Shown piece by piece: positions 1-30,801 of a stretch of 30,801 nucleotides of DNA. Made by a program: the position numbers and the translations under genes. Position 1 is the stretch's first letter. Each line of letters opens with the position of its first letter. Below the pieces are notes generated by a model. It was not told the DNA's origin. It saw nothing but the letters and a program-made list of their open reading frames with translations, and made no database searches. This DNA comes from a virus: the IMG/VR virus record IMGVR_UViG_3300034073_003124, positions 1 through 30,801 of that record. One strand, written 5' to 3'.

Positions 1-973
1 TGAAGCCACGAACGTGGGAGACCAACGCAAGGTGCTGCTTGATTCCAGCTGGGGCGACTTCGATCTTGTGCTTCTTCTTGATCAGATCACGAAGTTCTTC
101 GATCAATGACCGAAGATAATATTCAATATGAGAGCCGCCATTTTTGATATGAAGCCCGTTGACATACGATAGCAAACGGAAATCGGCGTCTTGACCAGAA
201 GAAAACAGCACGAGAGAAGAAGTTTCGTTGCTGACACAAACAGAATTTTCGGAATACTTTCGTGCGAGTTGTTTGATCGGCGTCGTTTGTATCTTTTTAC
301 CATTTAGGCGAAACTCCAGTTCGGGGAAACATATAACAAGATTCTCAAGGCGATCTTGCAAATACGTCATGTGATCTTGGTCGAAACTATAAACACCAGA
401 GAAACGGTTGATGTCAGGATAGAATTTGACCTCGGTGAACTTCTGGGTTGACTTGGTGACAGTTTCTGACTTGAGTTCTCCGTTGTTCTCACAGCGAACG
501 ACAAGTTTGTTCTTTCCGTCAGAAGTCGTTCCTATGAACTGCGTCGAGAAGACGTTGGTGAGGAAACTACCCACGCCATTAGCCCCGATTGAGACTCTTC
601 CATTATCATCAAAGTTTGAACCTGCTCTAGCTTGAGTCCAGGCAACAGTAGGTCTCCACTTTTCTCCATACTTTTCTACAGGGATACCTCTTCCATTATC
701 TTTTATGGATACTGAAGTCCCTTCTAGTGTGTTGTTCTCGACCACAACTTCTATTCGGTTGGCATATTGATAGTTTGTTCTTATGTGCTCGTCTACAGCA
801 TTGTCCAATATCTCAAAAACTATCTTCATAAGACCTGGATTTATATTGAGGCTCTTATACTCTCCACAAAAAAATCCACAAACGGATTCTGTTGAAGTTG
901 AACCTATCATCACAGCAGGTCTCAACAAAACCCAATCTCTTTCACTCAAAACTTTGAATTCTGTCTCTTTCAT
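1..973 (-). CDS. 39: DNA topoisomerase II large subunit (T4 gp39-like), N-terminal part
   Basis: This gene runs off the left edge, so only about the first 324 residues are present. It is the ATPase subunit of the phage type II topoisomerase, which relaxes DNA during phage replication. GHKL ATPase motifs are visible: E54-x3-N58 in the first helix, DNGRGIP at residues 92-98, and GANGVGS at 130-136, which closes over ATP. Stretches such as VVRCENNGE and a late YVNGLHIKNGGSH segment match T4 gp39 as I remember it, more closely than bacterial GyrB. The ATG at 973-971 is preceded by AGGAATT. A homing-endonuclease-like gene starts just upstream on the other strand, a common neighbour for phage topoisomerase genes. 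The missing C-terminal part would show whether the subunit is split, as in T4 gp39/gp60. Confidence 0.93.
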   Translation of the reverse strand, partial: MKETEFKVLSERDWVLLRPAVMIGSTSTESVCGFFCGEYKSLNINPGLMKIVFEILDNAVDEHIRTNYQYANRIEVVVENNTLEGTSVSIKDNGRGIPVEKYGEKWRPTVAWTQARAGSNFDDNGRVSIGANGVGSFLTNVFSTQFIGTTSDGKNKLVVRCENNGELKSETVTKSTQKFTEVKFYPDINRFSGVYSFDQDHMTYLQDRLENLVICFPELEFRLNGKKIQTTPIKQLARKYSENSVCVSNETSSLVLFSSGQDADFRLLSYVNGLHIKNGGSHIEYYLRSLIEELRDLIKKKHKIEVAPAGIKQHLALVSHVRGF

Positions 974-981
974 AATAATTC

Positions 982-988
982 CTAAATA
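982..988 (+). promoter_or_regulatory. candidate late promoter box CTAAATA
   Basis: CTAAATA lies about 70 bases upstream of the endonuclease-like start at 1060. The same heptamer precedes several late structural genes in this window (14350, 15564, 17418). It also lies just upstream of the gp39 start on the opposite strand, so chance occurrence is possible. Confidence 0.35.
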
Positions 989-1059
989 AAGGTGTCGGTC
1001 GCGAAGCGCCAACTTCCACCGACTCTAACATATTGCAACGAAATCTTTGGAGGACTTCT

Positions 1060-1884
1060 ATGTCAGCAGACAATACTTATACACCATACTTTTACATCAT
1101 TCGTCACAAAGATTCTGGTAAAACATATGCTGGTTCTAGGTGGAAGAAAGAGTGTAATAGTATAGAACTTCTCAAGTATAATGGATATACGACTTCAAGT
1201 AAAGTAGTCAATCAAATAATATCTGACCAGGGAATCGAAGCGTTTGAGATAGTTGAAGTAAAGGAATTGGATCAAATTAAACTCCTCGGGTTTAACACCG
1301 TCTTAGAATACGAGACACAATTCTTGAAAGAAAATAATTGTAAATATTCAGAAGATTGGCTAAACCAACACGATAATTCCAGTTCAAAAAATTTTCATTA
1401 TCCTAATGGATCTAACGCAATGCACAATAAAGAAATTGCATCAAAGGCGGTGTCATCCAGAATTTCTACTATGATTGAGAAATATGGAGTTTCTAATCAT
1501 ACGCAAATCCCAGAAATGAAAAGAAAACAACAATCAAAAACAGAAGAAACGGTAAAGCAAAAATATTGTGTAGATAACGTATTCCAATTACAAGAAGTTA
1601 AGGAAAAAATAAAACAAACTATAATGGAAACGTATGGTGTTTCTAACATAAACCAGACAAAAGAAAACAGAGAACGTATTTCTGCAAATAACAACAAAAT
1701 TACATTTTGCGAATTTTGTGGAGTTCATATAAAATACAGTTCATACATAACTTCTCATGGAAAATACTGCGACAAAAACCCCAATTCTATGTTCGTTTCT
1801 GATATAATTTCAAAGAAAACATACAAGAAAAAAGCTGCCTGCAGTCTAAAGATATTCAGAGAATTAAAACATCTATTTTGGTAG
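1060..1884 (+). CDS. GIY-YIG-like putative homing endonuclease
   Basis: A 274-residue protein. The ATG at 1060 is chosen because TGGAGGAC lies 6-12 bases upstream; an earlier in-frame ATG at 1033 has no ribosome site. The N-terminus (FYI...GKTYAGSRW, then SSKVVNQII..QGIEAFEI and a later E in LEYETQFL) fits a divergent GIY-YIG nuclease core with YAG in place of YIG. The middle carries three copies of a short motif, EKYGVSN / QKYCVDN / ETYGVSN, each followed by a charged helix, as in the DNA-binding tails of phage homing endonucleases. A CEFC...H...C zinc-finger-like segment ends the protein. The gene is visibly more A+T-rich than its neighbours, which fits an invader. The exact nuclease class is inferred. 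Confidence 0.7.
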   Translation: MSADNTYTPYFYIIRHKDSGKTYAGSRWKKECNSIELLKYNGYTTSSKVVNQIISDQGIEAFEIVEVKELDQIKLLGFNTVLEYETQFLKENNCKYSEDWLNQHDNSSSKNFHYPNGSNAMHNKEIASKAVSSRISTMIEKYGVSNHTQIPEMKRKQQSKTEETVKQKYCVDNVFQLQEVKEKIKQTIMETYGVSNINQTKENRERISANNNKITFCEFCGVHIKYSSYITSHGKYCDKNPNSMFVSDIISKKTYKKKAACSLKIFRELKHLFW

Positions 1885-1891
1885 ATAGATC

Positions 1892-2185
1892 TCACTCTGA
1901 TACAAATGCGATTAGATTATCAATATACTCTTGATCTGTCATCAGTTTCTTGTCAATCTCGAATCGGTCGCTTGGCTTGGTCTGCATAATCGCCTCGACC
2001 ATTTTGGTGGCATGTTCGGTTTTGATGTATACGTCGAAGTTTACGCCACGGAAGTTTCCACCAACTTCATAGTCCATGATCTTCTTGAGTTGCGCAATCG
2101 GATGGAACTCGCCGTAGTCAGTGCCGTCGCCTTCTTCGCCGAAAGTGGTGTTGAAACGAACGACTGGGTCTTTCAATGCAGGCAT
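1892..2185 (-). CDS. hypothetical protein, early operon
   Basis: A 97-residue soluble, acidic protein that I do not recognise. It has no membrane segment, cysteine pairs or clear catalytic motif. The C-terminal third looks helical (TDQEYIDNLIAFVSE). The ATG at 2185 is preceded by TTGGAGTATAATAC, a good ribosome site. It is the last gene of the four-gene minus-strand run that begins at 2847 below the promoter at 2890-2917, and it lies 17 bases after the previous stop. Its 3' end converges on the endonuclease-like gene with only 7 bases between the stops, and no terminator hairpin is obvious there. Confidence 0.75.
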   Translation of the reverse strand: MPALKDPVVRFNTTFGEEGDGTDYGEFHPIAQLKKIMDYEVGGNFRGVNFDVYIKTEHATKMVEAIMQTKPSDRFEIDKKLMTDQEYIDNLIAFVSE

Positions 2186-2202
2186 GTATTATACTCCAAT
2201 TA

Positions 2203-2418
2203 TCACAAAACGTCAAGGGAAACAATAAGACCACTATTTACTAACTGCTTTTCGAATTCGTGTGCTTGCTTTAGAGACTCAAACACCTCGGACTCGATGA
2301 ACTCACCTTGTTGCGAGAATCCAGACACAAGGAACAACAGCGACTTGTTGTTAGAAGTGTCAATTAACTTGCAGCGATTAAACAGATGAGCGTATTTGGC
2401 AACAGGATTATGTTTCAT
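2203..2418 (-). CDS. hypothetical protein, early operon
   Basis: A 71-residue protein starting MKHNPVAKYAHLF. I chose the ATG at 2418 because it follows the upstream stop by one base; the TAAAATG junction and AGGCTGG lie just ahead of it. A longer GTG-start reading from 2460 would run inside the previous gene and lacks a ribosome site. The C-terminal half (SEVFESLKQAHEFEKQLVNSG) looks like a strand-helix unit typical of small phage proteins that handle a measured value with error-like spacing. I recognise no function. It is third in the early operon. Confidence 0.7.
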   Translation of the reverse strand: MKHNPVAKYAHLFNRCKLIDTSNNKSLLFLVSGFSQQGEFIESEVFESLKQAHEFEKQLVNSGLIVSLDVL

Positions 2419-2419
2419 T

Positions 2420-2608
2420 TTATACCAGCCTAGAATTTTTGATTGCCAGAGCGAATCCACGGCAGTAAGATTCGTCCATCAGGCGCTGTTCGAGTTTGAG
2501 TCGGTCAAGCGCATAGAACACACCCTTAGAGGCGATCAGTTGCTTTGCCGAATGAAAGCCACGCATCTTGAGTTGCAAGTCGCGACCAGAAGATTTGATT
2601 GATTTCAT
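2420..2608 (-). CDS. small basic hypothetical protein, early operon
   Basis: A 62-residue basic protein beginning MKSIKSSGRDLQLKMRGF, predicted mostly helical, with many Lys and Arg residues (ALDRLKLEQRLMDES). The ATG overlaps the stop of the upstream gene (TAATG), and GGGGAGTATGTGTA precedes it, so translation is probably coupled. A basic character and an early position would fit a nucleic-acid or host-enzyme-binding protein, but nothing specific supports that. No family is recognised. Confidence 0.7.
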   Translation of the reverse strand: MKSIKSSGRDLQLKMRGFHSAKQLIASKGVFYALDRLKLEQRLMDESYCRGFALAIKNSRLV

Positions 2609-2847
2609 TACACATACTCCCCGTCGATTTCGCGAATGTGTTGCTCGAAGACCTCAATCTGGTACATACAGTTTACTGGACCAGCTTGGCAAATCCGGTA
2701 TTCAACATTAACATAGTCAAGGTCTTCCAGCCGAGCCACGGCTTCGACTGCAAGAGAATACCGATCAAACACACCAAGGACTTCAGAAGGAGTATCGTAC
2801 TCAACGACGTTGGTACCGATTACGACATATACTGGACGTGAGCTCAT
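2608..2847 (-). CDS. hypothetical protein, first gene of early operon
   Basis: A 79-residue acidic protein starting MSSRPVYVVIGTNVVEYDTP. The ATG at 2847 follows GAGGTAAATGC, a strong ribosome site. A longer GTG reading from 2877 would start only about 13 bases after the -10 box at 2890-2895, so it is unlikely. The body reads as strand-helix-strand (VFDRYSLAVEAVARLEDLDYVNVEYRI), a pattern seen in many small phage proteins of unknown role. It is the first gene below early promoter copy 1. Confidence 0.75.
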   Translation of the reverse strand: MSSRPVYVVIGTNVVEYDTPSEVLGVFDRYSLAVEAVARLEDLDYVNVEYRICQAGPVNCMYQIEVFEQHIREIDGEYV

Positions 2848-2889
2848 TGCATTTACCTCGCAGAAGGGAAACTTCACTTTACAAGAAGA

Positions 2890-2917
2890 AGTATACCTTA
2901 CTCTGCGGGGAAGTAAA
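2890..2917 (-). promoter_or_regulatory. early promoter, copy 1 (TTTACT-N16-TATACT)
   Basis: Read on the minus strand: -35 TTTACT (2917-2912), a 16-base spacer, -10 TATACT (2895-2890). The first downstream start is at 2847. The same -35, spacer length and -10 occur at 23545-23572 and 28222-28249, and the spacer begins TCCCCGCAGAGT in copies 1 and 2. Host sigma70-type recognition is the likely mode. Confidence 0.8.
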
Positions 2918-2925
2918 GGGAGTTT

Positions 2926-2946
2926 TTATACCGATTTAGAATAAAG
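2926..2946 (-). promoter_or_regulatory. conserved 21-bp box upstream of early promoter, copy 1
   Basis: On the minus strand this box starts CTTTATTCTAAATC and ends GGTATAA. Exactly 8 bases separate it from the -35 in all three module copies (also 23581-23601 and 28258-28278). Fixed spacing from the -35 suggests an activator or operator site, or an extended upstream promoter element, rather than leftover homology. Confidence 0.6.
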
Positions 2947-2980
2947 AGAGAGCTCTATATACGATTTGGTTATATAGAGC
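2941..2980 (-). terminator. hairpin terminator upstream of early promoter copy 1
   Basis: A perfect 10-bp inverted repeat GCTCTATATA / TATATAGAGC encloses a 9-base loop. On the minus strand it is followed by TCTCTCTTTATTC. It lies after the 3005-4057 gene and before the early promoter, so it would insulate the early operon. The tail is pyrimidine-rich, not a pure U run, so efficiency is uncertain. Confidence 0.55.
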
Positions 2981-3004
2981 TAAGTTATTGATTTAGAAAG
3001 AATA

Positions 3005-4057
3005 TTATTTAGAGTATATCCCCTTCCCTACTTCGAGGTAAAACTTTGCCTCGTTTGCTTCTGGTCTTATTTTTGTACGAATTTTGAAGATGGGAACTCC
3101 TGTTTTTTTGTCCACGAAAACCAAATTGTTGTCTTTAGATTGTACCGAAAGTTTCACATTTGTTTTCAGTAGGTTGAAATATTCTATTGTGATCTCTTTT
3201 ACACCACTAGATCTAACGTCTACAACTTGGGCTAGATCCGAACCAAAAATACTTTTTTGTAAAAACTCAAATGACTTTCTAGTAAATGTTGGTTTATTGG
3301 ATTCAGATATTATTTGTGTCTTCAGATCTGAATACATTTTACTAATGAGTTCAAATTTAGCCTTTTGTTCTGCTGCTCCAACGAAAGGCGTTGACAACCT
3401 ACTGTATTTTTTCTCTGCGTCCCATGAAATCCCCAACGCTTTTGCGATATCCAACATTCCTCTATAAGGAGCAAGATTGGCGACTGTGGATGATTCAGAT
3501 TTCAGAGAAAACGGTATCTTCAAAGAAGATATCACATTTGTGTTTCGCTTTTTGGTAGCTTGTATATCAAGAGTTATATCTCCCTTTATATCTCCTCCAG
3601 AAGATTCTCCTGCAATGCCGTCTGAAACTACATTAAAGGTAACCACCTCGCCGACGCTATTATCAAGAAACGAATTTATAGCATCATTCACTTTACGAAC
3701 AAAACTTGTATTTTCTACAGATTTTATCAATTGATCGATTTTTTTGTCGAGTTTTCCAATGTCTTTGGAAGATTTGTACAATACTTCGTAATCTTTACCA
3801 AATGCTCCCTGCACCGACTCTGGCTTTAGTCTCATCTCAAAACTTACATTAAATTTATCTGCTGGTTTCCCAGGATGTTTCCTCTGTTGATCTTGTACAA
3901 CAGTATACTTAAATCTCCCAGTTGTAAACATCTTTGTATCAACTTCAGAGCGAATTCTATTCAATTGCGATTTGTCTATCCTACCATACGCAATGTAAAG
4001 ACTCAAAGCAATGGTAAATATCCCTTCTATTACATCTCCCTCATTTAATTTTGCCAT
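3005..4057 (-). CDS. hypothetical protein with possible PD-(D/E)xK nuclease-like core
   Basis: A 350-residue soluble protein without a signal peptide or membrane segment. The N-terminus MAKLNEGDVIEGIF resembles the opening helix (with a conserved Glu) of several T4-like phage proteins of unknown role. Around residues 160-190, GDITLDIQAT is followed by an IPFSLKSESS stretch; the spacing of Asp160/Asp164 and Lys186 is compatible with a nuclease-type D...(x)-x-K core. A similar layout occurs in the 23759-24955 product (Asp155, SLKKG). That resemblance is inference, not a recognised family. The ribosome site before 4057 is weak (AAAGAG). A GTAAATA box on the minus strand at 4118-4112 could be a late-type promoter. 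It stands alone between uvsY and the early operon. Confidence 0.7.
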   Translation of the reverse strand: MAKLNEGDVIEGIFTIALSLYIAYGRIDKSQLNRIRSEVDTKMFTTGRFKYTVVQDQQRKHPGKPADKFNVSFEMRLKPESVQGAFGKDYEVLYKSSKDIGKLDKKIDQLIKSVENTSFVRKVNDAINSFLDNSVGEVVTFNVVSDGIAGESSGGDIKGDITLDIQATKKRNTNVISSLKIPFSLKSESSTVANLAPYRGMLDIAKALGISWDAEKKYSRLSTPFVGAAEQKAKFELISKMYSDLKTQIISESNKPTFTRKSFEFLQKSIFGSDLAQVVDVRSSGVKEITIEYFNLLKTNVKLSVQSKDNNLVFVDKKTGVPIFKIRTKIRPEANEAKFYLEVGKGIYSK

Positions 4058-4307
4058 TGTTCGAACTCTTTCTTTTGAATATCTGGTCTACAAAAATATT
4101 TTCAACAAAGCTATTTACTTTTATGAGGATTTACGATAAAATTAGACTGTCGGTCGTAAGGTACTTTATATAATAATATAGAGGAATTAGTGCTTCAAGA
4201 AACAAAAACCACTATATCTAGTACAGAATACTCCGAAGGAATTCCCGAAGGGAATCAAGTCTAAAATATCCATATAACTACTTATACCTGATAAAAGAGA
4301 GGTTGTC
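4058..4307. other. divergent intergenic region upstream of uvsY
   Basis: This 250-base gap separates two divergent genes and holds no credible ORF. On the plus strand TATAAT at 4169-4174 could be a -10, but no good -35 is seen. A small hairpin ATTCCC-GAA-GGGAAT lies at 4241-4255, preceded by a related CCGAAGGAAT direct repeat. On the minus strand GTAAATA at 4118-4112 may serve the 3005-4057 gene. Confidence 0.4.
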
Positions 4308-4772
4308 ATGGATATCGAAGAAATTGGTTCTATGTGGTACGAAGACACATACATCAAGCAAGAGAAACTGCACGAAGAATCGTTGAAGATTCCGATGTTG
4401 CATCACAAGTATTTGATGTTGTATATGGAAGAGAAAACTCGTTTGAACAAACTGACTGTTGATTTAGACAAATTTGAATCAATGCTCGAAGAGTATATAT
4501 TGAACTCTCTGAGCCCAGAAGACCACGACAAATTCGAAGAGTTGGCAAAGAAGAAAAACATTGTCTTGCCAGATCCGAACAAAAAAGTTCTGAGAACCGA
4601 CATCAAGAAAAAAGTTGAATCGAACTCGTATGTGATTCAACAGAAATTGAAAATGGTCGAATGCCAAGACAAGATCGAGATGCTCAAGATGATTCTTGAT
4701 CAGATCAAGAACAGATCGTTCCAGATTCGAGATGCAATCTCGTTCATCCAGTTCCAGGCTGGTGGGCGCTAA
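4308..4772 (+). CDS. uvsY: UvsY-like recombination mediator
   Basis: A 154-residue, highly charged helical protein. T4 UvsY (137 residues) helps load the UvsX recombinase onto single-stranded DNA coated with gp32. The identification rests on length, helical character and the C-terminus: KNRSFQIRDAISFIQFQAGGR corresponds closely to the KSRGFAIKHIQDMRAFEAGK end of T4 UvsY as I remember it. The KVLRTDIKKKVESNS segment also aligns with the T4 middle. The start has GAGAGGTTGTC before ATG. Context agrees, since UvsW, a recombination helicase that neighbours uvsY in T4, lies 2.8 kb downstream. The intervening cassette genes are therefore likely insertions into an ancestral recombination cluster. Confidence 0.85.
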   Translation: MDIEEIGSMWYEDTYIKQEKLHEESLKIPMLHHKYLMLYMEEKTRLNKLTVDLDKFESMLEEYILNSLSPEDHDKFEELAKKKNIVLPDPNKKVLRTDIKKKVESNSYVIQQKLKMVECQDKIEMLKMILDQIKNRSFQIRDAISFIQFQAGGR

Positions 4773-4775
4773 ATA
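4769..4775 (+). promoter_or_regulatory. candidate late promoter CTAAATA for the cassette locus
   Basis: CTAAATA overlaps the uvsY stop codon and is followed by further A/T-rich AAATAAATAATCC. It ends 29 bases before the first cassette start at 4805. The same heptamer precedes gp22, gp23 and the 14385 gene, which supports late expression of the cassettes together with the head genes. Confidence 0.6.
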
Positions 4776-4804
4776 AAAATAAATAATCCAGATAGGAGAC
4801 TATA

Positions 4805-5164
4805 ATGAGACACTTACTAGAAGAAGCTGCAGAAAGATTTGTTTTGAGTGAGTCAAATCCAAAAAGAAAATTGGAACACAAAAGAAGACAAAATGCTATA
4901 AAACACCATACTACTACAGCAGATATACACATAGAAGACAGAGAAGAAGCACCAGAACACGCAAAGGGAGAAAGAGAAGCAGCAACTCGCGCAGCTGATG
5001 CTAATCGCCAAGCTGTTTCTGACATAAAAAAACATGGTATAGATTCCCCACAAGCTAGGAAATCTAGGGTGAAGGCTAAAGATCTATCAGACGAACATAG
5101 AATCAAACAAGAAGATAGATGGGATCGAGAACAACAAGATGAATGGAATGAACATTATCATTAA
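4805..5164 (+). CDS. putative internal head protein, leader cassette 1
   Basis: A 119-residue protein whose first 11 residues, MRHLLEEAAER, are shared exactly with the next two genes; the rest is unrelated to them. The leader resembles T4 capsid-targeting sequences, where gp21 cleaves after (L/I)-x-E; LEE|A at residues 5-7 and LSE|S at 14-16 are possible sites. The body is very hydrophilic, rich in Lys, Arg, Glu and Ala, and probably helical (EHAKGEREAATRAADANRQ), like other small packaged proteins. The ribosome site is TAGGAGACTATA. An injected role (host takeover or anti-restriction, as T4 IPI) is inference from the leader and the late promoter. No payload family is recognised. Confidence 0.75.
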   Translation: MRHLLEEAAERFVLSESNPKRKLEHKRRQNAIKHHTTTADIHIEDREEAPEHAKGEREAATRAADANRQAVSDIKKHGIDSPQARKSRVKAKDLSDEHRIKQEDRWDREQQDEWNEHYH

Positions 5165-5170
5165 AATCCG

Positions 5171-5267
5171 TTAATCTTCTCTATCTTTCTCTACCAAGAA
5201 TTCAAAATAAACAACAGGAAAATAAATGAGACACTTACTAGAAGAAGCTGCAGAAAGGCTTTTTGAA
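5171..5267 (+). repeat. cassette border repeat, copy 1 (ruvC-tail relic plus leader)
   Basis: This unit begins TTAATCTTCTCTATCTTTCT, runs through the intergenic ribosome site, and ends after the leader-coding sequence of cassette 2. It is near-identical to 5546-5643. Its first 30 bases match the 3' end of the ruvC-like gene at 5994-6023. Confidence 0.85.
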
Positions 5268-5549
5268 ATGTTGGAAGAAGAAATTCTAACTGAACGAAAT
5301 CAAGAAAACAAAAAGAAAAAAGACTCTCTGAAACTCCAAAGAGTCGGGTTACCAGACCCATACGACGACAGTGTACATCACGATGGTGAAGAAATTAGAA
5401 CTATGAATGATCCTCTAGGAAAAAGAGCAAAAGACGCAAGAAGATCAGCAATTAAGAAATCGCTCAAAGATCCTAAAATGAATTCTAAAGATATAGATGA
5501 TGAAACTAGAAAGAATGTACAAAATGCTATAAAGAACAAAAAGCCTTAA
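5226..5549 (+). CDS. putative internal head protein, leader cassette 2
   Basis: A 107-residue protein with the shared leader MRHLLEEAAERLFE. LEE|A (5-7) or LFE|M (12-14) fits the gp21-type cleavage rule. The body is extremely charged (many Lys, Glu, Asp, Arg) with no hydrophobic core segment, so the mature product may be largely helical or unfolded, which fits a protein packed beside DNA and passed down the tail. The last residues KNKKP are shared with cassette 3, as is the DNA following them. The ribosome site is CAGGAAAATAA before ATG. Both flanks are repeated while the middle is unique, as expected if the body was swapped in. The function of the body is unknown. Confidence 0.75.
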   Translation: MRHLLEEAAERLFEMLEEEILTERNQENKKKKDSLKLQRVGLPDPYDDSVHHDGEEIRTMNDPLGKRAKDARRSAIKKSLKDPKMNSKDIDDETRKNVQNAIKNKKP

Positions 5550-5643
5550 TCTTCTCTAGCTTTCTCTACCAAGAATTCAACATAAACAAGAGGAAATATA
5601 AATGAGACATTTACTAGAAGAAGCAGCAGAAAGGCTTTTTGAA
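5546..5643 (+). repeat. cassette border repeat, copy 2 (ruvC-tail relic plus leader)
   Basis: This is the second copy of the 97-98 base unit at 5171-5267, covering the stop region of cassette 2, the spacer and the leader of cassette 3. By eye it differs at only a few positions. The matching 30-base segment at 5994-6023 is the authentic ruvC 3' end. Confidence 0.85.
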
Positions 5644-5997
5644 AAAGAAAGCCAACATCACATGATCCTTCTACCAAGTGGTACAATTTCTGTCAAAAAG
5701 GTTGGTTCTAAAACAGAACGAAATGAAGAGGGTAGCCCAAGTACGACTCACACCTATCATATCCACGATAGGAATGGGAATAAAATAGGCGAACTAACTG
5801 ATTCTATGGCGGTAGAAACTGGATTTCGTTCTGTTTCCGGTCACATACACGGAAAGCCTATTCCTGATCTAGATGGATATAAAGACGGTGGTGCAGGCGC
5901 TCCAGGAGCACTTCAACATTTTCTACAGAACACAAAAACTGGTAAGAAATTTCACGATAGAATCGAGGAACATCTAGCAAAGAACAAAAAGCCTTAA
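5602..5997 (+). CDS. putative internal head protein, leader cassette 3
   Basis: A 131-residue protein with leader MRHLLEEAAERLFE, the same possible gp21 sites as cassette 2, and the same KNKKP end. The body differs from the other two: it reads as beta-rich (MILLPSGTISVKKVGS, TYHIHDRNGNKIGEL), with several His residues (HTYHIHD, SGHIHGK) and a Gly-rich GGAGAPGALQ segment before a C-terminal helix. It could fold as a small enzyme or binding domain; I do not recognise it. The ribosome site is AGAGGAAATATAA. Its stop overlaps the stop of the convergent ruvC-like gene (TTAA at 5994-5997), and a terminator for this strand lies inside the ruvC coding sequence. Confidence 0.75.
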   Translation: MRHLLEEAAERLFEKESQHHMILLPSGTISVKKVGSKTERNEEGSPSTTHTYHIHDRNGNKIGELTDSMAVETGFRSVSGHIHGKPIPDLDGYKDGGAGAPGALQHFLQNTKTGKKFHDRIEEHLAKNKKP

Positions 5998-6023
5998 TCT
6001 TCTCTAGCTTTCTCTGCCAAGAA
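5994..6023 (+). repeat. source copy of the cassette border (3' end of ruvC-like gene)
   Basis: TTAATCTTCTCTAGCTTTCT and the following 10 bases encode, on the minus strand, the last ten codons of the resolvase (FLAEKARED and stop). Degenerate copies follow cassette 1 (5171) and cassette 2 (5546), where they no longer encode a resolvase. Confidence 0.85.
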
Positions 6024-6542
6024 AAAGGCGTCGACCAAGTCTGAAACTGGGTTTGACGCCTTTTTTGTTCCTAGAAGAAGTTTCATGTCAAAGTGTTTGC
6101 TCATGAAAGAATCGTGCATCGCTTCTTTGTCAGAGTTTCCCTTTCCTGTTGCGAACTTCTTGAGTGTTGTCGGAGGGATCGTCGAATATCTGTATCCTTC
6201 CTTCCAGAGTTTATGCTTCAACAATCCACCATTTTCTGCAATGTCAAAGCATCTGCCAGAAGCACTTCCGAAAGAATATCCTTCGATTAGAACGTGATCT
6301 ACGTCAGAACTTTCTCCTGCGTAGTTTTTGATGATGCCGAGGGTCCATCCAGCAAGTTTGTCGTGTCGCTCTTGCTCACACGAATACACTGGATAGTCAA
6401 AAAGAAAAATCTTGAAGTTGTCCTTCTGATAAGTTCCATCCATCTTCTTGCTTCCAAATCCATAGAGACGGACTTCCTTGTCCGTCAAGATACAGATTCC
6501 AGGAGAAGTCAACGAATAGTCGATTCCAACTGTCGTTTTCAT
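5994..6542 (-). CDS. RuvC-like Holliday junction resolvase
   Basis: A 182-residue RNase H-fold nuclease of the RuvC type, expected to cut four-way or branched DNA during recombination and before packaging. Acidic active-site residues are visible: D8 in VGIDYSLTSPG, E87 in VLIEGYSFG, and D168/D171 in SDLVDAFFLA. The KKFATGKGNSDKEAM stretch (128-142) matches the Lys-rich segment before the last acidic motif in RuvC proteins. I chose the ATG at 6542 because it overlaps the upstream stop (ATGA); a longer reading from 6587 would add a basic stretch inside the upstream gene. It is last in the phoH - zinc ribbon - ruvC operon. Its final ten codons recur as relics in the cassette locus. Confidence 0.85.
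   Translation of the reverse strand: MKTTVGIDYSLTSPGICILTDKEVRLYGFGSKKMDGTYQKDNFKIFLFDYPVYSCEQERHDKLAGWTLGIIKNYAGESSDVDHVLIEGYSFGSASGRCFDIAENGGLLKHKLWKEGYRYSTIPPTTLKKFATGKGNSDKEAMHDSFMSKHFDMKLLLGTKKASNPVSDLVDAFFLAEKARED
6022..6066 (+). terminator. terminator of the cassette locus, inside ruvC
   Basis: AAAAAGGCGTC (6022-6032) pairs with GACGCCTTTTTT (6055-6066), with further GACC/GGGT-type pairing inside. This is a strong rho-independent shape on the plus strand just after cassette 3. The same bases code for the end of the resolvase on the minus strand, including its SDLVDAFF active-site segment. Confidence 0.75.
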
Positions 6543-6694
6543 TCGAATTCGGATCCGACCTCTAGTTCTTCGCCACAAAATGGACAAAAAGTAGGTTCGT
6601 CTTCATCCGTCCAGTGCACTTTGATCTCGTACTCTGACTCGCACGCACTGCACACGATGTCCTTGAACGTACCATCTGTCTCGTCTACTTTCAT
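6539..6694 (-). CDS. small zinc-ribbon protein
   Basis: A 51-residue acidic protein with two CxxC pairs, C15-S-A-C18 and C37-P-F-C40, the second in a typical FCPFCGEE knuckle. This is a minimal zinc ribbon and could bind a nucleic acid or a protein partner. The ATG at 6694 follows AGAGGTATTAAA and comes one base after the PhoH stop. Its own stop overlaps the resolvase start (ATGA). The tight coupling on both sides shows that it is a real gene despite its size. A regulatory or accessory role to PhoH or the resolvase is possible but unproven. Confidence 0.8.
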   Translation of the reverse strand: MKVDETDGTFKDIVCSACESEYEIKVHWTDEDEPTFCPFCGEELEVGSEFE

Positions 6695-6695
6695 T

Positions 6696-7481
6696 TTAAT
6701 ACCTCTCGAATGCTTGTACCCACGCTTTTACTAATCCGCTCCTTACGATTTCGTCAGACGTGAATGTTGTAATTCCTGTCATTTCTTGGAGAGCCTTACT
6801 CTTACTTATAATTGTCAAAGCAAAAGATAAACCAGACTCAGAATCTTTTAGATCTTTCTGAGTCGTGTCTCCCATCATGACAAATTTAGAACCCTCACCA
6901 ATACGAGTCAGCATAGACTTGATCGAAGGAATGTCTGCGTTTTGAGCTTCGTCTAGAATCACGAAAGACTTCTCAAACGAATATCCTCTGATGACCTCGA
7001 ACGGTACAATTTCTAGTTGTTTCCGTTTCATCATTAGGTCAACGACATTGGAACCGAGGAACTCTTTCAAGACTGAAATTATTGGAGCAACCCAAGGAGC
7101 CATTTTCTCTTCGATGGTTCCTGGAAAAAATCCGATAGATTTCCCAGTTGCTATGTTAGGTCTAGTGATAATGATTTTATTCACTTTTCCTGCGTTGTAA
7201 TATTCTGCTGCTTTGTAAGCAACACAATACGTCTTGCCTGTTCCTGCTGATCCTACTGCTACGACTTGGTCTAGTGTGTCAATTTGAGACAGAAGCTGTT
7301 TTTGCTTCTCGTTTTTGGGCTGGAGTTTCTTGAAATGATTTCTCTGATTATGCTGGATGGGAGTGACGTTGTTTTTGTTGTTGTTTTGCTTTTTGTTTTG
7401 TTTCTCTAGTTTTTTAAGTTGGGATTTTGTCATTAGTCTATCAAAAAAGCTGCTTTCTGTCTCATGAAGAGTGTCTAGCAT
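6696..7481 (-). CDS. phoH: PhoH-like P-loop ATPase
   Basis: A 261-residue PhoH-family NTPase, common in T4-like phages; the cellular role is unsettled and RNA or phosphate-stress links have been proposed. Walker A GSAGTGKT lies at 77-84 and Walker B FVILDEAQ at 173-180, with a later VMMGDTTQKD sensor-like segment. An N-terminal 60 residues rich in Lys, Asn and Gln (KKQNNNKNN) precede the ATPase domain. The ATG at 7481 is preferred because CGGGAAAATTATCT precedes it; upstream ATGs at 7544 and 7580 have no ribosome site and would overlap uvsW. The gene is divergent from uvsW and first in a three-gene operon with a zinc ribbon and the resolvase. Confidence 0.88.
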   Translation of the reverse strand: MLDTLHETESSFFDRLMTKSQLKKLEKQNKKQNNNKNNVTPIQHNQRNHFKKLQPKNEKQKQLLSQIDTLDQVVAVGSAGTGKTYCVAYKAAEYYNAGKVNKIIITRPNIATGKSIGFFPGTIEEKMAPWVAPIISVLKEFLGSNVVDLMMKRKQLEIVPFEVIRGYSFEKSFVILDEAQNADIPSIKSMLTRIGEGSKFVMMGDTTQKDLKDSESGLSFALTIISKSKALQEMTGITTFTSDEIVRSGLVKAWVQAFERY

Positions 7482-7549
7482 AGATAATTTTCCCGTATAG
7501 ATAATTAGGTAGAACTCGGAAGAATAAAATTCTTCCTTATTCATATTTA
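7482..7549. promoter_or_regulatory. divergent control region between phoH and uvsW
   Basis: This 68-base gap must carry the control of both genes. It contains an inverted repeat GAAGAAT-aaa-ATTCTTC at 7519-7535 and a direct repeat TAGATAATT at 7481-7489 and 7498-7506. On the minus strand TTAAATA at 7552-7546 resembles a late box. No convincing ribosome site precedes uvsW. Confidence 0.4.
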
Positions 7550-9022
7550 ATGAAAAACCATATGATACACATAAAGCCACACAGCGAATCCAAAGTAAAA
7601 ATAGACACTGATTTCGGATATCTGCAAGAGATTTCAGATGCGTTCAAATTCAGAGTGGACGGATATAAATTCCAGCCAAAATTCAAACTCGGAATTTGGG
7701 ACGGATATATTAGACTTCTTGATATGCGCAGTGGGCTGTTCCCAAAGGGACTGATCCCAGATCTTCTTCGTTGGTGCAACGACAGAGAGTATGACATCAC
7801 TGTCGACAAATCTATTGTTGCCCCGTTCAAAGAGCAGATAGAGTTTGATTGGGCTTCGCTCTCGCTAGAATTTCCCCCAAGAGACTTTCAAGAGGAAGCT
7901 GTTTCTCGTTGCCTTGCAAAAAAGCGTCAGATAATTCTTTCTTCAACAGGTTCTGGGAAATCTCTGATCATATATGCAACGATCAGAGCGCTGCAAGAAG
8001 TTGTTGCAAACAAAATCGTTCTGGTAGTTCCTTCTGTCGGTCTTGTCGAGCAGATGTACTCTGACTTCGAGAACTACAGCAAGAATTCTGACTGGGAAGT
8101 ATCAAAACACGTCCACAAAATATACTCTGGAGAAGACAAACATTCCAACAAGAAAATATTCATCACGACGTGGCAGTCAATGCAAAACGTCGATGAAGAA
8201 TATTTGTGTCAGTTTGATGCAGTTATGTTTGACGAAGTTCATTCTTGTGTAGGAACTGTTGTCGGTAGAATAATGGACAGTTGCTCGAACGCTTTCTTTC
8301 GGTTTGGATTTACAGGCACACTACACGATTCCAAAACAAACGAGATGCAATTGAAAGCGCTGTTTGGTCCAATCCACAGAGTCTCGAATACCAAGGATCT
8401 GATGGAGCAGAAAATCCTCGCTGAGCTCAAAATAAAAAATATCATTCTCAAGCACACAGACGAAGAAATTCTTGAGATGGCAAAGAAATTCAGCTATCAA
8501 AACGAAATGGATTATCTCGTCAGATGCGAGAAAAGAAACCATTTTATTTCCAAACTGGTCTCTACCAGAACCAGCAACACTCTTGTTTTATTTCAATATG
8601 TGGAGAAGCAAGGAAAGGTTCTGCACAAGATGCTAGAACAATTCTGCAAAGACAAAAAAGTCTTTTTCGTGTTTGGTGGAACAGAAGCTGAACAGCGAGA
8701 AAAGGTTCGTCAGATGTGCGAAACTTTTAATGATGTGGTTATATTGGCTTCGTATGGCGTATACCAACAAGGCATATCAATCAACAATCTCCATAACATA
8801 ATTTTTGCATCTCCAACCAAATCCAAAATTCGTGTTCTTCAGTCTATCGGACGTGGGCTTAGATTGCATTCCGAAAAGGAACATTGCACTCTGTATGACA
8901 TCGGAGACGATTTAAGAGGAACTCGCAAAACACCAAATATGACGCTCAAGCATCTGATAGAGCGCAACAAGATGTACACGTCTGAAGGCTTTGACGTAGA
9001 ATATATACAGAAAGAGATCTAA
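7550..9022 (+). CDS. uvsW: UvsW-like DNA/RNA helicase
   Basis: A 490-residue superfamily 2 helicase matching T4 UvsW (about 503 residues), which unwinds R-loops, branch-migrates recombination intermediates and switches origin use. Motifs: Walker A STGSGKS (132-138), DEVH box (228-231), FTGT (254-257) and motif VI QSIGRGLR (431-438). The N-terminal region (DGYKFQPKFKLGIWDGYIRLLD) matches the T4 UvsW substrate domain (DGYRFNPRFRYGNWDGRIRLLD in T4, as remembered). Two starts are possible, ATG 7550 and ATG 7562; the latter (MIHIKPHSES) aligns better with the T4 N-terminus, and neither has a good ribosome site. With UvsY and the resolvase it forms the recombination cluster. Confidence 0.92.
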   Translation: MKNHMIHIKPHSESKVKIDTDFGYLQEISDAFKFRVDGYKFQPKFKLGIWDGYIRLLDMRSGLFPKGLIPDLLRWCNDREYDITVDKSIVAPFKEQIEFDWASLSLEFPPRDFQEEAVSRCLAKKRQIILSSTGSGKSLIIYATIRALQEVVANKIVLVVPSVGLVEQMYSDFENYSKNSDWEVSKHVHKIYSGEDKHSNKKIFITTWQSMQNVDEEYLCQFDAVMFDEVHSCVGTVVGRIMDSCSNAFFRFGFTGTLHDSKTNEMQLKALFGPIHRVSNTKDLMEQKILAELKIKNIILKHTDEEILEMAKKFSYQNEMDYLVRCEKRNHFISKLVSTRTSNTLVLFQYVEKQGKVLHKMLEQFCKDKKVFFVFGGTEAEQREKVRQMCETFNDVVILASYGVYQQGISINNLHNIIFASPTKSKIRVLQSIGRGLRLHSEKEHCTLYDIGDDLRGTRKTPNMTLKHLIERNKMYTSEGFDVEYIQKEI

Positions 9023-9039
9023 CACAGGAGATTTTGTTT

Positions 9040-9483
9040 ATGATGTACTACAAGAAAGATTACACTAAACTCATCGAAGAATCTGGTCGTAAAAATGTTT
9101 ATGCATGCTCTGTTGTGCTAATAAACGGAGAAGAACTGTTCTCGTACCTTACAGAAATCGAAGATGGAGTTTTCTTTCTCCAAGATCCTCTGAAAATCAT
9201 AAGGATGCCAGACACAGATGGTACGCCCATGATTATTTTCAAGAAATATAATTATTTCTCTGATGACACGACAATGATCCTGAAAGAATCTTCTATCGTT
9301 TCTATTGGATATCTTGCTGAAGTTTATATCGATGCATATAAAAATTCTATCGAATCTATCAAGAAAAAGACAGAGATTGCTGTGCAAAAAGCAAAGGAAA
9401 TTCTGACAGAAAGCGCATCAGAGGAAGGAGATAGAGTTGTGAGTTTGTTCAGAGATGCAAAAAAGCCAACTTTGCTCAACTAA
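9040..9483 (+). CDS. hypothetical protein downstream of uvsW
   Basis: A 147-residue protein. The ATG at 9040 has CAGGAG nine bases upstream. The first half looks like a small beta-barrel (VYACSVVLINGEELFSYLTE, GVFFLQDPLKIIRM, MIIFKKYNYF, ILKESSIVSIGYL), a layout reminiscent of Sm-like phage proteins found beside uvsW in cyanophages; that link is from memory and weak. The second half is a long charged helix ending in a flexible tail. It is probably co-transcribed with uvsW, 17 bases away. Its end overlaps the convergent tail-tube-like gene by 8 bases. Confidence 0.75.
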   Translation: MMYYKKDYTKLIEESGRKNVYACSVVLINGEELFSYLTEIEDGVFFLQDPLKIIRMPDTDGTPMIIFKKYNYFSDDTTMILKESSIVSIGYLAEVYIDAYKNSIESIKKKTEIAVQKAKEILTESASEEGDRVVSLFRDAKKPTLLN

Positions 9484-9943
9484 CTACATCGTAGTAGGTC
9501 ATAGCAAATCTTGCGGTTGCTGAGACTGGAGTTGTTTCGGCAACCATCTCTGTGAAATTCAGATCAGAAATAAAAACAGGAACCAAACCAACTAAACGGA
9601 AAGTCACAATTGGGTTGTTGTGGCTGGAATATACAATAATTTTCCCTTCTGCGAATCTTGGTGTTGATGTGCGTTGGAATGCAAGATCCATACACCAGTT
9701 GAAAACAGCAAGCCAGTTCTTTATATTTTCGTCAACCAAAAAGGTTATCTCTAGGTCGCCGAAATCTGGCTTAGAAGTTGCTTCTCTTGCATTCATGAAT
9801 GGAGTAGCAACATCGTTATATTGTAGTGTCAACGAAGGAAGGTTAAACTGCGTGATTGAAAATTCTACATCTTCCAACCCCGATATTTGTAGGGTTGCTC
9901 TGTTGGAAGTGAGGTAATTCAAGCCGTTGTAGTTCTGTGCCAT
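9476..9943 (-). CDS. gp19-like tail tube domain protein (paralogue)
   Basis: A 155-residue beta-rich protein. The opening NYLTSNRATLQISGLEDVEFSITQFNLPSLTLQYNDVATPF and the later FGDLEITFLVDENIKNWLAVFNWC follow the plan of T4 gp19-type tube proteins: an N-terminal strand pair, then a central KNWLAVFNW helix. The plus-strand gp19 at 11689 is a separate gene, so this is a second tube-fold protein, perhaps a tube initiator, tail completion or baseplate-hub adaptor. It is the only structural gene on the minus strand in this block and faces gp18 across a shared late promoter. The distant GGAA before the ATG is a weak ribosome site. Confidence 0.7.
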   Translation of the reverse strand: MAQNYNGLNYLTSNRATLQISGLEDVEFSITQFNLPSLTLQYNDVATPFMNAREATSKPDFGDLEITFLVDENIKNWLAVFNWCMDLAFQRTSTPRFAEGKIIVYSSHNNPIVTFRLVGLVPVFISDLNFTEMVAETTPVSATARFAMTYYDVVS

Positions 9944-9963
9944 ATAGGGATTGTTCCGTTGTG

Positions 9964-9971
9964 TTATAAAT
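9964..9971 (+). promoter_or_regulatory. late promoter TATAAATA for the gp18 operon
   Basis: This is an exact T4-type late promoter octamer, 43 bases before the gp18 start at 10015. It overlaps a minus-strand CTAAATA box, forming the near-palindrome TTATAAATAGTATTTAGG. Confidence 0.85.
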
Positions 9972-9972
9972 A

Positions 9973-9979
9973 GTATTTA
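9973..9979 (-). promoter_or_regulatory. late promoter CTAAATA for the tube-like gene
   Basis: On the minus strand CCTAAATAC lies about 30 bases upstream of the start at 9943. Together with the plus-strand box it makes a compact divergent promoter pair, so the tube-like gene and gp18 are likely co-expressed late. Confidence 0.7.
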
Positions 9980-10014
9980 GGTATATTCACCCTAACAGAC
10001 GGAGATAAGAACAT

Positions 10015-11673
10015 ATGGTAACAATGGTATCGCCAGGAGTATACGTTCGAGAAGTTGATCTCTCGACCGTCGTTCCTGCTGCTTCTACATCTCTCGGGGC
10101 TTTCGTTGGAAATTTTGCTTGGGGACCAGTGCTTCAAGCTACAACGGTTTCAACCGAGAACAAACTCGCAGAATGGTTCGGAAAGCCTACTGCACTGATC
10201 CCTTCGACAGACTTCCTGACTGCTGCTTCTTTCCTTTCATATTCTGGTGCGATGAAAGTCGTTCGAGTTGTTGACGAAGCCGCTAAAAACGCAGACAGCG
10301 CTGGTACTGGTTCAGAGATTCTTAACGAAAATCAAGTTGAAGACGGTGTCATCGAACTTGACGCCCAACCCACTTTCGTTGCAAGATATCCTGGAGCTCT
10401 AGGCAACAACATTTCTGTTGTTGTAATAGATGCAGATACTTATGCCGACTACATGGCTATTGATCTAAAGTCTTCAGAAATAACAGAAGACGAAAGAATG
10501 CAAGGTATTGCCGCTCGTGCATTCGATAGCGCCCCTTCTGCTGCTGCAAACGAAATTCACGTTGTTGTGTTTGATAGAACTGGTGCAATAACTGGAACAG
10601 CATATAATGGCATCGAAAAATATGGCTACGTGCAGACCATTCCAGGTTCCAAGAAAGCAGACGGCGGAAACAACTACGTCCAAGACATTATCGCTCTAGG
10701 ATCTTCTTATATTTGGATGGGCGCTGTTGAAGGTATCGCTGGCGCATATTTCGAACTTACTGGTGGCGTTGATTCTGCCATTCCTGGGAACGATGAATTG
10801 ATGTTTGGTTGGGACATCTTCAAGAACCAAGAAGAACAAGAAGACGTTTCTCTTCTTATTTGTGGTGCTGTTGATGAAGTAATTGCCAAATATGTCGCCG
10901 AGATTGCAATAGCTCGCACAGACTGTGTTGCGTTTATCTCACCTAAGAAAGATGACGTTGTTGGTGTCAGCCCATCTACCCAGCTATCGAACGTGGTAGA
11001 ATTTAGAGCCAACGAACTTGGTCTCGACACTTCCTATGCTGTTCTTGACTCTGGTTGGAAATATATTTTCAACAAGTACCTTGACCGTTATGAGTGGATC
11101 CCGCTTTGCGCTGATATCGCTGGTCTTTGCGCCCGCACCGATTCTACCAACGATCCTTGGTACAGCCCTGCTGGTTACAATCGTGGAAATATCCGTAACT
11201 GCGTAAAACTTGCTTTCAACCCAGACAAAGCTGCTCGCGACGAACTATATCGCAATGGTATCAACCCTGTTGTGAACTTCCGTGGAACTGGTCCAATCCT
11301 GTTCGGCGACAAGACACTACAGACTCGCCCATCTGCGTTTGACCGAATCAACGTTCGTCGCTTGTTCATTGTTCTTGAGAAAGCAGTTTCTAAAGCCAGC
11401 AAGTACTCGCTTTTCGAATTCAACGACCAGTTCACTCGTGCTCAGTTTGTGAACATGGTTGAGCCATTCCTTCGCGACGTCCAGGCTCGCCGTGGTATCT
11501 ACAACTACAAGGTTGTTGCTGACGAAACTAACAACACACCACAAGTGATTGACAACAACACCTTTGTTGGTGACATTTATATCCAGCCAGCTAGAAGCAT
11601 CAACTTCATTCAGTTGAACTTCGTTGCTGTTCGTACTGGAGTGTCGTTCACTGAAGTCGTTGGTAAGTTCTAA
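10015..11673 (+). CDS. 18: tail sheath protein (gp18-like)
   Basis: A 552-residue contractile tail sheath subunit, which polymerises around the tail tube and contracts on infection. The N-terminus MVSPGVYVREVDLSTVVPAASTS is the typical sheath opening, and the C-terminal region (ALSKASKYSLFEFND-type segment, then RDVQARRGIYNYKVVAD and a final VGVSFTEVV-like strand) is the conserved sheath core. T4 gp18 is 659 residues; the shorter length implies a reduced outer insertion domain, as in cyanophages. The start at 10015 has GGAGA nine bases upstream; a second ATG at 10024 is possible. It is followed 15 bases later by gp19 and transcribed from the TATAAATA promoter at 9964. Confidence 0.95.
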   Translation: MVTMVSPGVYVREVDLSTVVPAASTSLGAFVGNFAWGPVLQATTVSTENKLAEWFGKPTALIPSTDFLTAASFLSYSGAMKVVRVVDEAAKNADSAGTGSEILNENQVEDGVIELDAQPTFVARYPGALGNNISVVVIDADTYADYMAIDLKSSEITEDERMQGIAARAFDSAPSAAANEIHVVVFDRTGAITGTAYNGIEKYGYVQTIPGSKKADGGNNYVQDIIALGSSYIWMGAVEGIAGAYFELTGGVDSAIPGNDELMFGWDIFKNQEEQEDVSLLICGAVDEVIAKYVAEIAIARTDCVAFISPKKDDVVGVSPSTQLSNVVEFRANELGLDTSYAVLDSGWKYIFNKYLDRYEWIPLCADIAGLCARTDSTNDPWYSPAGYNRGNIRNCVKLAFNPDKAARDELYRNGINPVVNFRGTGPILFGDKTLQTRPSAFDRINVRRLFIVLEKAVSKASKYSLFEFNDQFTRAQFVNMVEPFLRDVQARRGIYNYKVVADETNNTPQVIDNNTFVGDIYIQPARSINFIQLNFVAVRTGVSFTEVVGKF

Positions 11674-11688
11674 TAGGAGATTAAACGT

Positions 11689-12240
11689 ATGGCATTCAAT
11701 ATTAACGACTTTCGTGGTAAACTTATTGGAGGTGGCGCTCGCGCCAACCTCTTCCAAGTTATCATCAACAGCCCAGTTGGTGCTGCTGTTGGTCTAAACA
11801 CTGAACAACTTTCGTTCATGTGTAAAACCGCATCGCTTCCTGGCTCTGAAGTTGGTTCCATCCAGGTTCCATATTTCGGACGCTATATCAACGTTGCTGG
11901 TGACAGATCTTTCCAACCTTGGAGCGTGACTGTTATCAACGACGAACCTTTCGATCTTCGGAATGCGTTCGAGCGTTGGCAAGCTGCGATGGCTTCTTAT
12001 GACACAAAGGGCAACAAGAAAACTGCTCTAGGTGCTACAGCCAATCCTTCTTCGTACACTGTAAACGGTCAGGTAATTCAATATGGTAAGGATGGTCTCG
12101 TTATCAAGACTATCGACATTATCAATATGTTTCCTACCTCTGTTGGTGAGATTGCCCTCAGCTGGGATCAAGCAACACAGATCGAAGAATTCCCAGTGAC
12201 CTTTGCTTACGACTACTTCACTTCTGATTCTACCGCTTAA
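11689..12240 (+). CDS. 19: tail tube protein (gp19-like)
   Basis: A 183-residue tail tube subunit that stacks as rings inside the sheath and forms the DNA channel. T4 gp19 is 163 residues. Recognisable features are the MAFNINDFRGKLIGGGARANLF opening, the CKTASLPGSEVGSIQVPYFGR segment, the PWSVTVINDEPFDLRNAFERW block and a final DQATQIEEFPVTFAYDYF stretch. GGAGATTAAACGT precedes the ATG. A terminator hairpin follows 35 bases after the stop, ending the gp18-gp19 unit. Confidence 0.93.
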   Translation: MAFNINDFRGKLIGGGARANLFQVIINSPVGAAVGLNTEQLSFMCKTASLPGSEVGSIQVPYFGRYINVAGDRSFQPWSVTVINDEPFDLRNAFERWQAAMASYDTKGNKKTALGATANPSSYTVNGQVIQYGKDGLVIKTIDIINMFPTSVGEIALSWDQATQIEEFPVTFAYDYFTSDSTA

Positions 12241-12275
12241 TAACAATAAGATAGCATAAGAATAAGAACAAAACT

Positions 12276-12303
12276 AGGGGTCTTAAATGACCCCTTCTTT
12301 TTG
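12276..12303 (+). terminator. terminator after gp19
   Basis: AGGGGTC-ttaaat-GACCCCT (12276-12295) is followed by TCTTTTT. This is a clean intrinsic terminator directly before the next late promoter. Confidence 0.85.
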
Positions 12304-12305
12304 GT

Positions 12306-12313
12306 TATAAATA
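12306..12313 (+). promoter_or_regulatory. late promoter TATAAATA for the gp20 operon
   Basis: An exact TATAAATA follows the gp19 terminator and lies 36 bases before the gp20 start at 12350. Confidence 0.85.
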
Positions 12314-12349
12314 CATACCAGAAGTAAACTAATCTTTAATGGAAGGCAT

Positions 12350-13966
12350 ATGGCATTCAAAATTTTTGGATGGGAATTTGGAAAAGAACCGCAGGATCCA
12401 AATGTAAGTTCTCCAGTAGTGGGAGATCAGGAAGCAGCCATCACAATCGAAGGGATGCCATATGGTGGCGTCCAGACATTCTCTCTTGACCTCGAAGGCG
12501 TCGCTCAGTCTGAAAATGCTGCAATAGACAAATATAGAGAGATTTCCAACCTTCCAGAAGTTGATCGCGCCATCGAAGAGATCGTTGGTGATGCGATCAT
12601 CGGCGACAACGACCGTCAACCAATCACCATTCGGATGGACAATCTTGATATCCCAGACAAAATCAAAGACAAGATCTCCGAAGAGTTCAAGAATATTCTT
12701 GGTCTGATGAATTTCAAGACAAAGGGATACGAGATCTTCCGTCGTTGGTATATCGATGGTCGCATTCATTACCACCTGATCATTGATCAATCCCAACCCA
12801 AGAAGGGAATCCAGGAACTTCGATATATCGACTCCAAGAAAATCAAGAGAGTCAGAGAGTCTCTCGAGAAGCCTGGTCAGGATCTCACCTCAGAACAAAT
12901 CTTGAATCGCCAATTCATCGAATATTTTGTTTATTCCGAGAAAGGAATCGAGACCAAAAAATCTTCCTTCACAGATGCCAATTCTAGCCCATTCAATCCC
13001 GACAAGGGAGTTCGACTAGCGAAAGATTCTGTTGCGTATTGTTCTTCTGGATTGTATGACAATAAGAACAATATTGCCATGTCATATTTGCAAAAAGCAA
13101 TCAGACCAGCTAACAACCTTCGGATGATGGAAGACTCGATTATCATCTACCGAATCACTCGAGCCCCAGAACGTCGTATTTTTTATGTTGATGTCGGCAA
13201 TCTCCAGAAAGGTAGAGCCGAGCAGTACATGCAACAGATCATGGCGAAATACAAAAACAAACTTGTCTATGATGCCACGACTGGTGATATCAAAGACGAT
13301 CGTAGACATCTTGCTATGACAGAAGATTTCTGGATTCCTCGTCGTGAAGGTAGCGCAGGAACCCAAATAGACACACTGCAGTCAGGTGGTGCTCTCGGAG
13401 AACTCGGAGACGTCGAGTATTTCAAGAACAAACTTCTGGAAGCTTTGAATGTCCCAATGTCTAGATTCGCAGATCAACCTGCGATGTTCGACTCTGGTAC
13501 CAACACAACCAGAGACGAGATTCGTTTTGCTCGTTTTATCTCTCGCTTGCGTTCCAAGTTTTCAGAACTTCTTGAAGACATGTTAGGGAAGCAACTTGTT
13601 CTAAAAAACGTGATGCCTCTTGAGTATTGGGAAGCCATCAAAGAAGGAATTGTGTTTGACTTCGTTGAGGACAATTATTTCTCCGAGCAAATGCAGACTC
13701 AGATTCAAACTGCAAGAATGCAGACCGCTTCTATGGCTCAACCTTTCTTGGGTCAATTCTTCTCTAAACAATACATCTGGCAGAAAGTTTTGATGATGTC
13801 AGAAGAAGAGATCTCAGAGATGAAGAAACAAATTGAAGAAGAGATCTCCTCTGGAGAAGTCCCAGATCCTGCTCAGATGCAAATGGCTCAAGCTGGAATG
13901 ATCGACCCAACTCAACAGCAGCAACAAGATCCTTCACAACAACAGCAACAACCGCAACAATTTTGA
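12350..13966 (+). CDS. 20: portal vertex protein (gp20-like)
   Basis: A 538-residue portal protein; T4 gp20 has 524. It forms the dodecameric ring that initiates head assembly and channels DNA. The typical portal core is present: NLPEVDRAIEEIVGDAII, GRIHYHLIIDQSQPKKGIQELRYID, PERRIFYVDVGNLQKGRAEQYM (stem and clip) and NVPMSRF...TRDEIRFARFISRLRSKF. The C-terminus ends in a Gln-rich tail (MQMAQAGMIDPTQQQQQ onward), unusual in its polyglutamine density and probably disordered. GGAAGGCAT precedes the ATG. It is first in the gp20 to gp23 head cluster. Confidence 0.95.
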   Translation: MAFKIFGWEFGKEPQDPNVSSPVVGDQEAAITIEGMPYGGVQTFSLDLEGVAQSENAAIDKYREISNLPEVDRAIEEIVGDAIIGDNDRQPITIRMDNLDIPDKIKDKISEEFKNILGLMNFKTKGYEIFRRWYIDGRIHYHLIIDQSQPKKGIQELRYIDSKKIKRVRESLEKPGQDLTSEQILNRQFIEYFVYSEKGIETKKSSFTDANSSPFNPDKGVRLAKDSVAYCSSGLYDNKNNIAMSYLQKAIRPANNLRMMEDSIIIYRITRAPERRIFYVDVGNLQKGRAEQYMQQIMAKYKNKLVYDATTGDIKDDRRHLAMTEDFWIPRREGSAGTQIDTLQSGGALGELGDVEYFKNKLLEALNVPMSRFADQPAMFDSGTNTTRDEIRFARFISRLRSKFSELLEDMLGKQLVLKNVMPLEYWEAIKEGIVFDFVEDNYFSEQMQTQIQTARMQTASMAQPFLGQFFSKQYIWQKVLMMSEEEISEMKKQIEEEISSGEVPDPAQMQMAQAGMIDPTQQQQQDPSQQQQQPQQF

Positions 13967-13976
13967 GGAATAATAC

Positions 13977-14357
13977 ATGTCAGTAGGTTCACATAACAAC
14001 GAACAAGTTCTCAAGAACACTTCAGATCAATATTCAATTCTGATCTCTAAGACGTTCGGTGATAACATAAACGAAGATCATGTTGTGAAGACAGCAGTTG
14101 CGCTGAAATCCATCAAGAGAATTCAGTGGTGTACTACATCAGACGTTACTGTTGAGTTGAAGTTTTCTGGCATCCTACCAGCAAACAACAAAACCATCAT
14201 GCAGCTTTCCAACACTGGAGAATTTGTTTTCGATGGAATGAGTCAGTCTGATTCGTTGAAAATCGACAGAACAATTTTCAACGGTCTGTTGGCAATTTCA
14301 ACTCACAACGTCAAAGAAGGCGCTGGATACACCATCGTTGTTTCTGGTACTAAATAA
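13977..14357 (+). CDS. hypothetical head-cluster protein between gp20 and the gp68-position gene
   Basis: A 126-residue protein that reads as all-beta (YSILISKTF, VKTAVALKSIKRIQWCTT, VTVELKFSGILPANN, GAGYTIVVSGTK), much like a small virion decoration or fibre-type domain. I do not recognise it as T4 gp67, which is a short acidic core protein at this position in T4. GAGGAATAATAC gives the ribosome site, 10 bases after the gp20 stop. The late box CTAAATA for the next gene begins in its stop region. A structural role is inferred from position and fold appearance only. Confidence 0.75.
   Translation: MSVGSHNNEQVLKNTSDQYSILISKTFGDNINEDHVVKTAVALKSIKRIQWCTTSDVTVELKFSGILPANNKTIMQLSNTGEFVFDGMSQSDSLKIDRTIFNGLLAISTHNVKEGAGYTIVVSGTK
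14350..14356 (+). promoter_or_regulatory. candidate late promoter CTAAATA before the 14385 gene
   Basis: CTAAATA spans the end and stop of the 13977 gene and lies 28 bases before the ATG at 14385. Its spacing to the start matches that of the other late boxes here. Confidence 0.55.
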
Positions 14358-14384
14358 TTAAAACATCATTTGGATTAGGAACAT

Positions 14385-14918
14385 ATGAAAAGTTTTGTAG
14401 AAACATCTGACTCTCCATATCAGTTCAAGAAACTGATCGAGTCTACTTTGATGGAAAAGGCGCATAGGATTCTTTCCAACCAACAGTTCCAACAAGCCGC
14501 TGCGCTCGGGATGTTGGAGTATTGTGACGAACCAGACCAACAGAAACCGCAACTTGATTTCCACAAATTGATCAAGATGTTTTCTAACATTTCTGTTACT
14601 GATGATTTTGGAACCCATTCTTCTAAGGTCGTTGATAGACTTGATACCCATGCCGAAGAAGACGACGAGGAGTTCTTGAAAGCGTATAAAAAAGCTATTG
14701 GGCATGACCTACACAAAGACCCAGATTTTGCGCATTTCTTCGAGAGCGCCCAGCTAGACGAAGTCCACCCAGGATTCCAAGGGGAAAAAATTCCCCCAAA
14801 AAGAATACCAAGCGGAAAAGAAGTTGCTCCAAAAAGGGTCAACCCATTCCTTGGCAACAGAAAACAAATAACTCCTTCTGCTTCTTCGAAAACAAATTAT
14901 GGGATTGGGAGAAAATAA
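14385..14918 (+). CDS. prohead core protein candidate (gp68 position)
   Basis: A 177-residue, largely helical charged protein that sits where T4 has the core protein gp68, directly before gp21. The start MKSFVETSDSPYQF has AGGAACAT ahead. An LME|K at residues 22-24 fits the gp21 cleavage rule, as expected for a core component processed during maturation. The middle is acidic (HAEEDDEEFLKAYKKA) and the end is basic and Pro-rich (IPPKRIPSGKEVAPKRV), probably disordered. Its TAA overlaps the gp21 ATG (TAATG). The assignment is by position and composition, not by clear sequence similarity. Confidence 0.6.
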   Translation: MKSFVETSDSPYQFKKLIESTLMEKAHRILSNQQFQQAAALGMLEYCDEPDQQKPQLDFHKLIKMFSNISVTDDFGTHSSKVVDRLDTHAEEDDEEFLKAYKKAIGHDLHKDPDFAHFFESAQLDEVHPGFQGEKIPPKRIPSGKEVAPKRVNPFLGNRKQITPSASSKTNYGIGRK

Positions 14919-15562
14919 TGCTTCTAGTAGAATCTAACTACGACACTCAAGTCCTCACCGAAGGCGAAGGTTCTGGTAAAAACTGGAAGTTGAAAGGAAT
15001 TTTCATCCAAACAGAATGCGTCAACAGAAACCGCAGAATCTATCCAAACGCAGTTGTTGATCCACAAATTAACAGCTACATCAATGAGTATGTCAATTCA
15101 TCTCGTGCACTCGGCGAACTTGACCACCCAGAAACTCCGAGGATCGATTTGAACAGAGCTTCGCATCTAATCACTTCTATCTCTAGGGACGGAAATAATT
15201 ACATCGGCGAAGCCAGGATTCTAAACACTCCAACAGGTCAACTGGTTCGTGGTCTTCTAGAAGGTGGAGTCAAACTTGGTGTTTCTTCGAGAGGAATGGG
15301 TTCGGTGCAAGCCGATAGAAACGGTGTCAATGTAGTCCAAGGTGATTTCAAACTTGCTACCGTTGACATCGTATATCAACCTTCCGCTCCAGATGCTTTC
15401 GTTGAAGGATTGATGGAGAACGCTCAATTTGTGTGGGGTTCTGTTCACGAAGATGTTGAGTTTGTCCAATCACTCAAAGAGAAGATTCAAGAGACGAAGC
15501 TTGTTGACCTACAGGAAGCAAAGCTAGAGGCTTTCAGAGCGTTTGTTAAGAAATTTTCTTGA
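14918..15562 (+). CDS. 21: prohead core protease (gp21-like)
   Basis: A 214-residue serine protease; T4 gp21 has 212. It degrades the scaffold and trims capsid and internal proteins after (L/I)-x-E. Catalytic signatures are visible: GELDHPET with His70, and GVSSRGMGSV with the nucleophile Ser in SSR (residues 123-124). IYPNAVV and the YQPSAPDAFVEG segment near the end also match T4 gp21. Its ATG overlaps the upstream stop, so translation is coupled. This enzyme explains the short leaders ending in LxE or IxE seen on several other proteins in the window. Confidence 0.93.
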   Translation: MLLVESNYDTQVLTEGEGSGKNWKLKGIFIQTECVNRNRRIYPNAVVDPQINSYINEYVNSSRALGELDHPETPRIDLNRASHLITSISRDGNNYIGEARILNTPTGQLVRGLLEGGVKLGVSSRGMGSVQADRNGVNVVQGDFKLATVDIVYQPSAPDAFVEGLMENAQFVWGSVHEDVEFVQSLKEKIQETKLVDLQEAKLEAFRAFVKKFS

Positions 15563-15563
15563 A

Positions 15564-15570
15564 CTAAATA
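15564..15570 (+). promoter_or_regulatory. candidate late promoter CTAAATA for gp22
   Basis: CTAAATATATTAA begins one base after the gp21 stop and lies 35 bases before the gp22 start at 15606. Confidence 0.65.
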
Positions 15571-15605
15571 TATTAACGTAATTCAAAACCTTGTAGGAGA
15601 CATTA

Positions 15606-17405
15606 ATGAACATTGAAGAAATGTACCGCAAGATGAAGCTGGACGAGGCTGCTGGTAGCCGTTCTGCGGATTCTGACGTTGGTGATGCAAAGTCACCAGG
15701 AAAACTAAAAGACCAATTCACTTCTCAGCCTGGTGCAGCTAAACTTGGTGCAAAAGTTGCTGGCGGCGAAACTTCCCCAGAGAAACTTTCTGCTGATGGC
15801 AAACAGGCTTCTGAGCCAGGTTCTGCTGACGCTGGTCGTGCTTCTGTCAAAGGCAGAACAATGCCTTCTCACGATGGCAATCAAATACACGAACCAAATG
15901 CAGAAAACGCTGGTGTTTCTGTTTCTGACGTCCATGGTGACCAAGGCGAATTTGACGGCAAGCCAAAGACTGTTGTTTCTGACATGACCAAGAAAGATCT
16001 TGGTGAAGCTAGTTTGAATGAGAAAGGTGTTACTGGTTCGAATGGTATGCACACTAGCGCAGCAGTAGGAACAGTTCATAAACCTACAACCCCTCCTGGG
16101 AAAAAGCCTGAAGTTGGTGTACCCCATAAAGATCATGGTGGTGGAACTGTTACTCATTACCCAAAACTACCACAAAAAGCAAAGAAAGATGTTCCGCAAT
16201 CACACAAGCCTTCTGGTATGTTGGGCAAGATTAAGAGTGGAATTAAGAGTGCTTTGAGAATTGACAAAGCTTCTGTAGAAGAATTCTACTCTAACTTCAT
16301 CGCTGAATACGAAGCAGTTCTTGAAGAGAACGGCATCAATGAATATGATGAAGAAGAAGCCATCAATTTCTTCGTAGAGCAGTTTGGAGATCTCTTTGTT
16401 GAAGCCAAAGATGAAGACAAAGATGAAGACGAAGAAGACGAAAAGGATGAGTCCGAAGAAAAAGATGAAGACGAAAAGGACGATTTGAAAGAAGCTAGAA
16501 AGGAGGACAAAGTAGGTCTCACTGCTGGCATGACGCCCGATGAGAAAAAATACCACCGAGCGCATCTTAATATAGATCCATTAAGAGCAGGAAGAAAAAT
16601 AACAGGAAGGGCTGGTAAGGTAGCAAAACCAAATCTTCCTAAGGACATTCTTCCTACAACAGAATCTTTCCAATTCCAACTCTCCGACCAACTTGGTGGT
16701 CTGCTTGAGTCCGAAGGTCTCACCGACGAGTTCAAGACTCAGGCAACCACAATCTTCGAAGCGGCTGTCAATGCTGCTGCAAAAGGTCACATTGAGTCGA
16801 TTCAAGAGCAACTCCAAGAGCAGTATGAAACCGAAGTTGCTTCTTATAAAGAGAAACTTGATGAGCAAGTCGAAAAATATCTTGACTATGTCGTCGAAGA
16901 GTGGGTCAAGCAGAACAAACTGGCTGTAGAATCTGCTGCTCGTAACAACGTTGCAGAATCTTTCATGGCTCGCCTGAAAGACCTACTAGAAGAACATTAC
17001 GTCCAGCTTCCCGAAGAAAAGGCTGATCTGTACGAAAGCGAAGTGCAGCGTGCGGAAAGTCTAGAAGCTGAATTGAACGAATCTATCGAGGCTCAGCGTC
17101 AACTTGCTGAACAAGTGAAGCAACTGAACAAAAAACTTCAAGTTGAATCGTTTGTTAGAGACCTGAGTGAAGTTGAAGCTGAGAAGATCCGTGAACTTTC
17201 CGAGGGTGTCGAGTTCCAACCAGAAGGTTTCGCGGCGAAATTGAAGACTCTGAAAGAGAACTTCTTCCCAACTCGCAAAGCAGCTAGTTCGATGATTGTA
17301 GAAGACACTCCAATCGTAGAATCTGCTCCAGTACAGAAAGTTGCTCCAGTGATGGACAAGTACCTGTCTGTACTCGGGAAAATGGAATCGTTCAGCAAGA
17401 AATAA
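15606..17405 (+). CDS. 22: prohead scaffold protein (gp22-like), extended
   Basis: A 599-residue scaffold protein, more than twice the 269 residues of T4 gp22. The C-terminal part, from about residue 353 (TTESFQFQLSDQLGGLLESEG), carries the conserved helical scaffold region with ATTIFEAAVNAAAKGHIESI, YLDYVVEEWVKQNKLAVESA and FVRDLSEVEAEKIRELSEG. The N-terminus MNIEEMYRKMKLDEAAGS has an LDE|A site at 12-14. Residues 20-220 are low-complexity Gly, Ser, Lys, Pro-rich sequence. Residues about 265-298 are a nearly pure Asp/Glu/Lys tract. The extra regions may be core peptides released by gp21. AGGAGACATTA precedes the ATG. Confidence 0.88.
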   Translation: MNIEEMYRKMKLDEAAGSRSADSDVGDAKSPGKLKDQFTSQPGAAKLGAKVAGGETSPEKLSADGKQASEPGSADAGRASVKGRTMPSHDGNQIHEPNAENAGVSVSDVHGDQGEFDGKPKTVVSDMTKKDLGEASLNEKGVTGSNGMHTSAAVGTVHKPTTPPGKKPEVGVPHKDHGGGTVTHYPKLPQKAKKDVPQSHKPSGMLGKIKSGIKSALRIDKASVEEFYSNFIAEYEAVLEENGINEYDEEEAINFFVEQFGDLFVEAKDEDKDEDEEDEKDESEEKDEDEKDDLKEARKEDKVGLTAGMTPDEKKYHRAHLNIDPLRAGRKITGRAGKVAKPNLPKDILPTTESFQFQLSDQLGGLLESEGLTDEFKTQATTIFEAAVNAAAKGHIESIQEQLQEQYETEVASYKEKLDEQVEKYLDYVVEEWVKQNKLAVESAARNNVAESFMARLKDLLEEHYVQLPEEKADLYESEVQRAESLEAELNESIEAQRQLAEQVKQLNKKLQVESFVRDLSEVEAEKIRELSEGVEFQPEGFAAKLKTLKENFFPTRKAASSMIVEDTPIVESAPVQKVAPVMDKYLSVLGKMESFSKK

Positions 17406-17417
17406 TTTTACTTGATA

Positions 17418-17429
17418 CTAAATATAAAT
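17418..17429 (+). promoter_or_regulatory. candidate late promoter CTAAATATAAAT for gp23
   Basis: A combined CTAAATA / TATAAAT element lies between gp22 and gp23, 50-60 bases before the gp23 start. A separate strong late promoter for the most abundant head protein is expected. Confidence 0.7.
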
Positions 17430-17478
17430 TAGGTAACAAAACCTAGATTTTTTTCAAAAACTGAAGGAGAACGAAAAT

Positions 17479-18801
17479 ATGTTCACAAACTCTGAACTAA
17501 TCAATAAGTGGAAACCGCTTCTCGAAAGCGAAGCAGTTCCAGCTATTGAGGATTCATACCGTAAAGCTGTTACTGCTCGTCTTCTTGAGAACCAAGAAGT
17601 TGCTCAAGCATCGCAGCGCGAAGCCCTGAACGAAGATAATCCTATCAACGTAACTGGCAATGTTGCCAAGTACGATCCAGTGATGATCTCTCTCGTTCGT
17701 CGTTCTATGCCCAAGCTGATCGCTTATGATCTCTGCGGCGTTCAACCTATGACTGGTCCTACTGGTCTAATTTTCGCAATGCGCCCCAAGTACATTGCAA
17801 ACGGTGCTCTCGGCGCTGATGCGTTCTACAATGAGCCAAACAGCCAGTACACTGGTGACACTCCAGCTGATGCTCAAGGTCTTTCTATCTTCGACGGCAC
17901 CTACGGTCAAGGTATGGCTACTGCTAAAGCTGAACAGCTAAACGCTGGTGGTTCTAGCGATGACTTCCAAGACATGGGCTTCGAGATCGAGAAAGTTTCT
18001 GTTACTGCCAAGACTCGCGCCCTTCGCGCTCAGTACTCGGTAGAACTAACTCAAGACCTCAAGCAAATCCACGGTCTTGACGCTGAAACCGAACTTGCTG
18101 CCATTCTTTCTAGCGAAATCCTTGCTGAAATCAACCGTGAAGTGATCCGCACTCTTGCCAAGGTTGCTAAAGTTGGTGCCCAAAACACTGACCTAGTTGC
18201 AACTGGTTCTACCTCTCCTGGTTGGGGTGGTGTGAACGGCGCTGGTGGTATCTTCGACCTTAACACTGACTCTAACGGTCGTTGGGCTGTTGAGAAGTTC
18301 AAGGGTCTAATGTTCCAAATCGAGCGCGAAGCTAACCAGATCGCAAAAGAAACTCGTCGTGGCAAGGGCAACGTAATCCTCTGCTCTTCTGACGTTGCTT
18401 CTGCTCTTGCAATGGCTGGTCTACTTGACACTGGTCGTGGCATCCAAGGTGGAATGGCTCTTGATGTTGACCCTGCTGGCAACACCTATGCTGGTGTTCT
18501 AAACGGTCGCTACAAAGTGTATGTTGACCCCTACCACATCGGTGAGAACTTCATCGTTGTTGGCTATAAGGGTTCTAACGCTTATGACGCTGGTATGTTC
18601 TACGCTCCTTACATCCCACTCCAGATGTTCAAGACTGTAGACACCAACAGCTTCCAGCCTAAGATGGGCTTCAAAACCCGCTACGGAATGGTTGCCAACC
18701 CCTTCGCTGAAGGTACTGTCAAGGGCGCTGGTGCACTAAACGCAAACGCAAACGTCTACTACCGTAAGATGTTCGTTCGCAACCTAGCTGGTTCTGCCTA
18801 A
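17479..18801 (+). CDS. 23: major capsid protein (gp23-like)
   Basis: A 440-residue major capsid protein of the HK97 fold; T4 gp23 has 521 and cyanophage versions are nearer this length. VRRSMPKLIAYDLCGVQPMTGPTGLIFAMRPKY matches the T4 VRRAIPNLIAFDICGVQPM core region. The N-terminal propeptide would be removed by gp21; L50-N-E52 fits the rule and lies at roughly the right distance before the core. Codon use is strongly biased toward well-used C-ending codons, unlike the genes that follow, as expected for high expression. GGAGAACGAAAAT precedes the ATG. A strong terminator follows. Confidence 0.95.
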   Translation: MFTNSELINKWKPLLESEAVPAIEDSYRKAVTARLLENQEVAQASQREALNEDNPINVTGNVAKYDPVMISLVRRSMPKLIAYDLCGVQPMTGPTGLIFAMRPKYIANGALGADAFYNEPNSQYTGDTPADAQGLSIFDGTYGQGMATAKAEQLNAGGSSDDFQDMGFEIEKVSVTAKTRALRAQYSVELTQDLKQIHGLDAETELAAILSSEILAEINREVIRTLAKVAKVGAQNTDLVATGSTSPGWGGVNGAGGIFDLNTDSNGRWAVEKFKGLMFQIEREANQIAKETRRGKGNVILCSSDVASALAMAGLLDTGRGIQGGMALDVDPAGNTYAGVLNGRYKVYVDPYHIGENFIVVGYKGSNAYDAGMFYAPYIPLQMFKTVDTNSFQPKMGFKTRYGMVANPFAEGTVKGAGALNANANVYYRKMFVRNLAGSA

Positions 18802-18820
18802 TCGGTAGAGTTGGTTAGAT

Positions 18821-18847
18821 AAAAAGGAGCCGAAAGGCTCCTTTTTT
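18821..18847 (+). terminator. strong terminator after gp23
   Basis: AAAAAGGAGCC-GAAA-GGCTCCTTTTTT forms a perfect stem with a GNRA-type GAAA loop and a U tract. It closes the capsid operon 20 bases after the stop. Confidence 0.92.
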
Positions 18848-18855
18848 GTTTCTGG

Positions 18856-18862
18856 TTAAATA
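18856..18862 (+). promoter_or_regulatory. candidate late-type promoter TTAAATA for the hydrolase pair
   Basis: GGTTAAATAATATG lies just after the gp23 terminator and 35 bases before the first hydrolase start. It differs from CTAAATA at the first base, so it may be weaker. Confidence 0.45.
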
Positions 18863-18896
18863 ATATGTGTGATTTATTATTTTTGGAAGGTTTGCC

Positions 18897-19841
18897 ATGT
18901 TATGTAATAGTGAATTCTCTTCTTGTGATGGAAGTAAAATAAGATACACGAAAGTAGGAATCAACAAAAAGGGTAAAATATTTTTTGTCGGAGGTCTTTT
19001 CTCGAACAGAATAATGTGGGTTCCATTCTCGATCCCATTTCTAATGAGCCACGAATGCGTTCTAGTTGATATAAGAGGTCACGGATTTTCTGAAGACAAC
19101 TCGAAAATAGAAGACGATATTCTAGATCTCCATGCAAAAGACCTAGCAGAATTATTTGAAAGAGAGTGCGATTCTAACAATAACATAGTTGTTTCTCTTT
19201 CTCTTGGAGCAACAAACTTATTGAAATCCTCAGAATACTTCAATTTTAGCAAGATAAACAAAGCTATTTTTATAGAGCCTCCAATAGTAACACAAAAAGA
19301 CAAAGATAATCACTTAAAAAATCTTGGGACGGTTTACAGCAAGATTATAGAATCGAACGTCGAAAAGATACAAAAACAAAATATGTTACAGATATTTCAA
19401 GAGGCTAATGCGTTCTCAGAACTTCCTCTTTCCTGTAAAGAAATATCCGAACAATCCCTAGAGTTGATCTTTATAGTTGGATCTAAAGGTCTCAGAACTA
19501 GATTCCCTTTACTTAACAAGATTCCAAGTAAAGCAAGAATATTGATTATGAAGACTGCCTCGTTTACAGAATATAAATTTAACACATACTTCAAATTGGC
19601 TTCTGCCTTCTTCTCTAAAGAAGAAGACTATTCAGAATACCTAAAGAACATGCAAAACACTGAGACCCATTTTTTCCTTGGAATGAATAACCATTTTTTC
19701 AACAACGAAAGGAACATAGAAAGAATTCTTTCTTCCAAGAGAGATTCTGTAATAGTGAAATTCAAAAAGTCTGGTCACGACCTACAGTTGAACGAACCAA
19801 TAAAATTCCTAAAAGAGTTTTGGAATTCAATAAACGATTAG
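18897..19841 (+). CDS. alpha/beta-hydrolase-fold protein 1, probably degenerate
   Basis: A 314-residue paralogue of the next gene. Shared anchors are DGSKIRY, WVPF, DIRGHGFSE and the ending KSGHDLQLNEPIKFLKEF. In the alpha/beta-hydrolase plan the nucleophile elbow is SLSLG (100-104, Ser102) and the last His is H294. Two features look impaired: the oxyanion HG pair is replaced by GG (residues 32-33), and no clear acid residue precedes the final His (GMNNHFF where the sister has VGKKNRVFD). It may therefore bind a ligand or partner without full catalysis. GGAAGG precedes the ATG. The DNA is much more A+T-rich than gp23, suggesting acquisition. Substrate unknown. Confidence 0.75.
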   Translation: MLCNSEFSSCDGSKIRYTKVGINKKGKIFFVGGLFSNRIMWVPFSIPFLMSHECVLVDIRGHGFSEDNSKIEDDILDLHAKDLAELFERECDSNNNIVVSLSLGATNLLKSSEYFNFSKINKAIFIEPPIVTQKDKDNHLKNLGTVYSKIIESNVEKIQKQNMLQIFQEANAFSELPLSCKEISEQSLELIFIVGSKGLRTRFPLLNKIPSKARILIMKTASFTEYKFNTYFKLASAFFSKEEDYSEYLKNMQNTETHFFLGMNNHFFNNERNIERILSSKRDSVIVKFKKSGHDLQLNEPIKFLKEFWNSIND

Positions 19842-19850
19842 GGGGGGTTT

Positions 19851-20792
19851 ATGATACGCAACAAAAGTTTCAATTCTTTCGACGGAAGCGAAATACATTA
19901 CTCTATAATAGGAAATGGGAAAAAGAAAGTTTTTCTCGTACACGGTCTTCTTACTGACAGATTAACTTGGGTTCCATTCGCACTACTTCTTAGAAACAAA
20001 TATACATTCATAACTCTTGAGGTAAGGGGGCACGGATTATCTGAAAACAATAACGTTACATCATATACTGGACACGAGGATTGTGCCAGAGATTTGAGCA
20101 TACTTGCTTCTAATATTCTTGATTGGAAAAATGGAGAGAAAGCTATAGTTGCTGCAATATCTATGGGAAACGCAATAGCTTGGACAATGAAGCAAAAATT
20201 TGGAGACGAATGGGTAGAAAAATACATTGTTGTTGACCATTCTATAAGAATACAAGTTCCAGGATTTCCTGAGTCAAATGTATTCACTTCAAACAGCGAA
20301 GAGTTTTGGGATTGTGCTAATTACATAGCTGAAGAAATAAGAAAAAACCCAGAATACTACAAAAGAAAGTCTCTCTCAGATACAAATAAAGAAATTATAA
20401 AGAGAGCGAAAAGAGCTCACCATCTTGTTGCAGTTGAATCTGTTGTTAAGGGTGGAAGGTTTGATTTGGTAACTAAGTTCCCTTCTTGGATAGTTGATAA
20501 TGCTTTTATGGTAGCAACTAGATTGTACTCTACTTGGAGAAGTCAGTTCATAATAGGTAGTTCATACAGGGTAAAATCTGACTTCCAAGATATAGTCTCT
20601 TCTATAACTAAGCCTATGATATTCTTTGTTGGAAAGAAGAACAGAGTTTTCGATTGTGACTGGCAATTAAAGTGTATAAACGAAATAAAGCCAGAATCCA
20701 AAGTTTATAAATTCGAACACTCTGGTCACGAACTGATGCAAGCAGAGCCAATCAAATTCTTAAAGTGTTTCAAGGAAGCGTTGGATTCATGA
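19851..20792 (+). CDS. alpha/beta-hydrolase-fold protein 2, active-site residues intact
   Basis: A 313-residue protein with the full alpha/beta-hydrolase set: VFLVHGLLTDRLTW with the oxyanion HG at 31-32, EVRGHGLSE, nucleophile elbow AISMG (Ser104), a probable acid in VGKKNRVFDCDW, and catalytic H293 in EHSGHELMQ. There is no signal peptide, so it acts in the cytoplasm or is packaged. Family members include esterases, lactonases and haloperoxidases, and the substrate cannot be read from sequence. It lies 9 bases after its paralogue, with a G7 run as part of the ribosome site. Its stop overlaps the convergent deaminase stop at the palindrome TCATGA. Confidence 0.82.
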   Translation: MIRNKSFNSFDGSEIHYSIIGNGKKKVFLVHGLLTDRLTWVPFALLLRNKYTFITLEVRGHGLSENNNVTSYTGHEDCARDLSILASNILDWKNGEKAIVAAISMGNAIAWTMKQKFGDEWVEKYIVVDHSIRIQVPGFPESNVFTSNSEEFWDCANYIAEEIRKNPEYYKRKSLSDTNKEIIKRAKRAHHLVAVESVVKGGRFDLVTKFPSWIVDNAFMVATRLYSTWRSQFIIGSSYRVKSDFQDIVSSITKPMIFFVGKKNRVFDCDWQLKCINEIKPESKVYKFEHSGHELMQAEPIKFLKCFKEALDS

Positions 20793-21164
20793 CGTGTAGA
20801 TGACTTTCCCGATTTCGTATGTTTCGATTGCTCTCTGACACCCTTGACATGGCTTGGCAAGACCGTTGCAAGCCTCGCCATTAAGTTTTTTGCGCCGAAC
20901 TATATACAGTTCGGCTTTTTTCATTTCGACGCTGGAGAGGCGTTTTAGAGCCTTCTTGATGGCTGCGATTTCTGCGTGTAGGAATATGGCGTGTTCGTTT
21001 TTCGAGAACCTGGCTTGTAGCGGATCTGACTTGAGACTATTCACTCCAATAGAAATAATCTCTCCTCGATAAACAATTGCAGCTGCGATCCTGGCATTGC
21101 TGACAGGAATCGCAATATCGTCTGCAACGACCTCAAGGGTTTTTACGATAGATTCTGGAGTCAT
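20787..21164 (-). CDS. zinc-dependent cytidine/deoxycytidylate deaminase-like protein
   Basis: A 125-residue protein with the deaminase zinc site: H63-A-E65 in FLHAEIAAIKKA and PC106-Q-G-C109 in AKPCQGCQRAI. The fold and size fit the CDA/dCMP deaminase superfamily, which deaminates cytosine-containing nucleosides, nucleotides or bases. T4 dCMP deaminase is longer (193 residues), and the allosteric region of that enzyme is not evident, so the substrate is uncertain. A role in supplying thymidine precursors is likely. The gene is the last of the minus-strand early region and converges with the hydrolase pair, overlapping it by 6 bases. Confidence 0.8.
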   Translation of the reverse strand: MTPESIVKTLEVVADDIAIPVSNARIAAAIVYRGEIISIGVNSLKSDPLQARFSKNEHAIFLHAEIAAIKKALKRLSSVEMKKAELYIVRRKKLNGEACNGLAKPCQGCQRAIETYEIGKVIYTS

Positions 21165-21167
21165 TCT

Positions 21168-21175
21168 GATAAATA
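21168..21175 (+). promoter_or_regulatory. candidate late promoter GATAAATA
   Basis: GATAAATA on the plus strand lies 21 bases before a small 33-codon ORF at 21197. It differs from TATAAATA only in the first base, and the identical GATAAATA precedes the late-type gene at 24955. Confidence 0.4.
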
Positions 21176-21196
21176 AGGCGCAAAAGGATTGAGTTT

Positions 21197-21298
21197 ATGA
21201 AAATGTTTATAGAATTTGTTCGGACAATTATTTTCTTGGTAAAGTACGAACTACACATAGTGGAAAGATCGAGACAAGCTAAGAAACACTGCTTGTAG
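21197..21298 (+). CDS. possible 33-residue membrane peptide
   Basis: ATG at 21197 follows AGGATTGAGTTT. The peptide MKMFIEFVRTIIFLVKYELH and a basic tail would fit one short membrane-associated helix. It is the only plus-strand ORF in a minus-strand region and has the late-like box GATAAATA upstream. Its size and isolation keep confidence low. Confidence 0.35.
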   Translation: MKMFIEFVRTIIFLVKYELHIVERSRQAKKHCL

Positions 21299-21348
21299 AT
21301 TCAATTCTGCCTGGCGACCAATTTATATCGCATTGCAGATTCTTCTCC

Positions 21349-21537
21349 TTACAAAGTTACGTTCTTACGTCGAATCTCAACAAAGTACGTGTGTTCGTTA
21401 TAGTCCTTTGGAGCAATGTCAGGAGCAAACTCCCATTTCCAGAAGTCCCCCATTCTAAGACCTTTGTCGCTAGGAAGATACAGAACTCGCCTGTATCCTA
21501 CCCAGAGCATGAATTTTCGGAAGTAATAAAACAACAT
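21349..21537 (-). CDS. small hypothetical protein
   Basis: A 62-residue aromatic-rich protein starting MLFYYFRKFMLWVGYRR. The N-terminal 15 residues could associate with membrane, but Arg and Lys are interspersed, so a true membrane span is doubtful. The start follows the upstream stop by 6 bases, and GGGAGGTATG lies upstream. It ends the 21349-23510 run of minus-strand genes. No family is recognised. Confidence 0.6.
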   Translation of the reverse strand: MLFYYFRKFMLWVGYRRVLYLPSDKGLRMGDFWKWEFAPDIAPKDYNEHTYFVEIRRKNVTL

Positions 21538-21543
21538 TATGAA

Positions 21544-21732
21544 TCATACCTCCCTAATTATTTCAATGTTCTGCCCCATAGACATTTTATGCGATACACA
21601 TTCAACACAAATATATTTGAACTTCTGGTCAACTATAGCGTAGGTTTCTAGTTCGTGATGCATTTCTTCGCAATAGTGACAGAGAATCTTGACTCTGCTG
21701 CGTGAATCGAGGTTTACTTGTCTTACTTTCAT
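21544..21732 (-). CDS. small zinc-binding protein
   Basis: A 62-residue protein with C18-H-Y-C21 and C42-V-E-C45 pairs, plus H25/H26 and H48, forming a zinc-ribbon or treble-clef-like pattern. Its role is unknown; such small early phage proteins often bind nucleic acids or host proteins. The ATG lies 3 bases after the previous stop, and the upstream GGGAAGTG is a modest ribosome site. Confidence 0.65.
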   Translation of the reverse strand: MKVRQVNLDSRSRVKILCHYCEEMHHELETYAIVDQKFKYICVECVSHKMSMGQNIEIIREV

Positions 21733-21735
21733 ATG

Positions 21736-21933
21736 CTAATCTTGCACTTCCCACATACGATAGTTGAAATAATTTCCATACGACTCTGCAATTTTGCGTG
21801 GATAACCTTCTTTGATGATCCATTCATACACATCTGTGCCGTCTTTAAGCACATCATATACTTTCGGAAATCCGTACTTCCAACCCTGTGGTGGATCGAC
21901 CCACATTCTGATCCAATTTAGATTATCGGGCAT
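21736..21933 (-). CDS. small hypothetical protein
   Basis: A 65-residue protein rich in Trp and Tyr (WIRMWVDPPQGWKYGFPKVYDV, YEWIIKEGYPRKIAESYGNYF). The VYEWIIKEGYPRK helix is similar in feel to short helical repeats in phage proteins, but no family is recognised. The start has CGGAGAATA upstream. It is one of the co-transcribed early genes. Confidence 0.65.
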   Translation of the reverse strand: MPDNLNWIRMWVDPPQGWKYGFPKVYDVLKDGTDVYEWIIKEGYPRKIAESYGNYFNYRMWEVQD

Positions 21934-21974
21934 AATATTCTCCGAAGAGAGGCAGTCCTTTGCCTCAATGACAA

Positions 21975-22226
21975 TCAGTTAGAAACGAACCTATAGAGTT
22001 CTTCGCTCTTTCGGAGAATTTCTTCTGTCGTTGGGGGTTTTATGGATGGACATTTGGGAAGGTCAGCTTCCTTATTTCCCTTTATAGAAGAGTCTTTTAT
22101 CAGATCTACTTGGAGTTGCCAATCCTGATAATAAGTATCTCTCTTGGCAAAGTATTCGTCCATAGCAAGTTCCTTTGCCATCTTGAGAATTTCTAGACGA
22201 ATTTCGAACGCATTTTTATTGCTCAT
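21975..22226 (-). CDS. hypothetical protein of a T4-like phage conserved type
   Basis: An 83-residue helical protein. The opening NAFEIRLEILKMAKELAMDEYFAKRDTYYQDW resembles a small protein that I remember as widespread in T4-like cyanophages, with the same FEIRLxxLKMA start; its function there is unknown. GAGGTACACAA gives a good ribosome site. The C-terminal TTEEILRKSEELYRFVSN is a second helix. Confidence 0.72.
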   Translation of the reverse strand: MSNKNAFEIRLEILKMAKELAMDEYFAKRDTYYQDWQLQVDLIKDSSIKGNKEADLPKCPSIKPPTTEEILRKSEELYRFVSN

Positions 22227-22272
22227 TTGTGTACCTCGATTGTGTGTTTGTGTGTAGTGGTGATTTTATTCG

Positions 22273-22291
22273 CAGGTTCAACACCAACCTG
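22273..22291. other. intergenic hairpin CAGGTT/AACCTG
   Basis: A perfect 6-bp inverted repeat with a 7-base loop lies between the 22313 and 21975 genes. It has no U tract on either strand, so it may be an RNA processing or attenuation element rather than a terminator. Confidence 0.35.
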
Positions 22292-22312
22292 AATGTATAT
22301 ATTCGCTGAGAA

Positions 22313-22630
22313 TTATTCGTAATTACTCCAGCTTGTAAGAATAAAATCAAGGCTCAAGTATGGTTTGCCTTCTTCAATAACGCAAGTCGCACGAAATCCA
22401 CCAGTCTCTGCGTGATAGGTGACTTCTTCTTTTTCAGCACAGCTGATTGCGTTCTTGAGAAGTTTTCGTGCAGTCTCGCGCATTCTAGGAATCTCTGGCA
22501 CCTCAGCCATTTCTCCTAGACCCCATTTCCAGTCCAGCGTCAACATTGCTTCACGAACTTTATCGAAATCAAAGTAGTCCATGATGTAATCAATTTGTTC
22601 TTGCAGTTTTTCTTGGTTCACTGCTATCAT
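22313..22630 (-). CDS. hypothetical protein
   Basis: A 105-residue protein beginning MIAVNQEKLQEQIDYIMDYFD. The start at 22630 is chosen because ATAGGTTTGAATGAT precedes it and it follows the upstream stop by one base. The C-terminal half reads as beta strands (EVTYHAETGGFRATCVIEEGKPYLSLDFIL). The middle MAEVPEIPRMRETARKLLKNAI is a Pro-containing linker and helix. It is probably a small host-interaction or regulatory protein; no family is recognised. Confidence 0.72.
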   Translation of the reverse strand: MIAVNQEKLQEQIDYIMDYFDFDKVREAMLTLDWKWGLGEMAEVPEIPRMRETARKLLKNAISCAEKEEVTYHAETGGFRATCVIEEGKPYLSLDFILTSWSNYE

Positions 22631-22631
22631 A

Positions 22632-22874
22632 TCATTCAAACCTATAATTTTGAAAATCCAGTCTTCCGAATGTTTCGGATTCTTCGCCTCTTGACATTGC
22701 CGTTGCAACTGTAACAAGCGCCTCTATTTCCTTGTCTGCAACTTTCTCGCCGACAGTCCAGAAATAAGTCAATGCTATCTGATAGCACCTATCTTGATAA
22801 TTCCACATACCGCCCATTTCGTGGCAGTATATGACATAAGCCATTCGATGAACCAAGTCTTGTAATGTTTTCAT
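22632..22874 (-). CDS. hypothetical protein
   Basis: An 80-residue protein starting MKTLQDLVHRMAYVIYCHEMG. The start at 22874 follows AAGTGGTGAGAAT, which includes the stop of the upstream gene. A reading from 22937 would lie inside that upstream gene and has no ribosome site. The protein is helical with a short aromatic stretch (YQIALTYFWTVGEKV) that is too polar for a sure membrane span. No family is recognised. Confidence 0.7.
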   Translation of the reverse strand: MKTLQDLVHRMAYVIYCHEMGGMWNYQDRCYQIALTYFWTVGEKVADKEIEALVTVATAMSRGEESETFGRLDFQNYRFE

Positions 22875-22878
22875 ATTC

Positions 22879-23199
22879 TCACCACTTAACGTAAAGCATA
22901 AGGCGAGTGGTTGGATCAGGAAACTGATTAGATCCATTATGATTTGGATCCCTCAGCCCAGCAACAAACCCCTGTTTGTTAAGATACTTCATCAGAGCGA
23001 CAAGAAGTTCTTCGGTCTTATCGCTACGGCAAGGAAACGTCTTTCTGAATTCGGTCTTACCTGCAGCGGCAAGAGCCTCAATGCTCTCAAGAATCGCAGG
23101 AGCAGTCTTTTCGATGAATTCTTTATTCAGTTTGCGCTTGTTTGCAATAGCCATGCGCTTCATTTCTTGAGCTTTCGTTACTTTCTTTGCAGCTTTCAT
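22879..23199 (-). CDS. basic hypothetical protein, possible DNA-binding
   Basis: A 106-residue basic protein. The N-terminal 30 residues are Lys/Arg-rich and helical (KAAKKVTKAQEMKRMAIANKRKLNKEF). The C-terminal part, TEELLVALMKYLNKQGFVAGLRDPNH..., has the spacing of a winged-helix unit: a helix, KQGFVAG, then a strand. That is an inference only. AAGGAGAATTGAA is a strong ribosome site. It lies second below early promoter copy 2. Confidence 0.75.
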   Translation of the reverse strand: MKAAKKVTKAQEMKRMAIANKRKLNKEFIEKTAPAILESIEALAAAGKTEFRKTFPCRSDKTEELLVALMKYLNKQGFVAGLRDPNHNGSNQFPDPTTRLMLYVKW

Positions 23200-23210
23200 T
23201 TCAATTCTCC

Positions 23211-23510
23211 TTATACATTCCAGTCAAGAATTTGAGTTGACAGTTCTGGCTGGGTCTTGAATATCAGTTCGCCGTTGGCATCAGACTCACGAGTGCAGTA
23301 CGCTACTGTCTCTTGGTTTCGGATCTGGTGGTTGACGTACTTGCTTACTTTCTTGAGAAAGACTTTCTTGCTCTTTGCGCCGAAGTACACGAACCGACCA
23401 GCCCACTCAAGTTTGCAAACCGCAGTGTAGTATCCATCAGCGGAGCGTTCTACCTTCCAGTTAGACATTTCTTTTAGGTCGTAGGCATTCATATTTTGGT
23501 ACACGTTCAT
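23211..23510 (-). CDS. hypothetical protein, first gene below early promoter copy 2
   Basis: A 99-residue protein. After MNVYQNMNAYDLKEMSNWKVERS comes a strand-rich segment (GYYTAVCKLEWAGRFVYFGAKSKKVFLKKVSKYV), an arrangement like several small phage proteins with a beta-hairpin plus helix. AAGGAGAAACGAAT gives a strong ribosome site, and the promoter -10 is about 35 bases upstream, so expression should be immediate early. Function unknown. Confidence 0.75.
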   Translation of the reverse strand: MNVYQNMNAYDLKEMSNWKVERSADGYYTAVCKLEWAGRFVYFGAKSKKVFLKKVSKYVNHQIRNQETVAYCTRESDANGELIFKTQPELSTQILDWNV

Positions 23511-23544
23511 ATTCGTTTCTCCTTCGCTTCACTTTATAAGAAGA

Positions 23545-23572
23545 AGTATACTACACTCTGCGGGGAAGTAAA
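23545..23572 (-). promoter_or_regulatory. early promoter, copy 2 (TTTACT-N16-TATACT)
   Basis: On the minus strand -35 TTTACT (23572-23567) and -10 TATACT (23550-23545) are separated by 16 bases, and the spacer starts with the same TCCCCGCAGAGT as copy 1. It drives the gene series 23510 down to about 21349 or 20787. Confidence 0.82.
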
Positions 23573-23580
23573 GCTGTTTC

Positions 23581-23601
23581 TTATACCGATTTAGAATAAA
23601 G
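23581..23601 (-). promoter_or_regulatory. conserved 21-bp box, copy 2
   Basis: The same box as at 2926-2946, identical by eye, again 8 bases upstream of the -35. Confidence 0.6.
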
Positions 23602-23637
23602 AAGAACCCCTTAAAACTTTTGGTTCTAAGGGGTTCT
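23594..23637 (-). terminator. hairpin terminator in module copy 2
   Basis: AGAACCCCTTA (23603-23613) and TAAGGGGTTCT (23627-23637) form a perfect 11-bp stem. On the minus strand TCTTTATTC follows. It shields the early promoter from upstream transcripts. Confidence 0.6.
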
Positions 23638-23700
23638 CGGCGGGAAGGCTGGGCTGAGAGGGAAAGTAGAAGGCTCGATTTTGCTAAGTTATTGATTTAG

Positions 23701-23735
23701 AAAGAAAAGGTTCTCTAAGTGAAATTTTAGGAACC
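23701..23735 (-). terminator. terminator after the 23759 gene
   Basis: On the minus strand GGTTCCTAA and TTAGAGAACC pair (one bulge) around an AATTTCAC loop, followed by TTTTCTTT. This is a normal intrinsic terminator for the long gene ending at 23759. Confidence 0.7.
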
Positions 23736-23758
23736 CTAGTAAAATCAATGACTTACGT

Positions 23759-24955
23759 TCACCTGAAGTAGTCGCCGCCCTTCGCTGGGCGGATCCTTAC
23801 CACAGCGGCATCGGCTCGAGGCTTCCTTTTGAAGTAGGTCTGTCCCTTGATGCGGGTCGTCTCGTCCGAACTATCGGTTTTGTGGGAAACTTCTAGCCTA
23901 CAACCATCGTGTGGTGTCAGTTCTGAGTGGTGTCGTATTTTCGTGGGAGAAATCATTTTGTTGTTTGCATCAAATGTTGGAGTTTCCATCATAAAGTTTG
24001 CTGTGCTGACAGATTTTTCTCCGAATTTTCCTCTGCCAGTCACGCTCTCCATTATCACATGATTCTTTAGTTTAGGATGCGCATCATGGATTGAGCTAAA
24101 GATTTCCGCTATTTTGTTCCGTTTCTCCTCGAACTTTGCATTAACTGCATCGATGGTTTTCTTCCGAGCAGGTGTTGTTGTTTCTTTGCTGTCTTTCTCT
24201 AGGTAGTCCATCTGGCTCAGTTCTTTAGAGTGCTTTTTGGCTTCCTCTAGTTTTGCCAGAAGGTCTTGTCTATGAGCTTCTTTTTTCTTTTCTGAAAGCC
24301 CTGCATATTCTGGCTCTGTTTCTAACATCTTGTTGAGCGCATGCTCATGTATTGCGCTCACTTCATTGATAGAAGATGCACCAAGTTGAGCGCCCTCTCC
24401 TTTTTTCAGAGACACGTTTATACCAGCACCCTCTGCTTTTGGGCTTAGATTTCCCTTTTCATCGACGTGTTTCTTGTCGACCAAAGCTATGTCTGCCTTT
24501 GATGTGCTATCTTTTGCTCCGTGTTTCTTCCAGATGTCAGATAGCTTCCCTTTGGCTTTTCCTAGAGAGGCTAATATGTGACCGTTGTTGACAGCGTCAT
24601 GAAGATGAGTAGACTGAGAGACCATTCCGTGGATAGAATCGACTGCTCTATGCATTTCAGCATAATAATCGTCCGTGTCTGCTTTTGTCTTTCCTTTTGA
24701 TCCTTTTCCAAACATATCTGGGTGTGCGTTGTTGAAATGCAATGGATGGTTCTTGTCTTTCTTTGCCTTTTCTATCTCGTTGTGCATGTTTGTTCGGACG
24801 ATTTCAGAGCCCTTTTCGTTCCCGTAGTGTTGCATGACATTCCTAAGATGCCCTGTTTCCGTGAAGTGATTCCAAGCAGACTTGATCCCGACTTCGTATC
24901 CTGTCTGGGTGTTCATAGCCTCGCAAAGATAAAAGAATTCTCTGAATGTCAACAT
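23759..24955 (-). CDS. large putative internal head protein with possible nuclease-like core
   Basis: A 398-residue protein. The start at 24955 is supported by GATAAATA 38 bases upstream and by the leader MLTFREFFYLCEAMN, which resembles T4 capsid-targeting sequences (MKTYQEFIAEA) and holds an LCE|A gp21-type site at 10-12. Readings from 25075 would overlap the previous gene. The body is very hydrophilic and Lys/Glu/His-rich. Residues 150-200 contain SKADIALVD, then GINVSLKKGEGAQL; this D...SLKKG...QL layout resembles PD-(D/E)xK-type nuclease cores seen in other phage proteins (inference). A coiled-coil-like stretch follows (EKKKEAHRQDLLAKLEEAKKH). The best guess is a packaged, injected protein. 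Confidence 0.75.
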   Translation of the reverse strand: MLTFREFFYLCEAMNTQTGYEVGIKSAWNHFTETGHLRNVMQHYGNEKGSEIVRTNMHNEIEKAKKDKNHPLHFNNAHPDMFGKGSKGKTKADTDDYYAEMHRAVDSIHGMVSQSTHLHDAVNNGHILASLGKAKGKLSDIWKKHGAKDSTSKADIALVDKKHVDEKGNLSPKAEGAGINVSLKKGEGAQLGASSINEVSAIHEHALNKMLETEPEYAGLSEKKKEAHRQDLLAKLEEAKKHSKELSQMDYLEKDSKETTTPARKKTIDAVNAKFEEKRNKIAEIFSSIHDAHPKLKNHVIMESVTGRGKFGEKSVSTANFMMETPTFDANNKMISPTKIRHHSELTPHDGCRLEVSHKTDSSDETTRIKGQTYFKRKPRADAAVVRIRPAKGGDYFR

Positions 24956-24992
24956 GCAATTAGTTCTCTCGTATTGAAGAAATTGTTTCAAA

Positions 24993-25000
24993 TATTTATC
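24993..25000 (-). promoter_or_regulatory. late promoter GATAAATA for the 23759-24955 gene
   Basis: The GATAAATATTTG element lies 38 bases before the ATG at 24955, between that start and the stop of the cysteine-rich gene. It marks a late gene embedded in the early region. Confidence 0.6.
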
Positions 25001-25016
25001 AACACAAAATTCTTCG

Positions 25017-25295
25017 CTAAGAGCAGTATGTTTCCTTGCATTCCTCGCAGGACATATCCAGCAATTTGGTATCAAATACGTCCATAGCCAGATAATTACA
25101 GCATTTATCCTTGCAGTTCATGCAGTCGATATTTCCGTTTGCGTCAAATACACATTTCTTATCGCTACAGAACATTCCTTCGTTTTTGTTTGGAAAATTC
25201 CTACAGCAACTAAATCTGGTTTCGTATACAGTGCAAAGACCTTCTTCGCTTAGCAACGGACACTTAATCACGTTGGTGACTTTTATTTTTGTCAT
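25017..25295 (-). CDS. cysteine-rich protein, YkgJ-like metal-binding pattern
   Basis: A 92-residue protein with 13 cysteines (12, 21, 30, 31, 43, 48, 58, 61, 65, 66, 83, 86, 91). The N-terminal CPLLSEEGLCTVYETRFSCCRNFP matches the plan of the YkgJ family of zinc or iron-sulfur binding proteins (CPxL, CxVYExRPxxCRxFP). YkgJ proteins are of unknown precise role. It has no signal peptide, so a cytoplasmic metal-bound protein is expected. Its ATG overlaps the upstream stop (ATGA), with GGTGGGGCGATAA as ribosome site. It is the last gene of the early operon before the late gene at 24955. Confidence 0.72.
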   Translation of the reverse strand: MTKIKVTNVIKCPLLSEEGLCTVYETRFSCCRNFPNKNEGMFCSDKKCVFDANGNIDCMNCKDKCCNYLAMDVFDTKLLDMSCEECKETYCS

Positions 25296-25576
25296 TTATC
25301 GCCCCACCATACTTTCAGCCTACACATATCACCTTCTTTCTCTGGGTAGACTGCCTTCACATCAAACCCACGCCGTTTCAACTCTTTCTCTGCCATCGTC
25401 AAGAACTGACCTCTGAACGGAAGCGTTTCGCAGTAGAAGTATCCTCTAGATGCAGTGTCGGCAACCTCTTGTAGGATGCAATGAACAAGCCCATTAGCTT
25501 CTTTTTCTAGTGCTTTCTTTGTGATTGTTTTTGCAGATTCCACATCAAAAGAATCTGTGACTACGATTACTGCCAT
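25292..25576 (-). CDS. hypothetical protein
   Basis: A 94-residue protein. It opens with a strand (MAVIVVTDSF), then a helix (ESAKTITKKALEKEANGLVHCILQEVADTA), then GYFYCETLPFRGQFLTMAEKELKRRGFDVKAVYP, giving an alternating alpha/beta layout. TTGGAGTAATTTAAT precedes the ATG. Its stop overlaps the next start. No family is recognised. Confidence 0.72.
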   Translation of the reverse strand: MAVIVVTDSFDVESAKTITKKALEKEANGLVHCILQEVADTASRGYFYCETLPFRGQFLTMAEKELKRRGFDVKAVYPEKEGDMCRLKVWWGDK

Positions 25577-25582
25577 ATTAAA

Positions 25583-25798
25583 TTACTCCAAAATTCTTCT
25601 TGGTGCCAACACATTAGCTTCAAGATTCGACCAGCGATTATTGCAACCGCATTTGAACGGCGCACGAAAAGGGACTGCTATGTATTTCCCGTTCTTCGTC
25701 TTGCGTCTATATCCACTATTATATGTGAATGCGTTTGGTGTATAATGTGGAAGTTTCCACATCACGTTCTTGATGAAATTAAATTTTCTGTTAATCAT
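25583..25798 (-). CDS. small basic hypothetical protein
   Basis: A 71-residue basic protein starting MINRKFNFIKNVMWKLPHYTPNAF. The ATG at 25798 has GAGGGGAGAAG directly before it and overlaps the upstream gene by 8 bases. A CGCNNRWSN segment near residue 50 shows a lone Cys pair that is not enough for a zinc site. Arg/Lys content suggests nucleic-acid contact, but this is unproven. It lies in the mid early operon. Confidence 0.65.
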   Translation of the reverse strand: MINRKFNFIKNVMWKLPHYTPNAFTYNSGYRRKTKNGKYIAVPFRAPFKCGCNNRWSNLEANVLAPRRILE

Positions 25799-26054
25799 CT
25801 TCTCCCCTCTCAAATAATTGCTTGCGACATTTGAAGCATTTACCAGACCAGTCTGTCTCTGGAATCACGCAACAAGGAACAGGCTTTCCCTCCATCCGAT
25901 GGATCTCTTTGATAACATTTTCGCAAGCCTCACGCTCTTTGGCTCGTATAAGCCTTGCAAATCCTACAAGAGCCTCGACTTGCCCGTCTGGCGCTGGCAA
26001 AACAGTTCCAATTCCTGCCTTCTCTGCCAGGACGAGGATTTCCCAAGTTTTCAT
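25791..26054 (-). CDS. hypothetical protein of a proteobacterial-phage type
   Basis: An 87-residue protein. The central ALVGFARLIRAKEREACENVI helix is the hallmark of a very common family of small phage proteins (FAxLIRAxEREAC), usually of unknown role and seen beside THTPGPW proteins. A C-terminal CCVIPETDWSGKCFKCRKQLF segment holds a possible two-CxxC-like zinc knuckle. GGAAGTAGTC precedes the ATG. The base composition is more G+C-rich than its neighbours, hinting at exchange with other phages. Confidence 0.72.
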   Translation of the reverse strand: MKTWEILVLAEKAGIGTVLPAPDGQVEALVGFARLIRAKEREACENVIKEIHRMEGKPVPCCVIPETDWSGKCFKCRKQLFERGEDD

Positions 26055-26056
26055 GA

Positions 26057-26356
26057 CTACTTCCTTGCCTTGGCGATTGCGGCGCGTGATATATCCATTG
26101 CGTAAGCCTTTCCAAACCCATTCATTTCTACCATTTCAACCATGCTTTCCAACGCCTCCAGCAACTCAGGTGCGGCTGCAATTAACAAAGCGTTAGCCTC
26201 CCATTCATCTTTTTTGTTGCGTAACCCCTTCCCCATAATCGCAACTGTAATATGGTCTGGCGTCGTGCATGAGACTGTAAAATCGGACGCCTCAACATCA
26301 CCTTCGTTAAGGGCTGAAAAATCTTGCGCAAACCACGGACCAGGTGTGTGAGTCAT
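26057..26356 (-). CDS. MTHTPGPW-type phage hypothetical protein
   Basis: A 99-residue protein. It begins MTHTPGPWFAQDF and contains EANALLIAAAPELLEALESMVEM, the two marks of a small protein widespread in phages and prophages of proteobacteria. Its role is unknown despite its abundance. The ATG overlaps the previous stop (ATGA), so it is translationally coupled to the 26353 gene. The G+C-rich composition stands out. Confidence 0.78.
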   Translation of the reverse strand: MTHTPGPWFAQDFSALNEGDVEASDFTVSCTTPDHITVAIMGKGLRNKKDEWEANALLIAAAPELLEALESMVEMVEMNGFGKAYAMDISRAAIAKARK

Positions 26357-26580
26357 TCTTGCCCCCTTGCGCGGATTGCGGCTGATGCAGCTACATTGCT
26401 AATCCATGTATGCTGTTGCTCCATTAGTTCTGCACACACCTCCCGCTCATGCGCTGCGACAAGGGCGGCAAAACGATAAAGAATATTCTCAAGTTCACCT
26501 GCTGGATAAGTCGTACCTATGTGTTTGGAAAACCCAAACCCAACTTTTTCTAGCAAGTATTTTATTTCATCACGTGTCAT
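26353..26580 (-). CDS. hypothetical protein, RFAALVAAHEREVC type
   Basis: A 75-residue protein. Its ILYRFAALVAAHEREVCAELMEQQHT helix is the same family mark as in the 25791 gene, so these two may be distant relatives flanking the THTPGPW gene. GAGGGATAATTAAGA precedes the ATG. The three genes read as a coupled block. Function unknown. Confidence 0.72.
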   Translation of the reverse strand: MTRDEIKYLLEKVGFGFSKHIGTTYPAGELENILYRFAALVAAHEREVCAELMEQQHTWISNVAASAAIRARGQE

Positions 26581-26586
26581 TCTTAA

Positions 26587-26898
26587 TTATCCCTCAATCA
26601 ATTGTTGTGAGAACAAAAAGTCTAGCAGTCTATCTGCGTTATCGAATGTATACTCTTTGCCACCAATCTTAAGAGCTAGAGAATGGTTATTTCCCCAATC
26701 ATACAAGAACCAGTATGCCCATTCTTGTTCTTGATCTTGAAAGATGTGATTTACACATAGATCGACCATTTTTTGATGAGATTCAGTGTAAGGATTATCG
26801 AAGAACACAGAATTGATTTGCGGTGGGACTGTGTCGATCCATTTGTCTGCTTTCTGGTTCTCAATAAAGATCCGCTTGAGTAGAGTTTTCTTGCTCAT
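26587..26898 (-). CDS. hypothetical protein
   Basis: A 103-residue protein with many aromatic residues (QEWAYWFLYDWGNNHSLALKIGGKEYTFDNADRLLDFL). There is no membrane span or cysteine pair. AAAGGTTGAGCTAAT, which includes the upstream stop, precedes the ATG. The N-terminal MSKKTLLKRIFIENQKADKWID is basic and helical. No family is recognised. Confidence 0.72.
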   Translation of the reverse strand: MSKKTLLKRIFIENQKADKWIDTVPPQINSVFFDNPYTESHQKMVDLCVNHIFQDQEQEWAYWFLYDWGNNHSLALKIGGKEYTFDNADRLLDFLFSQQLIEG

Positions 26899-26899
26899 A

Positions 26900-27106
26900 T
26901 TAGCTCAACCTTTCCATTGCGATGTAGATAGCCTCGACGGTACAAATTTCCCCTCTGACGTATTCCAGAATCAAATCTCTGTATTGATCTGGATATTCTT
27001 CAACATCAAAGTTATCTCCGTCCAAAGCATACGTCAAATGTGCGTCGTACAAAAGATTGGAAATATCCTTTCCCACCTTCACCTGTCGTTCTGTTGGTCG
27101 GTTCAT
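26900..27106 (-). CDS. small acidic hypothetical protein
   Basis: A 68-residue acidic, helical protein (MNRPTERQVKVGKDISNLLYDAHLTYALDGD...). The ATG overlaps the upstream stop (ATGA). The acidic surface could mimic nucleic acid or bind a host enzyme, but no evidence decides this. Confidence 0.68.
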   Translation of the reverse strand: MNRPTERQVKVGKDISNLLYDAHLTYALDGDNFDVEEYPDQYRDLILEYVRGEICTVEAIYIAMERLS

Positions 27107-27441
27107 TCGTATTTCAACTCCATAAAATTTGTATCTTCGGGAACAACTTCGATCGTCGACTGTGCGTCTGCCGCAGTTTCAAAAATTCTCCGAAGAATTC
27201 CCTGACCGTATGCGGAAGTCCCATAAGAGTTCTTGGAACAAAAATAACTGGATCCTGACTCGTTTTTGAATTCGTATCCAGTTTCGTGGTCGATGACTTC
27301 TTTGATCCCGGAACTCATCCTCCAGCTATCGCCTTGGGCGTACCCACCAACCCACACAGCAAATACCTTGTAAAACGTCTTGTCGTATATTTCGCTGTTT
27401 ATTTTGACAATAAACCATCTGTCTGGATAATAGTCTTTCAT
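27103..27441 (-). CDS. conserved-type phage hypothetical protein
   Basis: A 112-residue beta-rich protein. YYPDRWFIVKIN, FYKVFAVWVGGYAQGDSWRMSSGI and the SYGTSAYGQGIL segment resemble a small protein that I recall in several myoviruses (a PDxWVVVKI start and a GDSWRLNSGI core), with no known function. TTTGGAGTGTATAAAGA precedes the ATG, and the start overlaps the stop of the small membrane gene upstream (ATGA). Confidence 0.75.
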   Translation of the reverse strand: MKDYYPDRWFIVKINSEIYDKTFYKVFAVWVGGYAQGDSWRMSSGIKEVIDHETGYEFKNESGSSYFCSKNSYGTSAYGQGILRRIFETAADAQSTIEVVPEDTNFMELKYE

Positions 27442-27611
27442 TCTTTATACACTCCAAATCTATACATCATTGCAGTGAATACTCCAACAAGAGACATCAA
27501 CAAGCAAAGACCAGAAATCTCATAGTTTCCTTGTATAGCATACTTGATATGGTACACATACAAGCAACCAGAAAGGATAGAACTAATCAGTATGATTGTT
27601 AGCTGCTTCAA
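27438..27611 (-). CDS. 57-residue two-span membrane protein, TTG start
   Basis: The TTG at 27611 has GGAGG six bases upstream. The protein has two hydrophobic stretches, residues 5-20 (TIILISSILSGCLYVY) and 33-49 (SGLCLLMSLVGVFTAMM), with a short polar loop between, so a hairpin inner-membrane protein is likely. The stop overlaps the next ATG (ATGA), and the 5' end overlaps the 27583 gene. Without it there would be an unusual 140-base gap in an otherwise gapless operon. Function unknown; small membrane proteins of this type can be lysis regulators or superinfection-exclusion factors. Confidence 0.65.
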   Translation of the reverse strand: MKQLTIILISSILSGCLYVYHIKYAIQGNYEISGLCLLMSLVGVFTAMMYRFGVYKE

Positions 27612-27780
27612 GAAACGCCTCCTCCAATATCTCGTTTGGGTCTTTTAATAGATGTTTCGTGAGAATTCTCTCAAACTCGCTCAGAAACAAAGACAGCTTC
27701 GGTCTGTAGTATGGAACTCTTAATATGTCAAGACCGAATTCTTCTATCATCCGATCGACTTCTTCGTGATTGATTATCAT
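27583..27780 (-). CDS. small hypothetical protein
   Basis: A 65-residue helical protein (MIINHEEVDRMIEEFGLDILRV..., then LSLFLSEFERILTKHLLKDPNEILEEAFLEAANNH). The ATG overlaps the upstream stop (ATGA). It overlaps the small membrane gene by 29 bases in a different frame. No family is recognised. Confidence 0.65.
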   Translation of the reverse strand: MIINHEEVDRMIEEFGLDILRVPYYRPKLSLFLSEFERILTKHLLKDPNEILEEAFLEAANNHTD

Positions 27781-28190
27781 CGCTCAAGCTTCTTCTGGTG
27801 ATTACATTGGTTTATCAGTGTCTCGTTGCCAGAGTATTCCTGTTCGCAGGTAGGATTTACAGGGGAACTCTTTGCATATTCTCGTACATACGCTTGTTGT
27901 TTTCTAGCAACAACTTGGTTCTGATGCTTGATGCTTTGTTCTGCTCTGATAGAACCAATTGATACAGTTTTATGCTCCTCTATCCATTCTCTACCCCAAC
28001 CAAGTATCAACAAGATGATAATGATTTTACGCAGAGCATATATTATACCCAGAACTGCCATCAAACAGGTGAGTACGATCTTTGACAAAAATGATACAAG
28101 TTTCCTGAATTTAGGAGAAGCGCAGACCAAGTATACAAACGCAACGACAACAAGTGCCATCTGTATATTGTCAAGCGTCAGATATTTCAC
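27777..28190 (-). CDS. membrane protein, first gene below early promoter copy 3
   Basis: A 137-residue protein with hydrophobic stretches at about 10-24, 32-52 and 55-65, then a soluble C-terminal tail of 70 residues with two Cys (TCEQEY, NQCNHQ) that may form a disulfide. The tail would face the periplasm if it crosses the membrane an odd number of times. It uses a GTG start at 28190 with GGGTGATTT before it; the next Met, at residue 11, has no ribosome site. The -10 lies about 30 bases upstream. Expected early expression and membrane location fit exclusion or membrane-remodelling roles, which are not proven. Confidence 0.7.
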   Translation of the reverse strand: MKYLTLDNIQMALVVVAFVYLVCASPKFRKLVSFLSKIVLTCLMAVLGIIYALRKIIIILLILGWGREWIEEHKTVSIGSIRAEQSIKHQNQVVARKQQAYVREYAKSSPVNPTCEQEYSGNETLINQCNHQKKLER

Positions 28191-28221
28191 AAATCACCCA
28201 ATGGGAAGTTTCTATACCACA

Positions 28222-28249
28222 AGTATAACCTATACGGCACCAAAGTAAA
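28222..28249 (-). promoter_or_regulatory. early promoter, copy 3 (TTTACT-N16-TATACT)
   Basis: On the minus strand -35 TTTACT (28249-28244), 16 bases, -10 TATACT (28227-28222). The spacer differs from copies 1 and 2 (TTGGTGCC...), which shows that the hexamers and their spacing are kept while the spacer drifts. Confidence 0.8.
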
Positions 28250-28257
28250 GACCTTTT

Positions 28258-28278
28258 TTATACCGTTTTGGAATAAGC
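28258..28278 (-). promoter_or_regulatory. conserved 21-bp box, copy 3 (diverged)
   Basis: The same position relative to the -35 (8 bases) as the other copies, with about five substitutions; GGTATAA and TATTC are kept. Confidence 0.5.
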
Positions 28279-28315
28279 TCTGGCTTGATATAACCAAATC
28301 GTATAAGAAGCTAAG

Positions 28316-28624
28316 TTATTGATTACATTGACCTTTTAGCCTATACCCAATGTACTTCTCTTCCCAAGCCTTTCGGCGTTCCTCGGTTCTGAATTGTTTG
28401 CGATCGATCTGATGCTTTTCAAACACTTCTTGCATTTTCTCAATTCTTGAAGTCTGAGTGTGTTTATTCCATAAAAACAAAAGAGTCCACGCGATCATCA
28501 ATGCAAACAAAACTTGCAGAAGTTCTTGTGTCAGAGGGTGGACTCGCTTTCCTTCGTACCAACCTACAGCACGTTGAAAAGAGCGTTCGCGAATTTCTTC
28601 TGAAGTTAGTCTTTCATATGACAT
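28316..28624 (-). CDS. single-span membrane protein
   Basis: A 102-residue protein starting MSYERLTSEEIRERSF. One membrane helix at about residues 35-52 (ELLQVLFALMIAWTLLFLW) separates a charged N-terminal domain from a long basic C-terminal helix (KMQEVFEKHQIDRKQFRTEERRKAWEEKY). The ATG at 28624 has AAAGGGTGAATAAC and follows the upstream stop directly. It pairs with the 28626 gene, also single-span, so the two may form a complex. Role unknown. Confidence 0.72.
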   Translation of the reverse strand: MSYERLTSEEIRERSFQRAVGWYEGKRVHPLTQELLQVLFALMIAWTLLFLWNKHTQTSRIEKMQEVFEKHQIDRKQFRTEERRKAWEEKYIGYRLKGQCNQ

Positions 28625-28625
28625 G

Positions 28626-28832
28626 TTATTCACCCTTTAGTTCAGCTGGGATCTTCTCGTAACCACAATCTTTGTTTTCGATTAGTTGGTTATATGTGTA
28701 GATTTCTTCTGGGGTTGGTTCATTATCCCAGAGACGAACTTGTTGGATGACATTGATCACTAGCCAGAAAGCCAGAACCAGCCACATGAAGATGTAGGTG
28801 AGTTTGAAGAAAAATATGCGTGCAGCGTTCAC
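28626..28832 (-). CDS. small single-span membrane protein
   Basis: A 68-residue protein with a hydrophobic helix at residues 6-29 (FFFKLTYIFMWLVLAFWLVINVI) and a polar acidic C-terminus. It uses a GTG start with GAGGTACAATAA upstream. It is the first gene below the early promoter at 28874-28902 and couples to the 28316 membrane gene. A holin-like function cannot be excluded, but early promoter control argues for host-membrane modification or exclusion. Confidence 0.7.
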   Translation of the reverse strand: MNAARIFFFKLTYIFMWLVLAFWLVINVIQQVRLWDNEPTPEEIYTYNQLIENKDCGYEKIPAELKGE

Positions 28833-28873
28833 TTATTGTACCTCGGTTTACAGATTAGAGTATTTGTAAACTT

Positions 28874-28902
28874 ATAGTACAATAAGCAGCCACAAAAGTA
28901 AA
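28874..28902 (-). promoter_or_regulatory. early promoter, variant copy (TTTACT-N17-TACTAT)
   Basis: On the minus strand TTTACT (28902-28897), a 17-base spacer and TACTAT (28879-28874). The 21-bp box and distal block are absent here, so this is a simple promoter of the same class. Confidence 0.6.
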
Positions 28903-28906
28903 CTAA

Positions 28907-29251
28907 TTACGTTAGGTGCACATTCTGTGAAGCAAGGGAGGGAGCCATCCTTGCAATCTTTTTGTCTGCCAAAAGACAAATTTTATCAGCTTCGTTTCTT
29001 AGATCAATGGCTTCTTTTTGCGCAGCAGCATCCCCTGGAAACGCTTTCGCTTGAATGGCGAATTCGTTGGCGTCGTCGATGTGGTGTGCGGCAAGAACAC
29101 AAAGATCGTTCAGGCGTTGAATTTCTCTGGAAGTTCTGGAGTCGAACTTCTTGTTTAGAATAGCTTTGTCTAGAATCTTTGCAATCTTCTGGTATCTTTG
29201 TTTTCTTGCTTGATTCTCTGCTTCCATCAAGAATTCGTTCAAGTGTTTCAT
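28907..29251 (-). CDS. putative internal head protein with capsid-targeting leader
   Basis: A 114-residue protein whose N-terminus MKHLNEFLMEAENQ closely resembles T4 capsid-targeting sequences (MKTYQEFIAEA), with LME|A at residues 8-10 as the probable gp21 cut. The mature part is a charged, Ala-rich helical protein (LAAHHIDDANEFAIQAKAFPGDAAAQKEAIDLRNEADK). Its ATG overlaps the stop of the 29251 gene (TAATG). It is the last gene of the late operon that begins at 30659. Injection with the DNA is inferred from the leader. Confidence 0.75.
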   Translation of the reverse strand: MKHLNEFLMEAENQARKQRYQKIAKILDKAILNKKFDSRTSREIQRLNDLCVLAAHHIDDANEFAIQAKAFPGDAAAQKEAIDLRNEADKICLLADKKIARMAPSLASQNVHLT

Positions 29252-29664
29252 TAGGTGGTCTCGTGTGCTATTTGTGTTGCTCTTTTTGCTTCTTCTGTTG
29301 CTCTTTTTGCATCTCTTCTCCGCTGACCTGAACCAGCCATTCCTCCGTTTTCATATTCGCTGTGGGCGGTTTCTGCGGCGCGATGAGCAGATTCTGCCTC
29401 TCTGTGCGCCTGAGCTATTCTGGTGAACATCTCATGTTGTTCAAACGAAGGAGTGTGTTTAGCTGCATGTTCCAATCCTGCTGCTGTTTGACCATGGTCT
29501 TTTGCTCTCATCCCGTGGTCGTTGGCAGCTGCACCACCAACTTTGGGATCCTTTGGTTTGAATTTGTCTTCTGCGCTTTTTCTTGCCGCCTCTAGAATTA
29601 TGTCTTCTAGGTCGTGTGGACCATATGACTTGAATTCTCTAAAACTGATTCCTGGTTTGCTCAT
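29251..29664 (-). CDS. putative internal head protein, Ala/His-rich
   Basis: A 137-residue protein. The ATG at 29664 overlaps the phospholipase stop (ATGA), with GTGGATTAAA ahead; a start four codons earlier is possible but lies inside the previous gene. The leader MSKPGISFREFKSYGPHDLEDIILEAARKS holds a FREF motif and ILE|A at 23-25, matching the gp21 rule. The mature part is Ala/His/Glu-rich with repeated helices (AHREAESAHRAAETAHSEY, RDAKRATEEAKRATQIAHE), similar in composition to leader cassette 1. Function unknown. Confidence 0.72.
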   Translation of the reverse strand: MSKPGISFREFKSYGPHDLEDIILEAARKSAEDKFKPKDPKVGGAAANDHGMRAKDHGQTAAGLEHAAKHTPSFEQHEMFTRIAQAHREAESAHRAAETAHSEYENGGMAGSGQRRRDAKRATEEAKRATQIAHETT

Positions 29665-30659
29665 TTTAATCCACATTCGTTGTTAAGGCAGTTTACTGAT
29701 TTAGTTAGGATGGCGATAGTTACAGCCATCGCTTCTGGGATGAGTTCCTTTGCAACACGATTACGAGTTTCGAAATCGGTCGAGTAAAGAGGCTCTGGTC
29801 TTGCATATGCTTGATTGGCAACAGTATGGATCAGATTTGGAATTGTATCCCTAGGATTGTACTTTGATAGAGCCATCTGAACTTTATTGTAATCGGCAAA
29901 CTTCTGTGTATAGTAATTGTCCTCGACCCATCCTTCCCATCCTGCGTGATGGTTTGCAGAAGTTGAGTTCGTGTGGTGTGGCTGGGCGGCATCTGTTGCG
30001 AAGTGTAGCGAGTATCCAACTGTCTGAAATGTTGGTTGTTTAAGAAATTGTCCGAACCAATGTTTTCCTGCGTTAGAAGATGGCTGCCAAGGAATGGTCT
30101 GGAAATCTTTGTATTGATCGTATGTAGAATAAGAACCTTGGCGATAGTTGGCTTCTGTTGTATCGAAGTCAGACTTCTTTAGTTCCTGGTTCCAGAGATA
30201 AACTGCAGCGAGTTTGTCGATGTCAAAAAACTCTCCCTTGCCGAGCGACCCATTAGGAGTGCGATGCTGATAATTGTATCCACCATGAGGGTTTCCGTGG
30301 GCGTCAGTTCCACGAGACATAGTCACAAAGTGGTGATATGCGTTGTATCCGACAATGTCATAAGCGAGACCAAAGACTGGCGCTTCCCAGTATCCAGTCC
30401 ACCAAAAGCCTAGATGTACGTCTTTGAACCGATCCACATCGAAACATGCCTGACCTAGTGCGTCCCCAGCCTTCGCTGCATCACCAGCAGCAGCTTTCTT
30501 GAAGTATTCGTATGCTCTCTTTTGTTCTGCTGTTGCGTAAGGAGAACCCATATACGCAAACGCATCCTGCACGATTTGCTTGTGGGTTGGCATCGACCAA
30601 CCAAATGCGTTAGAAGAAACTGCTAGAGAAACTGCTAGAGCGAGGCTCTTTACTTTCAT
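29661..30659 (-). CDS. secreted zinc-dependent phospholipase C-like enzyme
   Basis: A 332-residue protein with a clear Sec signal peptide (MKVKSLALAVSLAVSSNAFG, cleaved before W21). The predicted mature N-terminal Trp, followed by H26, is the zinc-binding start of the phospholipase C / P1 nuclease superfamily. Further ligand motifs: DVDRFKDVHLGFW (74-85), YNAYHHF (H109, H110), and SLHFATDAAQPHHTNS with H219, D223 and H228, then NHHAGWEGWVED with H237/H238 and E242. The pattern LHxxTDxxQPxH...H...WE fits the zinc phospholipase C family better than P1 nuclease, but the substrate is not certain. It would act in the periplasm or outside the cell. A late promoter lies 59 bases upstream, and two capsid-targeted proteins follow. 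Confidence 0.85.
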   Translation of the reverse strand: MKVKSLALAVSLAVSSNAFGWSMPTHKQIVQDAFAYMGSPYATAEQKRAYEYFKKAAAGDAAKAGDALGQACFDVDRFKDVHLGFWWTGYWEAPVFGLAYDIVGYNAYHHFVTMSRGTDAHGNPHGGYNYQHRTPNGSLGKGEFFDIDKLAAVYLWNQELKKSDFDTTEANYRQGSYSTYDQYKDFQTIPWQPSSNAGKHWFGQFLKQPTFQTVGYSLHFATDAAQPHHTNSTSANHHAGWEGWVEDNYYTQKFADYNKVQMALSKYNPRDTIPNLIHTVANQAYARPEPLYSTDFETRNRVAKELIPEAMAVTIAILTKSVNCLNNECGLK

Positions 30660-30801
30660 ACATTATTTCCTCTGGTTCTGATATTGTTTGCGTACAGGAA
30701 GGCTAGATCTACATTTTTATTTATATTGGACACGTCGGTCATAGGATTTGCAAGGATCGCAAGAAGGATCTTTTCGAACAGATCTTGATTTGTTTCTTGC
30801 T
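30656..30801 (-). CDS. C-terminal end of an unknown protein (partial)
   Basis: An open frame of 47 codons runs from the window edge to a TGA that overlaps the phospholipase ATG (ATGA). The visible end, DLFEKILLAILANPMTDVSN...AFLYANNIRTRGNN, looks like normal protein with a helix, and the stop coupling matches the style of neighbouring genes. The product cannot be named from this fragment. Confidence 0.6.
   Translation of the reverse strand, partial: QETNQDLFEKILLAILANPMTDVSNINKNVDLAFLYANNIRTRGNNV
30718..30725 (-). promoter_or_regulatory. late promoter TATAAATA for the phospholipase operon
   Basis: An exact TATAAATA on the minus strand lies 59 bases before the phospholipase ATG, inside the 3' end of the upstream gene. 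Confidence 0.75.

Follow-up and report, generated by a model that had tools for sequence, protein, structure and literature searches.

A tandem array of three genes with one shared leader, candidate internal head proteins of a distant T4 relative

Do three small tandem genes that begin alike and continue differently encode proteins that a phage packs into its head and delivers with its DNA? The question arises from a 30.8-kb stretch of viral DNA, which was analysed as a whole and is called the window here. A preliminary description of the sequence had placed three open reading frames with a common start between uvsY and ruvC, and all three were found at those positions; each starts with MRHLLEEAAER, to which B and C add LFE. 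Our analysis suggests, with a probability of about 0.6, that the products are prohead-targeted internal proteins trimmed by gp21 and that their genes form an internal-protein array in a distant T4 relative. The genes and their flanks are as follows.

4308..4772, + strand: uvsY, left flank of the array (Pfam PF11056, E 3e-12)
4769..4785, + strand: weak late-promoter-like element, CTAAATA / AATAAATA, before A and overlapping the uvsY stop
4805..5164, + strand: gene A, 119 aa; begins with leader MRHLLEEAAER; possible cut L-S-E/S (residues 14-16); body charged and probably helical
4805..4837, + strand: leader copy 1 (gene A), 33 nt, 11 codons
5226..5549, + strand: gene B, 107 aa; leader MRHLLEEAAERLFE; charged body, predicted helical; tail KNKKP*
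5602..5997, + strand: gene C, 131 aa; leader MRHLLEEAAERLFE; five predicted strands and C-terminal helices; tail KNKKP*
5994..6542, - strand: right flank of the array, towards which it is transcribed; RuvC-like Holliday junction resolvase (phrog_159, E 2e-30)

Judged by the codon usage of the core phage genes, A, B and C are each coding in their own frame and in no other, and a Shine-Dalgarno-like sequence lies 5' of each ATG (AGGAG in A, AGGAAA in B, GAGGAAA in C). The bodies that follow the leader have pI values of 8.1 (A), 9.3 (B, counted after LFE) and 9.2 (C); they are basic, modestly so for A, and in line with T4 internal proteins. The genes had also been called late-type, which the promoter elements bore out weakly: CTAAATA was found at 4769 and AATAAATA at 4778, before A, but no element of this type occurs directly before B or C. 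CTAAATA is also present 5' of gp22, gp23 and the gene at 14385. By eye, a terminator-like inverted repeat with a long loop (AAAAAGGCGTC...GACGCCTTTTTT, 6024-6070) was noticed inside the 3' coding end of ruvC, placed so as to end the array transcript.

The first 11 residues are the same in A, B and C, and B and C agree to residue 14 (LFE). Beyond MRHLLEEAAER, A continues with FVLSESNP, B with LFEMLEEE and C with LFEKESQH; a short N-terminal leader common to otherwise unlike small genes is present, as in T4-type internal proteins. At the DNA level, A and B are identical over their first 32 nt, and the first 43 nt of B and C show two silent differences (CAC/CAT, GCT/GCA) and no amino-acid change. 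The leader ends in L-x-E, which is LSE in A and LFE in B and C. This (L/I)-x-E motif, on which the preliminary description had relied, proved uninformative by itself: an L/I-x-E ending at residues 8-18 occurs in 26% of the N-termini in related contigs, and 34-75% of shuffled leaders also contain one. L-x-E alone was rejected as proof of cleavage because of this background-level frequency. For the T4 IPIII leader, ten residues suffice for head entry, with residues 4 and 7 important in targeting and residues 8 and 10 in cutting (PMC9026906). Position 4 of the array leader is the hydrophobic Leu (Tyr in IPIII), whereas position 7 is Glu compared with Phe in IPIII; the hydrophobic spacing differs too, and the cut motif falls at residues 12-16 rather than at residues 8-10 as in T4 MKTYQEFIAE. 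The T4 residue rules may not transfer, since the scaffold here differs from that of T4.

Around the leaders, three repeat copies were delimited.

5163..5268, + strand: repeat block copy 1, with a copy of the ruvC 3' end (about 5171-5200), the start region and the B leader through LFE
5538..5644, + strand: repeat block copy 2, with the B tail codons, a copy of the ruvC 3' end, the start region and the C leader through LFE
5979..6025, + strand: tail/ruvC repeat copy 3, with the true ruvC end (antisense) and the last codons of C

Block copies 1 and 2 are ~107 nt long and ~92% identical, as counted on the alignment, and end just past the LFE codons. Each internal spacer repeats the final ~30 nt of the converging ruvC and continues through a short spacer with the ribosome site into the leader; the true ruvC end (~5994-6023) is the third copy of the repeat. 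Genes B and C have a common 14-codon start and a common end, KNKKP*, with unlike middles, and the KNKKP* codons belong to the repeat that includes the ruvC 3' end. The DNA 5' of A, beside uvsY, differs from that 5' of B and C. Apart from the leader repeat and the B/C tail repeat, the window has no exact direct repeats of at least 25 nt, which indicates that the shared leader is not due to chance. Because a ruvC 3'-end copy lies in each internal spacer and the last codons are common, cassettes of the B/C type are bounded by repeats. These two-sided repeats are an unusually clear case of cassette growth, and the array is best read, from its sequence, as a tandem duplication of a leader-body-ruvC-end unit with bodies that were replaced or deeply diverged. 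More tentatively, the locus could be a recombination cassette, into which new injected effectors are slotted by homologous recombination at both sides; its body modules would sit between the conserved targeting leader and the conserved tail plus ruvC-end copy, and would at present provide three effectors of unknown fold against host defences. We regard this extension as possible, if doubtful.

The bodies had been described as having no visible similarity. This held for C compared with A and B, but A and B aligned weakly (local score 53 with BLOSUM62, a value that 1-2% of shuffles reached; E 0.013 in BLASTP) and have in common an exact in-frame 15-mer encoding QNAIK, at 4888-4902 in A and 5519-5533 at the end of B, which none of 200 codon shuffles reached. 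Homology of the A and B bodies is not claimed, because unrelated phage proteins score equally high. Searches found no relative of A, B or C in IMG/VR or in phage records, no relative of C in bacterial and archaeal genomes, no family for any of the three bodies in Pfam, PHROGs, PADLOC or NCBIfam, and no meaningful match for A and C in a sequence search of the PDB. Structure prediction, which had been proposed for the bodies, modelled B as helices only (pTM 0.33), with the leader as part of a helix, and C as five strands with C-terminal helices (single sequence, mean pLDDT 70.6, pTM 0.62); no convincing fold match was obtained for C. Foldseek returned no match to the C model at E <= 0.001, the best being at E 0.12 in the PDB with weak, unrelated matches, and T4 IPI* was absent among the fold-search matches listed, an absence that carries no weight against such a fold. 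CapZ was considered as a fold relative of C (VIA Z 7.2, rmsd 4.6 over 111 residues) and was rejected, since this Z lies under the level that the tool calls informative.

Besides the array, the window contains head genes and a further leader-like start.

14385-14918: candidate core gene
14918..15562, + strand: gp21 prohead protease, presumed processing enzyme (Pfam Peptidase_S77, E 2e-38; phrog_207, E 2e-67)
15606..17405, + strand: gp22 scaffold, T4-type, presumed receptor of the leader (Pfam T4_CASP, E 3e-55)
17479..18801, + strand: gp23, major capsid protein; its site reads L-N-E/D, compared with L-x-E/A in most relatives
28907..29251, - strand: 114-aa protein with the near-canonical T4 leader MKHLNEFLME/A (T4 IPIII: MKTYQEFIAE/A), sequence seen directly

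The genome holds both a gp21-type prohead protease and a T4-type scaffold, as identified with Pfam and PHROGs, and the gp21 homologue lies at 14918 as previously described. An L-x-E site precedes the mature gp23 start in all 26 gp23 sequences examined, that of the window included, where LNE/D is the probable cut site; this gp23 has at most ~60% identity to any record or contig among those listed. Right behind gp23, two adjoining alpha/beta hydrolase-fold proteins are encoded (18897-20792, +), an unusual location for such enzymes.

The protein at 28907-29251 (-) starts with MKHLNEFLMEA, which resembles the T4 capsid-targeting sequence more than the array leader does, and it is likely another internal protein; the start overlaps the stop of the preceding gene (TAATG). 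The region 29251-30725 (-) is a probable operon of a secreted-looking 332-aa protein and two following genes (ATGA and TAATG overlaps), with the late-promoter sequence TATAAATA ahead of it at 30725. The 332-aa protein has a signal-peptide-like start and by eye resembles zinc phospholipase C / S1-P1 nucleases; it had no match in Pfam or PHROGs. Another leader-like start, with L-C-E/A, was seen in a ~400-aa protein at 23759-24955 (-), whose likely start is MLTFREFFYLCEA and which matched no family.

We scanned 1291 ORFs, from T4 and about 90 loci of T4-like phages, for nearby genes that agree at 7 or more of their first 11 residues, close the leader with L/I-x-E and have bodies clearly different from each other. 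The scan picked out T4 ipII/ipIII and this array, together with a weaker pair in the related locus L084 (MKKFKQYITE / MYTFKQFITE); the remaining pairs were, by look, plain paralogues or chance. One gene of L084 (13323-13664) combines the leader MKKFKQYITEE with a body that by eye looks like an ADP-ribosyltransferase, as in T4 Alt. The pattern M-[KR]-[HTSNK]-[LFYI]-x5-E, which was set after the leader had been seen, matched 14 of 1276 gene starts, 4 of them in this window, versus 7 of 4881 internal Met. Its other carriers included T4 IPII/IPIII and genes just 5' of gp21 in L040, L059, L061, L068 and L074; leaders just upstream of gp21 in relatives read MKSFKDLVSE, MKNFKDLVSE and MKTIKTLMQE. Two genes with the leader MKHLYKILSE occur between gp23 and uvsY in L056, and are duplicates rather than swapped cassettes, since they are homologous over much of their length. 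A search of related phages for such leaders at the uvsY-ruvC junction had been proposed. The degenerate leader pattern had no exact match in IMG/VR, and the site was not conserved for such genes in the relatives examined: ruvC sits among other genes in the annotated phage records examined, and in L004 uvsY adjoins ruvC with no array between them. No relative with the same leader or the same bodies was found in IMG/VR or phage records.

If A-C are internal proteins, the short amphipathic N-terminal propeptide MRHLLEEAAER... would bind the prohead core and bring them into the head, and gp21 would cut A behind LSE and both B and C behind LFE, their L-x-E motifs. The small neutral-to-basic body left after the cut would enter the next host along with the DNA with which it had been packed. 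Tandem duplication would have enlarged the array, the unit starting just 5' of the leader and extending as far as the end of the converging ruvC; leader and tail would have been conserved, and the bodies between them exchanged or diverged. We infer the targeting, cleavage and injection of A-C from the layout of the locus, and a counter-defence role from the T4 precedent only. Against the internal-protein reading stand the background-level L-x-E, the Glu at position 7 and the differing hydrophobic spacing, the failure to find the same leader or bodies in a relative, and the absence of a late promoter directly before B and C.

A further counterpoint is that the leaders are identical at the DNA level, so that the shared start could simply reflect recent duplication. 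The common start would then be a footprint of that duplication, and the three would be small accessory genes that work inside the infected cell, with products that are never taken into the head. Consistent with this, the repeat reaches well 5' of the start codon, taking in non-coding and ruvC-derived DNA, chance alone often produces L-x-E, and the changes between the B and C leaders are too few to show selection at the protein level. We nevertheless consider it rather unlikely: the B/C repeat stops at the LFE codons, as that of T4 stops at its cut site; A has the leader of B and C but not their upstream DNA; and a similar-looking leader is present on another gene of the same phage (28907-29251).

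It is improbable that A-C belong with gp67/gp68 among the (scaffold-like) proteins of the prohead core, being targeted by the leader and digested by gp21 for head assembly and not for delivery. The nearest leader patterns in related contigs do lie just 5' of gp21, the place of T4 gp67/gp68, and the A and B bodies are charged, B being modelled as helical and having more L-x-E sites (LEE and LTE) near its start. However, the bodies resemble neither one another nor any core protein found, the prediction for C is a folded strand-rich domain, and the phage already has the candidate core gene at 14385-14918 and the scaffold gp22. We give very little weight to a role unconnected with the head, in which a common N-terminal helix would dock or oligomerise with a cytoplasmic host or phage partner and carry different effector bodies. 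Short proteins built in this modular way, with a single docking end, do exist, and the leader lies within a helix in the B model, but this explanation fits more poorly than the T4 layout, and no partner or similar module was found in Pfam, PHROGs, PADLOC or NCBIfam.

If the internal-protein reading is true, shared leaders ending in L-x-E are a way to find injected proteins in uncultured T4-like phages, and a leader search would reach injected proteins whose bodies match nothing known. Such loci would be a good place to seek counter-defence proteins, because T4 IPI inhibits the restriction enzyme GmrSD and IPIII is required for infecting E. coli ECOR17 (PMC9391042).

IPI resembles the proteins proposed here in being a small internal protein with a leader, and C likewise has a small predicted strand-plus-helix fold; no sequence match to IPI and, in the searches with the C model, no convincing fold match was found. 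The anti-restriction protein P1 DarB is likewise directed into the head by its N-terminus (PMC9024508), although DarB, likened here by description, is a large single protein of another head-assembly system. The closest parallel is T4 ipII-ipIII. As a positive control, the side-by-side genes ipIII and ipII were found to have one exact repeat of at least 12 nt, which is 47 nt long, covers the ribosome site and the leader ATGAAAACATATCAAGAATTTATTGCCGAAGC, and stops at the gp21 cut IAE/A; gp21 cleaves after L/I-x-E, and the propeptide of IPII is the same as that of IPIII (PMC9026906). Both loci consist of adjacent small same-strand genes with the start region and leader common in DNA, unrelated bodies and a repeat ending at the cut site (presumed in the array), in genomes with gp21. 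The comparison with T4 internal proteins made in the preliminary description therefore stands for the layout, whereas the leader is an inexact match. The array has three genes instead of two, lies between uvsY and ruvC and not between denV and e, and its repeat, unlike that of T4, adds a copy of the 3' end of the neighbouring gene and a shared C-terminal tail. Since its layout is the same as that of ipII/ipIII, the array is probably a known delivery arrangement in a new and larger form, a locus of a known kind with three new members.

Follow-up and report, generated by a model that had tools for sequence, protein, structure and literature searches.

The minus strand of a T4-like viral contig carries three genes whose products share no common family and begin with short leaders ending in the sequence (L/I)xE|A, where the bar marks the presumed cut. 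Does this kind of leader mark them as proteins bound for the phage head, and from there possibly for the host cell? In phage T4, mutations have shown that packaging is governed by residues 4 and 7 of the leader of internal protein IPIII and processing by gp21 is governed by residues 8 and 10, an Asp at position 10 stopping the processing with targeting being kept (PMC9026906). The T4 internal proteins, which have the leader alone in common, are injected proteins that act as inhibitors of type IV restriction enzymes (PMC3012670; PMC12373910). For the T-even phages, both the leader and its use in finding internal proteins are established knowledge (PMC12373910, citing earlier work).

Genomic Setting of the Three Genes

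The window, i.e., the whole stretch of 30,801 nucleotides analysed here, contains a T4-like late block comprising gp18, gp19, gp20, gp21, gp22 and gp23. The gp23 protein is at most 59% identical to those of named phages, the nearest ones being T4-like phages of Pseudoalteromonas, Stenotrophomonas, Methylophilales and Synechococcus. Cleavage of the leaders of the three proteins, here called cargo 1 to 3, is expected of the gp21 protease, and gp22 is their likely docking partner (Table 1).

Table 1. Features of the window discussed in the text (positions in the 30,801-nucleotide stretch)
Feature	Position	Strand	Details
Cargo 1, 398 aa	23759..24955	-	Leader MLTFREFFYLCE|A, codons 24920-24955; matches two-part rule
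Cargo 2, 137 aa	29251..29664	-	Leader MSKPGISFREFKSYGPHDLEDIILE|A, codons 29590-29664; matches two-part rule
Cargo 3, 114 aa	28907..29251	-	Leader MKHLNEFLME|A, codons 29222-29251
Operon gene 1, 332 aa	29661..30659	-	Signal-peptide-like start, no capsid leader; ATGA overlap with cargo 2
GATAAATA, late-promoter-like	24993..25000	-	45 bp before cargo 1 ATG
TATAAATA, late-promoter-like	30718..30725	-	66 bp before the cargo 2/3 operon (start at 30659)
gp21 prohead protease (Peptidase_S77)	14918..15562	+	PF03420, E = 2.3e-38; PHROG 207, E = 1.7e-67
gp22 scaffold/core protein	15606..17405	+	PF25623, E = 2.9e-55
Three tandem cassettes	4805..5997	+	Common start MRHLLEE|A; cut site without targeting core

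The initial annotation had placed three leaders at 24955, 29664 and 29251, and all of them were found there at the head of real minus-strand open reading frames. Cargo 1 starts at ATG 24955; its longest reading frame begins at TTG 25075, a less likely start. Cargo 2 and cargo 3 are the second and third genes of an overlapping operon that runs from 30659, each beginning in an overlap with the gene before it (ATGA and TAATG, respectively). Every leader holds a pair of Phe or Leu residues, namely F4/F7 in cargo 1, F8/F11 in cargo 2, which reads MSKPGISFREF...DIILE|A, and L4/F7 in cargo 3, and the Glu that ends it lies at residues 12, 25 and 10, respectively. Of all ATG starts in the window, that of cargo 3 alone fits the spacing of T4 IPIII (4, 7, 8, 10), and the long two-part leader of cargo 2, which exceeds the T4 range of 10-19 residues, resembles that of T4 IPI. 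Family searches recognised no enzymatic domain in cargo 1-3 and no family match for the 332-aa signal-peptide gene. Searches of phages and IMG/VR returned no homologues of cargo 2, cargo 3 or this gene, so that the conservation of the leader could be compared for cargo 1 only.

The late-promoter-like sequence NATAAATA is present upstream of both cargo units, at 45 and 66 bp. The motif ATAAATA is not enriched on the minus strand, where the two sites found against 2.2 expected are a number given by chance; both of them, the only two there, adjoin cargo units, and it is only their position, not their number, that is telling. Further ATAAATA sites stand in front of the first cassette, gp18 and gp20, and the one at 21169 has no late gene behind it.

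A Two-Part Leader Rule

A rule with two parts, [FYL]xEF near the start and (L/I/V)xE|A by residue 28, selected exactly cargo 1-3 among the 276 ATG starts of the window, compared with 0.016 matches expected from shuffled N-termini. As this rule was drawn up after the candidates had been seen, the outcome on T4 provides the fair calibration, and among 1326 ATG starts of that genome the rule selected exactly IPI, IPII and IPIII. The resemblance to T4 leaders that had been claimed for the three proteins was in this way borne out, their leaders being of the T4-type capsid-targeting type. Moreover, the IPI leader itself, MKTFKEFTSTTTPVSTITE|A, joins an FKEF core to a distant ITE|A, which indicates that core and cut site may stand apart, as in the leaders at 24955 and 29664. 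The mark of the cargo is a hydrophobic/aromatic pair three residues apart near the start, usually followed by hydrophobic-x-E.

Neither MRHLLEE|A nor MNIEEMYRKMKLDE|A, the start of gp22 in this phage, matches under either rule for an aromatic/hydrophobic pair plus cut site. The latter has the cut site and lacks the F..F core, which is likewise missing from gp22 of T4. The cassettes and gp22 may be substrates of gp21, and as judged from their sequences they should not be grouped with cargo 1-3 on targeting.

Leader-Bearing Proteins in Cyanophage Virions

An independent view of what such leaders predict comes from the cyanophage S-CREM2, for which purified virions were shown to contain 52 of the 219 annotated proteins (PMC10665884, Table 3). 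Every annotated gene was translated and the pattern [FYLM]..F[LIVMF].E was sought in the first 30 residues, which yielded seven virion proteins and one non-virion protein (p = 0.0002); when the pattern was anchored to the T4 IPIII spacing, five of six matches were in the virion (p = 0.003). Six of the tagged virion proteins are a SAM hydrolase (MKDFDSFLEE), an APH-like kinase (MKRFDAFLTE), a Cas9-like nuclease (...LRFASFMAE|A), a cytidylyltransferase (MKNFSSFLTE|A), ORF13 (MKDLHSFLTE) and ORF136 (MQTFSMFFSE); the seventh match, in a baseplate wedge protein at residues 16-22, is probably due to chance. From this list it follows that all four 'regulatory' and nuclease virion proteins of the S-CREM2 paper are tagged, and the text of that paper contains no mention of leader, targeting or N-terminal. 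The earlier suggestion that one phage may carry several such cargoes is therefore realistic, since S-CREM2 has six according to published mass spectrometry.

In this line, the cytidylyltransferase/NMNAT (T4-GC190) has been reported from the virions of S-SM1 (PMC3037559), S-SCSM1 (PMC9602691), S-SZBM1 and S-CREM2, and its leader is present in P-SSM2, S-SM2, Syn19, S-SZBM1, S-SCSM1, P-RSM6 and S-CREM2; the P-HM2 gene, as annotated, has no leader. The only relative of the S-CREM2 cytidylyltransferase found in IMG/VR carries the leader, and so does a NadR-like protein of S-CREM1. Homologues of the S-CREM2 kinase in S-N03, MA01 and S-B68 keep the leader only in degenerate form, and ORF30 of S-SCSM1 is tagged and lacks annotation as a virion protein.

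Distribution of the Leader and the Cargo 1 Family

When 2.9 million viral contigs of IMG/VR were scanned with a DNA pattern for MK.[FY].EF(hydrophobic).EA, at least 120 matches were obtained, compared with a single one for a control with codons 4 and 6 exchanged. Nearly all of the 131 leader matches listed stand at the start of open reading frames, and the 105 complete frames among the matches listed can be sorted into 43 groups whose mature parts are unrelated. Among them are L065, a SAM lyase (E = 1.3e-11), L090, a 2H phosphoesterase whose match to Acb1 is below threshold, L093, with an RlpA-like domain, L115, a GNAT acetyltransferase, L039, with an exonuclease-X-like C-terminus, and proteins with DUF6267 and DUF192 as well as, by PHROGs, known internal head proteins and cytidylyltransferases. 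Among 17 leader-bearing records tested, gp21 is encoded in 13, and the remaining four are possibly fragments. With a looser pattern, 23 matches were obtained in ten T4-like genomes, against one for its reversed control. Neither the looser nor the strict pattern matched the T4-like Sinorhizobium phage phiN3, which indicates that the tag is not universal in its strict form.

Cargo 1 has relatives both in cyanophage P-RSM6 (CPXG_00038) and on several contigs of IMG/VR. A family alignment of four sequences keeps M1, F4, F7 and E|A of the leader invariant, and only M1 and F4 remain so with the addition of two more distant relatives, in which a site at residues 12-16 reads LxE|G or LxE|A. The L113 protein, related to cargo 1, starts with the leader MKRFKSFANLAE|A, which has the same shape and the same length. 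The cargo 1-type gene follows uvsY in L124, L126 and L094, with head genes just upstream in L124 and L094, and the same slot in the present window is taken by the MRHLLEE cassettes. AlphaFold2 models of cargo 1 reached a mean pLDDT of 52 with four and then six sequences, and in a comparison of the cargo 1 profile with solved structures a designed protein and calmodulin were the sole matches, with E values of 0.03 and above. A nuclease-like D...SxK pattern, with D155, S182 and K184 invariant in the family alignment, might hint at a nuclease and is only a lead.

A Model for the Cargo Proteins and Its Alternatives

Altogether, it appears quite likely, by analogy with T4, that cargo 1-3 are capsid-targeted, gp21-cleaved and probably injected proteins of the T4 internal-head type. 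In the proposed sequence of events, the leader pair (F4/F7, F8/F11 or L4/F7) would bind the gp22-based prohead core during head assembly, gp21 would cut behind the Glu of (L/I)xE|A so that the mature protein stays with the packaged DNA, and on ejection of the DNA this protein would probably enter the host too and act before any phage gene expression. For this phage we infer binding, cleavage, packaging, injection and host target alike, injection by analogy with T4. The proposal draws on the rarity of the leaders, their placement behind late-promoter-like sites, the gp21 gene in the same contig, the conservation of the cargo 1 leader and the virion prediction in S-CREM2. Taken one by one, cargo 3 is very likely to be a capsid cargo, cargo 1 only slightly less so, and for cargo 2 the same role is probable at a lower level of confidence. 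Several observations count against the proposal, such as the exact T4 IPIII spacing being kept in cargo 3 only, the reduction of the invariant leader positions to M1 and F4 in the six-sequence alignment of cargo 1, the tagged frame of S-SCSM1 outside the annotated virion proteins and the chance number of ATAAATA sites.

The leaders could instead label core or scaffold components, which would build the head and stay or be degraded there rather than being injected against the host. Gp22, gp67 and gp68 of T4 are indeed core proteins, loss of IPIII causes head-assembly defects (PMC9026906), and the lack of a recognised enzymatic domain in cargo 1-3 would suit such a role. However, the two-part rule does not match the three T4 core proteins and does match the injected IPI-IPIII, the tagged proteins in S-CREM2 virions are enzymes, and the mature parts are diverse and unrelated, which conserved core proteins are not, so that a purely structural role seems quite improbable. 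A different concern is that one or two of the matches arose by chance, the N-terminus of cargo 2 or cargo 1 being an ordinary one that happens to contain FREF and LxEA. It is true that only MKHLNEFLME|A fits the IPIII spacing and that the rule was formulated post hoc; against this stand the build of the T4 IPI leader, with its own core far from its cut site, the leader of matching shape and length in the L113 relative of cargo 1, the very low expectation from shuffled N-termini and the position of cargo 2 in one operon with cargo 3, and we regard a coincidence of this kind as unlikely.

The initial annotation went further in taking (L/I)xE|A alone as the common address of everything bound for the prohead core, gp22 and the MRHLLEE cassettes included. 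The site is that of T4 gp21, and LxE|A with its Glu at or before residue 28 is enriched in the window, where 7 of the 54 called genes have it and shuffling gives an expectation of 1.1 (7 genes were reached in 4 of 5000 shuffles), although these amount to five independent cases, since a single repeated leader, MRHLLEE|A, accounts for three of them. The same rule, applied to S-CREM2, picked eight proteins of which one is in the virion, a result that contradicts it as a general rule. Moreover, several of the virion-detected S-CREM2 leaders lack Ala after the Glu, the next residue being F, Q, E or D, and in T4 it is residues 4 and 7, not the cut site, that determine targeting (PMC9026906). The cut site alone is thus very improbable as an address, and the inclusion of gp22 and the cassettes did not hold, as they have the cut site in common with the cargo and the targeting core is absent from them.

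Read instead as T4-type internal-head cargo, the three proteins share with IPI-IPIII the [FYL]xEF core, the (L/I)xE|A site, a gp21 encoded nearby and mature parts unrelated to each other, and cargo 1 and cargo 2 have the long two-part leader of IPI. They differ in belonging to a phage that is not T-even, in leaders of 12 and 25 residues, in the late-promoter-like sites upstream and in mature parts related to no T4 internal protein. The type of leader is also that of the enzymes that sit in purified virions of S-CREM2, S-SCSM1 and S-SM1; in contrast to cargo 1-3, those enzymes belong to known families (SAM hydrolase, APH-like kinase, Cas9-like nuclease, cytidylyltransferase/NMNAT). A more distant parallel is found in giant phages such as SPN3US, whose head proteins are cut after Glu by a gp21-type protease and are in part ejected (PMC9026906), a diverged system that is likened here by description.

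A Probable Delivery Tag of T4-Like Phages

The best reading of these sequences is that cargo 1-3 would extend the T4 internal-protein type beyond the T-even phages. A search for 'capsid targeting' together with cyanophage, among open papers as distinct from subscription ones, returned nothing except one T4 review, and that the same tag marks enzymes associated with the virions of cyanophages and other T4-like phages seems to be unreported in the available literature. In marine and freshwater T4-like phages, such enzymes have been reported singly, with no known reason for their packaging.

On balance, we favour the idea that T4-like phages, cyanophages included, generally use the T4 capsid targeting leader as an exchangeable tag for delivery. 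This tag would account for the presence of SAM hydrolase, protein kinase, Cas9-like nuclease and NMNAT in virions, and would serve to pre-load counter-defence or host-takeover proteins. If this is true, the pre-loaded proteins would include a SAM lyase, a 2H phosphoesterase related to the anti-CBASS protein Acb1 and an acetyltransferase, and cargo 1-3 would be examples of the tag in use. A leader that can be read from sequence would give a list of likely injected proteins from any T4-like genome or contig and, since the T4 internal proteins are anti-restriction factors, this list would point to candidate counter-defence genes, the three orphans of the window among them.

Possible exchange and spread of leader-tagged head cargo

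The slot following the uvsY-like gene holds in the window three tandem cassettes sharing the start MRHLLEE|A (the bar marks the predicted gp21 cut), whereas in the contigs L124, L126 and L094 it is occupied by relatives of the window's 398-aa cargo, as might be seen at a position where phages exchange one head cargo for another. In window gp22, the T4_CASP domain is limited to residues 360-587, which leaves a long additional N-terminal part. Immediately 3' of gp23 we find a pair of alpha/beta-hydrolase-like ORFs.

For the first protein of the cargo operon, searches of Pfam, PHROG, PDB sequences and phages returned no relative. By eye, it carries W..H and H...D...QPHH...H...WE motifs, which resemble those of zinc phospholipase C or S1/P1 nucleases.

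Coordinates of the features discussed
Feature	Location	Strand	Remarks
Three MRHLLEE cassettes	window 4805-5997	+	slot 3' of uvsY-like gene
gp22	window 15606-17405		599 aa
Two tandem alpha/beta-hydrolase-like ORFs	window 18897-20792	+	by eye from translation
332-aa protein	window 29661-30659	-	signal-peptide-like start; heads cargo operon
SAM lyase	L065:11561-12109		leader-tagged; IMG/VR contig
2H phosphoesterase	L090:9512-10045		leader-tagged; weak Acb1 match; IMG/VR contig
Cargo cluster	L113 1664-5204	-	three adjacent genes with F..F leaders
Gene 61.1 (gp61.1)	T4 NC_000866 18966-19130	-	54 aa; function unknown

Outside the window, the L113 cluster leaders read MKRFKSFANLAE|A, MKSFKEFNE|G and MKRFNEFLTE|A. 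T4 gp61.1 begins with MKTFKEFIKE|D, a leader resembling those of IPII and IPIII, and is possibly an overlooked T4 internal protein. The tagged SAM lyase and 2H phosphoesterase may represent pre-packaged counter-defence proteins.
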